A DNA stretch of 64,000 bases from Myxococcales bacterium (GCA_009692425.1 SHZF01000007.1:1-64000), one strand, 5' to 3'. Positions 1 to 64,000 are shown, counted from the first letter of the stretch. A program made the numbers and translations. Notes: generated from the letters alone by a model not told the origin.

Positions 1-543
1 GTCCGGCGCGGGCGGCGAGCCCACGAGGTCCTTGAAATCTCCAGACTTCGCGACGGCCGACAGCTGGTCGAGCTTGGCGTACTTCGCGAGCAGGTTCGCG
101 TCGATGTGCTTGTCGCCGATGCAGCCGGAGCAGTCGAGCCCTTCGGCCATGGCGGCCCGCACCGCATACGCCGTCGAATACAGGGGCTTGCGCGGCATTT
201 CGCCATCGCCCTCGATCTTGACGCCGAGCCAGCCGCCGCCGATCTGCCCGAGCGTGGCCGCGTCGAGCTTGGCCTTGCTGCCGAGCGGATAGGCGAAGGT
301 GCCGTTCTTGATGCTGATCAGCGTCGGTCCTTCGGCGAACAGCGCGTTGCCGCCGACCTCGTCCTTGTAGATGGAGAACGTGATGTTGTAGTTGCCGTCC
401 GCCGCGGGTCCTCCGCTCGAAGAGTTCAGGACGCCTTCGATCTGCGTGATCGACGGCACGGCGGCGTGCGCGGGACTGGCCAACAACAGGCCGACGCAGG
501 CTGCCAATGGGGTGAGGCAGCGGGCAAAGCGAATGGTAATCAC
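1..543 (-). CDS. secreted protein with N-terminal signal peptide, partial (C-terminus beyond window)
   Basis: The frame is open from a GTG at 543 to the window edge (181 codons). The GTG has a GGAGGA ribosome site six bases upstream; an in-frame ATG at 558 lies on top of that site and is less likely. The first 28 residues form a signal peptide ending around SPAHAA. The mature part reads like the common myxobacterial secreted family in which a beta-rich segment (ITFSIYKDEVGG, WLGVKIEGDGEMPRKPL) precedes a CSGC motif. I recognise the general type but not a function. It lies 97 bases downstream of the cysteine-rich lipoprotein on the same strand and is probably co-transcribed with it. Confidence 0.7.
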   Translation of the reverse strand, partial: MITIRFARCLTPLAACVGLLLASPAHAAVPSITQIEGVLNSSSGGPAADGNYNITFSIYKDEVGGNALFAEGPTLISIKNGTFAYPLGSKAKLDAATLGQIGGGWLGVKIEGDGEMPRKPLYSTAYAVRAAMAEGLDCSGCIGDKHIDANLLAKYAKLDQLSAVAKSGDFKDLVGSPPAPD

Positions 544-640
544 AGGCGGCTCCTCCATGTGTCGTATCGATCGGGGCGGCAAGGAACCGCACAAGCCCCA
601 GCCGGGCGCAAGCCTGCGCGGTGCGGTAGGCGCTGGAACT

Positions 641-3600
641 TCATAGTCCTGCCACCTTCTTGAGCCATGCGAGAAAGCCGAGGTCGGCCTGTGTCGGTTG
701 CTTGCCAGCCGTAGGCCCGCTCGCATTCGAGGCCCCCAGCCACAGTCGCGTGCCGTACGTCTTGCCGGCGCCGTTCATCGACGTGGTCATCATGCGGGCT
801 TGGAACGCGATCGGCGCGCAGCCCTCGTCGGTGACGCCGTCGCAGGTGTCGTCGACGCCGTCGCAGAGTTCCTTCGCGGCAGGCAACACTTGCCCCTTGC
901 ACTCGCCGGGCTTGCCCTCGGGGCTGCAGACGGTGAGGCCGTCCTTGCACGTGCCCTTGCCGCGCGTCTTCGGTTCGCCGGTGTAGCACAGTGCCTTGAC
1001 GTTGGTGTCGATCGTGTTGATGCAGCCCTTGATCGGGTCGCACGAGTCGGCGGTGCACGGATTCTGGTCGTCGCAGTTGACGACCTTGCCGGCGACGCAC
1101 GTGTACGTCCCCGACTTGGGTTGGTCGGCGCACGCATCACCGGCCGTGCACACGTTGTCGTCCGTGCAAGACTTGACCAACGGCACGTACTTGCACGAGC
1201 CCGTGGCGATGTCGCACGTGTCCTGTGTGCACGTCTCCTTGTCTTCGCAGGCTTTCTGCTTGTCGGCGACGCAGCTGCCTTGGGCGCACGCATCGTTGGG
1301 CGTGCACGCGTTGTCGTCGGCGTTGCAGGGCGTCGTGTTGGGCGTGTACTTGCAGCCGGCCTTGGCCTCGCAGGCGTCGTTCGTGCACGCATTCTTGTCG
1401 TCGCAGAGTTCCACCTTGCCGACGATGCACGCGCCGCCCAGACACGTGTCGGCGACCGTACACAGGTTGCCGTCCCCATCGCACGCCAGGCCGTCGGGCT
1501 GCTTGCTGAGCTTGCATTTGCCGGTCGCCGCATTGCAACCGATCGACTGGCAGGGGCCGTTCTGCGTTTCATCGCAACTGACGACCGTCGCGGGGTTCAC
1601 CTTGCACGTGAACGGCAGCTTCGTCTTGTCACAGAACATCGCGCCGTTGCACAGGTTGCCGTCGTCCAGGCAATCGGCGCTCGCATTGCAGGTGCACGTC
1701 GATGACCCCGCCACGCACTTGCCGTTCTGGCATGTGTCGCCGTCGGTACACGTGTTGCCGTCGTCGCAAGGCCCGCTGATCGCCTTGTGCAGGCAGCCCG
1801 CGCCGACATCGCAGGTGTCATTGGTGCACGCGCTGTCGTCGTCGCACTTGACCTTGACGTCGATCGCCGCGCCGACGCACGCCCCGTCCTTGCAGGCATC
1901 GCTCGCGGTGCACTTGTCGTTGTCGTCGCACGTGCCCGCCACGGGCTTGTGCGTGCAGCCCGTCTTCGAATCGCAGGCATCGCTCGTGCACGGACTTTTG
2001 TCGTCGCAGTTCGCCAGCTCTCCGGAGCACTTGGCGACGTCCCCCTCCTTCTTGCAGAGGTCGTTGATCGTGCACGGCGTACCGTCGTTGCAGGGCGCGC
2101 CGTCCTTGATCGGGTATGCGCACTTGCCGCTGACTGGGCTGCACTTGCCGTCCACGCACGGGTCGTCGGTCGCGCAGGCCTTGGGCTTGCCGACGACGCA
2201 AGTCCCCGCGGTGCAGAGGTCGTTCTCCGAGCACGGGTTGTCGTCTGCGTTGCAGGGCAGCGTGTTGGGCGTGAACTTGCAGCCGGCCTTCTTGTCGCAG
2301 AAGTCCTCGGTACACGCGTTCTTGTCGTCACACTGTTGCGCGACACCGGCAACGCAGGTGCCGTCCTTGCACGCATCGCCGACCGTGCACAGATCGCCGT
2401 CGCTGTCGCACTGCAACCCTTCGGGTTTCTTGGTGAGCTTGCACTTGCCGAGGGCCGGATCGCAAGCGAGCGTCTGGCACGCGCCGCTCTGGGCGTCGTC
2501 GCACTTCACCACCGTGCTCTCCTTGACTTTGCACTGGAACGGCAGGTTCGCCTTGTCGCAGAAAAGCGTGCCGTTGCACTGGTTGCCGTCTTCGTTCGCG
2601 GCGCAGTCGGCGTCGCCGTTGCACCCGCACTTGTTGACTTCGGCTGCGCACTTGCCGCCGTTGCAAAGATCGCCATCGGTGCACGGGTTGCCGTCGTCGC
2701 ACTTGCCCCCGCTCGCTGCCTTGTGCGTGCACCCCGTGACGGCGTCGCACAGGTCGGTCGTGCACGCGTTCGAGTCATCGCACTCTTTCAAGACGTCGAT
2801 CGCCTTGCCGGCGCATTGGCCGGCCAGACAGTTGTCGGCTTGCGTGCACGCGTCGTTGTCGTTGCAGGCGCCCGCCACCGGGCTGTGCAGGCAGCCGGAT
2901 TTCGGGTCGCACGAATCGGTCGTGCAGGTGTTCTTGTCGTTGCAGTCGAGCAGTTGGCCCTTGCTGCACAGGTCGGTCTGGCAGGTCTCGGCGGTCGTGC
3001 ACGGATTGCCGTCGCTGCACGGGGCGCCGAGCAGCGGCTTGTAGTCGCATGCGCCCGACACGATGTTGCACTTGCCGACAACGCAGCCGTCATCGGACGC
3101 GCACGCCTTGGTCTTGCCGGGATTGCAGTTGCCGTCCTTGCAGGCGTCCTTCTGCGTGCACAGGTTGTCGTCGGCATTGCACGGCGCACCGTCATCGTTC
3201 GCAAAGACGCAGCCCGTCTTGGCGTCGCACGAGTCCGTCGTGCAGGGATTCTGGTCGTCGCAGGTCTTCGCCTTGCCGGGCACGCACTTGCTGTCGGCGC
3301 ATTGGTCCTTCTCGGTGCACACCGAGCCGTCGGCGTCGCACGACAAGGTGTTGCTCAAGTTCTTGCAACCGTCCTTGCCGGCGCACTTGTCGTTGGTGCA
3401 GATCTTGCCGTCGTCGCACGTCGCCTCGTCGATTGCTCCGTCGCAATCGTCGTCGCCACCGTTGCACTCCTCGGCTTTCGGGGCGGGCGCGAGGCAGGCG
3501 CTCAGGCCGCCGCCTTGCGGTGCGTTGGCCAGTCCGGCGGGCAGGCAGGTCCGCTTGCCCTCGCATTTCGAGTCGCCGGTGACCGCTTGGCAGGTGGTCG

Positions 3601-4330
3601 CGAGCTGCTTCTTGATCGCCGCTTCACTGCACGTGCACGTCGCTGCGGCCTTGGGCACGCACTGCTTCGCGGGGGCGCCAGTGATGTCCTTGACGTCCTT
3701 GCATTCGTGGCTGAGCGGGCACTCAGCGTCGGCGTTGCAGGGGGTGCCGCAGAACGCGCCCGCGTTGCCGAAGTCGATGCACTTCGCATCGGCATTGCCG
3801 ACGGACGTGCAGGTGGCGTTCTCCGCGCAGGGGTCGCACACTTGGCCAAACTGGGGCACGCAGATGTTCGACGTGTCGCCACCCGGGCTCGTCGCCGTGA
3901 CGCACTTGAAGCCGGGGATACAATTGCCGCTGCACGTCGCGGCACACAGTTGGCCCTTCGGTGTCGCGATGCAGAAGCCGGAAGCGCACTGTGAGGTGCT
4001 CGTGCACGGGCAGCCTGCGTCGCCGGCGGTGCCGGGGCAGATGAGACCGCCCGCGACTTCGGCCGGGGAGGCGTCGCCAGCCGCTGCCGCATCGCCCGTC
4101 GGAGCGGCGGCGTCGGCGGTGGCCGGTGCGCTGTCGCCGGCACCCGCGGCGTCGGCCACCACGGCGCCATCAATGCCGGCGGCGTCGACTTCGGTCGCTC
4201 CCTCTGTCGGTTGTTCCTGCTCGGCGCACCCCAGGGCCGCAGCGAGGCAGATCAACGCGATGCGGCGCACGGCGGCGCGATCGGGAATCGATCGCGTGGC
4301 CTGAAGCATCGTGGTGTTGCGCTCTGACAC
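641..4330 (-). CDS. giant cysteine-rich repeat lipoprotein
   Basis: The protein has 1229 residues. GTG at 4330 was chosen because GGGAG lies five bases before it; ATG at 4309 is the alternative but has no ribosome site. The N-terminus is a lipoprotein signal with lipobox AALGC (Cys35), followed by an Ala/Asp-rich linker that probably extends from the outer membrane. Most of the protein is a ladder of short disulfide-type modules such as CDDGNPCTTDSCD and GCLHSPV. They are arranged in a super-repeat of about 309 residues present almost three times. Near the C-terminus is one MopE-like motif (CDGVDDTCDG). Such proteins are typical of myxobacterial cell surfaces and may bind metal or act as adhesins; the function is unknown. 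The next gene downstream encodes another secreted protein. Confidence 0.85.
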   Translation of the reverse strand: MSERNTTMLQATRSIPDRAAVRRIALICLAAALGCAEQEQPTEGATEVDAAGIDGAVVADAAGAGDSAPATADAAAPTGDAAAAGDASPAEVAGGLICPGTAGDAGCPCTSTSQCASGFCIATPKGQLCAATCSGNCIPGFKCVTATSPGGDTSNICVPQFGQVCDPCAENATCTSVGNADAKCIDFGNAGAFCGTPCNADAECPLSHECKDVKDITGAPAKQCVPKAAATCTCSEAAIKKQLATTCQAVTGDSKCEGKRTCLPAGLANAPQGGGLSACLAPAPKAEECNGGDDDCDGAIDEATCDDGKICTNDKCAGKDGCKNLSNTLSCDADGSVCTEKDQCADSKCVPGKAKTCDDQNPCTTDSCDAKTGCVFANDDGAPCNADDNLCTQKDACKDGNCNPGKTKACASDDGCVVGKCNIVSGACDYKPLLGAPCSDGNPCTTAETCQTDLCSKGQLLDCNDKNTCTTDSCDPKSGCLHSPVAGACNDNDACTQADNCLAGQCAGKAIDVLKECDDSNACTTDLCDAVTGCTHKAASGGKCDDGNPCTDGDLCNGGKCAAEVNKCGCNGDADCAANEDGNQCNGTLFCDKANLPFQCKVKESTVVKCDDAQSGACQTLACDPALGKCKLTKKPEGLQCDSDGDLCTVGDACKDGTCVAGVAQQCDDKNACTEDFCDKKAGCKFTPNTLPCNADDNPCSENDLCTAGTCVVGKPKACATDDPCVDGKCSPVSGKCAYPIKDGAPCNDGTPCTINDLCKKEGDVAKCSGELANCDDKSPCTSDACDSKTGCTHKPVAGTCDDNDKCTASDACKDGACVGAAIDVKVKCDDDSACTNDTCDVGAGCLHKAISGPCDDGNTCTDGDTCQNGKCVAGSSTCTCNASADCLDDGNLCNGAMFCDKTKLPFTCKVNPATVVSCDETQNGPCQSIGCNAATGKCKLSKQPDGLACDGDGNLCTVADTCLGGACIVGKVELCDDKNACTNDACEAKAGCKYTPNTTPCNADDNACTPNDACAQGSCVADKQKACEDKETCTQDTCDIATGSCKYVPLVKSCTDDNVCTAGDACADQPKSGTYTCVAGKVVNCDDQNPCTADSCDPIKGCINTIDTNVKALCYTGEPKTRGKGTCKDGLTVCSPEGKPGECKGQVLPAAKELCDGVDDTCDGVTDEGCAPIAFQARMMTTSMNGAGKTYGTRLWLGASNASGPTAGKQPTQADLGFLAWLKKVAGL
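1322..3440 (-). repeat. about 927-bp coding super-repeat, nearly three copies
   Basis: The same segment (in the protein: a GC-K/V-F/Y start, then PCNADDN) begins at 1322, 2249 and 3176 on the plus strand, exactly 927 bp apart each time. A second anchor, the antisense of PVAG, recurs at 1934 and 2870, 936 bp apart, so a few in-frame indels have accumulated. The copies code for the cysteine-rich modules of the surrounding lipoprotein. Sequence divergence suggests old duplications. Confidence 0.75.
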
Positions 4331-4547
4331 GGCGACTCCCGGTCTTTCCGGCCGACGGTCCTTTCCGGTCGTCCATCCGGTCTTGCCCGGCACGAATGCT
4401 CTCGCAGGTCACCAGGCGCCAAGCTCACCTAGGCTCCGTTTCGAGCGGGTCGGTCGTCAGTGGGCTGGCGAATGCTGTGTACAACATCTCAGCGCCGCGC
4501 TGCAAGTTCGGGGGAATGCCGGGGGGTGCGCCGCGTTGCGAGGTGCG

Positions 4548-6074
4548 TCAGGCGCCCGCGAGTCGCCGCGCAGTCACGATCGCGACCGCCATGATGGTGT
4601 GTTGGGGATTCACGCCCAGCGTGGTGGGCAGTGCCGAGGCATCGACCACGTGGAGTCGCTTGACGCCGCGCACCGCCAGATCGGGCGCCACAACGGAGCG
4701 TGCGGGGTCGGCGCCCAGCACACAGCCCCCGAACAAGTGGCTCAACACCCAGGTCCAGCAGCGGTTGTCGAGCGGTGCGCGGTCGATCTGGTCCACCATG
4801 TCTGGGGTGAATTCCGTCGGCATTCCCACGACACCCGGGTAGACCTTGCGCGCGCCCATGGCGAAGTGCATTCGCATGATCGTCTTGGTGCCCTCACGCA
4901 CGCGCGCCAGATCGCGACGGCTCGGTACATAGTGCAGCGCGGTGCCGCCCCACCAGGTGCGGCGGATCGATCCTTCGGCATCGCAGCGCACGGCCGAGAC
5001 CCACATCGCACAGTGGCGGTATTCTTCGAGGCGGCGCATCAGATCGCGCCCCGCGCCGGAAATCCGGGCGGCAAACAACTCCAGCGGCAGCGACAGGTGT
5101 TCGAGCTTGACCCCGCCGGTTGCGCGCAGGTGCAGCGACGCTGCGGCCTGGCTGGGGCCGACGTGCATGTCCATCGGCCGGTCATAGACGCCGACCACGC
5201 CCGCGCCCGGATGGCCGCGCCAACCGCGCCCGAGCCACGGATGGCGGTAGCCCGACGCCTGGAGCAGCGGGGCCGAGCCCGTCGCCGAGGCCGCTACGAT
5301 CACGCCGCGCCGGGCCCGCACGCCGAATGCGGCGCCCCTGGTCTTGGTGACGGGATGCTCGAAGCGGCCATCGACCCCCTCGGCGCTGCCCGCCACGAGC
5401 CGGACGCGGTCGACCGGTGCGCACGACAGGACCGTACCCCCGCGCGCAATCAGTTCGCGCAGCCACAGCACGTTGGCGGTCTGCTTGCTGCGGTTGCGGC
5501 AGCCTTGCAGGCACTGCATGGCGCCTTTGCAGTTTGCGACGTTGCGGTCGGTCGGGTGGGCCTCCATGCCGAAGCGCTGCAGCGCGTCGAGCATGAACGT
5601 TGCGGTCGGGCCCATCACGCCACGGTCCGTCGGCTGCACCTGGAGTTCGGCTTCGATGGCGTCCTGGGCGCGGCCGATCGACTCCTCGTGAAACACAGCG
5701 CCGAGCCCATGCTCGTCGCGCCACTGTGCCAGCACGTCGCCAGGTGTTCGCACGACGATCGCACTGTTGATGACGGGCGTCCCACCGACGAGCCGGGCCT
5801 GCACGACCGGGATGATGGAGTCGCCCGTCGCGACGAGGCTGCCCCAGTTCAGGAACATGTCGCGCATCGTGCCGTACATCGTGTGTGGATAGTCTTCGGG
5901 GTCGCGCCACGGCCCGGCTTCGACGACGACCACGGAATGCCCGGCACGAGCCAACGTGATCGCCGCCGCCGCGCCCCCGGCGCCCGAGCCGACCACGACC
6001 CAGTCGGCATCCAGCGCGAGGGCGGCTCCTTCGGCGTACGAAAGGTGACTGCCGCAAGGTGGCGTCGCGGTCAC
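4548..6074 (-). CDS. GMC-family FAD-dependent alcohol/sugar oxidoreductase, large subunit
   Basis: The protein has 508 residues. GTG at 6074 overlaps the stop of the upstream small subunit (GTGA) and has GGGAG seven bases upstream. An FAD-binding Rossmann motif (VVGSGAGGAAAAITLARAG) lies about 25 residues in. The C-terminus has the GMC signature DASALPTTLGVNPQ with the catalytic-region His/Asn (NPQHT). A cysteine-rich stretch (NCKGAMQCLQGC) in the middle could bind an iron-sulfur or metal centre or form disulfides. The family oxidises alcohols, sugars or sterols using FAD. The divergent aldehyde dehydrogenase suggests a two-step alcohol-to-acid route; the substrate is unknown. Confidence 0.9.
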   Translation of the reverse strand: MTATPPCGSHLSYAEGAALALDADWVVVGSGAGGAAAAITLARAGHSVVVVEAGPWRDPEDYPHTMYGTMRDMFLNWGSLVATGDSIIPVVQARLVGGTPVINSAIVVRTPGDVLAQWRDEHGLGAVFHEESIGRAQDAIEAELQVQPTDRGVMGPTATFMLDALQRFGMEAHPTDRNVANCKGAMQCLQGCRNRSKQTANVLWLRELIARGGTVLSCAPVDRVRLVAGSAEGVDGRFEHPVTKTRGAAFGVRARRGVIVAASATGSAPLLQASGYRHPWLGRGWRGHPGAGVVGVYDRPMDMHVGPSQAAASLHLRATGGVKLEHLSLPLELFAARISGAGRDLMRRLEEYRHCAMWVSAVRCDAEGSIRRTWWGGTALHYVPSRRDLARVREGTKTIMRMHFAMGARKVYPGVVGMPTEFTPDMVDQIDRAPLDNRCWTWVLSHLFGGCVLGADPARSVVAPDLAVRGVKRLHVVDASALPTTLGVNPQHTIMAVAIVTARRLAGA

Positions 6075-6670
6075 GGCGCGGCTCCCGGCTGCACCCAACT
6101 GGCCGGCGCGGGGGTAGCGGTCGGTGTGCGCGGCGGCTCCGGCAGAGGCCCTTCGCGAAAGGTGCCAGGGTCGGGAGGATAGGCGGGCATCCCGAGCACG
6201 GCACGCACGGCGGGGTCGGCACCCCAGATCAGGCCGCCGATGCTTTTCAACAACAACATGGCCTGCCGCACCAGATAGATCGGGTGGGTCGCGAGGCGGG
6301 CCGCGTGGCGATCGCGGCGTTCGGTGCCCAGCCAGCCCGCCAGCACCGGCACGCCGAGCGTGATCACCGGGCCGCAGTGGTACAGCAGGGCGCCGCCATA
6401 CAGCGCATAGCGCACAGCAAGCGGTGCCTCGGCCAGCAGGCGCCGCACGCCGGGGCGTGGGTCGATCTGGTCCAAGCCGGGCAACCGTTCCGTGCTGGGG
6501 AACGTGGCAGCGAGCGCTCGGGCGATCGGCTCGACCCACATCGACGGCCCTCGGATTTCCCCCGCACGGGCGTGGCCGGGCAAGGTGGCGGCGCGACTGG
6601 CCAACGCGGTGAAGTTTGCAGTAGAAGGCGGCGGCCGACCCGCCCGTGCCATCTCATCGTGGCGCTGCAT
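6071..6670 (-). CDS. small subunit of GMC dehydrogenase (gluconate-dehydrogenase subunit 3 type)
   Basis: The protein has 199 residues and is translationally coupled to the GMC large subunit by a GTGA overlap. Sequence such as LPGLDQIDPRPGVRRLLAEA followed by a hydrophobic segment (YALYGGALLYHCG) resembles the small subunits that accompany membrane-bound GMC dehydrogenases. The proline-rich tail has no obvious fold. The start is uncertain: ATG 6670 gives the longest product and ATG 6652 is also possible; neither has a clear ribosome site. Its role is probably stabilising or exporting the large subunit. Confidence 0.65.
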   Translation of the reverse strand: MQRHDEMARAGRPPPSTANFTALASRAATLPGHARAGEIRGPSMWVEPIARALAATFPSTERLPGLDQIDPRPGVRRLLAEAPLAVRYALYGGALLYHCGPVITLGVPVLAGWLGTERRDRHAARLATHPIYLVRQAMLLLKSIGGLIWGADPAVRAVLGMPAYPPDPGTFREGPLPEPPRTPTATPAPASWVQPGAAP

Positions 6671-6691
6671 GTTCGGCAGGGAGGTGCGCCC

Positions 6692-8248
6692 ATGTCAACG
6701 GCAGCCGGTTCGGAGGTGGGCGGGGCCGCTGGGGTTCTGGACGGAGCCCCTGGGGTTCTGGACGGAGCTACTGGGGTTCCAGATGGGATCGCAGTTGCGC
6801 GGGCCAAGGTAGCGGGGGTGCGGGCGGCGCAAGCGGCGTGGGCGGCCCTGCCGGTGGCCGAGCGGTGCGATCGGCTGCGGGCGGCGGGGCGGCACCTGCT
6901 GGAGCGCTCCGACGAGTTGGCGGCGCTCGTGTGTGCCGAGACGGGCAAGCCGCTCGCGGAGGGTTATTCCGCCGAAGTCCTGGGCGTCGCGGACCTGTTC
7001 CACTACTGGTGCCGCAAGGCGCCGCACCTCCTCGCGCCGCGCAAGGGAGAGATCCCCGCGCTGGACCTGCCGAAGAAGACGGCCTGGATCGAGCGGGTGC
7101 CGCGCGGCGTGGTGGCGTGCATCTCGCCGTGGAATTTTCCCGTGGCCCTGCCGATGCGCACGCTGGTGCCGGCACTCGCTGCGGGCAACGGCGTCGTGCT
7201 CAAGCCGTCAGAGTGGACGCCACGGAGCGGCGTGTGGTTGGTCGAGCGCTTGCGCGAATCGTTGGGTGGCGTGGTCGATGTGTTGGAAGGCGATGGCGCC
7301 GCCGGGGCTGCGCTGGTCGAGGCGGGGCCCGATCACGTCGTGTTCACCGGCTCGACGCGCACCGGGCGCAAGGTGGCGGTGGCGTGCGCCGAGCGCGGCA
7401 TCGCGTGCGAACTGGAGCTTGGCGGCAAGGACTGCGCGGTCGTGCTGGACGACTGCGACGTCGAGAGAGCCGCCGCCGGCATCGCCTGGGGCATCGTGAT
7501 GAACGCCGGACAGAATTGTGCGGCCGTCGAGCGCGTCGCCGTCCACGCGGGCGTGGCCGATCGCTTCGTGCCGGCGCTGCGGGCGGCGCTGGACCGCACG
7601 CGGGCCGACGTGCCGGGTCTGGTTACGCCGCTGCAGCGCGCGATCGTGATCCGGCACATCGAAGACGCCCTGGGCCGGGGCGCGGAACTCGTCATTGGCG
7701 GCGCTCCCGACGGCGGCGGGCCCGTGCCGCCGACCCTGTTGCGGGGCGTGCCGCACGACGCGCCGGCGTGGGCCGACGAGAGCTTCGGACCGATCGCGGC
7801 GCTCGACGTGGGCCGCGACGACGATGCGCTGGTCGCAGCCGCCAACGACAGTCGCTACGGCTTGGGGGCGAGCGTGTGGGGCCAGGACCTCGCCCGTTGT
7901 CGCGAGGTGGCCGCCCGCTTGAAGGTCGGCATGGTGTGGATCAACAACCACAGTTTCACCGGCGCTCTGCCCGATCTGCCGTGGGTCGGCGTCGGCGAGT
8001 CGGGCAGCGGCATCACGAATTCGCCCGAAGCGATGCTGCACCTGACGCGGCCGCGCCTGCTGCTGATCGACCGGTCCAGCGCGATCGAGCCGTGGTGGTA
8101 CCCGTACGGCGACACGATGGTCGGGCTGATGAAGGTGCTCATTCGGCGCCAGCAGCACGGCGGACTGGGCGCGACGCTCGCCGCGCTCAAGGCCCTGCAC
8201 GCACGCAACAAGGTGCTGAAGGCGCACACGGGGCCGCGCCGTGGCTGA
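6692..8248 (+). CDS. NAD(P)-dependent aldehyde dehydrogenase
   Basis: The protein has 518 residues; ATG 6692 has GGGAGG eight bases upstream. It is an aldehyde dehydrogenase superfamily enzyme oxidising an aldehyde to an acid. Visible landmarks are the cofactor segment SPWNFP, VVLKPSEWTP, the FTGST motif, the general base Glu242 in ELGGK, and the catalytic Cys276 in NAGQNC, 34 residues apart as is usual. The first 45 residues are an extra N-terminal linker containing three 7-residue repeats. It is divergent from the GMC alcohol dehydrogenase, which may supply its aldehyde. The stop overlaps the start of the RNase H gene. Confidence 0.93.
   Translation: MSTAAGSEVGGAAGVLDGAPGVLDGATGVPDGIAVARAKVAGVRAAQAAWAALPVAERCDRLRAAGRHLLERSDELAALVCAETGKPLAEGYSAEVLGVADLFHYWCRKAPHLLAPRKGEIPALDLPKKTAWIERVPRGVVACISPWNFPVALPMRTLVPALAAGNGVVLKPSEWTPRSGVWLVERLRESLGGVVDVLEGDGAAGAALVEAGPDHVVFTGSTRTGRKVAVACAERGIACELELGGKDCAVVLDDCDVERAAAGIAWGIVMNAGQNCAAVERVAVHAGVADRFVPALRAALDRTRADVPGLVTPLQRAIVIRHIEDALGRGAELVIGGAPDGGGPVPPTLLRGVPHDAPAWADESFGPIAALDVGRDDDALVAAANDSRYGLGASVWGQDLARCREVAARLKVGMVWINNHSFTGALPDLPWVGVGESGSGITNSPEAMLHLTRPRLLLIDRSSAIEPWWYPYGDTMVGLMKVLIRRQQHGGLGATLAALKALHARNKVLKAHTGPRRG
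6722..6784 (+). repeat. 21-bp in-frame tandem repeat, 3 units
   Basis: Three consecutive 21-bp units encode GAAGVLD, GAPGVLD and GATGVPD at residues 11-31 of the aldehyde dehydrogenase. They lie upstream of the conserved fold and keep the frame. Confidence 0.9.
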
Positions 8249-9047
8249 GTTCACCTGCAGCGTGTGCGGCGCGACGTTTGCCTTGGCCGAGGACGTGCTG
8301 GCGCGCTTTCCGGGGTGGAAGCCGCGTTTCTGCCGGCTCCACAAGGGCGGTCGCGCGAGTGCCCCCGATGCAGCGGTCACCGCGCCGCGCTGGCCCACCC
8401 GACCGCTGGGTGACGCGCTGGCGCGCCCGGCACCGCTGCCCCGCGATGACGCTGCCGTGCCCCCAGTACGAGCGCCGCTCCCTGCCCAGCCCACGACGAC
8501 CGGCGGCTCGACGCTGCACGGGGTGCCGATTCATCGCCTGCCTCCCGGGCCACGCGGCGGCGGAGTCGAGGGCGAACTCACGCCGGAGCAGGTGCTGACG
8601 ACTTACTTTCGCGGGCCGCAGGACGGCGTGTTCACCGACGGCGGAGCGCGGCCGAACCCAGGCCAAGGCGGCTGGGGCTGGGTCTACGTCGAAGCGGGTC
8701 GCATCCTCGCGCAAGGCCACGGCGGCGACCGCCAGACGACGAACAACCGCATGGAGATGTCGGCCATCATCGATGCGCTGCGCCACCTGCCGCCCGACGC
8801 CGCGACCGTGCTCTACTCCGACAGCGACCTGTGCATCAAGACGCTGACGCAGTGGGCGCGCGGTTGGGAGGCGCGCGGCTGGCGCAAAAAGGACGGCGAG
8901 ATCAAGAACCTCGACCTCGTGCAACAGGCCTGGGCATTGGTGCAGGAGCGGCCGCACGTCCGCCTGCAGTGGATCAAGGCCCACGACGGCAGCCGCTGGA
9001 ACGAGTACGTGGATGCGCTGGCGACGGAGTTTCTGCGTGGGCGGTGA
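8241..9047 (+). CDS. rnhA: ribonuclease HI with N-terminal zinc finger
   Basis: The protein has 268 residues. GTG 8241 overlaps the aldehyde dehydrogenase stop by eight bases. The C-terminal half is RNase HI, which cleaves RNA in RNA-DNA hybrids: Asp133 in FTDGGARPNP, Glu172 in NNRMEMSA, Asp194 in YSDSDLCI, and the final KAHDGSRWNEYVDALA block with the His and last Asp. The N-terminus carries a short zinc-finger-like motif (CSVCGATF, then FCRLH) and a proline-rich linker of about 60 residues, in place of the usual hybrid-binding domain of longer RNases H. Confidence 0.92.
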   Translation: MAEFTCSVCGATFALAEDVLARFPGWKPRFCRLHKGGRASAPDAAVTAPRWPTRPLGDALARPAPLPRDDAAVPPVRAPLPAQPTTTGGSTLHGVPIHRLPPGPRGGGVEGELTPEQVLTTYFRGPQDGVFTDGGARPNPGQGGWGWVYVEAGRILAQGHGGDRQTTNNRMEMSAIIDALRHLPPDAATVLYSDSDLCIKTLTQWARGWEARGWRKKDGEIKNLDLVQQAWALVQERPHVRLQWIKAHDGSRWNEYVDALATEFLRGR

Positions 9048-9106
9048 CGGGACGCGGACCACGAGCCGGGGCCGGACGAGACACTCGGATCCAGACCACG
9101 CGCGCC

Positions 9107-9856
9107 CTAGACGACGACCACGGAACCATCTGGGTTCATAGCCGTCTCGGCGAAAAGATACCGACTGCAATGTGTGCACTGCACGAGGCTCGACCCGCGC
9201 AGCACCATCTCGACGTAGCGCGGCTGGAGCAGCATGTTGCAGCCACCACACGAGCCATCCTTGATCTTGACGACCGCGCGGCCATCGCGGGCCTTGGCGA
9301 TGCGGGCGTAGCGGTCGAGGATGGGGCGCTCGACATCCTTGGATATCACCTTGCGTCGGGCGTCGACGGCGGCGATCTTCGCATCCATTGCAGCGAGTTG
9401 CTCTTCGTTGGAGCGTGCCTCGACGGCGGCTTCCTTCATCAGGTCGGCGTGCTTGGCTTCTTCGATGCCGATGGCCGCGCGGAAATCGCTGACGGCCGTC
9501 GTCAAATCATCGACTTCTTTCTCTTTCTTGTGAATCGTCTCGCGCACTGTCTCCAGTTCCTTGTTGACGGCAAGGTACTCGCGCGATCGCGTCACGCCGG
9601 ACAGCTTCGACTTCGCCTTGGTCAGCTTGTCTTTCTCGGTCTCCAGCTCGGACGCCTTGGTGCGCTCCCACTTCTCGGCCTCGACGAGCTTGGTGCGTTT
9701 GTCGTCGAGCTCCTTGTTCATGAGTTCGAGGACTTTTCGCAGGCGCGCGAGGCGTTCAAGCCTCGTCTCACGCGCGATGCAGATGTCGCGGATTTCGTCG
9801 TCGAGGGCCTGCAGCCTGCGCAGCACATCGAGGATGTCATTCGGCGACTGGGTCAT
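9107..9856 (-). CDS. C4-type zinc-ribbon coiled-coil protein
   Basis: The protein has 249 residues. About 175 residues of heptad-rich coiled coil (many Lys/Glu/Leu, e.g. ELETEKDKLTKAKSKLS) are followed by a zinc ribbon with CGGC and CTHC pairs near the C-terminus. This matches the widespread family often placed near RNase H and Nif3-like genes and thought to bind nucleic acid; its exact role is not established. GAGG lies seven bases before the ATG. The gene starts 35 bases after the 3' end of the tRNA and may share its transcript. Confidence 0.85.
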   Translation of the reverse strand: MTQSPNDILDVLRRLQALDDEIRDICIARETRLERLARLRKVLELMNKELDDKRTKLVEAEKWERTKASELETEKDKLTKAKSKLSGVTRSREYLAVNKELETVRETIHKKEKEVDDLTTAVSDFRAAIGIEEAKHADLMKEAAVEARSNEEQLAAMDAKIAAVDARRKVISKDVERPILDRYARIAKARDGRAVVKIKDGSCGGCNMLLQPRYVEMVLRGSSLVQCTHCSRYLFAETAMNPDGSVVVV

Positions 9857-9891
9857 GTTCGGCCTCGTGGCGACGGGGAAAGGGACGGGCG

Positions 9892-9964
9892 TGGGCCCAC
9901 CTGGATTCGAACCAGGGACCAGCCGGTTATGAGCCGGCAGCTCTTACCGCTGAGCTATGGGCCC
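9892..9964 (-). tRNA. tRNA with CAU anticodon (Met or Ile2)
   Basis: A full cloverleaf can be drawn by hand: acceptor GGGCCCA/TGGGCCC, D-stem GCTC/GAGC, anticodon stem GCCGG/CCGGC with loop CTCATAA, T-stem CCTGG/CCAGG with TTCGAAT. The anticodon is CAT. The discriminator is A and CCA is not encoded. CAU tRNAs are elongator Met or, after lysidine modification, Ile2; sequence alone does not settle it here. It is not the initiator, since position 1-72 is paired. Confidence 0.93.
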
Positions 9965-10030
9965 GATCCCTAAGCTATAGGCCCGATCCCTAAGCTATAG
10001 GCCCGATCCCTGATCGATGGGCCCGACCCC
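9951..10030 (-). repeat. 20-bp tandem repeat derived from the tRNA 5' end, 4 units
   Basis: Four adjacent 20-bp blocks run 9951-9970, 9971-9990, 9991-10010 and 10011-10030. The first block contains the real tRNA start. The next two are identical to each other and differ from it at two positions, and the outermost is more degenerate. Read on the minus strand each begins GGGCC(C/T)AT, mimicking the acceptor and the start of the D-arm. Confidence 0.9.
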
Positions 10031-10111
10031 GTCAGGAGGAAGCCCGCAGCCGCCGCGCGGGCCGCACGCCCGCACAGGACGCACGCCTTGCCCGTCGCGG
10101 GCGGGGGCGAA

Positions 10112-10136
10112 AGTGTGGAGGCGTACCGCGAGTCTG

Positions 10137-10140
<4 letters not shown>
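10112..10140 (-). promoter_or_regulatory. possible sigma-70 promoter for the tRNA
   Basis: TTGACA (10140-10135) overlaps the rpoD stop codon; after 17 bases comes CACACT, only 3/6 to the -10 consensus. It points toward the tRNA, about 150 bases away, across the 20-bp repeat array. The -35 is perfect and the -10 weak. Confidence 0.35.
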
Positions 10141-12869
<2,729 letters not shown>

Positions 12870-12880
12870 CGCGTGTCTCC

Positions 12881-14860
12881 TCATACTCCCGACCGTGGCG
12901 GACCGGGCCGCGCTGCTGCATATAGGTTCGACTTGCGCTGCGACATTTCACGCTGCAGCTGGATGCGTTCGAGCGAAAGGGCCCGCAACTGTTCGGCGGG
13001 CGTGCCGGGTCGGATCAACTGGGCGCCCAGTTCGTCGACGCGCACCTGCTGGCGGCGCAGGAACAAGGCATCGCCGTAGGCACGCAATTGGCGTTCGGCG
13101 TCGCGCGCGGCCACGGCCGGGGCTTCGACGAGCGCACCGAGAAACGCCCCGCGCACCGCACCGTCGGGCAATCCCTCAGCCCAGCGCATCACGCCTTCGA
13201 TGTCGAGCGGCGCCGCGCGCGCCAACAGGCCGAGGTGGTGCACGCCAATGCGCAGTTCAGGGGACTGGATCGCGTCGGCCCCCCCTTCCCGCTGGAACCC
13301 CGGCAGCAGGGCCGGATACCAAGCGAGGATGCGGACGATCCAGTCCTCGTCGGCGAGGAGAGCCGGCGGCACGGGCGGGGACGCACCGAGGCCGCTGCGA
13401 GGCGGACCTGCGCCGCCGCCCTTCTGGAGCGCCGCGAACCCGTCGCGGGAGGCAGGGCCGGCACGCAACGGCGCAGCGGCCACGTGCGCCGGGACCTTTG
13501 CGGCGGCGCGCTGCACTTCTCCGAGCGCGCGACCGTGGTCTTCGTCGAGACCGAGGCGGGCAAACGCGTCGGCGGCAGCATATTCGGCCTGGCGGCGCGT
13601 CACTGGGTCGGCGATGCGCCCGACGAACTCCAACACCTCGTTCTCGATGCGCGCACGGGCTTCGAGCGAGCCGGCGCAATCGGCCATCGCGTCGATCCAT
13701 CCTTCGATCAGGGGCTTGCCGGTCGAGACCGCCGCATCCCAGGCGGCGACACCGTGCTTTCGCACGAGGCTGTCGGGGTCCTCGCCGTCCGGCAACAACA
13801 CAAACGACCCGGCAACGAAGCCGGCGGCGACCACGGTCGGCACCGCCTTGAGTGCCGCCCGGCGCCCGGCAGCGTCGCCGTCGAAAACGAGGACCACGGC
13901 GTCGGCGAACCGCTTGACTTCGCGCGCTTGTTCTTCGGTCAGCGCAGTGCCCATGGCGCACACGACCGTGGTGCGGCCGGCCTGGTGCAACGTGACGACG
14001 TCGAGGTTGCCTTCGACGAGCACGGCGCTGCGCGAACGCCGGATCGCGTCCTTGGCCTGAAACAGGCCGAACACGCAGTGCGACTTCTTGTAGAAGTGGT
14101 AGGTGCGGCCACCGGGGTCCTCGCCTTCGAGCGTGGTCTCCGGCGAATTCATGTACTTGGCGACGTCCGGCGCGTCCAGCAGCGTGCGGCCACCGAATGC
14201 GATCAGGTCGCCGGCCGCGTTGTAGATCGGGAACATCAGCCGGTCGCGGAACCGGTCATACAACCCACCGGAACTCCGCTCGACGCCGAGACCCGACGCG
14301 AGCACTTCGCGTTCAGAGAAGCCCCGCCGCAGCAGGTGGCCCGCCAACCCATCCCAGCCGGACGGCGCCGCACCGAAGCCGAATGTGCGCGTGATCTCAG
14401 CCAGCAACCCCCGGCGGTCGGCGTAGGCGCGGGCGGCCGTGCCGTCGGGGCCTTCATAGCGCGCACGGAACCAGGCCTGGGCCACCTGGTGCAACTCCAA
14501 CATGCGGGCCCGGCGCGACTTTGCCTCGGCGTGGCGCTGTTGATCCAGCGGCGAAGCGTGCTCATAGTCGAGCGTCGTGCCCTGGCGTGCCGCCAACCAC
14601 TCGATGGCGTCCTTGAACGCAAGCCCGCGCGTACGCTCGATGAATTGCAGCAGATTGCCGCCTGCGCCGCAGCCCTTGCAGTGGAACAGCTTGTTGGCGG
14701 GGTTTACGTAGAAGCTCGGGCTTTTCTCGGCGTGGAACGGGCACAGGCCTTTCCACTGCGTGCCCGCCTTCTTGAGCTCGACGGCCTCGCGTACCACGTC
14801 GAGCATGTCGGCGCGGGCGAGGACATCGTGGATGCTGCGTTCGGAGATGCGACCGGCCAC
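12881..14860 (-). CDS. dnaG: DNA primase DnaG
   Basis: The protein has 659 residues and starts with GTG. The CHC2 zinc-binding domain is complete (Cys40, His43, Cys61, Cys64 in [11 protein letters not shown] and [10 protein letters not shown]). The TOPRIM catalytic centre follows, with the VLVEGNLDV glutamate and the VFDGDAAG aspartates. The C-terminal third, which should bind the replicative helicase, is less conserved. It makes RNA primers for the replication fork. The rpoD ribosome site overlaps its stop codon. Confidence 0.97.
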
Positions 14861-14997
14861 GGACCTGCCTGGGAGAAACCGGAAAGGCCCTCACCCTTGG
14901 AGGCGGCGGAGGGCGCGAGGTCCCGACGCGGCCCCCAAGGAGGCGGGGGCAGGCCGGCGGCGGCCCGCGCGCCAGATGACGACGACGGGGACGGCGC

Positions 14998-15025
14998 ATG
15001 ATGGGCATCCGGCGCGGCTTGTCAA
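14998..15025 (-). promoter_or_regulatory. predicted sigma-70 promoter for dnaG-rpoD
   Basis: On the minus strand TTGACA (15025-15020) is followed after 16 bases by CATCAT (15003-14998), 4/6 to consensus. The dnaG GTG lies about 137 bases downstream. Confidence 0.5.
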
Positions 15026-15063
15026 GGAACCATTGCGTAGGGTCGGTGCCGTCTTGGACCGCG

Positions 15064-17003
<1,940 letters not shown>

Positions 17004-17021
17004 TCGGCAGGCCCGGCGCGC

Positions 17022-17912
17022 ATGGCGACCGCGGGCGCGGGCCGGCTCGTGATCGTCGGGACGCCGATCGGCCACCTCGGCGACCTCAGCCCGCGCGCGG
17101 CCGACGCGCTGGCGACCGCGGACCTCGTCCTGTGCGAAGACACGCGCGTCACCGGGCGGCTCTTGGCCCACGTCGGCGCGCGTCAACCGACTTGGGCCGT
17201 CCATGCCCACAACGAAGACGCGCAGGTGGCGGGCGTACTCGACCGGCTGGCCCAGGGGCAGACCGTCGCCCTGGCCTCTGATGCGGGCCTGCCGTGCCTG
17301 TCCGACCCCGGGGCGCGGCTCGTCGAGGCCGCACGCGCCGCCGGGCACGCGGTCACGGTGGTGCCGGGGCCATTCGCGGCTGCGATCGCGCTGGCGGGCA
17401 GTGGGCTGGCGGCGGTTCCTTTTTCGTTCTGGGGGTTCCTGCCGAAGAAGTCGGCAGAGCGGCGGGCCCGGCTGCGCAGCGTGCTGCGGCCCGACCCCGG
17501 CGGCGGCGCAATGACCCACGCGTTCTACGTGCCGGGCCGCGACTTGCGGGCGGTGCTCGCCGACATTGGCGCCGAGGCGCCCACGGCGCGCGTTGCCATG
17601 GGGCGCGAACTGACGAAGCTGCACGAGCAGTGGGCCGTCGGCACGGCGAGCGACGTGGCGGGCGAACTGACCGACGAGACCGAGCGCGGCGAGGCCGTCG
17701 TGCTGGTCGAAGTGGCCACGGCGCCCGTCGCGGTGCAGGTCCCTGCGCTCGACCTCGACGCCCTGGTGCGGCGCGCGCTCGGCGACGGCGAGCGAGCCAA
17801 GCGGGCGGTCGATCGGATCGCCCAGTCGCTGGGGCTGCCGAAGAGGATCGTCTATGCGGCATGGGTGCAGGCCGCAAGTGCGGCTGGTGACGCCGGTGGG
17901 GACGCGCCGTGA
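17022..17912 (+). CDS. rsmI: 16S rRNA 2'-O-ribose C1402 methyltransferase
   Basis: The protein has 296 residues, in the tetrapyrrole-methylase fold family, using S-adenosylmethionine. Motifs: [15 protein letters not shown] at the N-terminus, [11 protein letters not shown], and [12 protein letters not shown], where the family usually has TPLISDPG. It methylates the decoding-centre cytidine of 16S rRNA. The stop overlaps the rnhB start by GTGA. Confidence 0.93.
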
Positions 17913-18622
17913 AGCAGCGCGCCCTGCCACCCCACGCGTTGCCGATCGAAGGGCCTGCCGCTCTCGGCGAGGTTGAACAGCGCCTGCGCCTCGACGGTTG
18001 GCCGTGCGTATGCGGCACGGACGAAGTGGGCCGGGGGCCCCTGGCGGGACCGGTGTACGCGGCGGCCGTGGTGCTGCCGCCGGACGGTGCAGCGCGGCTG
18101 GCGGGCCTCGACGACTCGAAACGGCTGACTGCAGCGGAACGGGAGCGGCTTGCGCCGCAGGTGCGCGCGATCGCGCTGGCTTGGGCGGTCGTGGCGCGCA
18201 GCCCGGCCGACATCGACCGGCTGAACATCCTAGGGGCGGCGCTCGACGCGATGGGAGAGGCCGTCGCGCGCGTGCGGACCCAGTTGCTCGCGCGCAGCGG
18301 GAGCGTGCGTGTGATGGTCGCGGTCGATGGCAACCAACCCTTGCGGCGGCTGCCGCCGGGCTGGGAGCAGCGCACCATCGTCGGCGGCGACGCCCGCTCG
18401 ACGGCGATCGCGGCGGCCTCGGTGCTGGCCAAGGTAGAGCGCGACGCGGCGATGGACGCGCTCGACGCGCAGTACCCCGGCTACGGTTTTGCCCGCCACA
18501 AGGGCTATCCGACGCCGGATCACCTCGACGCGCTGCGTCGGCTCGGGCCGTGCGCGCTCCACCGCCGCAGTTTTGCGCCGGTGCGCACGCTGCTCGCCGG
18601 GCGCCAAGGCAACCTGCTGTAG
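17909..18622 (+). CDS. rnhB: ribonuclease HII
   Basis: The protein has 237 residues. GTG 17909 overlaps the rsmI stop, implying translational coupling. RNase HII motifs: [14 protein letters not shown] (catalytic Asp38, Glu39), [12 protein letters not shown], the AVDGNQPL aspartate and the [12 protein letters not shown] block. It removes ribonucleotides from DNA and primers. The window thus carries RNase HI and HII about 9 kb apart. Confidence 0.95.
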
Positions 18623-18637
18623 CCGGGGATTGCGACG

Positions 18638-19015
18638 ATGACCGACGCGGAGCGCAAGCAGCGCATCCACACCGGCAGGCGCGGCGAGGCAGAGGCCGTC
18701 GCCTGCGTCGAAGCGCGCGGTTACGCGGTCGTGCAGCGCAACTGGCGGCTCGCCGGCGGGGAGGCCGACGTGATCGGCGTGCGGCTGGCGCCCGACGGCC
18801 AGCGCGAGGGAGTGCTGGTCGAGGTCAAGGCATCGCGGACCAATCGTGGCGGCCTCGGCGAGCGGCTGGGGCCGGCGCAAGGCAAGCGGCTGTGGAAGAT
18901 GGCGGCGCAGGCCGCCGAGTGGTTGGAACTGGAGAAGATGGAGGTGGCGCTGGTGCTGGTGGTGGTGGGCGACGACGGGGTGCGGGTGCGGTGGGTGGGG
19001 TTGGAGGCGTTTTGA
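18638..19015 (+). CDS. yraN: YraN/UPF0102 family nuclease-fold protein
   Basis: The protein has 125 residues. Motifs GRRGEAEAVACVEARGY, GGEADVIGV and VLVEVKASR match the YraN family, which has a restriction-endonuclease-like fold of unknown cellular role. It sits directly after rnhB, as in many genomes. Confidence 0.92.
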   Translation: MTDAERKQRIHTGRRGEAEAVACVEARGYAVVQRNWRLAGGEADVIGVRLAPDGQREGVLVEVKASRTNRGGLGERLGPAQGKRLWKMAAQAAEWLELEKMEVALVLVVVGDDGVRVRWVGLEAF

Positions 19016-19085
19016 GCCCTTGCAGCCTTGCCTGCACTGGGCAATCCTCCCGCCCGACCGCGCAGCGCCCGGTCGCGAGCCGCCC

Positions 19086-19745
19086 ATGCCTCCCGCCGCA
19101 ACTGCCGCGCCGCCGCCTTCGATCACGTTCACTGTCAATGGCCAGGAGCGCACCGTGCACGTCCCGCCGTTGCGGCGCGTGCTCGACGTGCTGCGCCTCG
19201 ATCTGGGCCTGACCGCCACCAAGGAAGGCTGTGGCGAGGGCGAGTGCGGCGCCTGTAGCGTGATCCTCGACGGCCTGCCGGTGAACAGTTGCCTGGTCCC
19301 GGCGTGCCACCTCGAAGGTGCGCACGTGACCACGGCCGAAGGGCTGGCCGGCCACGCACTGCTGTCCAGTGAACCAACAACGCTGTCCAGTGAACCAACA
19401 ACGCTGTCCAGTGAACCAACAACGCTGCCCACTGAACCAACAACGCTGCCCACTGAACCAACAACGCTGCCCGCTGAACTAGCAAGGCTGGCCCCCGAAC
19501 TAGCAACACTGCACCCGATCCAGGCCGCCTTCCTCGAACACGGCGGCGCCCAGTGCGGCATCTGCACGCCGGGCATGGTCGTGACTGCGGTGTGGCTGTA
19601 CGACAACGGCCTCGGCAAGGCCGACATCGAGCGCGTGCTGGCGGGCAACCTGTGCCGCTGCACCGGGTACTCGCCCATCGTGGCGTCGGTCGAGGCCGCC
19701 CTGGATGCCCGCGACGCCCGCGCGGCCGCCGGAGCCCAGCCGTGA
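19086..19745 (+). CDS. xanthine-dehydrogenase-type [2Fe-2S] subunit
   Basis: The protein has 219 residues. It carries two [2Fe-2S] clusters: a plant-ferredoxin motif (CGEGECGAC, Cys69 downstream) and the C-terminal pair CGIC with CRCTGYSP. In molybdenum hydroxylases this subunit passes electrons from the molybdenum centre to FAD. Between the two cluster domains, residues 93-141 are seven tandem heptapeptides (SSEPTTL type) not found in ordinary family members. The stop overlaps the FAD-subunit start. The ribosome site is weak. Confidence 0.92.
   Translation: MPPAATAAPPPSITFTVNGQERTVHVPPLRRVLDVLRLDLGLTATKEGCGEGECGACSVILDGLPVNSCLVPACHLEGAHVTTAEGLAGHALLSSEPTTLSSEPTTLSSEPTTLPTEPTTLPTEPTTLPAELARLAPELATLHPIQAAFLEHGGAQCGICTPGMVVTAVWLYDNGLGKADIERVLAGNLCRCTGYSPIVASVEAALDARDARAAAGAQP
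19361..19507 (+). repeat. 21-bp in-frame tandem repeat, 7 units
   Basis: Seven 21-bp units fill 19361-19507 exactly. Three are nearly identical (L-SSEPTT), two are L-PTEPTT and two are degenerate. They use ACA, CCA and GAA codons unlike the surrounding gene and lengthen the linker between the two iron-sulfur domains. Confidence 0.95.
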
Positions 19746-20635
19746 ACGCGCTGACCACCGCCCAAGTCGTGCGCCCCGCCTCGCTTGCGGACGCGCTGCT
19801 GCAGTTGCAGGTCGCTGCCGCGCACAGCGCGCCGTTGCGACCGCTGGCGGGCTGCACCGATCTGCTCGTCGATGCGCACTTCGGCAAGCCCGTGGACCCG
19901 AACTTCCTCGATCTGTGGCCGCTCCGCAGCGAACTCGGCGGCGTGCGCTGGACCGATGCCGGGCTGGAGTTGGGCGCGCTCTGCACCTACGCCGCCAGCC
20001 TCGCCGATGCCCGCCTGCACGCCGAAGCCCCCGTGCTCGCAGCGGCGGCGCAGCTGGTGGGCGCCACCCAAATCCAGGCCCGCGGCACCTGGGCCGGCAA
20101 CATCGAGAACGGCTCTCCCGCGGCCGATGGGGTCCCCGCGCTGATGGCCCTCGACGCGCGCGTTCGGCTGGCCTCGGTGGCGGGGGTGCGCGAGGTGCCG
20201 CTCGACAACTACTACGCAGGCTACCGCCGCAGCGTGCGGCAAGCCCATGAGCTGATCACGGCGATCGTGATACCGCATGCGAGTCTGGGCCGTCCTGGTC
20301 AGTGGTTTCGCAAGGTCGGCACGCGCGCGTGGCAGGCGATCACCAAGGTCGGGCTCGCCGGCCGCTTCGGCTGGCAGGATGGCAGGCTGCTGGACGTGCG
20401 CATCGTCGCCGTGTCGATGGCCGCGACCGTGCGGCGCTGTCCGGCGATGGAGCGCGTGCTGGCCGGCGCATCGCTCGAAACGCTGGACGTTGCAGCGCTG
20501 GCGGCGGCGCAGCAACAGGATGTGCGCCCGATCGGCGACGTGCGGTCGGATTCGCGGTACCGCGCCGAGGTGTTCCAGCGGCTGGTCCTCGATGCGATTC
20601 GCCAGACTGCGGCGACCCAGGGCGCGGGCCGCTAG
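19742..20635 (+). CDS. xanthine-dehydrogenase-type FAD-binding subunit
   Basis: The protein has 297 residues and is coupled to the FeS subunit by GTGA. It belongs to the FAD-binding domain family of molybdopterin dehydrogenases: LRPLAGCTDLLVD near residue 35, and QIQARGTWAGNIENGSPAAD, the flavin-contact loop. The CO-dehydrogenase-like C-terminal domain follows. It should form an electron-transfer pair with the FeS subunit, but no molybdenum subunit is encoded next to it. Confidence 0.92.
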   Translation: MNALTTAQVVRPASLADALLQLQVAAAHSAPLRPLAGCTDLLVDAHFGKPVDPNFLDLWPLRSELGGVRWTDAGLELGALCTYAASLADARLHAEAPVLAAAAQLVGATQIQARGTWAGNIENGSPAADGVPALMALDARVRLASVAGVREVPLDNYYAGYRRSVRQAHELITAIVIPHASLGRPGQWFRKVGTRAWQAITKVGLAGRFGWQDGRLLDVRIVAVSMAATVRRCPAMERVLAGASLETLDVAALAAAQQQDVRPIGDVRSDSRYRAEVFQRLVLDAIRQTAATQGAGR

Positions 20636-20644
20636 CCAGCCGCG

Positions 20645-21793
20645 ATGACGCGACCGCTGCCGCCCGCGGCCCCCATCTCGATGGACGCCGAAGGCCAGCG
20701 CCTGCTGCAGCGACTCGCCGACCTCGTGCCTTTGCGCCAGCCTGCCGTGCTCGTCACGGTGTGGGGCGTCGAAGGCTCGGCCCCGCGCGGACCGGGCGCC
20801 CGGATGTTGTGCCGCGGAGGTCGCCTGCTGGCTGGCACGATCGGCGGCGGCCACCTCGAAGATCAGGCCCTGCGCGACGCGGTCGAACTCGAGGCCGGCC
20901 CCGCAGCCGCGGCCGACAGCCACGCCGAGGTGGGCGACGCCGACGCGCCCCCATCCGAAGCCACCTTGGTCGAGGAGTCGGCGGGTGCGCGCGGCGGGGT
21001 CGCCCGGGTGATCCGCTACCCGCTCGGCCCCCAACTGGCGCAGTGCTGCGGCGGTGTGGTGCGGTTGCATTTCCAACCGGTCGATGCCGCTGCGGCGGGG
21101 CGCCTGCAGACCGAATTCGAGACCGCCGTGCAGACCGGGGCCACGCTGCGCACTGGATTCGCCGACGAAAGCTTGTACGAGCAGCCGCAGGCCGTGCCGA
21201 CCGTGCTGTTGTGTGGGGCGGGCCATGTCGCCACCGCCCTGGCGCGCGTGCTGCAGCCGCTGCCGTGGCGCGTCATCGTCGTGGATGCGCGGCCGGAATG
21301 GGCGGACCGCGCGCGTTTTGCGCCGGCCGTCGAGGTGATCGCCACCGAGCCGCTGCGCCTGCTCGCGGCGTGGGGCTGGCTTGGTCCGGCGGCGGCAGTG
21401 AGCCACGCAGCGCAGCGGTTGCTCGACGGGTCGCGCCCGGTGCCGGCAGCGCCCTGGGCCGCCGCGACGCGCGCGATCGTGATGACGCACGACCATGCGC
21501 TCGATCGCGAACTGGTGGATGCCTTGCTGCGCGTGCCGGATCGCATCGAGGCGCCCCGCGCGGCACTGCCCTACGTGGGCCTGATCGGTTCGCCGAGCAA
21601 GGCGGCGGCGACGCGCCACCGGCTGCGGCAAGGGGGGCTGGCGGCGGCGGTGATCGACCGGCTGGTGAGTCCGATCGGCCTGCGGCTCGGCAGCGCAGCG
21701 GACGCGCCACTGCTGGGCGGCAAACTGCCGGGCGAGATCGCGATCGGGGTGGCGGCCCAGTTGCTGGCCCTGCCGGGCCCGCCCACGCCGTGA
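20645..21793 (+). CDS. xdhC: XdhC-family molybdenum cofactor insertion/sulfuration factor
   Basis: The protein has 382 residues. The N-terminal XdhC/CoxI domain shows TVWGVEGSAPRGPGARM and GTIGGGHLE. A Rossmann domain follows (VLLCGAGHVATALARVL; VVDARPEWADRARF), then the end motif YVGLIGSPSKAAATRHRL. XdhC proteins bind molybdenum cofactor, support its sulfuration and load it into xanthine-dehydrogenase-family enzymes. It starts nine bases after the FAD subunit. Confidence 0.92.
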   Translation: MTRPLPPAAPISMDAEGQRLLQRLADLVPLRQPAVLVTVWGVEGSAPRGPGARMLCRGGRLLAGTIGGGHLEDQALRDAVELEAGPAAAADSHAEVGDADAPPSEATLVEESAGARGGVARVIRYPLGPQLAQCCGGVVRLHFQPVDAAAAGRLQTEFETAVQTGATLRTGFADESLYEQPQAVPTVLLCGAGHVATALARVLQPLPWRVIVVDARPEWADRARFAPAVEVIATEPLRLLAAWGWLGPAAAVSHAAQRLLDGSRPVPAAPWAAATRAIVMTHDHALDRELVDALLRVPDRIEAPRAALPYVGLIGSPSKAAATRHRLRQGGLAAAVIDRLVSPIGLRLGSAADAPLLGGKLPGEIAIGVAAQLLALPGPPTP

Positions 21794-22815
21794 CACGATC
21801 CGCTGTGACCCGGGCCACCCCCGCGCAACTCCAGTTGCTGTGCGAGGCCGGCATCGCCCATGCGAACGCTGGTGCCTTCCACGCCGCCCACGCAGCCTTC
21901 GAGAGCGCGTGGCTGGCGACGCCGACCGGACCGCTCCAGGAAGGCCTGCGTGGCCTCGTACAGTTGGTGGTCGCGGCTCACCATCACGTCGCAAAGGGTG
22001 CCACCGCAGCGGGTCGGCGTGCCGCGGCAACGGTCTTGGAGCGGGCCTGCGCACGGTTGGCCCGCGCCGACGCCCGCGCGGCGCTGTGCCAGGGACCCGC
22101 GCCTGTCGTGGCAGGTGTGCCGTTGTTCCCGACGGACGCCGCGGCCGCGTTGCTCGTGCTGGACGCCTGGGCCCACGATCCCGAGGAGCGCCGAACGACG
22201 CTCGTGGCGGCGCCCTCGCCAGGCCTCGCTGCCGCAGCGGTCCTGCTCGCGGGGGGTCACGGCCGCCGGGCGGGTGGGCCCAAGGCCCTGAAGCGGATCG
22301 ACGGCAGCCTGCTGTGGCGCGTCCAGGCCCACGCGTTGGGCGCAGTCGGCTGCGCTCCGGTGGTCGCGGTCCTGCACCCGGAGGCCTGGACGCTGGCCGA
22401 TGCCCCCATGGACGTCGAGAGTCCGCTGGCACTGCCCGCCGACCCCAACGCCTTGCCGTTCGCATCCCTGCTCCAGGCGTTGGCTGCGCTGCCCCCAGGA
22501 CACGCGGCGTTCGTGCTGCCGGTGGACTGCCCGTGCCCGACGCGCGCGACGTTCTGCGTGCTGCGCGCTGCGGCCTTGGATCGCGACCTGCGCGGCCAGC
22601 CGTGGGATGCCGTGCGGCCCCTGCATGACGGGCGCGGCGGGCACCCGGTCTTGCTGGCGCCGATGTTTGCGCGGGTGTTGGCGACGCTGGACCCGACGAC
22701 GGCGCGGCTCGATGTCGAATTGGCGACGGCGCGGGCCGCGGGGCTTCTCGTAGAGGTTGCCGTGCAAGATGCGGGGGTGCGGGCGAACTTCAACCGGGAT
22801 GGGGTCTCGGTATGA
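21790..22815 (+). CDS. DUF309 domain fused to MocA-like molybdenum cofactor nucleotidyltransferase
   Basis: The protein has 341 residues; GTG 21790 overlaps the xdhC stop. Residues 1-145 look like DUF309 (FHAAHAAFESAWLATPTGP, then LQEGLRGLVQLVVAAHHH). Residues 155-341 look like a MobA/MocA nucleotidyltransferase, with the nucleotide-binding LLAGGHGRRAGGPKALK. MocA makes the cytosine-dinucleotide form of molybdenum cofactor used by xanthine-dehydrogenase-type enzymes. The fusion is unusual, and what DUF309 contributes is unknown. GTG 21805 is an alternative start. Confidence 0.82.
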   Translation: MTRSAVTRATPAQLQLLCEAGIAHANAGAFHAAHAAFESAWLATPTGPLQEGLRGLVQLVVAAHHHVAKGATAAGRRAAATVLERACARLARADARAALCQGPAPVVAGVPLFPTDAAAALLVLDAWAHDPEERRTTLVAAPSPGLAAAAVLLAGGHGRRAGGPKALKRIDGSLLWRVQAHALGAVGCAPVVAVLHPEAWTLADAPMDVESPLALPADPNALPFASLLQALAALPPGHAAFVLPVDCPCPTRATFCVLRAAALDRDLRGQPWDAVRPLHDGRGGHPVLLAPMFARVLATLDPTTARLDVELATARAAGLLVEVAVQDAGVRANFNRDGVSV

Positions 22816-22857
22816 TTGGCGCCCCAACCCACACCCTGCGGATCACGCGAAAACCAC

Positions 22858-22886
22858 TTGACGCCGCCCCAATCCTCCCGCAAAAT
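22858..22886 (+). promoter_or_regulatory. predicted sigma-70 promoter for rpsA
   Basis: TTGACG (22858-22863), a 17-base spacer, then CAAAAT (22881-22886; 4/6). The rpsA ATG is about 130 bases downstream. Confidence 0.5.
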
Positions 22887-23016
22887 CTCGCCCCCCTTGC
22901 CCTTCGCGGGCGAGCCCGTCTCGACCGGCCCCGCAAACCCAACTTCAGCGCAAGCCACTGGAAATCCAGCAGGTTTACGCGCGGGCGGCTCCGACGGCGA
23001 AAGGATCAGGCGATCC

Positions 23017-24708
23017 ATGACGACCGACAACCTCGCGTTCTCCCTCGAAGACGACTTCGAAACCCAGTTCCTCGAGTGGGAGAAGCAGCAGAACGTTCTC
23101 GAAGGCGAAATCGTCCGCGGCACGGTGCTCTCCGTGCAGAAGGACTTCGTCATCGTCGACATCAAGTACAAGTCCGAAGGCCAGATTGCCATCCAGGAGT
23201 TCACGGAACACGACGGCACGATCAGCGTCCAGCCGGGTGACGAGATCGACGTCTACGTCGAGAGCCGCGAGAACGACTCGGGCCTGGTCGAGCTCTCCAA
23301 GGAGAAGGCCGACCGCCTCAAGATCTGGGACGAGATCGCCGAAGCCTGTGAAAACGAAGAACTTGTCGAAGGCGTCATCACCGGGCGCGTCAAGGGTGGC
23401 CTGACCGTCGACATCGGCGTGAAGGCGTTCCTGCCCGGCAGCCAAGTCGACCTGCGCCCCGTGCGCAACCTCGAGAAGTACATCGGCCAGCGCTTCCACT
23501 TCAAGGTCATCAAGTTCAACAAGAAGCGCGGCAACATCGTGCTGTCGCGGCGCGCCCTGCTGGAGAAGCAGCGCGAGGCCCTGAAGTCGCAGACGCTGAA
23601 CCGGCTTGAAGTCGGCCAGGTCGTCGATGGCATCGTGAAGAACATCACTGAGTACGGCGCGTTCATCGACCTCGGCGGCATCGACGGCCTGCTGCACATC
23701 ACCGACATGAGCTACGCGCGGGTCAACCACCCGTCGGAGCTGTTCGAGGTCGGCCAGGAGGTCAAGGTCAAGGTGCTGAAGTACGACCCGGATCGCGAGC
23801 GTGTGAGCCTGGGCCTCAAGCAGAACTTCGACAACCCGTGGGATACGATCGACACGAAGTACCACGTCGGCATGCGCTGCAAGGGCAAGGTCGTCAGCCT
23901 GACCGACTACGGCGCGTTCATCGAGCTGGAGCCGGGGGTCGAGGGCCTCATCCACATCACCGAGATGTCCTGGACCAAGCGCGTCAAGCACCCGTCGAAG
24001 GTGCTGTCGCTGGGCGACGAGATCGAGGCGCAGATTCTCGAGGTGGACCCGCGCGGCAAGCGCATCAGCCTCGGCATGAAGCAGATCGAGGAGAACCCGT
24101 GGGACGTGCTGATGCACAAGTACCCGCCCGGCAGCAAGGTGCGCGGCGTGGTGCGCAACATCACGAACTTCGGCGTCTTCATCGGCATCGAGGACGGCAT
24201 CGACGGGCTGTGCCACGTGACGGACCTGTCATGGTCGCACAAGGTCAAGCACCCGCAGGACGTCTACAAGAAGGGCGATGAGGTCGACGCGATCGTGCTG
24301 AGCATCGACGCCGAGAAGGAGCGCTTCAGCTTGAGCATCAAGCAGACGACGGACGATCCGTGGGCGATGATCTCGCAGAAGTACCCGCGCGGCTCGGTGC
24401 ACGACGGCAAGGTCGGCAAGCTGCTCGATTTCGGTGCGATCGTGGAGTTGGACGACTTCATCGAAGGCTTCCTGCACATCTCGGAGATCGCGGAGGAAAA
24501 GGTGGACAACATCCACTCCGCGCTCAAGGAGGAGCAGGTCGTCAAGGTCAAGGTCATCTCGGTGGTGCCGGGCGAGCGCAAGCTCGGCCTGTCGATCAAG
24601 CGGGTGGGCCAGGACGACGACTTCCAGTACGACAGCCTGGGCGGTGGCGCGCAGACCATCGGCGACCTCGTGCGCGAAAAGTTCGGCAACCTGAACCTGC
24701 CCCAGTAG
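23017..24708 (+). CDS. rpsA: 30S ribosomal protein S1
   Basis: The protein has 563 residues with six S1 RNA-binding repeats, e.g. [15 protein letters not shown] (1), [15 protein letters not shown] (2), [15 protein letters not shown] (3), [15 protein letters not shown] (4), [15 protein letters not shown] (5) and [15 protein letters not shown] (6). The acidic N-terminus ([17 protein letters not shown]) is typical. ATG 23017 has AGG eight bases upstream. S1 brings mRNAs to the 30S subunit. The gene has its own promoter candidate and a strong terminator. Confidence 0.97.
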
Positions 24709-24729
24709 TCCAGCGGGCTAGTGCCCGTG

Positions 24730-24773
24730 CGAGGCCCGCCTGCCGTTCTGCGGTCGGCGGGCCTCGCTGTTTG
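24730..24773 (+). terminator. rho-independent-like terminator of rpsA
   Basis: A perfect 11-bp stem CGAGGCCCGCC (24730-24740) / GGCGGGCCTCG (24756-24766) with a 15-base loop, followed by CTGTTT. The T-tract is short. Confidence 0.7.
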
Positions 24774-24937
24774 CAGGCCCGTTGTGGGCCCGTGCCGCAC
24801 AAGTCGATTCCCCTCGTGACGTTTTTTGTCGGTCGATGCCCCATTCCTGTCGGGTTCCGGCTCCGGGGCGACCGCGCATGATCGTCGCCATCACGTCAAG
24901 TGCTTTGAATAACTGGTGTTGTTTGAATACTTGTAAG

Positions 24938-24954
24938 TTGGCACCCTTCCTGCA
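24938..24954 (+). promoter_or_regulatory. sigma-54 (-24/-12) promoter of the pilin gene
   Basis: TTGGCACCCTTCCTGCA has GG (24940-24941) and GC (24952-24953) at exactly the -24/-12 spacing, and the TTGGCAC block is a perfect consensus match. Transcription would start near 24965, leaving a leader of about 150 bases. Pilin genes in myxobacteria and pseudomonads are known sigma-54/PilR targets. Confidence 0.8.
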
Positions 24955-25115
24955 ACATACGTCACCGTGGTCGAGCAGTTGTCTCGGCTACCCCCGGCAC
25001 GCGTGTTGCGTTCCCCGGGGTTCCCAGCGCGGGAGTGATCCGCACCCAGGACAAGCACCCGCATCCAGACAGCCACGCGGCAACCCGCGCGCGCAGGAAA
25101 CTAGGAGGATTCATC

Positions 25116-25694
25116 ATGCTGCAGAAGCTTCGCAATTCGAAGGGCTTCACCCTCATCGAACTCATGATCGTCGTCGCCATCATCGCGATTCTCGCGGTGG
25201 TCGCGGTGCCGCAGTTCAGCAAGTACATGCGTTCCGCGAAGGCCGCGGAAGCCAACGAGATGCTGGACCTGATCAAGAAGGGTTCGGCAACGTACTACAC
25301 CACGCCGCGCTCCGAGGCCGGCACGGGCAAGAAGTTCGAGTGCCAGTTCCCGACCACGGTCGCGAACGTCACCCCGAACGGAACAAGCTGCTGCGACACG
25401 GCTCTCGACGCTGACGGCGACGATCGCTGCGACTCGAGCTCGGGTGCGTGGAACAATGCGACGTGGTCGGCGCTCAAGTTCGCGGTCACGGACCAGCACT
25501 ACTTCCAGTACCTATACGAGTCGACCGGCACCCAGAAGACCGCGACCTTCACGGCCAGCGCCTTTGGAGACCTCGACTGTGACACCACGAAGTCGACGTT
25601 CCAGATGGTCGTGCACGGCGACCCGAAGGCGACGGATGCGGAGTGCGACCAGGTCGGCTCGGCCGCCATCTTCCGCGACAACGAAACCGAATAG
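25116..25694 (+). CDS. pilA: type IV pilin
   Basis: The precursor has 192 residues; AGGAGG lies eight bases before the ATG. It has a class III signal cut by prepilin peptidase between Gly10 and Phe11 (NSKG/FTLIELMIVVAIIAI), with the conserved Glu15. The hydrophobic helix is followed by a globular domain with several cysteines (SCCDTALDADGDDRC), which may be disulfide-bonded. It forms pili for twitching/gliding motility and adhesion. No other pil gene is in the window, so major versus minor pilin is inferred from the strong expression signals. Confidence 0.92.
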   Translation: MLQKLRNSKGFTLIELMIVVAIIAILAVVAVPQFSKYMRSAKAAEANEMLDLIKKGSATYYTTPRSEAGTGKKFECQFPTTVANVTPNGTSCCDTALDADGDDRCDSSSGAWNNATWSALKFAVTDQHYFQYLYESTGTQKTATFTASAFGDLDCDTTKSTFQMVVHGDPKATDAECDQVGSAAIFRDNETE

Positions 25695-25720
25695 TCGGTT
25701 CTCGCTGTGAGGCAATCCCG

Positions 25721-25757
25721 GGGGTCCGGCCGCAAGGTCGGGCCCCTTGGGCTTTTT
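25721..25757 (+). terminator. rho-independent terminator of the pilin gene
   Basis: An 11-bp GC-rich stem (25721-25731 / 25736-25746, two G-T wobbles) is closed by a GCAA tetraloop, with a run of five T at 25752-25756. Confidence 0.8.
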
Positions 25758-25844
25758 GGTGACTCTCTGCACGGCACGTCGGGCCCTCGCCGCTTAGAGG
25801 ATGTATTCAAAGTCGTCACCTGCTGCGGTCGGCGGGCTTTGGTA

Positions 25845-26543
25845 TTACGTGCGCACCACCGGCCACTTGCGTCGCCACGCCACCGCCCGCAACCGCGGAT
25901 CCGGCCGCACGATGCGCGGGTAGGCCACCGCTTGCAGCAGCGGCAAGTCGCTGTGGCTGTCGGTGTAGAACACCGCCTCGTCGAGGCGCAGGCCATGCTG
26001 CGCGGCGAGCGCCAGCGCCCGCTCGACCTTGGCCGCGCCGAAACACGGCAGCCCTACGACACTGCCCGTGAAATGTCCGGCGCTCACCTCCAAGTCCGTG
26101 CACAGCAACCCGTCAATGCCGAGGTCGGCCTGCAGCAGGCGGGCGACGTATGGGGTCGACGCCGTCACGATCGCGGTGACGTCGCCCTGGGCCCGGTGGG
26201 CGACGACAAGCGCGGCGAGCGTCGGGCAGATGCGCGGGCGCACAACCTGGGCATAGAGTTCGCGGCACTCGTCCTGCATCTCCGCTTCGGACTGGTCGCG
26301 CAGGGTCGCCACGGCCTCGCGGGTGAGGCGGGCCAGGTCGACGAGGTCGAGCCGATAGCGCAGTTGGACCGTCACGAGCCGAAGCAATTCGCGCCGCTTG
26401 AGCAGGCCGCGCTGCCAACGTGAATGCAGGTAGAGGCCGGCCGTGTTGGCGCGCACGAGCGTGTCGTCCATGTCGAACAGGACCAGACGCTGAGGCGGCG
26501 GCAGCGGAATCCCAGGAACGAAAGGAGGATTCGGCACAGTCAT
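25845..26543 (-). CDS. HAD-IB family phosphatase (SerB-like)
   Basis: The protein has 232 residues. HAD motif I is FDMDDTLV with Asp24/Asp26, motif II is IVTAST, and motif IV is YTDSHSDLPLL. A helical cap with YLHSRWQRGLLKRREL lies between motifs I and II. HAD-IB members are phosphoserine-type phosphatases; the substrate here is not predictable. ATG 26543 has AAGG six bases upstream; GTG 26537 is possible. It is the last gene of a three-gene unit with the lipoprotein and alr. Confidence 0.88.
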   Translation of the reverse strand: MTVPNPPFVPGIPLPPPQRLVLFDMDDTLVRANTAGLYLHSRWQRGLLKRRELLRLVTVQLRYRLDLVDLARLTREAVATLRDQSEAEMQDECRELYAQVVRPRICPTLAALVVAHRAQGDVTAIVTASTPYVARLLQADLGIDGLLCTDLEVSAGHFTGSVVGLPCFGAAKVERALALAAQHGLRLDEAVFYTDSHSDLPLLQAVAYPRIVRPDPRLRAVAWRRKWPVVRT

Positions 26544-26585
26544 CCCTCGCCTTCGCCCGCGCCGGACCGTGCGTGACGTTTCTTG

Positions 26586-27890
26586 TCAGTGCGGTCCGTC
26601 GCCATCGACAACCCGCCGTTCGATGCGGTCGTTGATGCGGGTCACGACCTCGTAGTGGATCGTTCCGGCCCAAGCCGCCATCTCGTCGGCCCGGATGCGG
26701 TCGCCGGGAGCGCCCCTGCCACCTTGCTGGGCCCCCAACAGCACGACCTCGTCGCCGCTGTGCGCGCATGGGCTGTCGGTCACGTCGACTGCCGTCATGT
26801 TCATGGCAACGCGGCCGACGACCGGCGCGCGCTGGCCGGCGACGAGGACCTTGCCGAGGTTCGAGAGGCCGCGGTCGTAGCCGTCGTAGTACCCCACCGG
26901 AAGGACCGCGACGCGCATGGGCCGCACGGCGCGGTACGTGCGCCCATAGCCGATCCACTCTCCGGCCGGCACCGCGCGGACCTGGGCGATGCGGGTCTTC
27001 CAGGTCAAGACCGGCTGCAGATCGACCGGCGTCTTGCCCAGTTGGCGCACGCTGACGTGTGTCTCCTTCGACGGCCACAGCCCGTAGGCGCCGATGCCGA
27101 GCCGCACGAGGCCGCCACACACCTCGGGCCACAGCAGGACCGCCGCGGTGTTGCTGGCGTGGACGAGCAGGCGGTCGGCCGCGTCACCGGCAGGGGGCAG
27201 GCCCAGCGCGCTCCGCACGGCATCGGCACACGCGAAAAAGCGCGAGAGTTGGCCCTGGGCGAAGGCGTGGTCCGTGGTGTCCTCGATGTCGGCGAAGTGC
27301 GTGCTGAGGCCCTCGAGCGCGAGGTCGGGATCGCGTCCGATGCGCACGGCCAGCGCCAGCGCGTCGTCGGGGCGCAGCCCTTGCCGGTTGTTGCCGGTCT
27401 CGACCTTGACGTGCAGGCGCGCCGGCACACCGCGGGCGCGCGCGGCGGCGGCGGCGGCATCGACGACGGCGGGATCATAGACGGTGAGGCGAACATCATG
27501 GTGCAGCGCGCATTCGATCTGCTCGGGCGGCAGCCAGCCGACCTGGTACAGAGGCAGCGCTACGCCAGCGGCGCGCAGCGTGGTGATCTCGGTCAGATCG
27601 TGCGTGCCCAGCCAGTCTGCGCCCGCGGCCGCCAGTTCGCGCGCGGCCGGCACCAGACCGTGGCCGTAGGCATTGCCTTTGACCATCACGCACAGCAACG
27701 GCCGCCGCGTCCGGTCGCCGTGGCCCGCTGCCGACCGCAGCACGAGCAGGTTGTGGCGCAGGGCGGAGCGCGAGAGTTCGACCCACGTCACGGGGGCCAT
27801 CCAGCCCGCGGATGTCAGCCCGCCCGAGGGCGCCGTCCCGCCGCCAAGCGCCCTCCCGCCCTCAAGCGCCGTCCCGCCGCCCGCCGCCAC
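26586..27890 (-). CDS. alr: alanine racemase
   Basis: The protein has 434 residues. It is a PLP enzyme interconverting L- and D-alanine for peptidoglycan. The PLP lysine is in VMVKGNAYGHG; the second-domain tyrosine is in WIGYGRTYRAV; the C-terminal VNMTAVDVTD-like block (MNMTAVDVTD) is present. GTG 27890 is preceded by AAGGAGG five bases upstream, so the odd N-terminal extension of about 30 residues (6-residue repeats GGTALE, GGRALG, GGTAPS) should be translated. The core starts at about residue 31. Confidence 0.95.
   Translation of the reverse strand: MAAGGGTALEGGRALGGGTAPSGGLTSAGWMAPVTWVELSRSALRHNLLVLRSAAGHGDRTRRPLLCVMVKGNAYGHGLVPAARELAAAGADWLGTHDLTEITTLRAAGVALPLYQVGWLPPEQIECALHHDVRLTVYDPAVVDAAAAAARARGVPARLHVKVETGNNRQGLRPDDALALAVRIGRDPDLALEGLSTHFADIEDTTDHAFAQGQLSRFFACADAVRSALGLPPAGDAADRLLVHASNTAAVLLWPEVCGGLVRLGIGAYGLWPSKETHVSVRQLGKTPVDLQPVLTWKTRIAQVRAVPAGEWIGYGRTYRAVRPMRVAVLPVGYYDGYDRGLSNLGKVLVAGQRAPVVGRVAMNMTAVDVTDSPCAHSGDEVVLLGAQQGGRGAPGDRIRADEMAAWAGTIHYEVVTRINDRIERRVVDGDGPH
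27807..27878 (-). repeat. 18-bp in-frame tandem repeat, 4 units
   Basis: Four 18-bp units, each starting GGCGGG on the minus strand, encode GGTALE, GGRALG, GGTAPS and GGLTSA at residues 5-28 of alanine racemase. Unit 2 differs from unit 1 at only a few bases. Confidence 0.85.
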
Positions 27891-27923
27891 GTTGCCTCCT
27901 TCCCCTGACGCAACGGCCCGTGG

Positions 27924-29045
27924 CTACGGTTGGCTGGCGCGGGTGCTGACGCCGGCACCCCACCACAACACGCTGGCCGGCACCTGCAACGCATTGGAAG
28001 CACTTGCCTTGCCGGTTTTCAAGTCGATGGCATAGACCATGCCGTTGGAGCCGAAGCCGTACATCGTGCCGGCACTCCACGCCACGCCCCACAACCCGCT
28101 TACGCCGGTGTCGCCGACCGTCTTCAGCACGGCGCCCGTCTTGGGATCGACCTGAACGAGCTTGTCGGTAAAGGAAAACGCCTGTGTCACCGTTGCATAC
28201 GTGCCGACGCCCTCTACCGAAAACGCGTCGCCGGACGAACCCATGCCGCCGCCGTACTGGCCCAGCGGCGTGATCGTCGCCTTGCCGCCCACGACATCGA
28301 CGAGGTTCCACGAGCCGGAGTTCGCGATCGCGATGAGGGAGCCGGCGTTGGGCTTGATCGTCCCCTTGGGCACGAAGGTCAGGCCATTGAACTGCTGCGG
28401 CAGGCCCGCGAGCCAGGAGCACGCCGCAGTTGCCTTGTTGCACGCGAACAGGTCGTTGAAGGTCACGCCGAACAAGGCGCCGTTATCGTCGAGCGCGATG
28501 TCGGTCATCTCGCCGCCGTTCTTGTCGTACTTGAAGCCGCCGATCAACTGGAACCCGTTGACGCCGAGCTTGTACAGCGTCGACGAGGAGTGGGCGTAGA
28601 TCGTGCCGAGGTCAGATGGAGGGGGCGGGAGGGCGACGTCGGCTGGCGCTGTAGCTCCATCGGCTGGCGCTGTGGCTCCATCGACGTCATTGTCGAGCCC
28701 GGAATCGGGCGTTGGCGCAACGTCGCCGTCTCCGGTCCCCGCGGCGGCGTCGGGTGCCGACGCGCCGTCGGCACTGCCGTCGGGCGGGACCGCCGTGTCA
28801 GGATTCGGCCCCGCATCGGCACCGGACTGTGTGACATCGCTGCGGGACCCGGACTCCGAGGCGGCCAGGTCGGTGGACGTGGCGCCGGCGGTCTCCGCGA
28901 CCTTGCCATCGGCGCTCGTGCCGTCGCCCAAGCCGGGCGCCGCCGCATCGCCGAGCACGCCTGTCGCCCCCTGCCCGTCGCCGGCTGGGGCCGCCGAGCA
29001 ACCCAGGACCCATGCGATGCTCCCCGCTGCCAGCCATCCTCGCAT
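27924..29045 (-). CDS. lipoprotein with Asp/Ala-rich linker and propeller-like domain
   Basis: The protein has 373 residues; AGGAGG lies five bases before ATG 29045. Lipoprotein signal with lipobox VLGC (Cys16). Residues 17-125 are a low-complexity Gly/Ala/Asp/Ser/Pro linker. From about residue 130 there are beta-propeller-like repeats (GTIYAHSSSTLYKLG, DIALDDNGALFGVT, LVQVDPKTGAVLKTVG, MVYAIDLKTGKAS). It is probably displayed on the outer membrane; function unknown. Alr begins 33 bases after its stop. Confidence 0.82.
   Translation of the reverse strand: MRGWLAAGSIAWVLGCSAAPAGDGQGATGVLGDAAAPGLGDGTSADGKVAETAGATSTDLAASESGSRSDVTQSGADAGPNPDTAVPPDGSADGASAPDAAAGTGDGDVAPTPDSGLDNDVDGATAPADGATAPADVALPPPPSDLGTIYAHSSSTLYKLGVNGFQLIGGFKYDKNGGEMTDIALDDNGALFGVTFNDLFACNKATAACSWLAGLPQQFNGLTFVPKGTIKPNAGSLIAIANSGSWNLVDVVGGKATITPLGQYGGGMGSSGDAFSVEGVGTYATVTQAFSFTDKLVQVDPKTGAVLKTVGDTGVSGLWGVAWSAGTMYGFGSNGMVYAIDLKTGKASASNALQVPASVLWWGAGVSTRASQP
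28641..28682 (-). repeat. 21-bp in-frame tandem repeat, 2 units
   Basis: Two 21-bp units differing at one base encode DGATAPA twice within the linker of the lipoprotein. Confidence 0.85.
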
Positions 29046-29256
29046 GTTGCCTCCTGCCGACCCGGCACGATGCCCGGGAGCGCGACTCCGCGCAAGCAGT
29101 CGGTCGCAGCGGGAGTTTGCGGGCGGCCCCGCGGGTTGAACCGCACCCCCCGGTGCCACCCCGGTGCGAGCGCGCTGGCATTGCGCGGCAGCCTCTGCCA
29201 CCATCGCCGCGCGCGCCACCCAGCAGGCGCGGCCGCCGCTGGCGGGTGCAGCCACT

Positions 29257-30666
29257 ATGTTGACCAATCCTCGCTTCACGCTCGGTCTCGTCGCCGTGCT
29301 GGGCGCTGTTGCAGCGGTGCTGTGGTACGTGCAGCGACCGCCTGCCCCGCCGCCACCTGCCCCGACGGGGATACCGGTCGCCACGGACGTCGTACCACCT
29401 GCAGCCGAACTGAGCCCGACCGCACCGGTGCCCGAAGCGCCGACGGCGGCCGCGGCGGTGGCGGTGGCGGCGCCCGAGGCTCCCACGCTCCTCGATGCAG
29501 GCGCCCCACCTTCCTCGGCGGGGAGCTTCTACGCCCGTTCAGTCGAAGATGGCCTCAAGGTCCTCGATCTCGCGGTCGAGGCGGCGGGCGGCAAGCGCGC
29601 ACTGAGTGGGGTCCAGCGGGCGACGGCGACCCATTTTGCCAGCGGCGACGTGGTCCAGTTCCAGGCAACGGCGGCCCACGATGGCGCCAAGGCCGTGCGA
29701 CTGGCGCTCGCCGACGCCGATACCGTCGTGGGCCAGACGGGCAGCGTCTGCTGGCGCCAGTGGGGTGCGGTCGCAGCACCGTGCCACGACGATGTCGCAC
29801 GCGTCGCCGCGATGTGGCGCTGGATGCACGCGGCATCCGTCATCCTGCCCCTGCGGGAGGCGCCCCTGGAACTGGTCGAAGCGGGCGCGCAGGAGGTCGA
29901 AGGGCGGCGCCTCAACGTGCTGCGCTTCGTGGTTGCAGGTGTCGTCGACGAAGTACAGGTCCACTTCGACCCGACCAGCCACCGCCTGGTGCGCCTCGAA
30001 GTGTCGCGCAAGGACCAGTGCTGCCGCGACGTGGTCGAGTTTTCGGACGCCCGCGGCTTCGCAGGGGCCGCATTGCCGGCGCTGCGCCGCATCGTGTTCG
30101 ACGCCGGTGGCAAGCAGTCGTCGACAGTGACGGCCGTGCTCGCGGATCTGAAGCCCGGCGCAGACGCCGCCGCCTGGCGGGCGCCGCCGTGGACGGAGAA
30201 GGTCGCCATGACCTTGGCGACCCGGCCGGAATTCGTTGCCCTCGAAGTCCGCGCCGGGAGCCACGACGGCATCTACAAGGCAGCCCAGGATGCTGCACAG
30301 TCGCTCGGTGCCGTCAGCCACTTCCTGCACTCCCAGGTCTACGAGGCTCTCGGCGAACCCGGCTCAGCCGAGTCGTTGGCAAGCGACATCCTGGTGTGGC
30401 ACCGACTCGCGCGCGGCGGGTCGGGGGCGCCGCCGAGTGCGAAGAAGCACTCCGTCACGGTGAACGCGGTCGCTGTGGCTCGCACGGTGCTGCGCGTCGC
30501 GTTGGGCGAGGTCATCGGGAGGGCCGCGAACGCGGTGGCCGCCGCACGCAGCAAGGGGCATGGAGCGGCGCCGGGGCGCGTGACGGTCCGATACCTCAGC
30601 GACGTCGATCCGGCGACCCAAGCCGTCACCGTCGAGATCGACGTGCCGGTTCAGCGCGCGCCGTAG
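29257..30666 (+). CDS. membrane-anchored periplasmic protein of unknown function
   Basis: The protein has 469 residues. One N-terminal transmembrane anchor (FTLGLVAVLGAVAAVLWYV) is followed by a Pro/Ala linker of about 60 residues and a soluble periplasmic region. The middle part (FASGDVVQFQATAAHDG, VQVHFDPTSHRLVRLEVS) is faintly reminiscent of LolA/LolB-type lipid-binding folds, but I cannot confirm this. The ribosome site is poor. It is divergent from the lipoprotein at 29045, and its last bases overlap the 3' end of the opposing gene by 16 bases. Confidence 0.7.
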   Translation: MLTNPRFTLGLVAVLGAVAAVLWYVQRPPAPPPPAPTGIPVATDVVPPAAELSPTAPVPEAPTAAAAVAVAAPEAPTLLDAGAPPSSAGSFYARSVEDGLKVLDLAVEAAGGKRALSGVQRATATHFASGDVVQFQATAAHDGAKAVRLALADADTVVGQTGSVCWRQWGAVAAPCHDDVARVAAMWRWMHAASVILPLREAPLELVEAGAQEVEGRRLNVLRFVVAGVVDEVQVHFDPTSHRLVRLEVSRKDQCCRDVVEFSDARGFAGAALPALRRIVFDAGGKQSSTVTAVLADLKPGADAAAWRAPPWTEKVAMTLATRPEFVALEVRAGSHDGIYKAAQDAAQSLGAVSHFLHSQVYEALGEPGSAESLASDILVWHRLARGGSGAPPSAKKHSVTVNAVAVARTVLRVALGEVIGRAANAVAAARSKGHGAAPGRVTVRYLSDVDPATQAVTVEIDVPVQRAP

Positions 30667-31706
30667 GCCGCGGCAGCCAGATCGACGACGGCAAGGCTGC
30701 GACCCGGATGGGCCGACAGTGCGTCGATGGCACGAACCTGCCCGCGCACGGCCTTGGCTACGACCGCGGCGTCGCCGCCCAGACACTCGAACGCCTGGCG
30801 CCACCCCGCGCATGGCAGGGTGACGACGCCTGGCCGGCCGGCCAGCGCGGCCAGGGCCTGGGCTCGGCGGGCTGCGTGATCAGCGTCGGCCAGCGCGACA
30901 AACCCCGGCAGCGCAAGCCCTCTCAACACCGCGAGCGCGTGCTGGAGCGACGGTTCCGGCCAACGCGGCTGGCCTTGCAGCAGCAGGAGACCGGCACCCG
31001 TGCCCGGCGCACACACGATGCCGACGGCGATCGGGTCTGCGGGGGCATCGGGGTCGCGCAGTGCGATCAGGGTGGCGAGCGCCGGCGCCGGTGCCAGCGA
31101 GGAGGTCTGCGCCGGCGCGCCGACCCGGGTCCCGCCACGCCACGGCGCGGCGCCCCAGCCGGCCGCGTGCAGCGCATCGACTACGAGGGCGCGCGGCTGC
31201 ACGAGCGCGATCGACGCCGGCGAAGCCACGCAATCCTGCTCCCTGTCGGGCACCCACACGCGATCGTCGGTACCAAACAGGCTGGGCGCCTCGACGACGG
31301 CCGCGGCGGCGGGCCAGGCCTGCAACGCGCGCACCACGGCGGCGCCGGAAACGGACCCATCGGCGCGGCGACCCACGTCGAGGTAGCGGCCGCCGAGGCC
31401 CAGCAGCGCCGTGATGGCCGCGGCCGGCGCGGGTTCGGCGACCAGGACGACATCGTTTGGCACCACCAGCGCGCCCAGCACGAGTCGGTAGGCATCGAGG
31501 TCGGTCGGGCACACGGCGAGGTCGGTCGAAGCCACACCCAAGGACGCGGCCCAGCGCGCCTGCACCTGCGCCACGAGGTCGCCACGGCCAGCATCGGCGT
31601 CGATGGGCAGATGCTGGAGGCGCGCCCCATCGAGCCAGCAGCGGCTGGCAAAGCGAACGGGATCGAGCCATGGAGAATCGGGCGTTGGCGGCGCGACGGC
31701 GGGCAC
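30651..31706 (-). CDS. degenerate aminotransferase-fold protein of the exopolysaccharide-type locus
   Basis: The protein has 351 residues; GTG 31706 was chosen because GGAG lies six bases upstream. The order of elements (DLAVCPTDLDAYRLVLGAL; PNDVVLVAEPAP, then YLDVGRRADGSV, then AVVEAPSLFGT) follows the large domain of fold-type I PLP aminotransferases. The PLP-binding lysine block is not evident; TSSLAPAPALATL stands where S-K would be expected. It may therefore have lost catalysis. It is the last gene of a five-gene unit. Confidence 0.6.
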   Translation of the reverse strand: MPAVAPPTPDSPWLDPVRFASRCWLDGARLQHLPIDADAGRGDLVAQVQARWAASLGVASTDLAVCPTDLDAYRLVLGALVVPNDVVLVAEPAPAAAITALLGLGGRYLDVGRRADGSVSGAAVVRALQAWPAAAAVVEAPSLFGTDDRVWVPDREQDCVASPASIALVQPRALVVDALHAAGWGAAPWRGGTRVGAPAQTSSLAPAPALATLIALRDPDAPADPIAVGIVCAPGTGAGLLLLQGQPRWPEPSLQHALAVLRGLALPGFVALADADHAARRAQALAALAGRPGVVTLPCAGWRQAFECLGGDAAVVAKAVRGQVRAIDALSAHPGRSLAVVDLAAAAYGAR

Positions 31707-31750
31707 GGCAGGCTCCAGTCGGGGCTCCAGTCGGGGTTCCGAGGCTCTGG

Positions 31751-33160
31751 TCAGGGTTCCCAAGGTAGGTCGGGCCAGCCGAGCCGACAACCGCGCAGTG
31801 TGGCGCGGGGTGCCGCCCCCGCTGCCGGGCGTTCGTTCCAGAGCCACCCCGGATGGCCGTGGGCGACTTCGTCCGCGGCAAACAGGAACCAGACCGTCGG
31901 CGCCGCTGCGGGGCTCAGCGGAAAGTCCTCGCGCCAGATGGGCGAATAGACCAGCGGCACGCCGCCGCTGCACGCGAGCTGGGCGAACGGGTGCAGCGTG
32001 GCACGCGCCTCGGCGAGCGCACCCAGCCGCGCCAGGACCATCGCCACCGCGAGCGACCCTTCGACGAACCAGGTGTCGGGCGCCGCGCGGGCATAGGGTC
32101 GCAAGCCCCGCCAGCCCGCGACGGCAATCGCGTGCTCGGCGGCGACCCAATCCAGCACGCCTCGTGCGCGCAGCGGTTGCCCATGCGCCAGTGCGTACAA
32201 GGCAGCCCAGGTGCCAGCTGCGTCGAGCGCGCTGCGCGTGTCGGTGTGGGTGGCGCCGGCGCCTTGGGCATAGCGGCGCGTTGCCGGCAGCCACAGGCGG
32301 GCCTCGGCGGCCGCGGCGAGTCGGTCGGCGGCGCCGTCGAGCGCGTAACGCCGGTTGAGTTCGGGATCGGCCAAGGCTGCGGCGCGCAAGGCGAACCACG
32401 CATCGAGCACGTGCTCTGTTGCGGTGAAGTCGGCCACGGCGTCCGGATCGAACCGGTCGGGCCCCAACCAACGCCCCGAGCCGGCGCGCACCAGCCCCGT
32501 GCGCGGGTCGATCTGGCCCAACAGCCAACCGACGCCAGCCGCGAGCACCTCGGCAAAACGCCGGTCGCCGCTGTAGCGCTGGTACTTGGCGAAGGCGTAG
32601 ACCACCCAGGCCACGGCACCGGTACGCACGTAGGCCGCGTTGTAGAAGCCGTCATTCTCGACGGCAAACGAAAACCCCCACGCCCCGTCTTCGCGCTGCA
32701 GTGCCGCAAGCGTGTCCAGCAGTCGCGCCGCCGCCGCTACATCACCTGTCCGGACGCGCCACAGCACGACGAGCGCTGCGTCGTAGACCCACGACCGCGT
32801 GACGAGGCGGGAGAACCCGTCGGGTGCCCCGGCAAACCGATCCGGATCTGGAAAACTGATCACCGCTTCGGCATCGGCGCCCCACGAGCGCCGCGCTGTC
32901 CACGAAACGTGGCTTGCGCCGTGCCCGGCATCGTAGAACGGTCCAGGGCGCCAGCGCTTGACGACCAGCGACGTGCGCGCCCGTGCCGCCTCGCGCACCA
33001 GGTCGGCCGCCACGCAGGGTCCGCTGGTCGGGCGCTCCAACTGGGCGCTGCCGCAGCCGGCCGCAGCCGCCGCCGCACAGGTCACGCCAACGGTCGCGCC
33101 AACGTTGCGTGCCCAGCGCGCCAAGCCCGGCACGGCAACCGCCCGCACCGAAACCCGCAC
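31751..33160 (-). CDS. lipoprotein with alpha/alpha-toroid (glycoside-hydrolase-like) domain
   Basis: The protein has 469 residues; GTG 33160 lies two bases after the glycosyltransferase stop codon. Signal with lipobox AAGC (Cys36). The rest is helical repeats with Trp/Tyr/Asp-rich turns (SRLVTRSWVYDAALVVLW; LQREDGAWGFSF; DAWFALRAAAL; PDTWFVEGSLAVAMVLARL), as in (alpha/alpha)6 glycoside hydrolases and lyases. I infer a role in trimming or binding the polymer made by the neighbouring GT2 synthase. No catalytic residue can be named. Confidence 0.75.
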   Translation of the reverse strand: MRVSVRAVAVPGLARWARNVGATVGVTCAAAAAAGCGSAQLERPTSGPCVAADLVREAARARTSLVVKRWRPGPFYDAGHGASHVSWTARRSWGADAEAVISFPDPDRFAGAPDGFSRLVTRSWVYDAALVVLWRVRTGDVAAAARLLDTLAALQREDGAWGFSFAVENDGFYNAAYVRTGAVAWVVYAFAKYQRYSGDRRFAEVLAAGVGWLLGQIDPRTGLVRAGSGRWLGPDRFDPDAVADFTATEHVLDAWFALRAAALADPELNRRYALDGAADRLAAAAEARLWLPATRRYAQGAGATHTDTRSALDAAGTWAALYALAHGQPLRARGVLDWVAAEHAIAVAGWRGLRPYARAAPDTWFVEGSLAVAMVLARLGALAEARATLHPFAQLACSGGVPLVYSPIWREDFPLSPAAAPTVWFLFAADEVAHGHPGWLWNERPAAGAAPRATLRGCRLGWPDLPWEP

Positions 33161-33162
33161 TG

Positions 33163-35655
33163 CTACTTCTGGCCCGACAGGATGCGGTCGACGAGCGGTG
33201 CATACACGGTCCACATCAGCCGCACGTCTTCGGGCAACAGGTCTACCTTGGCCATCCACAACCGGATGCGCGGCACCAGTGCCAGCCAGGGCGGGCCAAG
33301 GGCACTCTCGCCATCGGCCATGTCGCCGCACATGTACACGCGCTGCAGCGCATCGTCGTGCACGATGGCGGGAAAGCGCGAGGGCACGCCGAACCGCTTC
33401 ATCAGCCGGGCGCCCTGGACGGTCGCGCTCAGGCGAAACTCGGCCCGCACATGGCTCGGCACATCGGCAGTCACGATGTCGAACCAGTACGTGTAGGGGA
33501 TGTGCTCTTCGCCCGCATGCAGCACGAGCGGGTTCTCGGTGATGTCGGTCTGCTCCACCAGACACAGCACGCGCCCGTCTTCGTGAATCAGCAGGATGCC
33601 GGGCCCGACGAGGTCGAACGGCTTGCCGGTCTCTTCGGCCCACCGCTTCTGCACCCACTGTGCGGTCTCGCGGTCGTCGCCGAACTCGTCCACGTGGCGG
33701 CCCGCCCAGCCCGACCAACGCACGCCGAGAATGTCTTCCATGCGGCGGCGCGGACTCGGCGCGGTCGGCGTCGCAAAAGTATTGAACTGCGCGACGATGC
33801 GCCCGCCGGCCTGGACGAACCGCTCGACTGCGTCCATTTCGATGTCGTCGGTGCCGCCAAAAATCTTGCGCGACGGTTCGAGGTGCGCGACGGGGCGCGG
33901 CATGGCATCGAAGTCGTCGCTGTAGACCCCGCAGGTGTCGACGAACCACACGAGGTTGCGGCCGACGAGGTCCTGGTCGGTCAGCGTGCGGCCCACCCGC
34001 GTGTCGGGGTCCCAGCCGACGTAGTCGAGCTTGAGATTCCACAGGAGCTTCGAGGTCGGCGGCTCGGCCTTGGCCTGGCTCAGCAGCCACATCGGTCGTT
34101 GGTGCTCGCGGCGGTTCTCAAACGGCACGGTCTTGTTGATCAACAACACCTTGGCGGGCGGAATCGGCTTGACGAGCCAGCCTACCGGCAGCACCAGCAA
34201 GGCCGCGAGCAGCAGCGTCGTGACGATGGGCCAGATGTTCGGCGCACCGTCGCGGCGGCGGTTGCTGAGCGCGCCAAAGCCGACGCGCTGCATGCGGCCC
34301 CACGTCTTGCGGCCGCGCATGTAGCCGTACAGGCCGCGCAGCCGAAACCACAGGATCAACTGGCGGTAGCCGATGTTCTCGAGCAGCGCGACGCTGATGA
34401 GGCGCCATATGTCGAAGCGCTGCCGAAAGAAGCCGAGCGTCAGTTCTTCGAGCAGGATCGAGCCGAGCGACAGCAAGAAGCCGATCAGGATCGCGAGCAC
34501 GAAAAACGCCGCCGCGAACCACAGATCGATCACGCCGCCGATGAGCATGACGAAGAAGTAGTTGTAGCCGAAAAGCTCGACCACCGGGCCAAACAACTCG
34601 AACAAGATGAAGAACGGCATCACGACGAGGCCGATCGGCCCATAGCGACGGTTGAACGTCATCTTGCGGTGGCGCCACAGCGTGTCGGCCAGGCCGCGCT
34701 GCCAGCGGTCGCGCTGGTTGCCGAGGATGCGCAGGACCTCGGGCGCTTCGGTGAAGGCGACGGGATCGGGCAGGTGCACGATGGCGCGGCCCTGCAACCA
34801 GGACGGCACCTGGTGGCGCAGGCGCGTGACGAGTTCCATGTCCTCGCCCACGGAGTCGTGCGCGTAGCCGCCGGCCGCGATGACCGTCGAGCGCCGGAAC
34901 AGCCCGAATGCGCCGGAGATGATGAGGTTGCCGCCCATCTTGTCCCAGCCCAGCCGGCCGACGAGGAAGGCGCGCAAGTATTCGACGACCTGGAAGCGCG
35001 CGATCCACGAATGCGGCAAGCCCATCTCGACGACCGCGCCGCGCTCGATCTTGCACCCGTTGGCCAGGCAGATCGTGCCGCCGACCGCGATCACGTCGAC
35101 GTCGGTCAAGAACGGGCGGACGAGGCGGAGCAATGCGTCGGGCAGGATCAGCGTGTCGGCATCGATCGCGCACACGAGCGGAAAGCGACTGGCATTGATC
35201 GAACAGTTCAGGGCGTCGGACTTGCCGCCGTTCTCCTTGTCGATGACGATCAGGCGCTTGTAGATGGCCGAGCGGTACGTGGCGCGGATCGGCTTGCACG
35301 GCAGTTCGAGGCGGATGTCGATCGGCACGGCCTCCAGCGCAAAGGCCTGGCGCAACTTGGCGAGCGTCTTGTCGGACGAGCCGTCGTTGACGACCACCAC
35401 TTCGTGCTCCGGGTAGCGCAGCTTGAGCAGCGCGCGCACCGACTCGACGACCGTCTTCTCCTCGTTGTGGGCCGGCACGAGGATCGAGATCGGCAGGGTC
35501 GCGCGGCCCCGCGTGCTGACGGATTCCGGGCTGGAGCCCTCGAGATCGCGCCGCACCTGGATCACGCCGACCGCGGCGGCGATGAAAAGCGCAATGTACC
35601 CCGCCGTCAGCAGCACGAAGTAGAGCAGCACCACGATGTTGAAGAACTCGATCAA
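33163..35655 (-). CDS. GT2 processive glycosyltransferase with extra C-terminal domain
   Basis: The protein is 830 residues from TTG 35655, which has AGGA six bases upstream and avoids the upstream gene; ATG 35727 or 35823 would overlap it. An N-terminal membrane helix is followed by the GT-A domain: ISILVPAHNEE, VVVNDGSS, Asp-Ala-Asp at about 165, GED at about 270, and QRDRW at about 314, the polymer-exit motif of PgaC/cellulose-synthase-type enzymes. Several membrane helices follow, including one at about 475. Residues about 500-830 form an extra soluble domain (WFVDTCGVYSDDF, GGRIVAQFNTFATPT) resembling an amidotransferase-like fold. It should polymerise and export a polysaccharide. Confidence 0.88.
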   Translation of the reverse strand: MIEFFNIVVLLYFVLLTAGYIALFIAAAVGVIQVRRDLEGSSPESVSTRGRATLPISILVPAHNEEKTVVESVRALLKLRYPEHEVVVVNDGSSDKTLAKLRQAFALEAVPIDIRLELPCKPIRATYRSAIYKRLIVIDKENGGKSDALNCSINASRFPLVCAIDADTLILPDALLRLVRPFLTDVDVIAVGGTICLANGCKIERGAVVEMGLPHSWIARFQVVEYLRAFLVGRLGWDKMGGNLIISGAFGLFRRSTVIAAGGYAHDSVGEDMELVTRLRHQVPSWLQGRAIVHLPDPVAFTEAPEVLRILGNQRDRWQRGLADTLWRHRKMTFNRRYGPIGLVVMPFFILFELFGPVVELFGYNYFFVMLIGGVIDLWFAAAFFVLAILIGFLLSLGSILLEELTLGFFRQRFDIWRLISVALLENIGYRQLILWFRLRGLYGYMRGRKTWGRMQRVGFGALSNRRRDGAPNIWPIVTTLLLAALLVLPVGWLVKPIPPAKVLLINKTVPFENRREHQRPMWLLSQAKAEPPTSKLLWNLKLDYVGWDPDTRVGRTLTDQDLVGRNLVWFVDTCGVYSDDFDAMPRPVAHLEPSRKIFGGTDDIEMDAVERFVQAGGRIVAQFNTFATPTAPSPRRRMEDILGVRWSGWAGRHVDEFGDDRETAQWVQKRWAEETGKPFDLVGPGILLIHEDGRVLCLVEQTDITENPLVLHAGEEHIPYTYWFDIVTADVPSHVRAEFRLSATVQGARLMKRFGVPSRFPAIVHDDALQRVYMCGDMADGESALGPPWLALVPRIRLWMAKVDLLPEDVRLMWTVYAPLVDRILSGQK

Positions 35656-35692
35656 GCGACGTCCTGCAGCGGCAGACGGGTGTCGGCGCAGT

Positions 35693-36781
35693 TCATGCGG
35701 GCTGGGCGTGGGCGGTGGCGCCGGCATCGGCGACGGTGAGGCGAGCTTCGGCCAGCGCGTTGCTGGCGGCGTGGTTGCCACGGGCGGCGGCGGCGCGTAA
35801 CGCGGTGGAACCGGCCGGACCACATTTGCCCAAGGCTAGTGCGGCATTGTGACGCACCCACTCCTCATCGTCATCGAGCAGGCGCGCAATCGCATCGACC
35901 GAGCCCGCGGCGCCGAGCGCGCCTGCGGTGCGGGCGGCCTCGGAGCGGACTTGCCACCGTTCGTCCTCCAACGCCTTGAGTACGACAGACAGGCCGGACG
36001 CGTCGCCGAGTTCGCGCAGCCCCTTGAGCGCCTGGATGCGGACCTCGGCGTCGCTGTCGAGCACGGCTTGGATCAGCACGTCGAGGCCGTCGCGCACGTG
36101 GCCCATGCCCAGCGCGGCGACGGCAATCTGGCGCACTTCCGCCGACTCGGCCTGCGCGGCACCGACGAGCTCCGCTTCGGGCACGGGCCGAGCGCTGGCC
36201 AGCGCATCGGTGGCACGCATCCGGTTGAGGCGACCGTCGAGCGCGATCTCCGGCAGCGCCACCATCGCCTCGTCGGCGCGGCCGAGCATGCACAGGGCTT
36301 CGAATGCGCTCAGGCGCACGTCGGGGGCTTCGTCGTGGACGGCGCGCTCAAGAATGCGCGCCGGGTCGTTGAGCGCGCGGGCTTCGCGGATGGCCCGCAG
36401 GCGCTCCCACGGCCGGGCCACAATATGCGAACGGGCTTCGGCGGCGAGGTTGGTCGCAACGTAGAGCTCCTCGAACACCTGGGTCTGCCCCTGCCTGGCG
36501 AGTTCGGCCATCTCCGTCAGCAGGCGGCGTGCATGGTCCTTCGTCAGCGACGACAGCACGGAGACGGCCTGCTGTTTGACCTGGGCCGGCGCGCCGGGGC
36601 CCATCTGGCTGACCAGCGCGGCGAGGTCGCGTTTGACCGTGCTGAACATCTGTTCGCGGCGGATGGCCCGATCGCGCACGATGATCATGGCGACGATGGC
36701 GATGACGACGACCACCAGTTCGATCACGACGAACACGAGGATCATCAGTTCAGAAAACGTGAGTTGGTCGACGCGGATCAC
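35693..36781 (-). CDS. membrane-anchored HEAT-repeat protein
   Basis: The protein has 362 residues; GTG 36781 overlaps the upstream stop by GTGA. One N-terminal transmembrane helix (FVVIELVVVVIAIVAMIIV) is followed by a cytoplasmic helical region and HEAT/PBS-type repeats (DVRLSAFEALCMLG, EVRQIAVAALGMG, EVRIQALKGLRELG, QVRSEAARTAGALG, WVRHNAALALGKCG). HEAT solenoids are protein-binding scaffolds. Position between YaiO and GT2 suggests it assembles or regulates the synthase complex. Confidence 0.88.
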   Translation of the reverse strand: MIRVDQLTFSELMILVFVVIELVVVVIAIVAMIIVRDRAIRREQMFSTVKRDLAALVSQMGPGAPAQVKQQAVSVLSSLTKDHARRLLTEMAELARQGQTQVFEELYVATNLAAEARSHIVARPWERLRAIREARALNDPARILERAVHDEAPDVRLSAFEALCMLGRADEAMVALPEIALDGRLNRMRATDALASARPVPEAELVGAAQAESAEVRQIAVAALGMGHVRDGLDVLIQAVLDSDAEVRIQALKGLRELGDASGLSVVLKALEDERWQVRSEAARTAGALGAAGSVDAIARLLDDDEEWVRHNAALALGKCGPAGSTALRAAAARGNHAASNALAEARLTVADAGATAHAQPA

Positions 36782-38034
36782 AGTTTGCCTCGCAGCAGCA
36801 CGGCGATCTCGTTCCAAGCGGCGGCGCTGCCCTGCAGCGGCTGCACGCGCGACACCGAGGCGCGCATGCCAAGGCGGCCGGTGAACCAATGGTCGATGCC
36901 GAGCAGTACCGTCACGCCACCACCGGGCACACTGCCGAAGCGCTCGACGAACGCCGAATCCTGACCGTAGTACAGCCACGCGAACCATGCCGTGTGTGCC
37001 GTGCGGTCCCAGCGCACCTTGAGGGAGCCCGTGTGGGTCGCGGCGCCCGGCAGTTGCTGCACGAACATGTAGCCCGGCGACAGGGTCCAGTCGCGCACGG
37101 TGAAGAACAACGTCGGCGAAAACCCCGCCACGTCGAGGTTGTCGTAGCGTGCGAACCGCAGGTAGGCACCGGCCGCGAAAGCCCGCGCGATCCGGACGGA
37201 GCCGTCGAGGCGCGCATCGAACGATGGCAGGAACGTGGGGTTCGGCGAGCCGCTCACATGGCCCATAATCGCCAGCCGACCGAGGCCCGCATACAGTTCG
37301 GCGCGCCAGCCGGAGTCAGTGGCCTCGGGCCGCGCTTCGACGACGCCGCCCCCGAGCAAGACCAGGGTGCCGTCGAACAGCCGCCGCGACACCGCGAGGT
37401 CGAAACGCGGCCAGGTGCGCAGACCGGCATTGACGACCGTGCCGCCGAGGTCGAACTGCCACGGATGCAGCGCGCGGTCCGTGGCAAGCGATTGCTCGTC
37501 GTTCAGTTGCCCGCCTAGCCTCAGCGCGGCGCGGGCATCGGCCAGGCGGCCCACCTCGACGTACAGGTCGATGAGTCGCTGGTGCAGGTCGGAGCGGACG
37601 GCACCCAACGCCTCCATGCGCTCGTAGCCCTGAATGGCGCCGGCGCGGTCGCCGGCCACCAGGCGCAACTGTGCAATGAACTCCAGCACGTCGGTGTCGT
37701 CGGGGTGCTCGCGCAGCAGCGCCTCCGCTTCGGTGCGGGCAGCGGTGCCGTGCCCGAGCCAGAACAGCAGCCGGGAGTGCAGCAGGCGCGCCTCGTCGTC
37801 ACCGGGCTGCACGCGCAACAGTTGTTCGACCGCAACCAACGCCTCGGGCAGCTTGCCAGCGCGCACGAGTGACTGGGGGGTCTCTGCCGGCAGTTCCGGG
37901 CCACGCGCTGCGGGGTCGAACCCGGGCGCGCGCGCCGGCTGGGCAGGCGTGCCGGGCCCGGGCTGGGCGAAAACGGGCCCGGCGGCCGCAAAAACCGCGC
38001 CGACCAGCACGGACACAACGCCCTGTTGGCGCAT
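36778..38034 (-). CDS. YaiO-like TPR/beta-barrel outer-membrane protein
   Basis: The protein is 418 residues from ATG 38034, which gives a clean signal peptide (VSVLVGAVFAAAGPVFA). About 130 residues of TPR-like helices come next (EALVAVEQLLRVQPGDDEARLL; TEAEALLREHPDDTDVLEFIAQLRL). The last 240 residues are beta-strands of an outer-membrane barrel ending in a short strand (AWNEIAVLLRGKL). This layout matches the YaiO family and parallels PgaA/BcsC exporters. It is likely the outer-membrane part of a polysaccharide exporter. Confidence 0.85.
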   Translation of the reverse strand: MRQQGVVSVLVGAVFAAAGPVFAQPGPGTPAQPARAPGFDPAARGPELPAETPQSLVRAGKLPEALVAVEQLLRVQPGDDEARLLHSRLLFWLGHGTAARTEAEALLREHPDDTDVLEFIAQLRLVAGDRAGAIQGYERMEALGAVRSDLHQRLIDLYVEVGRLADARAALRLGGQLNDEQSLATDRALHPWQFDLGGTVVNAGLRTWPRFDLAVSRRLFDGTLVLLGGGVVEARPEATDSGWRAELYAGLGRLAIMGHVSGSPNPTFLPSFDARLDGSVRIARAFAAGAYLRFARYDNLDVAGFSPTLFFTVRDWTLSPGYMFVQQLPGAATHTGSLKVRWDRTAHTAWFAWLYYGQDSAFVERFGSVPGGGVTVLLGIDHWFTGRLGMRASVSRVQPLQGSAAAWNEIAVLLRGKL

Positions 38035-38181
38035 GGAGTCTACCCCGCAATCCAGAGAACCCCTCGCCGGGGGCCCCATCGGGTCGGGGTGCATCCACAG
38101 TCGCGTCATCGCGCCAACGGGCACCGTCGTCGCCCCGCGAAGTCTCGCATCCCGGCTTCGGGCAAGCGTGCCCGACTTCTG

Positions 38182-38898
38182 TCACGGCTGCAAAAAACCA
38201 GACCGGTCCAGCAACTCCCACGACACGCCGCCCGCCGCCCCGTGGCGCAGGTGCACCTCGGCGAGACGGCGCACGTGCTTGCCGACGAGGTCCGTCTCGA
38301 CGTGCACGGCGCGGCCCGGACCACGGCCCAGGATCTGCGTGTGGGCCGCCGTGTGGGGGATGATGGTGACGAGCACGCCCGTCAGCGTCACGTCGTTGAC
38401 CGTCAACGAGATGCCGTCGATCGCGATGCTGCCCTTGCGCACGACCTCGGCCAGCAGGTGTGCGGGTACGTCGTACGCAAGGTCCCAGCAGCCGGCGCGC
38501 TCGGTCACGGCGCACAGGCGGCCGACGCCGTCGATGTGCCCGGTGACGAGGTGACCGCCGAGCCGATCGCCCCAGCGCAGGGCGCGTTCGAGGTTGACGG
38601 CTTCGTCGGCGCACAGGCCCGCCAGCGCGGTCCTGGCCAGCGTTTCGTGCGAGAGCTCGAATGCGAGGACTTCCGAAGCCGCTCCAGAATGTTCCACAGC
38701 AACGACCGTGAGGCATGCCCCGTTCACGGCCACGCTGTCGCCCACCCGCGTCGTCTGCAGCAGCCCAGGGTGCACGATGGCGGTCGATGACGGTGGCTCC
38801 GCGGCGGGCCAGGCGACTTCGACCGCAAGACGCAAGCCGAAGGGGCGCGCCTCGGCGGCAGTCACGCGTCCCAGCGTTTCGACGAGTCCCGTGAACAT
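38182..38898 (-). CDS. ribE: riboflavin synthase alpha chain
   Basis: The protein has 238 residues; GAGGAG lies about six bases before ATG 38898. It starts with the family signature MFTGLVETLG and contains two lumazine-binding repeats (VAVNGACLTVV; IAIDGISLTVNDV), each with a conserved loop (GDRLGGHLVTGHIDG). It converts two 6,7-dimethyl-8-ribityllumazine molecules to riboflavin. It directly follows ribD. Confidence 0.96.
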   Translation of the reverse strand: MFTGLVETLGRVTAAEARPFGLRLAVEVAWPAAEPPSSTAIVHPGLLQTTRVGDSVAVNGACLTVVAVEHSGAASEVLAFELSHETLARTALAGLCADEAVNLERALRWGDRLGGHLVTGHIDGVGRLCAVTERAGCWDLAYDVPAHLLAEVVRKGSIAIDGISLTVNDVTLTGVLVTIIPHTAAHTQILGRGPGRAVHVETDLVGKHVRRLAEVHLRHGAAGGVSWELLDRSGFLQP

Positions 38899-38899
38899 G

Positions 38900-40060
38900 T
38901 CAGCTCCTCTGCGGCGGCGCGGTGCGGTCGAGGTGGCGACGGTATACGAGCTGCACGTCGCCACCCTTGCGTGCGACCGACCGCAATCGCAGCGGCAGGG
39001 CGTCTGCCAGCGTGCCGATGCCGAGGTCGCCGAGCGCCGGCGTGCCGGAACCCAGCAGTTTCGGCGCGACGAACCAGTCGAGCCGGTCGACAAGATCCGC
39101 GCGCAGCAGGCTGGCGGCCAGCGTGGGGCCCCCTTCGCACAGAACGTGGCAGATGCCGCGGGCGTACAAGGCCGCCAGCACCGCGGCGAGCCACGACGAC
39201 ACGGCGGCGGCCGGCAACGCGACGGCAATGACCTCGACCCCGGCGCGAGACCCGATCGGCGCGCCGCCCCCGGCAGGGCTGCGGTCATCCTGCACGACCC
39301 ACGTCGCCTGGCGCGCGGTGTCGCCCAATTGCAGACCAGCGTGCAAGCGGCCGCGGCGATCGAGGACCACGCGCACCGGTGGCGGGCCAGCGGGGCGCAC
39401 ATTGCGCACGTCAAGCACCGGATCGTCGGCCAACGCCGTCCCGGAGCCGATCAACACAGCGTCGGCCGCATTGCGCATCTTGTGGACGGCACGGCGGGCG
39501 GCGTCGCCGGTGATCCAGCGTGTACTGCCGTCGAGGGCCGCGGCGCGCCCATCGAGTGTCGCGGCGAGCTTGAGTTGGAGCCACGGCCGCCGGTCGCGCA
39601 CGTTGGTCAGGAAGACGGCGCACGCATCGGCTGCCGCGGTCGCGCAGACGTCCAGGCGCACCTCGATGCCGGCCTCGCGCAGCGCATCGGCTCCGCCTGC
39701 CGCGATCGGATGGGGATCCCGCTGGCCGATCACCACCCGGCGCACGCCGGCCTCGATGAGGGCGCGGCTGCACGGTGGCGTCCGACCCTGGTGGGCACAT
39801 GGCTCCAAGGTTACGTAGGCCGTCGCGCCGCGGGCCGCGCCACCGGCCTGCGCGAGCGCGACGACCTCAGCGTGAGGGCCCCCGACACGCGCGTGAAATC
39901 CCTCTCCCACCACCGCACCGTCGCGCACCAGCACGCAGCCGACGGGCGGATTCGGGCGCACCGCTTTCGTCCCGCGCGCCGCCAGCCGCAGGGCACGCCG
40001 CATCCACGCCTCGTCGGCAGCGCTGTCGGCGCCGCGCATCATGGCGGCGCCCCGCGTCAC
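38900..40060 (-). CDS. ribD: bifunctional riboflavin deaminase/reductase RibD
   Basis: The protein has 386 residues. GTG 40060 overlaps the nrdR stop (GTGA); internal ATGs at 40042 or 40039 are possible. The deaminase domain has the zinc motif (HAEV; TLEPCAHQGRTPPC). The reductase domain has TLDGRAA, STRWITGDAARR and LCEGGPTLAASLL. It catalyses the second and third steps of riboflavin synthesis. No FMN riboswitch is seen, as expected for an internal operon gene. Confidence 0.96.
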   Translation of the reverse strand: MTRGAAMMRGADSAADEAWMRRALRLAARGTKAVRPNPPVGCVLVRDGAVVGEGFHARVGGPHAEVVALAQAGGAARGATAYVTLEPCAHQGRTPPCSRALIEAGVRRVVIGQRDPHPIAAGGADALREAGIEVRLDVCATAAADACAVFLTNVRDRRPWLQLKLAATLDGRAAALDGSTRWITGDAARRAVHKMRNAADAVLIGSGTALADDPVLDVRNVRPAGPPPVRVVLDRRGRLHAGLQLGDTARQATWVVQDDRSPAGGGAPIGSRAGVEVIAVALPAAAVSSWLAAVLAALYARGICHVLCEGGPTLAASLLRADLVDRLDWFVAPKLLGSGTPALGDLGIGTLADALPLRLRSVARKGGDVQLVYRRHLDRTAPPQRS

Positions 40061-40536
40061 GGTGGGTCCTTGGCAACGACGGGGGGCGCCGTCGCGAGCC
40101 CGCGCACCTCGGCCAGCAATTCGTCGATGTCGCGAAATTCCCGGTACACACTGGCAAATCGCACGTACGCGACCGCATCGCTGGAGCGCAGGAACTCCAT
40201 CACGCGGTCGCCCAGCGTACTCGACGGCACTTCGCGCTCGCCGCCCTCGCCGAGCCGCACCTCGAGCTGGCGCGCAAACTCATGGACGGTGCCCGCCGGC
40301 ACCGGGCGCCGGTGCAGCGCCTTGAACACGCCTTCGAGCAGCTTCTCCCGGCGAAAAGTCTCGCGGCGGCCATCCTTCTTGACGACGATGAGCGGCGTCG
40401 TCTCGATGCGCTCATACGTCGTGAAGCGGTGCCCGCACGGCTCGCAGACCCGACGCCGCCGCACGACGTCGCCGTCGGGCGCCTCGCGCGAATCGATGAC
40501 GCGGTCGGAGCCCTCCCCGCACATCGGACACCGCAT
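40057..40536 (-). CDS. nrdR: transcriptional repressor NrdR
   Basis: The protein has 159 residues; GGGAG lies eight bases before the ATG. Zinc ribbon (MRCPMCGEGSDRV; VCEPCGHRFTTYER) then ATP-cone (PLIVVKKDGRRETFRREKL). It senses ATP/dATP and represses ribonucleotide reductase genes. The nrdR-ribD-ribE order is common in bacteria. Confidence 0.96.
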   Translation of the reverse strand: MRCPMCGEGSDRVIDSREAPDGDVVRRRRVCEPCGHRFTTYERIETTPLIVVKKDGRRETFRREKLLEGVFKALHRRPVPAGTVHEFARQLEVRLGEGGEREVPSSTLGDRVMEFLRSSDAVAYVRFASVYREFRDIDELLAEVRGLATAPPVVAKDPP

Positions 40537-40539
40537 GCG

Positions 40540-40998
40540 TCAGTCTCCCGCGGCGGCCGCGCGCTTGCGGTCGAGGTTTGCGAGCAGATCGACTCGACGC
40601 TGGTGACGCTGATCGAACGTCGCACCGAGCCAGACTTCGACACACTGCAAAGCGACCAGGGGACCCGTCGTGCGCGCGCCAAGGCACAACACATTGGCGT
40701 CGTTGTGCTCGCGCGACAGGCGCGCCGTGGTCTCGTCGTGAACCAGCGCCGCGCGAATCCCGGCAATCTTGTTGGCGGCCATGCTCACGCCGATGCCTGA
40801 GCCGCACAGCAGCACGCCACGCTCAGCCTCGCCGCGCACGACGGCGCAACCGACCGCAGCGGCCTGATCGGGGTAGTCGGCCTTCTGGCCGAGCGGTACG
40901 CCGAGATCAATGACCTGATGGCCGAGGTGGCGCAGGTTGGCGGCGACGGTTTCGCGCAGTTCGACGGCCGCGTGATCCGAGGCGATGGCGATGCGCAT
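40540..40998 (-). CDS. rpiB: ribose-5-phosphate isomerase B
   Basis: The protein has 152 residues. Family motifs: MRIAIASDHAAVELRE, DLGV, KADYPDQA, GVLLCGSGIGVSMAANK and HNDANVLCLGAR. It interconverts ribose-5-phosphate and ribulose-5-phosphate. With ribD/ribE this fits pentose-phosphate supply for riboflavin; rpe lies 5 kb away. NrdR starts three bases after its stop. Confidence 0.96.
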   Translation of the reverse strand: MRIAIASDHAAVELRETVAANLRHLGHQVIDLGVPLGQKADYPDQAAAVGCAVVRGEAERGVLLCGSGIGVSMAANKIAGIRAALVHDETTARLSREHNDANVLCLGARTTGPLVALQCVEVWLGATFDQRHQRRVDLLANLDRKRAAAAGD

Positions 40999-41044
40999 GG
41001 AGTCGAGTCCTACGGGGCGGCCAAGTCGCGCGGCCGCGGCGCGA

Positions 41045-41797
41045 TCATAGCGGGGCGGGCTGCGCGTGGGTAGCGCTTGCCAGTCTTGGAGGCAGGTCGG
41101 TGCGGCAGCCGGCGCAGCGCACGGCCTCGGGCCGCATCGCAAAGCCGCAGACGGGGCACGCCACGCGGCCGCGCGCGTCGAGTGCCTGCTGTACGATGCG
41201 GCCGCCGAGCCACACGCCGAGCGTGACCGCGGACAGGACCACGGCCAGCCCGACCGCGAGCACCGGCAGCAGCAGGACGGCGGCCAGGGTGCCGACGACA
41301 CCGCCCGCCTCCAGCCAGCGCAGCCAGCGCGCCGGCAGGAGCAGGCCTTCGAGCCAGCCGAGCACGCGTGCCTTGAGCGCGCTCACCGCCGCCGCCGCGC
41401 CCGCGCCGACGGCCAGGGCAACGGCGTCCTCGGGCCGTTGCAGCGCGAAGACGCCCGCCGCAAAACCCGCGGGGAGCCCCGGGGCCGCGACTGTGGCGGC
41501 GTCGAGGCCGAGCAGCAGCACGATTCGCGCCGTCCACAGCCCACACACCACCGCGACCACCGCGAGTGGCCCGCGCACCATCGCGCGCACGTCGGCATCG
41601 ACCGCGGCCGCGTGCTCGACCAGCGCAAGGCTGCCCAACACGGCGAGGGCAACCGGGTGGACCATCCAGGCCGCGTCGGCCGGCAGCGCGGCGGCAACAC
41701 CGAACCGCGCCCACGCCGACAGCAGGAACAGAACGAGCAGCGGCCGCGCGCCAGACAGGCCACCGGCGACGAGGGACTGGCTCAGGGCTGTGATCAT
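41045..41797 (-). CDS. DUF4126-like membrane protein with C-terminal zinc ribbon
   Basis: The protein has 250 residues. It has several hydrophobic helices with the family-like opening SLVAGGLSGARPLLVLFLLS and repeated small-residue segments. The C-terminal tail carries a zinc ribbon (CPVCGFAMRPEAVRCAGC). The ATG overlaps the stop of a 28-codon ORF by ATGA. Function unknown. Confidence 0.8.
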   Translation of the reverse strand: MITALSQSLVAGGLSGARPLLVLFLLSAWARFGVAAALPADAAWMVHPVALAVLGSLALVEHAAAVDADVRAMVRGPLAVVAVVCGLWTARIVLLLGLDAATVAAPGLPAGFAAGVFALQRPEDAVALAVGAGAAAAVSALKARVLGWLEGLLLPARWLRWLEAGGVVGTLAAVLLLPVLAVGLAVVLSAVTLGVWLGGRIVQQALDARGRVACPVCGFAMRPEAVRCAGCRTDLPPRLASATHAQPAPL

Positions 41798-41880
41798 CCG
41801 GTCGCCTCCTGCGCCTCGCGCAGAATCACCCCCAGGGGAGGCAGGGCCATCATCAGCAACGCCAGCCAGCGCGAGGTCAT
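41794..41880 (-). CDS. putative 28-residue hydrophobic small protein
   Basis: ATG 41880 to TGA 41794 encodes MTSRWLALLMMALPPLG followed by a charged tail (REAQEATG). It overlaps the start of the DUF4126-like gene by ATGA and lies 16 bases after the preceding stop, exactly filling the gap in the operon. The ribosome site is poor. It could be a real membrane microprotein, a translational-coupling leader, or chance. Confidence 0.35.
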   Translation of the reverse strand: MTSRWLALLMMALPPLGVILREAQEATG

Positions 41881-41896
41881 TCCCGCTGGCTGCACA

Positions 41897-42604
41897 TCAG
41901 TTCTCCAGCCAGCCCCGCACGAGTCCGGCGACCCACCCGCCGGCCGCATCCAACTGGTCCCACGCCCACAGCGTCGCCAGCACGCCAAATCCACCCGCGG
42001 CGACGAACGTGCCGAGCAACCCGACCGGTACGAGCCACTCCCACGCGTCGAGGTCGGTCGATCGGCCATCCTTGCGCAACCGGCCCGCCACGAAACCGAG
42101 GGCGCCTTCGATGTACAGCGCGGTCGTGCCGAGTGCGACGCCGACCTTGAGAAAGGGGCCCACAACGGGAACCAGCGTCAGCACCTCGTGGGCAACCAAG
42201 GCGACGAGCGCGGCGACCATCAGCCACAGCCGCAACGTGAAGCGCGTGCACACGCGGCGGCGCGGGCTCAGCCACGGCAAGGCAGCGCGCACCAGCGTAT
42301 GGCGCCCGACGAGCAGGCCGACGAGCGTGACGAGGCTCGCCAGCAATGGCAGTGGGCCGGTGAGCAGCGCGCCGACGCAGACTGGCCCGTAGATCCACGG
42401 CCGCCGGCGGGCCAAGCGCTCGCCGATCGCGCGGTGCAGCGTGTCGAGGGCGGCGGGGTCGTCGGAGCCCGCAACACCGCAGCGCGGGCAGGGGTGACCG
42501 CGCAGCAGCGTCCACGTGGGGCGCAATTCGGCGCATGCGGGGCAGCGACCCGAAGCGATCAGGTCGATTTGCGCGGGTGTGCCTGCGGTCGCCATGCCAT
42601 TCAC
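41897..42604 (-). CDS. membrane protein with N-terminal zinc ribbon
   Basis: The protein has 235 residues. GTG 42604 overlaps the radical-SAM gene stop (GTGA) with GAGGGG five bases upstream; ATG 42595 is an alternative. An N-terminal ribbon (CPACAELRPTW; HPCPRCG) precedes at least four membrane helices (LTGPLPLLASLVTLVGLLVG; LMVAALVALVAHEV; VGLLGTFVAAGGFGVLATL). It may act with the DUF4126-like protein, which carries its ribbon at the opposite end. Function unknown. Confidence 0.75.
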   Translation of the reverse strand: MNGMATAGTPAQIDLIASGRCPACAELRPTWTLLRGHPCPRCGVAGSDDPAALDTLHRAIGERLARRRPWIYGPVCVGALLTGPLPLLASLVTLVGLLVGRHTLVRAALPWLSPRRRVCTRFTLRLWLMVAALVALVAHEVLTLVPVVGPFLKVGVALGTTALYIEGALGFVAGRLRKDGRSTDLDAWEWLVPVGLLGTFVAAGGFGVLATLWAWDQLDAAGGWVAGLVRGWLEN

Positions 42605-44976
42605 CCGCACCCCTCGATGGCCCAGCCGATGCGGTGCGTAGCCGCGACGAGTTCCGCCTGGGCGAGCGCTTCGACCAGACGGTCCGGCACCCGCAGGTCC
42701 AGTTCTCCGGCGAGCACTTTGACGTGGACCGCCCGCGCCCCGCGCTCGGCCGCCCACGCGACCAGGGCAGGCAGTTCGCCTTCAGCGCCTCTCGCCACAA
42801 CGGCGAGCAAGGTCCACGGCAGCCCAGCTGCGCGGGCACGTGCGACGCCCGCCGCCATCTCGGCCCCGGCGCCGGGCGCGGCGGCAAAGGCATCCTCGTC
42901 GGCATCGGCCAGCCGGTGGCGCTTGATGAGCAGGGCCGAGACCCCCGCAGCCTTCAAGGTCGGGACGACGCGCGGGCTGGCAAGCGCACGTCCGTTCGTG
43001 ACGACTTCGGCCGCGCCCGCCCCGGCAGCGTGCGCGGCCCGCACGAGGCCCGGCAGGAAACGCAGCAGGGTCGGTTCGCGGCCCGCGAGCGTCACCCGTC
43101 CGGTTGCGGCGGCGGCCGCCTGGACCTCGCGCGTGATGCGGGCCGGGTCGGCGTCGAACGAGGCGTGGTCGGCAACGCACGTGCGGCAGTGATTGTTGCA
43201 GGCGCTCCCGACACGCACCGTGCGCGCGCGGGCCCCGCTGCCGACGTCGCCGGATCGACGGATTCCGGCGGGCCCGACGTTGGCCACATGTGCGCCGGCG
43301 GGGCTGGCTGCGGGCGCGGGTTTGCGCCAGGCGGCCCGCACCCGCTCGAACCCGGCGACCGCTGCCGCAACGTCTGCATCCAGGGACGCTCCTGCCGTCG
43401 GTGCCAACGTCCGTGCCCACGCCAGGACCGCCGCCAACAGGCCGACCCCGGCGCCAGGCGCGACATGGGCGTGCAACCGGCGGTGCAGGTCCTCGACCGC
43501 TGCGATGCGAGGGTCGGCATAGCGCCACGAGGCCTCTGCCGCGTAGCCGGTCCAGGCGGCCCCGCGATCCGTGGGCGCGGGGCCGTCAGCGAGCAGGCCG
43601 TCGTGGCGCGCCTTCCAATACAAGGGCAGGTTTGGATACAGGCGCAGCCGACTGAGTGTGAGGCCGTGGGCCAGGTCGCCAACGGCATGGTCCCGGCAGA
43701 AATCGACCGTTTCCTGGAGGTCGTCGAGCGTGGTCCACGGATTGAACAGGATAAACGAGGCCGCGCCCGCGTGCTGGAGCCGGAACCCGGCGGGGAAGCG
43801 CGCGTGCAGCGCCCGCAACTGCGCCAGGGCGTCCGCGTATTCCGCAACGGTGACGCCCTTGTTGTAGAGCTCCAGTTGGCGCGGGCTGAAGGTCTCGAAT
43901 CCGATCAGGTGCAGCGTCCACCAGAAGCCGCTGCGCTGGGCGATGGCCGCCGCGCGCTCCAATTCGCGACCGAAGCGCAGGATCGAATCCCCTCGCCCGG
44001 GCACGAGAAAGCCGACGGGTTGCAGGCCACGCGCCACGGCGCCTTCGATCAGTTCGGGCAGGTAGCGCAGGGCGGCCTGATCCCGCAAGACGACTTCGTC
44101 GAGTCCGGTGCTGCCATCAGGACGCCGCGGCAGGTTCATCTGCCAGAACGCTACCTGATCAAGTTGCACGCGCACGCTGTCGCCCTTGCCGAGCGCGCGG
44201 TAGTCGCCGCCCATGAAGCAGAAGGCGCAGCCGGCCAGGGTGACGTCGGCCGCGTCGAGCGGGACGCCAGCATACGCGGGGTTCGCCGCCACGGGCGCGT
44301 TGAAGGGACAGCCGGTCGCGGCCTCGAGCGACTTGCGCACCCGCGGCAGCGTGCCGTCGGCGTTGCGAGGCTGCCCGATCACGACGGCGTCGGTCGCAGG
44401 AGCAAAGGGCTGCAACGCTTCCGGTATCGCAGCGAAGCGTTCGTCGGGCCGTACAGGCGGCAGGGGCGGCGTGGCCGTGTCGAGGTGCAGCGTCAGGTTG
44501 GGCACGGCGCGCAGGTCGGTGCCCGCCCGCAGCGCCCCGACGAGTTGGCGCAGCGGCGCCCGGTGACTCGCGAAGTGGCGCAGGGTGAAGTCGATGAGTA
44601 CGCCGCCTGCATCCAGGTCCGGGTCGGTCGCGCACAGCCGCGCGCCGGTCGCGTCCCGGATGCGGGCCAGCAGGCGCGCGTCCCACACCTGATCGAGGAC
44701 GACCAATCCGTAGAGTCCGGCGCGCAGGCGTTCGAGGAGTTCTTGCGTGCGCGGTTCCGGGTCGGCGCCGCGGTCGTACAGCACGTGGAATACGTCGGCC
44801 CCTGCGCCGTCCTCGCGCAACTGGCCGCAAAGCCACAAGAACGGCACGTCGCTGAAGTAGTCGTCGCCGGCCTGGGCGTGCAGGAGCACGAACGCCACGC
44901 GCAGTTCAGGGCACGCAGGCAACGCGACTGCGGCGTCGTTCGATTCGGGCAGGGCGGTGTCGCGGCGAGCGGCCAT
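42601..44976 (-). CDS. B12-binding/radical-SAM protein with tandem SAM domains
   Basis: The protein is 791 residues from ATG 44976; the ribosome site is weak. Residues 20-160 resemble a cobalamin-binding Rossmann domain. Residues about 210-480 are a radical-SAM-like barrel in which the cluster motif is reduced to AGCAFC (Cys250, Cys253, with Thr246 where the first cysteine should be). A second barrel begins at C593NNHC597RTC600, a complete CxxxCxxC motif that binds [4Fe-4S] and SAM. Downstream genes are zinc-ribbon membrane proteins. The substrate is unknown. Confidence 0.82.
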   Translation of the reverse strand: MAARRDTALPESNDAAVALPACPELRVAFVLLHAQAGDDYFSDVPFLWLCGQLREDGAGADVFHVLYDRGADPEPRTQELLERLRAGLYGLVVLDQVWDARLLARIRDATGARLCATDPDLDAGGVLIDFTLRHFASHRAPLRQLVGALRAGTDLRAVPNLTLHLDTATPPLPPVRPDERFAAIPEALQPFAPATDAVVIGQPRNADGTLPRVRKSLEAATGCPFNAPVAANPAYAGVPLDAADVTLAGCAFCFMGGDYRALGKGDSVRVQLDQVAFWQMNLPRRPDGSTGLDEVVLRDQAALRYLPELIEGAVARGLQPVGFLVPGRGDSILRFGRELERAAAIAQRSGFWWTLHLIGFETFSPRQLELYNKGVTVAEYADALAQLRALHARFPAGFRLQHAGAASFILFNPWTTLDDLQETVDFCRDHAVGDLAHGLTLSRLRLYPNLPLYWKARHDGLLADGPAPTDRGAAWTGYAAEASWRYADPRIAAVEDLHRRLHAHVAPGAGVGLLAAVLAWARTLAPTAGASLDADVAAAVAGFERVRAAWRKPAPAASPAGAHVANVGPAGIRRSGDVGSGARARTVRVGSACNNHCRTCVADHASFDADPARITREVQAAAAATGRVTLAGREPTLLRFLPGLVRAAHAAGAGAAEVVTNGRALASPRVVPTLKAAGVSALLIKRHRLADADEDAFAAAPGAGAEMAAGVARARAAGLPWTLLAVVARGAEGELPALVAWAAERGARAVHVKVLAGELDLRVPDRLVEALAQAELVAATHRIGWAIEGCG

Positions 44977-45124
44977 GGCTGCATTGTTGGAGGGCGGCGA
45001 CCCGGGCGCAACCGCGACTGACGCTGCGTGCTGTGGCGCCACGTGCAGCTTGCCCCGGGCGCCGGCGTGCGGGCACACTGTCGACAGTGCCGCGGCCGCA
45101 CCGCCGCCCGGAGAGAGTCTTGCG

Positions 45125-45889
45125 ATGAAGGCACCAGTTGGGTGTAGTTGGTTTTGCTGGCGAACCGGCTGCGCGTGGGTCGCGCTGCTCGCGGTCGCCG
45201 TCGCGTGCGGTTCCGAGACTCCGACGGGCGGTGGCTACGCGAGCACGGGCACGGACGCCAGTGCCGCCGACGGCAACGTGGCACCCTTGGATGGGGCACG
45301 CACAGCCGATGGGGCACGCACAGCCGATGGGGCACGCACAGCCGATGGGGCCGTCAACGCCGATGGGGCACGCACAGCCGATGGGGCCGTCAACGCCGAT
45401 GGGGCCGTCAGCGCCGATGGCGGCGGCCGCGCCGACGCCAGCAAAGTCGATGTGCTGGTGTCTGGGTCCAAGCTCCTGATCAACGAACTCGCGGCGATGG
45501 GCACGACGGTCGGAACCTTCAACCCCGGCGGCGGCGACTGGGTTGAACTCTGGAACGGCACGGATCAGGCCGTCGACCTCACCGGCTACCGTACCGGAGG
45601 GCTGGGGCCGGGCTTCGCGGGCGCCACGGCGTTGCCTAAGATGGTGATCGCGCCGAAGGGCTACCAACTGATTTACTTCAATCACGAGGCAAAGGGCTTC
45701 CCCGTCGTCGACAAGAAGCTCAAGTCCGATGGCGCGGTAGGCCTGTGGGAGCCCAACGGCAAGCCGGTGGACCTGCTCGACTGGTTCGAAGGCGACTGCC
45801 CCGAGACGAAGTCGTGGGGCCGCAGTCCCGACGGCTCGTTGACGTTCAAGACCTTCGACAAGCCGACGCCGGGCGCAGCCAACCCGTGA
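45125..45889 (+). CDS. lamin-tail-domain lipoprotein
   Basis: The protein has 254 residues; GGAGAG lies eight bases before ATG 45125. Lipobox AVAC (Cys28). A linker of about 75 residues contains seven 6-residue repeats (DGARTA/DGAVNA). Then a lamin-tail domain: LLINELAAMGTTVG, DWVELWNGTDQAVDLTGY, IAPKGYQLIYF, SWGRSPDG and PTPGAANP. Such domains are beta-sandwiches on many bacterial surface proteins. The stop overlaps the rpe start (GTGA). Confidence 0.88.
   Translation: MKAPVGCSWFCWRTGCAWVALLAVAVACGSETPTGGGYASTGTDASAADGNVAPLDGARTADGARTADGARTADGAVNADGARTADGAVNADGAVSADGGGRADASKVDVLVSGSKLLINELAAMGTTVGTFNPGGGDWVELWNGTDQAVDLTGYRTGGLGPGFAGATALPKMVIAPKGYQLIYFNHEAKGFPVVDKKLKSDGAVGLWEPNGKPVDLLDWFEGDCPETKSWGRSPDGSLTFKTFDKPTPGAANP
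45290..45415 (+). repeat. 18-bp in-frame tandem repeat, 7 units
   Basis: Seven 18-bp units fill 45290-45415: three DGARTA, then DGAVNA, DGARTA, DGAVNA and DGAVSA. The first three are identical at the DNA level (GATGGGGCACGCACAGCC). The alternation of two unit types suggests duplication of a two-unit block. Confidence 0.95.
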
Positions 45890-46575
45890 GTGCGTTGCGG
45901 CCGGCCTTGTGCATTGCGCCCTCGATCCTGAGCGCCGACTTTGCGCGTTTGGCCGAGGAGGTGGGCACGGTCGAGGCGGGCGGCGCCGAGATGCTGCACG
46001 TCGACGTGATGGATGGCCGTTTCGTGCCCAACCTCACGCTCGGCCCGCCGGTCGTCGCGTGCCTGCGGCGGGCGACCGCGCTCCCGCTCGACTGTCACCT
46101 CATGGTCGACGACCCCGACGCCCTGCTCGAAGACTTTGCGCGCGCGGGCGCCACCTGGCTTTCGGTGCACATCGAAGCGTGTCGGCACCTGCACCGCACC
46201 GTGCAGCGCATCCGGGCGTTGGGGATGCGGCCGGGCGTGGCGCTGAATCCGCACACGCCGGTGCAGTCGCTGGAGCCGATCCTCGCCGACCTCGACTTCG
46301 TGCTGGTGATGAGCGTGAACCCGGGCTTCGGCGGGCAGTCGTTCCTGCCGGGCGTCCTCGCCAAGGTGCGCTGGCTCGACCTGTGGCGCCGCGAGCATCG
46401 GGCCGCATTGGCCTTGGAAATCGACGGCGGCATCGGCCCGGCGACCATCGGCGCGGCGCGTGCGGCAGGGGTCGACTGGTTCGTCGCAGGGTCAGCGGTA
46501 TTCGGCGCGCCGGATCGGGCGGCGGCGATCGCGGCGCTGCGAACCGCGGCAAGCACAGGCGACGTCGCCACCTGA
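45886..46575 (+). CDS. rpe: ribulose-phosphate 3-epimerase
   Basis: The protein has 229 residues; GTG 45886 overlaps the lipoprotein stop. TIM-barrel motifs: IAPSILSADFARLAEEV, LHVDVMDGRFVPNLT, DCHLMVDDPD, VMSVNPGFGGQSF, ALEIDGGIGP and FVAGSAVFG. It interconverts ribulose-5-phosphate and xylulose-5-phosphate. Coupling to a surface lipoprotein gene is odd functionally. Confidence 0.95.
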   Translation: MSALRPALCIAPSILSADFARLAEEVGTVEAGGAEMLHVDVMDGRFVPNLTLGPPVVACLRRATALPLDCHLMVDDPDALLEDFARAGATWLSVHIEACRHLHRTVQRIRALGMRPGVALNPHTPVQSLEPILADLDFVLVMSVNPGFGGQSFLPGVLAKVRWLDLWRREHRAALALEIDGGIGPATIGAARAAGVDWFVAGSAVFGAPDRAAAIAALRTAASTGDVAT

Positions 46576-46892
46576 CGGCTCGCAACGCGAGGCACGCCCG
46601 CAGGAATGGGGCCCCTGATTAATCGCCAAAGAAACTGAAATTACCCCGTTGCCATTGAACTTAAATGGTTTTGTGATGGCGTCGTCGAAACGATCCGTCA
46701 CCAACGGGCGCAGCCCTGGTGCAGCAAGTACGCTTGGCCTTCAACTACGAAGCATCGACGACGTCCGGCGCGCCAACTCGAGGTAGAGCGGAAGCCCGGC
46801 AAGTGCGGTCGCGGGTTGTGGGCTTGCGCGCGCGGCGTTGAGATGGGGTGGTGGATTTGGGAAAGGCGATCGACTTGTTTTTGCACGCGCCC
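46576..46892. other. 317-bp convergent intergenic region with AT-rich patch
   Basis: No convincing gene. About 46611-46680 is strikingly AT-rich for this DNA (30 G/C in 70 by count). It includes a weak hairpin CCATT/AATGG followed by TTTT near 46660-46683, possibly the rpe terminator. The 16-bp repeat lies at its right end. Confidence 0.6.
46873..46888 (+). repeat. 16-bp direct repeat, left copy
   Basis: ACTTGTTTTTGCACGC, identical to 48853-48868 and in the same orientation. It lies five bases beyond the stop of the metallo-beta-lactamase-like gene. Confidence 0.8.
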
Positions 46893-47858
46893 CTACCACA
46901 AATCAAGTTGCGCGCGCGCGTTGAGGACCGTGACGCGGGGCGCGAGCCCTGCCCACGGCATGGGCGCCGCGCCGACGGGGGTGTCGTCTCGATGGGCGCT
47001 CGCGACCACGATCAGGTGTGCGACTTCGAGTAGACGGATCCAGTCTTGGAGTGCGCTGCCGCCGCCGGTGACGTGGAACGGCGCGCTGCAGGCCGCGGTC
47101 GGCGCCGGTGCGTCCCCATGCAGAAAAAACGCCAGAGCGCCGGGCGTGCGCGCCAGCTGGGCGGTCGCCCGCGTCCGCTCGCGCACGGTACAATTAGGCA
47201 GCGCAGTCTGAACCGCCGGCTGCGGCACCGGCACGGGCCATCCGGCCAGCCTGGCGCGGGCACAAAGTGCGCGCAGGGCCGCAGTCGCGCGCAGCCGGGC
47301 GGGGTCTGAGCGCCAACGCGCAACGGCTTGCAGGGCGACCGCGGCGTCGTCGACAAAGAAGTCGACCGACTGGCCATGCGCGACGTGGTCGGCGGCGGCG
47401 TCGATCAACCGGTCGAGGTTGGCGAGCGGCGTGTGCACCCGCTGCAAGGCGGCGGCGTCGACGACGAGGGCGTCGGCCTCGCGCGGCTCGATGGAGGGGC
47501 CGAGCGGCAGCGCGTCGGGGCGGGCTGCGGTCGCCACGAGCAAGGTTTTGCCGCCGAGGTGCAGCCGCAACAGCGACGACCCGGGACCGGCGCCCGCGGG
47601 CAACACGGCGAGCGTCAGCCGCCCGAGTTGGAACGGCTTGCCCCACGGCACCGCAAACGGCCGGTGGCGCAGCGGGGGCAGCAGGGCAGCAAGGTCGGCG
47701 GCACACAGCCCGCGCGCGAGACCGGTGGGCAGCGGGCCGAGCGCGGCCATCCATGCCACGCCGCTGCGCGCGCCCGGGTGCAGGCGCAAGCGCGTGCCTA
47801 CGGCGTGCAGGCCACCGCGTGCAGACAGGCCGTGGGTGACGGACGCGTTCTCGGCCAT
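46893..47858 (-). CDS. degenerate metallo-beta-lactamase/exonuclease-like protein
   Basis: The protein is 321 residues from ATG 47858, which has AGGA about four bases upstream; ATG 47918 would add 20 residues. The order of elements follows the MBL-fold DNA exonucleases found with bacterial DNA ligases: PFQLGRLTLAVLPAGAGPGSSLLRL where the family has a PAGHVLGS block, LLVATAARP where it has SGD, then ADALVVDA. The histidine and aspartate metal ligands appear lost, so it is probably a non-catalytic relative. It is convergent with rpe. Confidence 0.6.
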   Translation of the reverse strand: MAENASVTHGLSARGGLHAVGTRLRLHPGARSGVAWMAALGPLPTGLARGLCAADLAALLPPLRHRPFAVPWGKPFQLGRLTLAVLPAGAGPGSSLLRLHLGGKTLLVATAARPDALPLGPSIEPREADALVVDAAALQRVHTPLANLDRLIDAAADHVAHGQSVDFFVDDAAVALQAVARWRSDPARLRATAALRALCARARLAGWPVPVPQPAVQTALPNCTVRERTRATAQLARTPGALAFFLHGDAPAPTAACSAPFHVTGGGSALQDWIRLLEVAHLIVVASAHRDDTPVGAAPMPWAGLAPRVTVLNARAQLDLW

Positions 47859-48056
47859 GACGTCCTGTGCCGCAAACGGGCGGCGGCAGATGGTGGCGGG
47901 CATGGGCGTGACCGGCAAGGGGCACGCGGACTTGCTATGCAGCCAGTCGACCCTGTGCGAAACTCTGGCGCCCTTTTTCGCGGGTGCCCCGCGGCGCTAC
48001 CGCCCACCAAACGACGCGGCGCTGTGCCGTCGTACGCACAAATCCGGAGGTCTCCC

Positions 48057-48848
48057 ATGCAACTGCGCCCGATCGCCCTCGCCGCGCTCGCCCTGTTCGC
48101 CGCGGCTCCCGCAGTGGCGGCCCCGAAGGCGAAGGCCCCGAAGCCCGCCGACAAGCCCTACGTGGCACCGACCCAGCCGCCCGAGGCCCCGGCCGCCAAC
48201 GCCGACGACACGGCCAGCGACACCTGCCCCGCCGGTACGACGCTGCACAAGACGAAGACCGAGCGCTACTGCTTTCGACCCAACTACGCCAAGGAAGGCA
48301 GGTGGACCCACTGGTACGACAGTGGCCAGAAGAAGGCGGAGACCGAGTACGTCAACGGCAAGCGCCATGGGGTGCGCGTGCAGTGGTACGAGAACGGCAA
48401 CAAGAAGGAGGAGAGCCGCTGGAAGGACGACAAGGAAGACGGCCTCGCGTCATTCTGGGACAAGGAGGGCCGCGCCACGGAGTCGATCGAATACCGCGAC
48501 GGCAAGAAGCACGGCCAGTACGGCTCGTGGGAGAAGGGCCTGCGGCGCGAGGAGTCGATGTGGGACAACGGCCAGCGTTCCGGCAAGACGGCCTACTACT
48601 TCGACGACGGCAAGACGCGGTCCGAAGAGGTCGACTACAAGGCTGGCAAGACCAATGGCAAGCACACGTGGAACCACCAGAATGGAAAGAATAAAGTGGA
48701 GATGACGTTTGCCATGGGCCGCAAGAACGGGCTGCAGGTGGAGTACACGCTGCAGGGCGCGTTCTTCCAGGCGGTGTGCTTTCGGGACACGGCGGAGATG
48801 TGGCGGACGCAGAACGAGGCGGACGCGCGGGCGAAGGCTTGCGACTGA
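48057..48848 (+). CDS. secreted MORN-repeat (YwqK-like) protein
   Basis: The protein has 263 residues; GGAGG lies about seven bases before ATG 48057. A signal peptide (LAALALFAAAPAVAAP) and a short Lys/Pro linker precede at least five MORN-variant repeats (GRWTHWYDSGQKKAE, HGVRVQWYENGNKKEE, DGLASFWDKEGRATE, HGQYGSWEKG, KTAYYFDDGKTRSE). Two cysteines lie at each end of the domain. YwqK relatives are sometimes antitoxins, but this one is exported and has no toxin neighbour. Confidence 0.88.
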   Translation: MQLRPIALAALALFAAAPAVAAPKAKAPKPADKPYVAPTQPPEAPAANADDTASDTCPAGTTLHKTKTERYCFRPNYAKEGRWTHWYDSGQKKAETEYVNGKRHGVRVQWYENGNKKEESRWKDDKEDGLASFWDKEGRATESIEYRDGKKHGQYGSWEKGLRREESMWDNGQRSGKTAYYFDDGKTRSEEVDYKAGKTNGKHTWNHQNGKNKVEMTFAMGRKNGLQVEYTLQGAFFQAVCFRDTAEMWRTQNEADARAKACD

Positions 48849-48852
48849 GGGC

Positions 48853-48868
48853 ACTTGTTTTTGCACGC
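48853..48868 (+). repeat. 16-bp direct repeat, right copy
   Basis: ACTTGTTTTTGCACGC, five bases after the stop of the MORN-repeat gene, identical to 46873-46888. Confidence 0.8.
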
Positions 48869-48907
48869 TTCCTGACGGGCGGGCCGGCGCGCGGGGCCAG
48901 GTGGCAA

Positions 48908-49645
48908 CTACCGCTCGCCCTGCCCGACAAACCAATCCTCCCGCTCCCGAAACAGATAGTTGAACGACGTCAGCGACCCGTAGCAGCCGGTAATGTAGAC
49001 CTGCATCTGCGCCTTCTCGTCGCTCGTCAGCTTGTCGTGGGCGTTGAGCTTCTGTTCGAGCACGCGCAGCCGATCGCGCACCATCACGACCTTCTTGAAC
49101 AGGACCTCGATTTCCAGTTCGTGCGGCTTGAGTTCCGGGTTGCCGGGCTGCACCAGCACCTTGCCGCCGCGAAACTTCGGGTGCATCCCGGCGTCTGACA
49201 GGCCGAGCGCTTCGTCGAGCACGTCGGCGAGGATGTCTTTGAGCGTCGCGCGGTCCATGGGGTCTCCTTCGCCATCTTCCAAGGGGATGCGCTGCACGCG
49301 CACGCGAACAGGTTCAGGGGCGGCGCTCGGGCCCGGCGTCTTGCGGCCAGGTGGCGACGGCTCGGGGGTGCGGACGACCGCGCGGCCCGGCTCCTGGATC
49401 GCCGGGCGCCGGTGAGCGGGCGGCGCGTTCTTCGCTTCGAGGGCGCCAGCGGGCACGAACGCGCCTTCGCGCAGGCGCTCAGGATCGACGGAGTACTCCT
49501 GACAGCCAAAGTCCGCCGCCGCCACCTCGGGCCGCGTCGGGCGACCGAAGCAGGTGCCCAGCACGCGGCGCAGGCGATCCTCGCGGTCCGGCCGAAAGTG
49601 CCGGCAGGAGCCGCAGCGGTTGTAGGCTTCGCGCACATCTTGCAT
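48908..49645 (-). CDS. protein of unknown function with N-terminal cysteine motif
   Basis: The protein is 245 residues from ATG 49645. The N-terminus has CGSCRHFRPD, later GTCFG and FGCQEYS, a likely four-cysteine zinc or iron-sulfur site within residues 10-50. A Pro/Arg-rich linker (80-120) leads to a helical C-terminal domain (ATLKDILADVLDEALG; HELEIEVLFKKVVMVRDRLRVLEQKL). It follows priA by 67 bases on the same strand. I do not recognise the family. Confidence 0.7.
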   Translation of the reverse strand: MQDVREAYNRCGSCRHFRPDREDRLRRVLGTCFGRPTRPEVAAADFGCQEYSVDPERLREGAFVPAGALEAKNAPPAHRRPAIQEPGRAVVRTPEPSPPGRKTPGPSAAPEPVRVRVQRIPLEDGEGDPMDRATLKDILADVLDEALGLSDAGMHPKFRGGKVLVQPGNPELKPHELEIEVLFKKVVMVRDRLRVLEQKLNAHDKLTSDEKAQMQVYITGCYGSLTSFNYLFREREDWFVGQGER

Positions 49646-49712
49646 CGGGCCAGCGGTATCGCAAACGCGCACGTTGCGCGTCAAGTTGGCAAGGCGCACG
49701 GCCCAGCGCCGA

Positions 49713-52286
49713 CTACGAGAACTGCGTCGGGTCGATGTCCAGGCTGACGTCCACACCGCCACCGATGCCGGCCAGCACCTCGCGCTGCACCCGGCGCAGA
49801 GCCTCGTGCAGCAGCGCGCGGTCATCGCCGCGGGCCAACGCGTGGACGCGGAACTGGCCGCGCAATCGCGCAATGCCCGCCATCACCGGGCCGCGCACCT
49901 CGACCCCGCCGCGGCGCAGGTGGTCGACCGCAAGCGTCACAGCCGCGCGCGCCCGCAGCACGTCGGCGTGGCGCGCCTCGATGAGCGCGACGTGGGTGTG
50001 CGGCGGCCAGCGATGGGCGTGCCGGTAGGCCAGTTCGGATTGCAGGAAGCCGGGGTGGTCGTGGCGCAGCGCGGCGGCAATCGCCGGGTGGTCGGGCATC
50101 CACGTCTGCACGAGCACCCGGCCGGGCCGCTCCCCGCGACCCGCACGGCCCGCAACCTGGGTCAGCAGTTGAAACGTCCGCTCGGCGGCGCGGAAGTCCG
50201 GAATGCGCAGCCCCTGCTCCGCTAGCAGCACGCCGACGAGCGTGACGGCCGGAAAGTCGTGACCCTTTGCCAGCATCTGTGTACCCACCAGCACATCGAG
50301 TTCGCGCCGCGCGAAGCGGTCGAGCGTGTCGTGCAGGCGCTGGCCGGTCGCCGTGTCGCGGTCGAAGCGTGCAATGCGGAGGCCCGGCGCAAAATGGGCC
50401 AGCGTCGTCTCGATGCGCTCCGTGCCGGCACCGATGCCAACGAGGTGGCGGCCCCGGCAGCGCGGGCAACTGACGTCGGCTGCCATCGAGAAGTCGCACA
50501 GGTGGCAGCGCAGCCGTTGCTGGGCGCGATGCAGCGTGAGCGAGACCGCGCAGTCGACACACTCGACGGCGCCGCCGCACCCCATGCAGATCATCGACGG
50601 CGCAAAGCCCCGCCGGTTGTGCAGCAGCATCGCCTGCTCGCCGCGCCGCACCACCTCGACGACGGCATCGAGCAGCGGCCGCGACAGCAGCGAGGGCCGG
50701 TCGCCACCCGGGTCGGGCACGCGCTCGACCGTGCGCAGATCGAGCGTAGCCGCCAGCGGCAGGGCACCACCGAGCGGCCGGTGCGACAGTTCGGTCAGGT
50801 GCAGGCGGCCGTCGTGGACGAGAGCCATCTCTTCGCAGCCCGGCGTCGCCGACCCCAGCACGGCTACGGCGTGGGCGGCGCGGGCGCGCACGAGCGCGAG
50901 GTCGCGGGCGTGGTAGCGCAGGCCCGTCTGTTGCTTGAAGCTGGCGTCGTGGCACTCATCGACGACGATGACGCCCAGGTCGCGCACCGGAGCGAACAGC
51001 GCCGAGCGCGGGCCCACCACGATGCGGCGCTCCCCGCGTTCGAGTCGGGTCCATTGGTCGAGCCGCTCGCCGTCGCCCAGGCCCGAATGCAACGCCGCGA
51101 CCTGATCGCCGAAGCGCGCCCGAAAGCGCCGCACGAGTTGCGGCGTCAACGCGATCTCGGGCACGAGCACGATGGCGCCGCGGCCCTGGTCCAACGCGGT
51201 CGCGATCAGGCGCAGGTAGACCTCGGTCTTGCCGGAGCCCGTGATGCCGCGCAGCAAGTGCCCGCCCCAGCGGCGCGCTTCGAGGTCGGCGCGCATGCGT
51301 TGGAGTGCGAGATTCTGCTCGGGCGTCAGCACCGGCGGCACGTCGGGTGGTGTCGGCGCGCGGGCGGCAAACGGGTCGCGCAGCACGCGCTCTTGCCAGA
51401 GCCGGCACAGCCCGCGCGCAGCGAGGCCTTCGACGAGCCGCAGGGGCGCAGGCACGGCGCGCGGGGGGTGCACTTCCGGGAGGCCTGCCGCATCGGCCTC
51501 AGGCGCCGGGTCGCGCAGGGCCAGTCGCCGTAGCGCGGGCAGCGTCGTGGTGCCAGCCGCTTCGATGCGCGCGAGCAGGCGCAGTTCCGGGCGCGACAGC
51601 CCATCGGGCCAGGGGCGGACGTTCGTCGGTTCCACGAGCCATTGGCGGCGCTCCGGCGCGAGGTCGCCATCGACGCCCGTACGGCGCAGCGGCGCCGGCA
51701 GCGCCAGGCGGACCGCCGAACCGAGGGGGGCAAGCCAATAGCGTGCGGCGAACTCGATCGCGTGCAGCAGGTCCGGGGGCAGCGGCGGCGCGTCCGGGCA
51801 AGCCACGATCGGGCGCAATCGCCCCGTCACGGGACCGTCGGCCCCCGCCGCACGCACGGCCCACACCACGCCGGTCACGAGGCGGCCTTGCAAGGGCACC
51901 GTCACGCGCATGCCGGGCACCACCTGCTGCGTCAGCGCGGGCGGCACGCCCCAGGTCAACAGAGCGGCGTGGGATGCGACCGCCACATCGGCGACTGCGG
52001 CAAAACGCGCTCCTGCGGTGGTCTCCGCTCCTGCCCGCGGTGCCTTGCGCGGGGCCGGGCGGCGGCGGGCCTGGCTGTCCGCGGGAGCCGGGGTGTTCGG
52101 AGTAACCGGGGTGTTCGGAGCGGCCAGGGTGTTCGGAGCGGCCAGGGTGTTCGGAGCGGCCAGAGTGTTCGGAGCGGCCAGGGCGTCGATCGCGGCACCG
52201 GCGGCGGCGGGCCTTGGCTCGTCCGCCGCAGCAGGCACGAGCGGCGGTGGCGTGCCGAACAGGTCGCCTTGGCGGGGGGCCGACAT
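49713..52286 (-). CDS. priA: primosomal replication-restart helicase PriA
   Basis: The protein has 857 residues. The N-terminal DNA-binding part is followed by the helicase: Walker A GITGSGKTEVYLRL, DEAH-type box VVDECHD, and the paired-cysteine zinc region (CMGCGG, CVDC, CHLC, CPRC). Motif V-VI is GTQMLAKGHDFPAVTLVG and QVAGRAGRGERPG. It reloads the replisome at collapsed forks. Residues 30-75 are an extra linker with five hexapeptide repeats. ATG 52286 lies five bases after the mpl stop. Confidence 0.95.
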   Translation of the reverse strand: MSAPRQGDLFGTPPPLVPAAADEPRPAAAGAAIDALAAPNTLAAPNTLAAPNTLAAPNTPVTPNTPAPADSQARRRPAPRKAPRAGAETTAGARFAAVADVAVASHAALLTWGVPPALTQQVVPGMRVTVPLQGRLVTGVVWAVRAAGADGPVTGRLRPIVACPDAPPLPPDLLHAIEFAARYWLAPLGSAVRLALPAPLRRTGVDGDLAPERRQWLVEPTNVRPWPDGLSRPELRLLARIEAAGTTTLPALRRLALRDPAPEADAAGLPEVHPPRAVPAPLRLVEGLAARGLCRLWQERVLRDPFAARAPTPPDVPPVLTPEQNLALQRMRADLEARRWGGHLLRGITGSGKTEVYLRLIATALDQGRGAIVLVPEIALTPQLVRRFRARFGDQVAALHSGLGDGERLDQWTRLERGERRIVVGPRSALFAPVRDLGVIVVDECHDASFKQQTGLRYHARDLALVRARAAHAVAVLGSATPGCEEMALVHDGRLHLTELSHRPLGGALPLAATLDLRTVERVPDPGGDRPSLLSRPLLDAVVEVVRRGEQAMLLHNRRGFAPSMICMGCGGAVECVDCAVSLTLHRAQQRLRCHLCDFSMAADVSCPRCRGRHLVGIGAGTERIETTLAHFAPGLRIARFDRDTATGQRLHDTLDRFARRELDVLVGTQMLAKGHDFPAVTLVGVLLAEQGLRIPDFRAAERTFQLLTQVAGRAGRGERPGRVLVQTWMPDHPAIAAALRHDHPGFLQSELAYRHAHRWPPHTHVALIEARHADVLRARAAVTLAVDHLRRGGVEVRGPVMAGIARLRGQFRVHALARGDDRALLHEALRRVQREVLAGIGGGVDVSLDIDPTQFS
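52093..52182 (-). repeat. 18-bp in-frame tandem repeat, 5 units
   Basis: Five 18-bp units (plus-strand GTGTTCGGAGCGGCCAGG) encode NTLAAP-type hexapeptides in the N-terminal linker of PriA. Units 2, 3 and 5 are identical, unit 4 has one change, and unit 1 is diverged. Confidence 0.95.
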
Positions 52287-52291
52287 CGACG

Positions 52292-53848
52292 TCAGCCGAC
52301 CGGCCGCGCCTCGATCGCGCGGATCAGTTTGGCGTGCAGTCCCTGGAAATCGCGGCCACTCATCGCGAGCACGACGTCGCCGGGCACGACCGCGTCTGCC
52401 ACGAATGTGACGATGTCGTCGACCGCCGGGATGAACCACGCCGGCGTGCCGCGCTCCGTGACGGCGGCACAGACTCGCGCGGCGTCCATGGTGTCGGCGG
52501 CGGCGAGCTTGTCGCCTTCCTTCCACAGCGGCTGGCACAACACGACCCGATCGGCGACGGCAAAGGCGGCGGGGTACACGTCTTCGAAGACGCGGCGCCG
52601 GCTCGTATTCGACTCGGCCTCGAACAGGGCCCACAGCCGGCGGCCGGGGTAGAAGGCACGGATCGCGGCCACAGTCTCCTTCACGGCCGTCGGATGGTGC
52701 GCGTAGTCGTCGATGACCGTGACGCCGCGGGGCTCGCCGCGCACTTCCTGGCGCTTCTTCACGCCGCGAAACTGCGCCATGCCCTCGCGCACGACGTCTG
52801 CCGCTGCGCCGAGGTCGCGCGCCACGACCAACGCCGCGGCCGCGTTCAGCACGTTGTGGCGGCCCGGCATCGGCGAAAGCAGCGGCCCCCACGTCGCGCC
52901 CGGCGGCAGCCATGGCAAGGGGTCGCGGCCGCCAAGGGGCCCGGCACTCCCGCGCCGCAGGGTGAACTCCGCGCCGCGCGGGCCGAGCCCGTGCAGGTCA
53001 ACTTCGAGGTCGAGCGCAGCCGGCACACCATCGGCACCCATCATGCCGCCAGCGAACCCGTAGCGCGCGACGCGCCCCGGACAGGCGTCGAGCACGGCCG
53101 TGACCGACGGGTCCTCGCCCCACGCGACCAGCAGGCCGTCTGCTGGGAAAAGCGACGCGAACAGCCGGAACGCCCGCTGCACGGCGGCGAAGTCCGGGTA
53201 GATGTCGGCGTGATCGAACTCACACGACGTCAGCACGCCGTGATGCGGGCGGTAGTGTACGAACTTCGGGCGCTTGTCGTAGTACGCGGTGTCGTACTCG
53301 TCACCTTCGATCACGAACGACCTGCCGCCGCCGAGCCGAAAGCTCGCGCCAAGGTTCAACGGCACGCCACCGACCAGCACGCCCGGGTCGAGGCCGGCGT
53401 GCGTCAGCAACCAGGCGGTCAGGCTCGTGGTCGTGGTCTTGCCGTGCGTGCCCGCGATCACGACGGGGATACGTCCCGGCAGCAGCCACTCGCCCAGGCC
53501 TTCTGGAAACGAACAGTACGCCAACCGGCGCGCGCGCACCGCTGCGGCCTCGACGTTGTCGCGCCGGACAACGTTGCCGATGACGACGAGGTCCGGCCCC
53601 CAGTCGAGGTTCGCCGCCGCCCAGCCCTCGGCGAACGGGATGGCCGCGCGCGCCAGCACCGACCGCATCGGGTCGAATACGGTCGCGTCAGAACCGCGCA
53701 CCTCGAGACCGCGCGCGGCCAGCATGCCGGCGAAGTTCCCCATCGCGGAGCCGCCGATGCCGATGAGGTGGACCCGGCGCACGGCCGCCCAGTCGACGGC
53801 AGGGCGCGGCTCAGGCACGCGTTCGGCGGGACCGGGGACAAACGACAT
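52292..53848 (-). CDS. mpl: UDP-N-acetylmuramate:tripeptide ligase Mpl
   Basis: The protein has 518 residues of the Mur ligase family. Motifs: VHLIGIGGSAMGNFAGML, the ATP loop VIAGTHGKTTTTSLT, and the Mpl-type block EGDEYDTAYYDKRPKFVHY with CEFDHADIYPD, which separates it from MurC. VIDDYAHHPTA lies in the C-terminal domain. It re-attaches murein tripeptide to UDP-MurNAc in cell-wall recycling. Confidence 0.92.
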   Translation of the reverse strand: MSFVPGPAERVPEPRPAVDWAAVRRVHLIGIGGSAMGNFAGMLAARGLEVRGSDATVFDPMRSVLARAAIPFAEGWAAANLDWGPDLVVIGNVVRRDNVEAAAVRARRLAYCSFPEGLGEWLLPGRIPVVIAGTHGKTTTTSLTAWLLTHAGLDPGVLVGGVPLNLGASFRLGGGRSFVIEGDEYDTAYYDKRPKFVHYRPHHGVLTSCEFDHADIYPDFAAVQRAFRLFASLFPADGLLVAWGEDPSVTAVLDACPGRVARYGFAGGMMGADGVPAALDLEVDLHGLGPRGAEFTLRRGSAGPLGGRDPLPWLPPGATWGPLLSPMPGRHNVLNAAAALVVARDLGAAADVVREGMAQFRGVKKRQEVRGEPRGVTVIDDYAHHPTAVKETVAAIRAFYPGRRLWALFEAESNTSRRRVFEDVYPAAFAVADRVVLCQPLWKEGDKLAAADTMDAARVCAAVTERGTPAWFIPAVDDIVTFVADAVVPGDVVLAMSGRDFQGLHAKLIRAIEARPVG

Positions 53849-53880
53849 GGGCGGCCTCGCGGCGCAGGATCGACGGGAGG

Positions 53881-56800
53881 TTAGCGGAAAATCGCGCGAA
53901 CTTCGCCATCGCCCCCCGCCGTGGCGCGGTGGCGGAACAGGTACAGCACGCGGCCGTCGGCAAACGCGATCACGGTCGGCATGTCCTGCTCACCGGTTGG
54001 CGCGGCGCTCGTCACCACGGTCTCGGCCCCGCCGAACCCGCCACCGGGCAGCACGTCGCGCGCGGCGATGTCGAGGCCACTGCCCGCTGCGGCAGCGTCG
54101 GGGGACTGCCACGCCACCAGAGCGGTTCCGTCGGCGAGCAGGGTCAGGCCCGGCCAATCCTGGTCGCCGGTCGTGAACGTGTTGGCCGTGGCCGATGCCG
54201 CCTGCGCCTTCAAGTTGACGTCGAAGCGCCGCAGCGCCAGCCCCGCGCCCGCACCATCGGCGCCGCTCGCCGCCCACGCCAGCAGGAGTTCGCCCTTCTG
54301 CAGCACGAGGCCCGCAGCGGCCGTCGCCAGCGCACCTTCGGCCGTCAGGTCGACCACGCTGCCCGACGCTGCGAACGTCGACTTGAAAGCCCGGCCGCGC
54401 AGGCGTGCCTTGGCGCCGCTGCCGTGCAACCAGCACGCCACCGGCTCGTTGGCGTTGCGGAACGTGATCGCGGGCAGCGACTGCTCGCCTTCGACCGTCG
54501 ACGAGTCGGTGTCGGAATTCGCGACCTGCAGGTTGCCGGAGAGCTTGCCGGTGGCGTCTATCTTCTGCAAGCCGATGCCCTTGCCGTCGCCGTCGAGGCC
54601 TTCGCCAGCCCACATCGCCGCGAAGAACGTCCCGTTCCACGCCAGCGTGGGTTGCACCTGCACGCCGAGGTCCTTGCCGACGACGATCAGGGCCGGGGCT
54701 GTAGGCGCCGCAGTCGTGTCGTACTGGCGGACCAAGATGTCGGTTCCCGTCGCGGTGCCTTCAGGCCACGCCAGCCCGAAGCCCTTGGCCATGGGCGCAA
54801 TCGCAAAGCGCCCGCCCTTGAGCGCCTTGTCTGCCACGACGACGGATGGCCCCTTGGGTTTGGCGTCGGGGCCGAACAACCGTGCCCGCAGTTCGCTGGC
54901 CGTGCCATCGGCCAGCCACACGACGACGAAGCTGCCGTCGCTGAACGGGACTGCGCCGAGTGCGCCAACCGCGCCCTTGTCGGACAGGGTCAGCGCGCCA
55001 TCTTGGACGCACGCGCCTGCGCCCGTGCAGTGGCTGCCCGTCGCGCACGAGGTCGCGGGCTCGAACGTCTTGCCGTCGGCCGCGCACTTCACGACCTTCT
55101 GCTTGTCTTTGGGGTCGCACAGGGTCGCGCCGGCCACGCAGATCGCGCACGCACCGGCCGAGCAAGCGGGCGACTCGGGCGGGCACGCAGCCGCAGCCGA
55201 CCAGAACCCTTTCTGGCAGGTGGCGACCGCCGCTGTGCTCGCGCATGCGGTCTGGCCGTCGTCGACGCTCGTCGACAGCCCCGCATCGTCCTGCCGCACG
55301 CATTGGCCGGCCTTGGCGACACAGGCCTTGCCCGCGCTGCCGAGCACCGCCTGGCAGAAGCCGCTCTGGCAGAACGAGCCGTCGGAGCACGCGGCGCCGT
55401 TGGCACAGATGGCGGCGTCGGTCTTGCCGTTGCAGTCATTGTCGAGGCCGTCGCACGAGGCTTCCGTGCTCTCGTAGCCAACGACCGCGCCGTACAGGCA
55501 ATGCGATTTGCCGCCGAAGCACGTCGCCAGCACGCCCGTCTTGCACACGCCGGTGGTCGGACAGGTCGAGGCGGTGGCCACGCCGGCTTCATCGGTCTTG
55601 CCGTCGCAGTCGTTGTCGAGGCCGTCGCACAGCGTCTCGGTGGCTTCGTAGCCGGTGGTGCCGGTCGTGTCGCACGTCCACTTGCCGGCCGCACACGTCT
55701 GCTTGGCCTTGCCCGCACACACGCCGACGCCGCACGGCGACTTGGTCAGGTCCAAGCCGTCGGCTTCGTCGGTCAGGCCGTCGCAGTCGTTGTCCTTGCC
55801 GTCGCACGCCGTCTCCGTGACGTCTTCGTAGCCGACGACGCCCGTGTAGTCGCACGTCGGCGAACCGCCTTTGCAGCTGACGCCCACGCCGAGCGCACAC
55901 ACGCCCAACGCCTTGCACTTGTTCGCCGCGCCGCCCAACGTCTCGTCGGTCTTCCCGTCGCAGTCGTTGTCCTTGGCGTCGCACGCCTGCTCGAACGGCT
56001 CATAGCCGAGCGCGCCGAGGGCCGCGTAGTTGCAGGTCCACAGGCCGAGGTCGCACTGGATCGCGTCCGCCGCACCCGACCCACCGCAGACACCCGCCGA
56101 CCCGCATGGCGACTTCGCGGGCTTGACGGCCTGGATGCCGTCGGTGGCGCCGTCGCAATCGTTGTCCTTGCCGTCGCACGTCGTCTCGGTCGTCTCGTAG
56201 GCCGGAACTGCGGCATACTGACACGCAAATACCCCCGCCTTGCACACCAGCACCACGGCAGCGCCCGCGCCCGCACACACGCCGAGCGCCTTGCACCCCT
56301 TGGCGTCGGCCTTCACCAGCGCCTGGGTGCCGCCCTGGAAATTGTCCGTCAGCCCGTCGCAGTCGTTGTCGACGCCGTCGCACGATGTCTCGAACGCCTC
56401 GTACTTCTCCACGCCCGCGAGGTCGCAGGCGACGGCGCCGCCCTTGCACGCGAGCGTCACTTTGCCGGCACACACGCCCTTGTCGGGGCAGGTCGGCGCG
56501 GTGCCCTTGAGCACGTCGCCCGCCAGGTTCGCATCGGCCACGCCGTCGCAGTCGTTGTCCTTGCCGTCGCACTTCGTCTCCGCGCTCTGGTAGTCGGCAG
56601 GCCGCGTCGCCGCGCCTTCCTCGTAGCCGCACGCCCAGGTTCCGGCGAGGCACTGCGGCTCCGGCAAACCCGCACACACGCCCGCCCGTGCACACGTTTT
56701 CAGCGTCGGCCGCGCGCCTTCGTCGGTGACCCCATCACAGTCGTTGTCTTTGCCGTCGCACGTCGTCTCCGAAACTTCCCACGCCGGGTCCGCCGACCAG

Positions 56801-57243
56801 TCGCACTGCCACGCGCCGGCCGCGCATTGGGCGACGGGCTTGACCTTTGCCGCCAGCGCGGTCTCGCAGACGCCCTTGCCAGAGCACACCTTGAGCGGGT
56901 CGGCCGGCACGGGCACCTCGTCGATCAGGCCATCGCAGTCGTTGTCCTTGCCGTCGCACGTGACCTCGATCGCTTGGTAGGCGGCGGGCTTGGGGGCAGT
57001 CTTGTTGGCGGCATCCTTCCAGGCGCCGCACGTCGCCTTGCCGTTGACCACACTGCACACCGCGGTGACCGTGCCGCACACGCCGAGCTTGGTGGTACAG
57101 GGGTCGGGTTTGCACGGATTGGCCCCGGTCTTTTCCTCAATCGTCACCTGGCAGCCGACCGCGGTCAGCAGGAGCATGGCACCGGCAAGTGCCGCCGCAA
57201 CTCGGGCATCTGCGGGCGCCAGGTAGGGTCGGCGCTCAGTCAT
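53881..57243 (-). CDS. MopE-repeat lipoprotein with C-terminal propeller-like domain
   Basis: The protein has 1120 residues; ATG 57243 overlaps the upstream stop (ATGA). Lipobox TAVGC (Cys31). Residues about 50-600 contain nine repeats of roughly 60-70 residues, each with TxCDGxDNDCDGxxDE, the Asp/Cys motif known from the copper-binding MopE family and calcium-type loops. The rest is beta-propeller-like (SFVVVWLADGTASELRARLFG; LLAWAASGADGAGAGLALRRFD; DGRVLYLFRH). It is likely surface-exposed and metal-binding. Confidence 0.88.
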   Translation of the reverse strand: MTERRPYLAPADARVAAALAGAMLLLTAVGCQVTIEEKTGANPCKPDPCTTKLGVCGTVTAVCSVVNGKATCGAWKDAANKTAPKPAAYQAIEVTCDGKDNDCDGLIDEVPVPADPLKVCSGKGVCETALAAKVKPVAQCAAGAWQCDWSADPAWEVSETTCDGKDNDCDGVTDEGARPTLKTCARAGVCAGLPEPQCLAGTWACGYEEGAATRPADYQSAETKCDGKDNDCDGVADANLAGDVLKGTAPTCPDKGVCAGKVTLACKGGAVACDLAGVEKYEAFETSCDGVDNDCDGLTDNFQGGTQALVKADAKGCKALGVCAGAGAAVVLVCKAGVFACQYAAVPAYETTETTCDGKDNDCDGATDGIQAVKPAKSPCGSAGVCGGSGAADAIQCDLGLWTCNYAALGALGYEPFEQACDAKDNDCDGKTDETLGGAANKCKALGVCALGVGVSCKGGSPTCDYTGVVGYEDVTETACDGKDNDCDGLTDEADGLDLTKSPCGVGVCAGKAKQTCAAGKWTCDTTGTTGYEATETLCDGLDNDCDGKTDEAGVATASTCPTTGVCKTGVLATCFGGKSHCLYGAVVGYESTEASCDGLDNDCNGKTDAAICANGAACSDGSFCQSGFCQAVLGSAGKACVAKAGQCVRQDDAGLSTSVDDGQTACASTAAVATCQKGFWSAAAACPPESPACSAGACAICVAGATLCDPKDKQKVVKCAADGKTFEPATSCATGSHCTGAGACVQDGALTLSDKGAVGALGAVPFSDGSFVVVWLADGTASELRARLFGPDAKPKGPSVVVADKALKGGRFAIAPMAKGFGLAWPEGTATGTDILVRQYDTTAAPTAPALIVVGKDLGVQVQPTLAWNGTFFAAMWAGEGLDGDGKGIGLQKIDATGKLSGNLQVANSDTDSSTVEGEQSLPAITFRNANEPVACWLHGSGAKARLRGRAFKSTFAASGSVVDLTAEGALATAAAGLVLQKGELLLAWAASGADGAGAGLALRRFDVNLKAQAASATANTFTTGDQDWPGLTLLADGTALVAWQSPDAAAAGSGLDIAARDVLPGGGFGGAETVVTSAAPTGEQDMPTVIAFADGRVLYLFRHRATAGGDGEVRAIFR

Positions 57244-58481
57244 CGGCTCTCCTTGGCGATCAGGATCGGCAACTTTTCGGGAACGACCAACGCCGCGCGC
57301 GACGCCGGCTGCAGCGCCCACCATAGCGTGCCTGCCACGAGCAGTGCGCCGCCCGCTCCGAACGAGGCGTTGGCCAGGAACACGCGGTCCGCAGCCTGCA
57401 CCTTCAGGTCGTCGAGTTGGGTCTTGTAGTCCTTCTCGCCGCCGGTCAGGGCATTCGCGTCGGCCGCGCTCTGCGTCGCCGCCCAGCCGAAATAGCCGCC
57501 GCCGCCCAAGGCGCCAACGCCGAGCGCGGACAAGACGAGTGGACCGTAGCGCGACAAGACGCTGCGCTGCGGGCGCGGGGCACCATAGCCGAGTTCGACG
57601 ACGGGACCGGGCTCCCGCGGCGGCGGTCGTTCGGGCTCGACGCCGGCGATCGACTCCGGCCCGACGCCTTTGCCGTCGCCGCCCGTGTGCGCGACCTCGG
57701 GCTTCGGTGCCACGGGCGCGCCGCCTTCGGGCTGGGTCTGGACGAGCACCGGACCTTGTTCTTCGGGCTTCAGCACCACCGCGAGCAGTTCGCCGTCGGC
57801 GCCGCCGGACTGGAACGTCATCAAGTGACTCTGGAATCCCTTGGCAGACGACTCGACGTTCCAGAGCCCAGGCTGCAGCCAGATGTGGCCGGTGCCGAGC
57901 ACGGTGCGCTGAATGGCTTCGCCACTGTCCTTGCCGACCTGCGTCAGCACGACGCGGGTGCCCTCCGGTCGCACCTGCACCGCGACCTTGACCAAGCCGG
58001 CCGGCACGAGGCCGCGCAACCGCATCACCTCGGCGTCCAGGCGCGCCCTCTCGGCGTCGGGCAGCGCATGGCCGAGCGCCCGCAGCACGGATTCGTGGGC
58101 CTCGGCGTAGCGTTTGGCGCGTTCCCAACTCTGTGCGGCGGCGATGAGGTGTTCGGCGTCGGGGTGTTGGCGGTAGGCGGCGCGAAAGTGCTCGGCCGCC
58201 ACGTCGTCGATGCCAGCGCGGGCCTCGACGCGGGCGAGCGCGGCCAGGCGCTGGGCGCGGGCTTGGCGGGTGGACTGGCTGGAGTCGGGTTGCGGGGGCT
58301 CGGGGAGGCGCAGCACGTCGGACTGCGCGCCACTGCATCCCGCCAATACACAGCCCACCGGACCCAGACCCGCCGACGTAAGTCCGGACAGACCTGCGAG
58401 CACGGCGGTCGCGGCCGTGGCCAGACGAGGGGCGGCGCACGAAGGCAGCGCGCGCCGATGGGGGTGGGAGAGGCCGCTCAT
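57240..58481 (-). CDS. TPR lipoprotein with PEGA-like domain and C-terminal membrane segments
   Basis: The protein has 413 residues. A long signal with lipobox VLAGC (Cys49). TPR-like helices lie at about 70-155 (AAEHFRAAYRQHPDAEHLIAAAQSWE). A PEGA-like beta-domain follows (VKVAVQVRPEGTRVVL; IWLQPGLWNVESSAKGFQ), then a Pro/Gly linker and two hydrophobic segments (LVLSALGVGALGGGGYFGW; GAGGALLVAGTLWWAL). It is translationally coupled to the MopE-repeat lipoprotein and probably works with it. Confidence 0.82.
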   Translation of the reverse strand: MSGLSHPHRRALPSCAAPRLATAATAVLAGLSGLTSAGLGPVGCVLAGCSGAQSDVLRLPEPPQPDSSQSTRQARAQRLAALARVEARAGIDDVAAEHFRAAYRQHPDAEHLIAAAQSWERAKRYAEAHESVLRALGHALPDAERARLDAEVMRLRGLVPAGLVKVAVQVRPEGTRVVLTQVGKDSGEAIQRTVLGTGHIWLQPGLWNVESSAKGFQSHLMTFQSGGADGELLAVVLKPEEQGPVLVQTQPEGGAPVAPKPEVAHTGGDGKGVGPESIAGVEPERPPPREPGPVVELGYGAPRPQRSVLSRYGPLVLSALGVGALGGGGYFGWAATQSAADANALTGGEKDYKTQLDDLKVQAADRVFLANASFGAGGALLVAGTLWWALQPASRAALVVPEKLPILIAKESR

Positions 58482-58598
58482 CGCCTGCGAAGGCTACGGG
58501 CCAGCCCGCGGTGTGTCAACGAAACGGCCGGCGCGAAACGCCCGATGCGCAGCGACCCGCACGCGTGCATCTGGGGGCCGAACAAGGCGACGTCGCCC

Positions 58599-58627
58599 TT
58601 GACCCGGCCCCCCGCGCCGCCTACCAT
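58599..58627 (+). promoter_or_regulatory. predicted sigma-70 promoter for the DksA-like gene
   Basis: TTGACC (58599-58604), a 17-base spacer, TACCAT (58622-58627; 4/6). The ATG lies about 130 bases downstream, beyond GGGAGG. Confidence 0.5.
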
Positions 58628-58754
58628 CGCTCCGTTCGCCGTCGCGCACGCACGTTCGTCGTCCGTCAGGCGGCCTGCGCGGTCAACCGTCGTCGCCAGT
58701 ACGGACAGCAGTCGTGACGAGCGAGGTCAACAGAAGTGAACACGGGAGGTCGCC

Positions 58755-59180
58755 ATGAACGATTCTGGTGGTTTTGAACTGGTGCCGCTGACCGACGAGC
58801 AGGTCGAGAAGCAGCGCCAGGCCCTCCTCGAAAAGCGCGAGCGTGTGCTGCAAGCCGTGCGCGCCGCAGAACAGAATCAGGACCCCGACGAGTTGCGGGT
58901 CGCCGACGAGATGGACCTGTCGAGCGTCGGCTACGATCAGGCGTTCGAGTTCCGCCTGCGCGACCGCGATGCGACGCTGCTCAAGAAGATCGACAAGGCG
59001 CTGCGCCGCATTGAGTCGAATGAGTACAACTTCTGCGAGGAATGCGAAGGCGTCATCGGGTCGGCCCGGCTGTCGGCGCGGCCCGAAGCGAACCTGTGCA
59101 TCGACTGCAAGGAAAAGCAGGAACACACGGAAAAGATGTACGAGAAGCGCCGTCAACGCATGACCTCGTTCGAGATGTAG
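58755..59180 (+). CDS. DksA/TraR-family C4 zinc-finger regulator
   Basis: The protein has 141 residues; GGGAGG lies five bases before the ATG. An N-terminal coiled coil (QVEKQRQALLEKRERVLQAV) has acidic residues at the tip (DEMDLSSVGYDQAFE). A C4 zinc finger follows (FCEECEGVIG and CIDCKEKQE). Family members enter the RNA polymerase secondary channel and modulate transcription with ppGpp. Whether this is the main DksA or a paralogue cannot be told here. Confidence 0.9.
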   Translation: MNDSGGFELVPLTDEQVEKQRQALLEKRERVLQAVRAAEQNQDPDELRVADEMDLSSVGYDQAFEFRLRDRDATLLKKIDKALRRIESNEYNFCEECEGVIGSARLSARPEANLCIDCKEKQEHTEKMYEKRRQRMTSFEM

Positions 59181-59204
59181 CTCCCGTCCTCGCGAGGCCG
59201 CCCC

Positions 59205-60644
59205 GTGTCCGACGCGCCGACCGCGCCCGCCCTGCGTCGCACCCGGCTCGTCCGCGTCGATCCCGATGGTACCGTCGCCGAGTACATTTTCGACCAGCCG
59301 ACGATCCGCATCGGCGCGCTCGACGACAACGACCTGATCCTCGACGACGACAAGGTCAGCCGCTGCCACGCCAACGTGTACTGCGACGGCGACGATGTCT
59401 TCATCGAGGACCTGAATTCGACGACGGGCACGTGGGTGAACCGGGTCCGGGTGCGAACGGCATTCCTGCAGTCGGGGTGCTCGATCCGCGTGGGCAACAC
59501 GACCTTGACGTTCTCGGCGCTCAACGACCGCCACGAGGCGGCGCCGCCCGCCCACGAGTCGCTCGGCGCGCTGGTCGGCCGTTCCGAAGTGTTTCGCCGG
59601 GTGATGGCAACAGTCGAAAAGGTGGCCCCGACCGGGGCAACGGTCGTCATCGAGGGCGAGACGGGCACCGGCAAGGAACTGGTGGCCCGCACGCTGCACG
59701 CCCTCAGCCCGCGCGCCCAGCAGCCTTTCGTGGTGTTCGACTGTGGCGCGGTGCAGCCCAACCTCGTCGAGTCGGAACTGTTCGGTCACGAGAAGGGCTC
59801 CTTCACGGGCGCGCTGGCAACCCGGCAGGGGCTGTTCGAGACGGCGCACGGCGGCACGATCTTCCTCGACGAGATCGGTGAACTGGGGCTTGATTTGCAG
59901 CCCAAGCTGCTGCGAGCCCTCGAGACCCGCGAGGTGCGGCGGGTGGGCGGCAACCGGCCCGTGCGCATCGATGTCCGCGTCGTGGCGGCGACCCACCGCG
60001 ACCTGCCGACCGAGGTGCGCGAGGGCCGCTTTCGCGAAGACCTGTTCTACCGGCTGGGCGTCGTGCGCATCCGGATGCCGGCCCTGCGCGAGCGGCGCGA
60101 AGACGTCGAACTGCTGGTGCGCCACCTGCTGCGGCAAGGTGCGTTCAACCGCGCTCCAGACGGCACGCTGCGGGTGCGCGGCATCAGTCACGACGCGCTG
60201 CAGGCGCTGTACCACCATGACTGGCCGGGCAACGTGCGCGAACTCGGCAACGTGGTCGAGCGCGCGTGCAGTTTTGCCGACGGCGACCTGATCCAGCTCG
60301 AGGACCTGCCTGACGCCATCAGCGGCTTCGGCCAGACGCGCGGGCGCACGAAGGCCGAACTGCCGACGGAGCCGCTGCGCACCGCGGGTTCGGGCACCGT
60401 GTCGATCCCGGTGCTGGCCGACCAGACGTTCAAGGAAGCGAAGGAGGCCGTGCTCGCCGACTTCGAGCGGCAGTACCTCGCCAGTGTGCTCCAGCGCCAC
60501 TCGGGCAACCTGAGCCAGGCCGCGCGTGTCGCGGAAGTCGATCGCAAGCACTTTCGCCGACTGGCGCGCAAGTACAACCTGCTCCAGCCCAGGCCGGGCG
60601 ATGCCGAAGAAGAGGGCGAGGAACTCGCCGAGGACACCGACTGA
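59205..60644 (+). CDS. FHA-domain sigma-54-dependent transcriptional activator
   Basis: The protein has 479 residues; GTG 59205 has GAGG seven bases upstream. An FHA phosphothreonine-binding domain ([32 protein letters not shown]) precedes an AAA+ domain with Walker [12 protein letters not shown], the sigma-54 loop GSFTGA (usually GAFTGA), Walker [11 protein letters not shown], and WPGNVREL. A Fis-type helix-turn-helix ([22 protein letters not shown]) and an acidic tail end it. It is presumably controlled by Ser/Thr kinases. Confidence 0.94.
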
Positions 60645-60647
60645 CGC

Positions 60648-63089
60648 ATGGCCGCAATTGCCGCCGAGTCCGTCCCGGGCCGGCTGACCGACATTGCGAT
60701 CGCCACCGCGCTGTGCCTAGGCACGGTGGGGTTGCTCGTTGCGACGGCGGACGCCGGCTTCACCCGCGACGAGGCCTTCTATTTCGGTCACGCCGAAACC
60801 TACCAGGACTGGGTCGTGCAGCTCCAGCGCGGCGGCAAGGCGCGTGCCGATGCCATGGAACGCACCGCACTGCTCGACACCTGGCGCAACAACGGCGAGC
60901 ACCCGCCGCTCGACAAGTGGCTTTTCGGCCTGTCGTGGCGCGTGGTGGGGCGCAAGCTGCGCCCGATCGGCAACTTTCGCCTGGACGGCCGCCGCATCGT
61001 GGCAGACGTCGACAACCTCGGGCCATCCCATGGCTTCTCGCGCGGCGGGCGCATCGCGCTCCTGGTGCCGCAACTCGTCGGGCGCAGCGCGGCGCCGGAC
61101 GGCCGCCAGTGGATGAACGGCGAGATCATCGAGCGCAAGGACCACCGCGCCACCGTGCGCCTCGATGCGACCGCCGACCTGGATCTGCTTCAGCGCCGCT
61201 GCCCTGCCGCGGGGCCCATCGAATCGGCGGGCACCACCGGGGCGACGCGGCTCGTCTTGCGCACGTCGTGCGAGGCGGTCGAGCAGCGCTTGTTGTATGT
61301 GCTGTCTGAGTCTCAGGCGATGCGGCTGCCCGGCATGGTGTTCGCCGGCCTGCTGGTCGCCGCGATCTTCTTGGCCGCGCGACTGTTTTTCGTCGGCGCC
61401 ACGACGGTGGCCGGCTTCCAACCCAGCCGGGCGGCCGCAGCGACAGTGGCGGTGGGCTACCTGACGATTCCGCAGCCGTTCTGGCACGCCCACCTCGCTG
61501 CGTTCGACACCACGATCGTCGCACTCCTGTTCCTGACCACGTTTGCCTACCTGCGCTCGCTGCGCCACCCGGGCTGGGCGTGGGTCGCGGGCGTGCTGTG
61601 GGGCATCTCGCTGCTTGCCAAGCACAACGCGCTGTTCTTGCCGGTGCCGCTCATCGCCCTGTGGTTGTGGGATGCGCTGGCTGAGGAGCGCGTCAGCCTG
61701 TCGGGTTTCGCGCGCGGCCGGCGCGGGCCGGTGCTGCTCGGCGTGGGCGTGCTGGTGGGGGTGCTGGCGTGGAAATTCGTCCATCCTCTGGCGGGGATGG
61801 GCCTGGGCCTGCTCGTGCTGGCAGACCGCCACGTGCGGCTCGCGCTGCCGCCGCTGCCGAGCGCGCTGTTCGTGATGTTGCCGGTCGGCTTCGCGATCCT
61901 CGTCGCCGGCTGGCCACTGCTGTGGGTCGACACGGCGGACAACCTAGTGCGTTGGATCGAGTTCCACCTGCACCACGAACACTACATGCAGTCGTATTTC
62001 GGCCAGGTGCTCGCATATCCGCCGTTCCCGACGTCGTTCGCGTGGGCCATGACGCTTTTCACGGTTCCGCTGACGCTGCTGGCCGTGTTTGCGCTCGGGT
62101 TCGCGGTCGTGCATCGGCCACGCACGCTGCCCGACGCGCTGCGGCGACTGCTCCGGCTCCCGGAGCCCGCCTTGAGCGACATTCGCGGCCCGCCCCCGAC
62201 GGCCCTGCGCGCACCATCGGCCCAGACCGGAGCCCGCCGCCGCAAACAGAGCTCTCATTACCTGACCGCATGGACGCGCATGGACGCCTTCGACGCCGTG
62301 GGGCGCACCGCCGAATTGCGCGCGCACGACCGACTGGTGCTGCTCAGCGTGCTGTGGCCGCTCGCGCTGATTTCGTTGCCCGGCACGCCGATTTTCGGGG
62401 GCACGAAGCACTGGATGTCCGCGTTCCCGTTCATGCTCGTGCTCGGCGCACGCGGGCTCGACTGGGTACTGCGGACACTGGAAGACGCGATCGCGCCGCC
62501 CCAACACCTCGACCCGCAATTCAACCCCACTGGCACCGAGGCAGCGCTCGCACGCATGGGCGTGATCAGGGTCGAGGGCGCGGCGGCCCCCGGCTGGTTC
62601 CGCGCAAGGCTCTGCCCGGCCGTGCTGACCCTGGTGCTGGTCGGGCTCGTGCTGGTCCCAGCGGCGGTGGCGACGGCCGACGTGCATCCGCATGGCAGCG
62701 CCTACTACAACGAACTGGTGGGCGGCCTGCCCGGTGCGGCGGAACGCGACATGCAGCGCCAGTTTTGGGGCGGCACGACCCGCGAGGGTCTCGAGGAGAT
62801 CAACCGCCGGGCGCCCCGTGGCGCGTCGGTCTGGTTCCACAAAAGCGCGTGGGGCGCGTACCAGATGTATGTGCGCGAGGGGTGGCTCCGCCACGACCTG
62901 CGCTACTCCGGGGGACCGGAAGGCACGCAATTGGGGCTCTACCACCACCAGCGCGACCACGACGACTACGAGTTGGAGGCCCAGCGCGAGTGGGGCACGC
63001 GGGCGCCCGTGTGGCAGGCGGATCGCGATGGGGTGGCGCTGCTCTCCGTCTACGAGCGCCCGCTGCCGCCCAGCAGCGCCGGGCGTTGA
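60648..63089 (+). CDS. GT39-like membrane glycosyltransferase with inserted loop domain
   Basis: The protein has 813 residues. The first periplasmic loop has the ArnT/PMT-type signature (TRDEAFYFGHAETY; NNGEHPPLDKWLFG), where the Asp-Glu pair is catalytic in the family. About ten membrane helices follow (e.g. MVFAGLLVAAIFLAARLFF; LLFLTTFAYLRSL). Residues about 100-210 are a soluble beta-rich insertion not usual in the family. The C-terminus is a periplasmic domain. It should transfer a sugar from a polyprenyl carrier to an unknown acceptor. Confidence 0.88.
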   Translation: MAAIAAESVPGRLTDIAIATALCLGTVGLLVATADAGFTRDEAFYFGHAETYQDWVVQLQRGGKARADAMERTALLDTWRNNGEHPPLDKWLFGLSWRVVGRKLRPIGNFRLDGRRIVADVDNLGPSHGFSRGGRIALLVPQLVGRSAAPDGRQWMNGEIIERKDHRATVRLDATADLDLLQRRCPAAGPIESAGTTGATRLVLRTSCEAVEQRLLYVLSESQAMRLPGMVFAGLLVAAIFLAARLFFVGATTVAGFQPSRAAAATVAVGYLTIPQPFWHAHLAAFDTTIVALLFLTTFAYLRSLRHPGWAWVAGVLWGISLLAKHNALFLPVPLIALWLWDALAEERVSLSGFARGRRGPVLLGVGVLVGVLAWKFVHPLAGMGLGLLVLADRHVRLALPPLPSALFVMLPVGFAILVAGWPLLWVDTADNLVRWIEFHLHHEHYMQSYFGQVLAYPPFPTSFAWAMTLFTVPLTLLAVFALGFAVVHRPRTLPDALRRLLRLPEPALSDIRGPPPTALRAPSAQTGARRRKQSSHYLTAWTRMDAFDAVGRTAELRAHDRLVLLSVLWPLALISLPGTPIFGGTKHWMSAFPFMLVLGARGLDWVLRTLEDAIAPPQHLDPQFNPTGTEAALARMGVIRVEGAAAPGWFRARLCPAVLTLVLVGLVLVPAAVATADVHPHGSAYYNELVGGLPGAAERDMQRQFWGGTTREGLEEINRRAPRGASVWFHKSAWGAYQMYVREGWLRHDLRYSGGPEGTQLGLYHHQRDHDDYELEAQREWGTRAPVWQADRDGVALLSVYERPLPPSSAGR

Positions 63090-63169
63090 AGCCAGACGCC
63101 CCTGCCCGTACACTCGCGCGCCCTGCGCCGCAGCCAGCCCGGCCGCGCGCGGAGTCTGCGGAGCCGCTC

Positions 63170-64000
63170 TTGCCCCTGCCGAACCCGACACGCCACTGCG
63201 CTTGGTCCACCCAGATGGTCGACTGCGTGCTTGCCGTGGCCGTGCTGGCGGCAGGGACCCTGAGCCCGGGCCGTGGCAGCGCGCTCACGCCAGCACCGGC
63301 GTCGGCGAGCCCGCCAGCCCCGTTCGAGGCCGCGCCGGTACTCGACGAGGGCGCGCCGACTGCCCATCCTTTGGTGTCGCTGCAATGGGCCGGCGACCTG
63401 CGCGTGCGCGGCGAGCGCTGGTCCGGCGTGCGGTGGTCGCTGGGCAACCCGGGTCCGCTGCACCCGCTGCTGCGCCACGGCGCGGCCACGTCCGGCTTGT
63501 CTGACGGCAGCGCGGTCCACACGACAGACCTGCGCCTGCGCCTGGAGCCGACGCTGCACGTCGCCGAATGGTCGCAGGTTCACGCCCAGTTGGACCTCGG
63601 CCTTGGCGCCGGCGTTCCGCTGGGCGGCGACACAGCGACCTTCCTGGGCGGCAGCGCGCAAGGCGACGTGGGCAGCGAGACCGGCGCGGCCCCCGTGCGC
63701 GGCGGCTTCGGCGTGCGACGCTTGTGGCTGACCGCCAAACTGATCGGCATGGCCGACCTCGAGTTGGGACGCACCCCGGACCACTTCGGCATGGGGCTCG
63801 TGCGCAACGCAGGCGGCGGCTTTGACGGGGATTTCCAGAGCGATGTCGATCGGATCGCACTGCAGGCCGAACTGTTCGGCTTCCAGTTCAAGGTGGCGCG
63901 CGACTGGCTGGCTGGCTGGCTGCCGGAGCCCGCCTCGGCTCCGGGCGGCGTCGCCATGCCGCTGCAAGACTCCGCCGACGTGGTGCGCTGGGTCTTCGAG
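63170..64000 (+). CDS. outer-membrane beta-barrel-like protein, partial (C-terminus beyond window)
   Basis: The frame is open to the window end (277 codons). TTG 63170 is preferred: GGAG lies six bases upstream and the signal peptide gains a basic n-region; ATG 63215 is the alternative. After the signal and an Ala/Pro linker come alternating beta-strands (LRLRLEPTLHVAEWSQVHAQLDLGLG; RRLWLTAKLIGMADLELGR) and RTPDHFGMGLVRNAGG, reminiscent of a myxobacterial outer-membrane family (TIGR04551-like; from memory). Confidence 0.7.
   Translation, partial: MPLPNPTRHCAWSTQMVDCVLAVAVLAAGTLSPGRGSALTPAPASASPPAPFEAAPVLDEGAPTAHPLVSLQWAGDLRVRGERWSGVRWSLGNPGPLHPLLRHGAATSGLSDGSAVHTTDLRLRLEPTLHVAEWSQVHAQLDLGLGAGVPLGGDTATFLGGSAQGDVGSETGAAPVRGGFGVRRLWLTAKLIGMADLELGRTPDHFGMGLVRNAGGGFDGDFQSDVDRIALQAELFGFQFKVARDWLAGWLPEPASAPGGVAMPLQDSADVVRWVFE

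Follow-up and report, generated by a model that had tools for sequence, protein, structure and literature searches.

A probable HEAT–GT2 exopolysaccharide synthase locus in a Myxococcales bacterium, and its relatives across phyla

Few synthase-dependent polysaccharide systems are known (cellulose, PNAG, alginate and Pel), and most of them are controlled by c-di-GMP. Does the locus described here represent another? It lies in a stretch of 64,000 nucleotides (‘the window’) from a Myxococcales bacterium, the assembly of which amounts to 4.94 Mb in 137 contigs and is 96% complete. A first-pass annotation proposed that five compactly arranged genes, for a YaiO-like exporter, a HEAT-repeat protein, a GT2 synthase, a toroid lipoprotein and an aminotransferase-fold protein, define a distinct synthase-dependent polymer system. 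We find it probable that the locus encodes a machine for the synthase-dependent assembly and export of an exopolysaccharide, of a kind we refer to as ‘HEAT–GT2’.

The compact locus itself is real (Table 1). The five ORFs, all on the minus strand, run from the ATG of the YaiO-like ORF at 38034 to the stop codon of the aminotransferase-fold ORF at 30651, and coordinates, strand and close packing hold throughout. The YaiO-like and HEAT ORFs overlap by 4 bp, and the HEAT and GT2 ORFs by 35 bp; 2 bp separate GT2 from the toroid ORF, and the last junction is either a 13 bp overlap or a 44 bp gap, according to the start chosen. The GT2 ORF is a fusion, a feature absent from the first-pass annotation, of a synthase of ~480 aa with an extracytoplasmic C-terminal domain (CTD) of ~370 aa. 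The order YaiO–HEAT–GT2/CTD–toroid is kept in 14 of the 14 same-family loci examined, and this conservation, at 70–86% identity for GT2 and 43–62% for HEAT, confirms the reading frames. Upstream of the YaiO-like gene, and in the same direction, are ribD and ribE; the longer series RibD–RibE–YaiO–HEAT–GT2/CTD–toroid is retained in 13 of the 14. At the other end, a protein of ~470 aa (29254–30666, plus strand), for which Pfam gave no match, is convergent with the aminotransferase-fold gene, their stop codons overlapping, and it adjoins this gene in two close relatives (L042 and L043) as well.

Table 1. Features of the locus, in window coordinates
Feature	Coordinates	Strand	Evidence or remarks
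Aminotransferase-like protein	30651..31763	-	Start uncertain: TTG 31763 or GTG 31706
Helical-hairpin (toroid-like) repeat lipoprotein, candidate	31751..33160	-	Family alignment; phylum-wide matches
CTD of GT2 ORF	33163..34287	-	Membrane helix aa 501–519, then extracytoplasmic ThuA/GATase1-like domain
GT2 synthase domain	34288..35727	-	Pfam PF00535 2e-20; motifs; alignment; hydropathy
HEAT-repeat protein	35693..36781	-	Pfam HEAT_2 9e-20; hydropathy
YaiO-like outer-membrane exporter, probable	36778..38034	-	Pfam TPR_19 7e-12; TIGR04390; hhalign

The GT2 and HEAT labels are solid, both by Pfam. The synthase carries the motifs of processive enzymes, VVNDGS (D115), DAD (189–191), GED (295–296) and QRDRW (338–342), which are invariant in the family alignment, and hydropathy places membrane helices at aa 31–49, 365–396 and 408–426. 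This combination of D, DxD, ED and QxxRW motifs with membrane helices is the one looked for in synthase-dependent exopolysaccharide secretion in general. Among named models, PgaC_IcaA is the best (E 3e-33) but reaches 115 bits against a cut-off of 422, and CelA 34 bits against 699; assignment as PgaC, NodC, CelA or an XrtG-type enzyme was rejected, since all scores are far below the model cut-offs. The GT2 model, in turn, gives 484–562 bits to proteins of Mesorhizobium, Haloarcula, Erythrobacter and Emticicia, versus 118, 55 and 38 bits to PgaC, YaiP and BcsA of Escherichia coli. Identity is ~30% to PgaC, the nearest E. coli synthase, and ~21% to BcsA. In a quick maximum-likelihood tree, 58 sequences form a group from which PgaC and its relatives are excluded (support 94; the outgroup branches are long). 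By these sequence criteria the GT2 is a separate subfamily, on a branch of its own apart from PgaC, YaiP and BcsA.

Beside the GT2 stands a membrane-anchored inner-membrane partner. The HEAT protein has a single N-terminal membrane helix (aa ~12–30) followed by basic residues, because of which its solenoid is predicted to be cytosolic. To follow the pair more widely, one genome per species was scanned with the GT2 alignment and the best 80 GT2 loci were kept. In 63 of the 73 with enough upstream sequence, HEAT is directly upstream of GT2 or fused to it, and no other HEAT match occurs in the 1.39 Mb around the relatives’ GT2 genes. The layout resembles that in the window: of 63 HEAT partners encoded by genes of their own, 61 have a strong hydrophobic helix. 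One locus encodes HEAT and GT2 in a single polypeptide (L138:8543-11416); in three others (L105, L127 and L136) the GT2 ORF is similarly long, extended at its N terminus by ~500 aa in which the HEAT model finds no match. From its placement and predicted topology, the HEAT protein is most likely a cytosolic co-polymerase or regulator.

These best 80 loci come from Gemmatimonadota, Bacteroidota, Bacillota, Pseudomonadota, Acidobacteriota, Actinomycetota, Bdellovibrionota, Spirochaetota, Nitrospirota, haloarchaea and others; by sequence matching, the HEAT–GT2 core is found in archaea as well as in over a dozen bacterial phyla. In 64 of the 80, receiver-domain genes occur no more than 7 kb away, and two-component control is therefore likely. 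Public annotations agree with operons of receiver–YaiO–HEAT–GT2 on a Mesorhizobium plasmid, receiver–TPR–HEAT–GT2 in Erythrobacter and receiver–HEAT–GT2 in Haloarcula. On a plasmid of Erythrobacter aureus (L146), the receiver–TPR–HEAT–GT2 series is embedded in a cluster of flagellar genes, with fliP on one side and motAB on the other. YaiO-type exporters are near GT2 in about 25–30 of the best 80 loci, a TIM-barrel protein of ~750 aa in 19, and the CTD in 12. The TIM-barrel family, without a match in Pfam, has two conserved glutamates placed where a clan-A glycoside hydrolase would have them, and we infer that it is an enzyme of this type. Its genes adjoin HEAT–GT2 in Bacillota, in genomes of the window’s phylum and in a haloarchaeon (e.g. 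L123:6500-8743 and L054:12483-14756); in the window’s own genome, the gene is on another contig, C98, away from the locus (L150:7065-9398). Two usual parts of the wider system, receiver domains and the TIM-barrel hydrolase, are thus missing at the window locus, where neither a receiver nor a c-di-GMP receptor was seen.

The exporter label is less direct than those of GT2 and HEAT. The protein has a signal peptide, TPR repeats at aa ~55–140 and a predicted beta-barrel at aa ~200–418. The TPR scaffold is clear; the barrel match (TIGR04390 OMP_YaiO_dom, aa 225–398, E 1e-5) stays below the cut-off, at 25.5 bits against 32. Profile–profile comparison with true YaiO proteins backs the label (hhalign, 99% probability over 307 columns, partly TPR-driven). 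The YaiO family model PF19413 is silent across the window’s genome; the homologue in another locus (L054) passes the curated cut-off (34.6 versus 23.9). To E. coli YaiO itself, hhalign gave no match. On profile evidence, the protein is most likely an exporter.

The CTD, the last ~370 aa or about the C-terminal third of the GT2 ORF, has no sequence match in Pfam or the PDB. Its AlphaFold2 model is an alpha/beta fold (pLDDT 81.9, pTM 0.80), nearest to ThuA-like and GATase1-like structures (best Foldseek match 4e5v, ThuA-like, E 8e-4, prob 0.99) and more weakly to GH42 beta-galactosidases; comparison with a viral fold library gave nothing significant. On this model, the CTD is an extracytoplasmic domain in its own right, its fold of the ThuA/GATase1 kind. 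The GT2–CTD fusion is found in each of the 22 same-family genomes. Elsewhere in the phylum the CTD is a gene of its own directly after GT2 (L055 and L056), and in some Bacillota and one Spirochaete it is fused to the TIM-barrel protein (L074, L075, L077 and L138). It is present in 22 of 189 phylum genomes, all of which also hold a HEAT-type GT2; outside the window’s family the association is 4/4 CTD genomes (Fisher p 5e-5, uncorrected for relatedness). One same-family genome, G011, encodes on other contigs (L031 and L035) an additional GT2, this one unfused, and an additional CTD, and an ancestral two-gene form may survive there beside the fusion.

‘Toroid’ is a candidate label, plausible from the repeated helical hairpins, QxxDGxW motifs and conserved acidic residues of the protein, although Pfam and the PDB gave no significant match. 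A lipobox cysteine is seen in several homologues. The single-sequence AlphaFold model (pLDDT 40) was not used, and the idea of a BcsZ-like hydrolase was rejected as there was no match to BcsZ. Strong toroid matches occur in 26 of the 189 phylum genomes, and all 26 are among the 34 that hold a HEAT-type GT2; outside the window’s family the figure is 8/8 strong toroid genomes (Fisher p 8e-10, uncorrected for relatedness). Three weak, partial matches come from phylum genomes without the GT2. In loci of other phyla (L062–L141) there was no match up to E 10. By these distributions, the lipoprotein tracks the HEAT-type GT2 within the phylum.

For the fifth protein, profiles match type I aminotransferases, and the best PDB match (E 5e-4) lends the label weak support; the single lysine, K337, is away from the PLP position, and no lysine is among the invariant columns of the family where a Schiff-base lysine would be sought. 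The protein is probably a pseudoenzyme, as far as its residues tell. Apart from the window, only 5 of 14 close relatives have its gene, which, on this distribution, is a lineage add-on rather than core. Five genes as the unit of the system were rejected on this account, the aminotransferase-fold gene being confined to close relatives and the toroid to the phylum; the system, moreover, extends beyond five genes. The broader idea of a distinct synthase-dependent polymer system is supported, in that the HEAT–GT2 pair is kept across phyla, the GT2 forms a separate subfamily and the genome has no BcsB.

Read by sequence alone, then, the locus comprises a processive-type inner-membrane GT2, an adjoining single-pass HEAT protein, a probable TPR-plus-barrel exporter, a CTD tethered to the synthase and a helical-repeat lipoprotein. 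The GT2 would polymerise a UDP-sugar, and a channel of its own would carry the chain across the membrane. The HEAT solenoid would dock on the GT2 from the cytosol and gate it, replacing partners of the PgaD, BcsB or PilZ type, and could relay phospho-signals to it where receiver genes occur. The CTD may take up the emerging chain; the toroid lipoprotein, with the TIM-barrel hydrolase encoded elsewhere in the genome, may trim or bind it in the periplasm; and the YaiO-like TPR barrel would move it across the outer membrane. The aminotransferase-fold protein would be a late, non-catalytic addition.

How does this compare with what is known? The PNAG system (PgaABCD) likewise has an inner-membrane processive GT2, and its exporter unites TPR and beta-barrel in one protein, as the YaiO-like protein probably does; here a HEAT protein takes the place of PgaD, and a ThuA-like CTD and helical-repeat lipoprotein are found instead of the PgaB deacetylase/hydrolase. 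The cellulose system (BcsABZC) shares the DxD, ED and QxxRW motifs and the logic of a TPR-barrel exporter, and differs in its GT2, in BcsZ, which the toroid does not resemble, and in BcsB (PF03170), without a match in the whole genome. E. coli YaiO–YaiP pairs a YaiO-family barrel with a nearby GT2 but has no HEAT protein, and YaiP falls far short of the at least 484 bits of true relatives. The absence of PelA, PgaB and BcsB noted in the first-pass annotation was borne out, PelA, PelF and PelG by Pfam and NCBIfam in the locus, and PgaB by a Pfam scan of the five proteins and two flanking ORFs; PgaD is also absent from the locus. GT2-centred biofilm polysaccharide operons outside Pel, Pga and Bcs include Xanthomonas XagABCD and the stalk cluster of iron oxidisers (PMC3609779, PMC4643136); the related stalk GT2 has an N-terminal EpsE-like domain and is paired with a BcsB-like protein (PMC8250860). 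Compared by their descriptions, which mention no HEAT partner, these were judged to be different. Open-access full text, the extent of our search (subscription papers and preprints lay outside it), held no paper describing HEAT–GT2 as a system or naming its polymer, and no homologous locus already assigned to a known one. Such absence is no proof, and we regard the system as undescribed provisionally.

Could the locus nevertheless be a divergent Pga (poly-GlcNAc) system, with PgaD and PgaB replaced? PgaC_IcaA is the best named GT2 model, PgaC the nearest E. coli synthase, and the probable exporter, like PgaA, combines TPR repeats with a barrel; against this, the score is far under the PgaC cut-off, the GT2 falls outside the PgaC branch (itself long), and the locus has a HEAT partner and neither a PgaB-type deacetylase nor PgaD. 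We think this unlikely. Somewhat less likely again, the GT2 might make a short glycan, a glycolipid or a surface-protein glycan, the YaiO-like protein being no exporter of long polymers. The polymer has never been isolated, and archaeal and Gram-positive members keep HEAT–GT2 though they have no outer membrane; yet processive synthases typically have the QxxRW motif and several membrane helices, as this GT2 does, and YaiO-type exporters go with many Gram-negative members. Chance clustering of unrelated genes, over-read because the stretch is compact, is very improbable: HEAT–GT2 adjacency across phyla and family-wide synteny exclude it for the core. It is refuted for YaiO, HEAT, GT2–CTD and toroid, and stands for the aminotransferase-fold gene only, which, like the neighbouring riboflavin genes, is functionally unrelated.

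Returning to the HEAT–GT2 machine, a bolder version, which we hold tentatively and would sooner doubt than back, sees a cross-domain synthase class in which a tethered cytosolic HEAT solenoid is both obligatory co-polymerase and phospho-signal receiver, served outside the cytoplasm by a set of modules (a ThuA-like domain, a clan-A-like hydrolase without a Pfam family, a lipoprotein of helical repeats and a YaiO exporter) and making a polymer not yet described. The HEAT–GT2 core, usually near receiver genes, would represent an important, uncharacterised way of making matrix polymers; its proximity to two-component receivers would point to a control principle other than c-di-GMP, and three protein families without a Pfam entry would gain a role.

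As to the polymer, our guess is a beta-linked amino-sugar type, solely by analogy with PgaC, the nearest named synthase. Some Bacteroidota have a GT2 joined in one protein with a sulfatase/LtaS-like domain of ~650 aa (L093:9950-13387, the one covered by the domain search; also L094, L095 and L118), which suggests a polymer carrying a phospho-group in those organisms; in Flavobacteria the fusion recalls BcsG of the cellulose system. In one Paenibacillus group a UDP-glucose dehydrogenase gene follows HEAT–GT2 (L115:12240-13637 and other Paenibacillus loci), a hint of a uronic-acid-containing polymer there. The gene order of the Paenibacillus loci is also that of NELoc-2, an enteritis-associated locus of Clostridium perfringens with CotH and VTC genes, the likeness resting on the published gene table, which lists, in order, a 685 aa hypothetical protein, a 377 aa HEAT protein and a 466 aa GT2 (‘chitin synthase’) and gives the HEAT–GT2 pair no function (Lepp et al. 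2010, PMC2879425).
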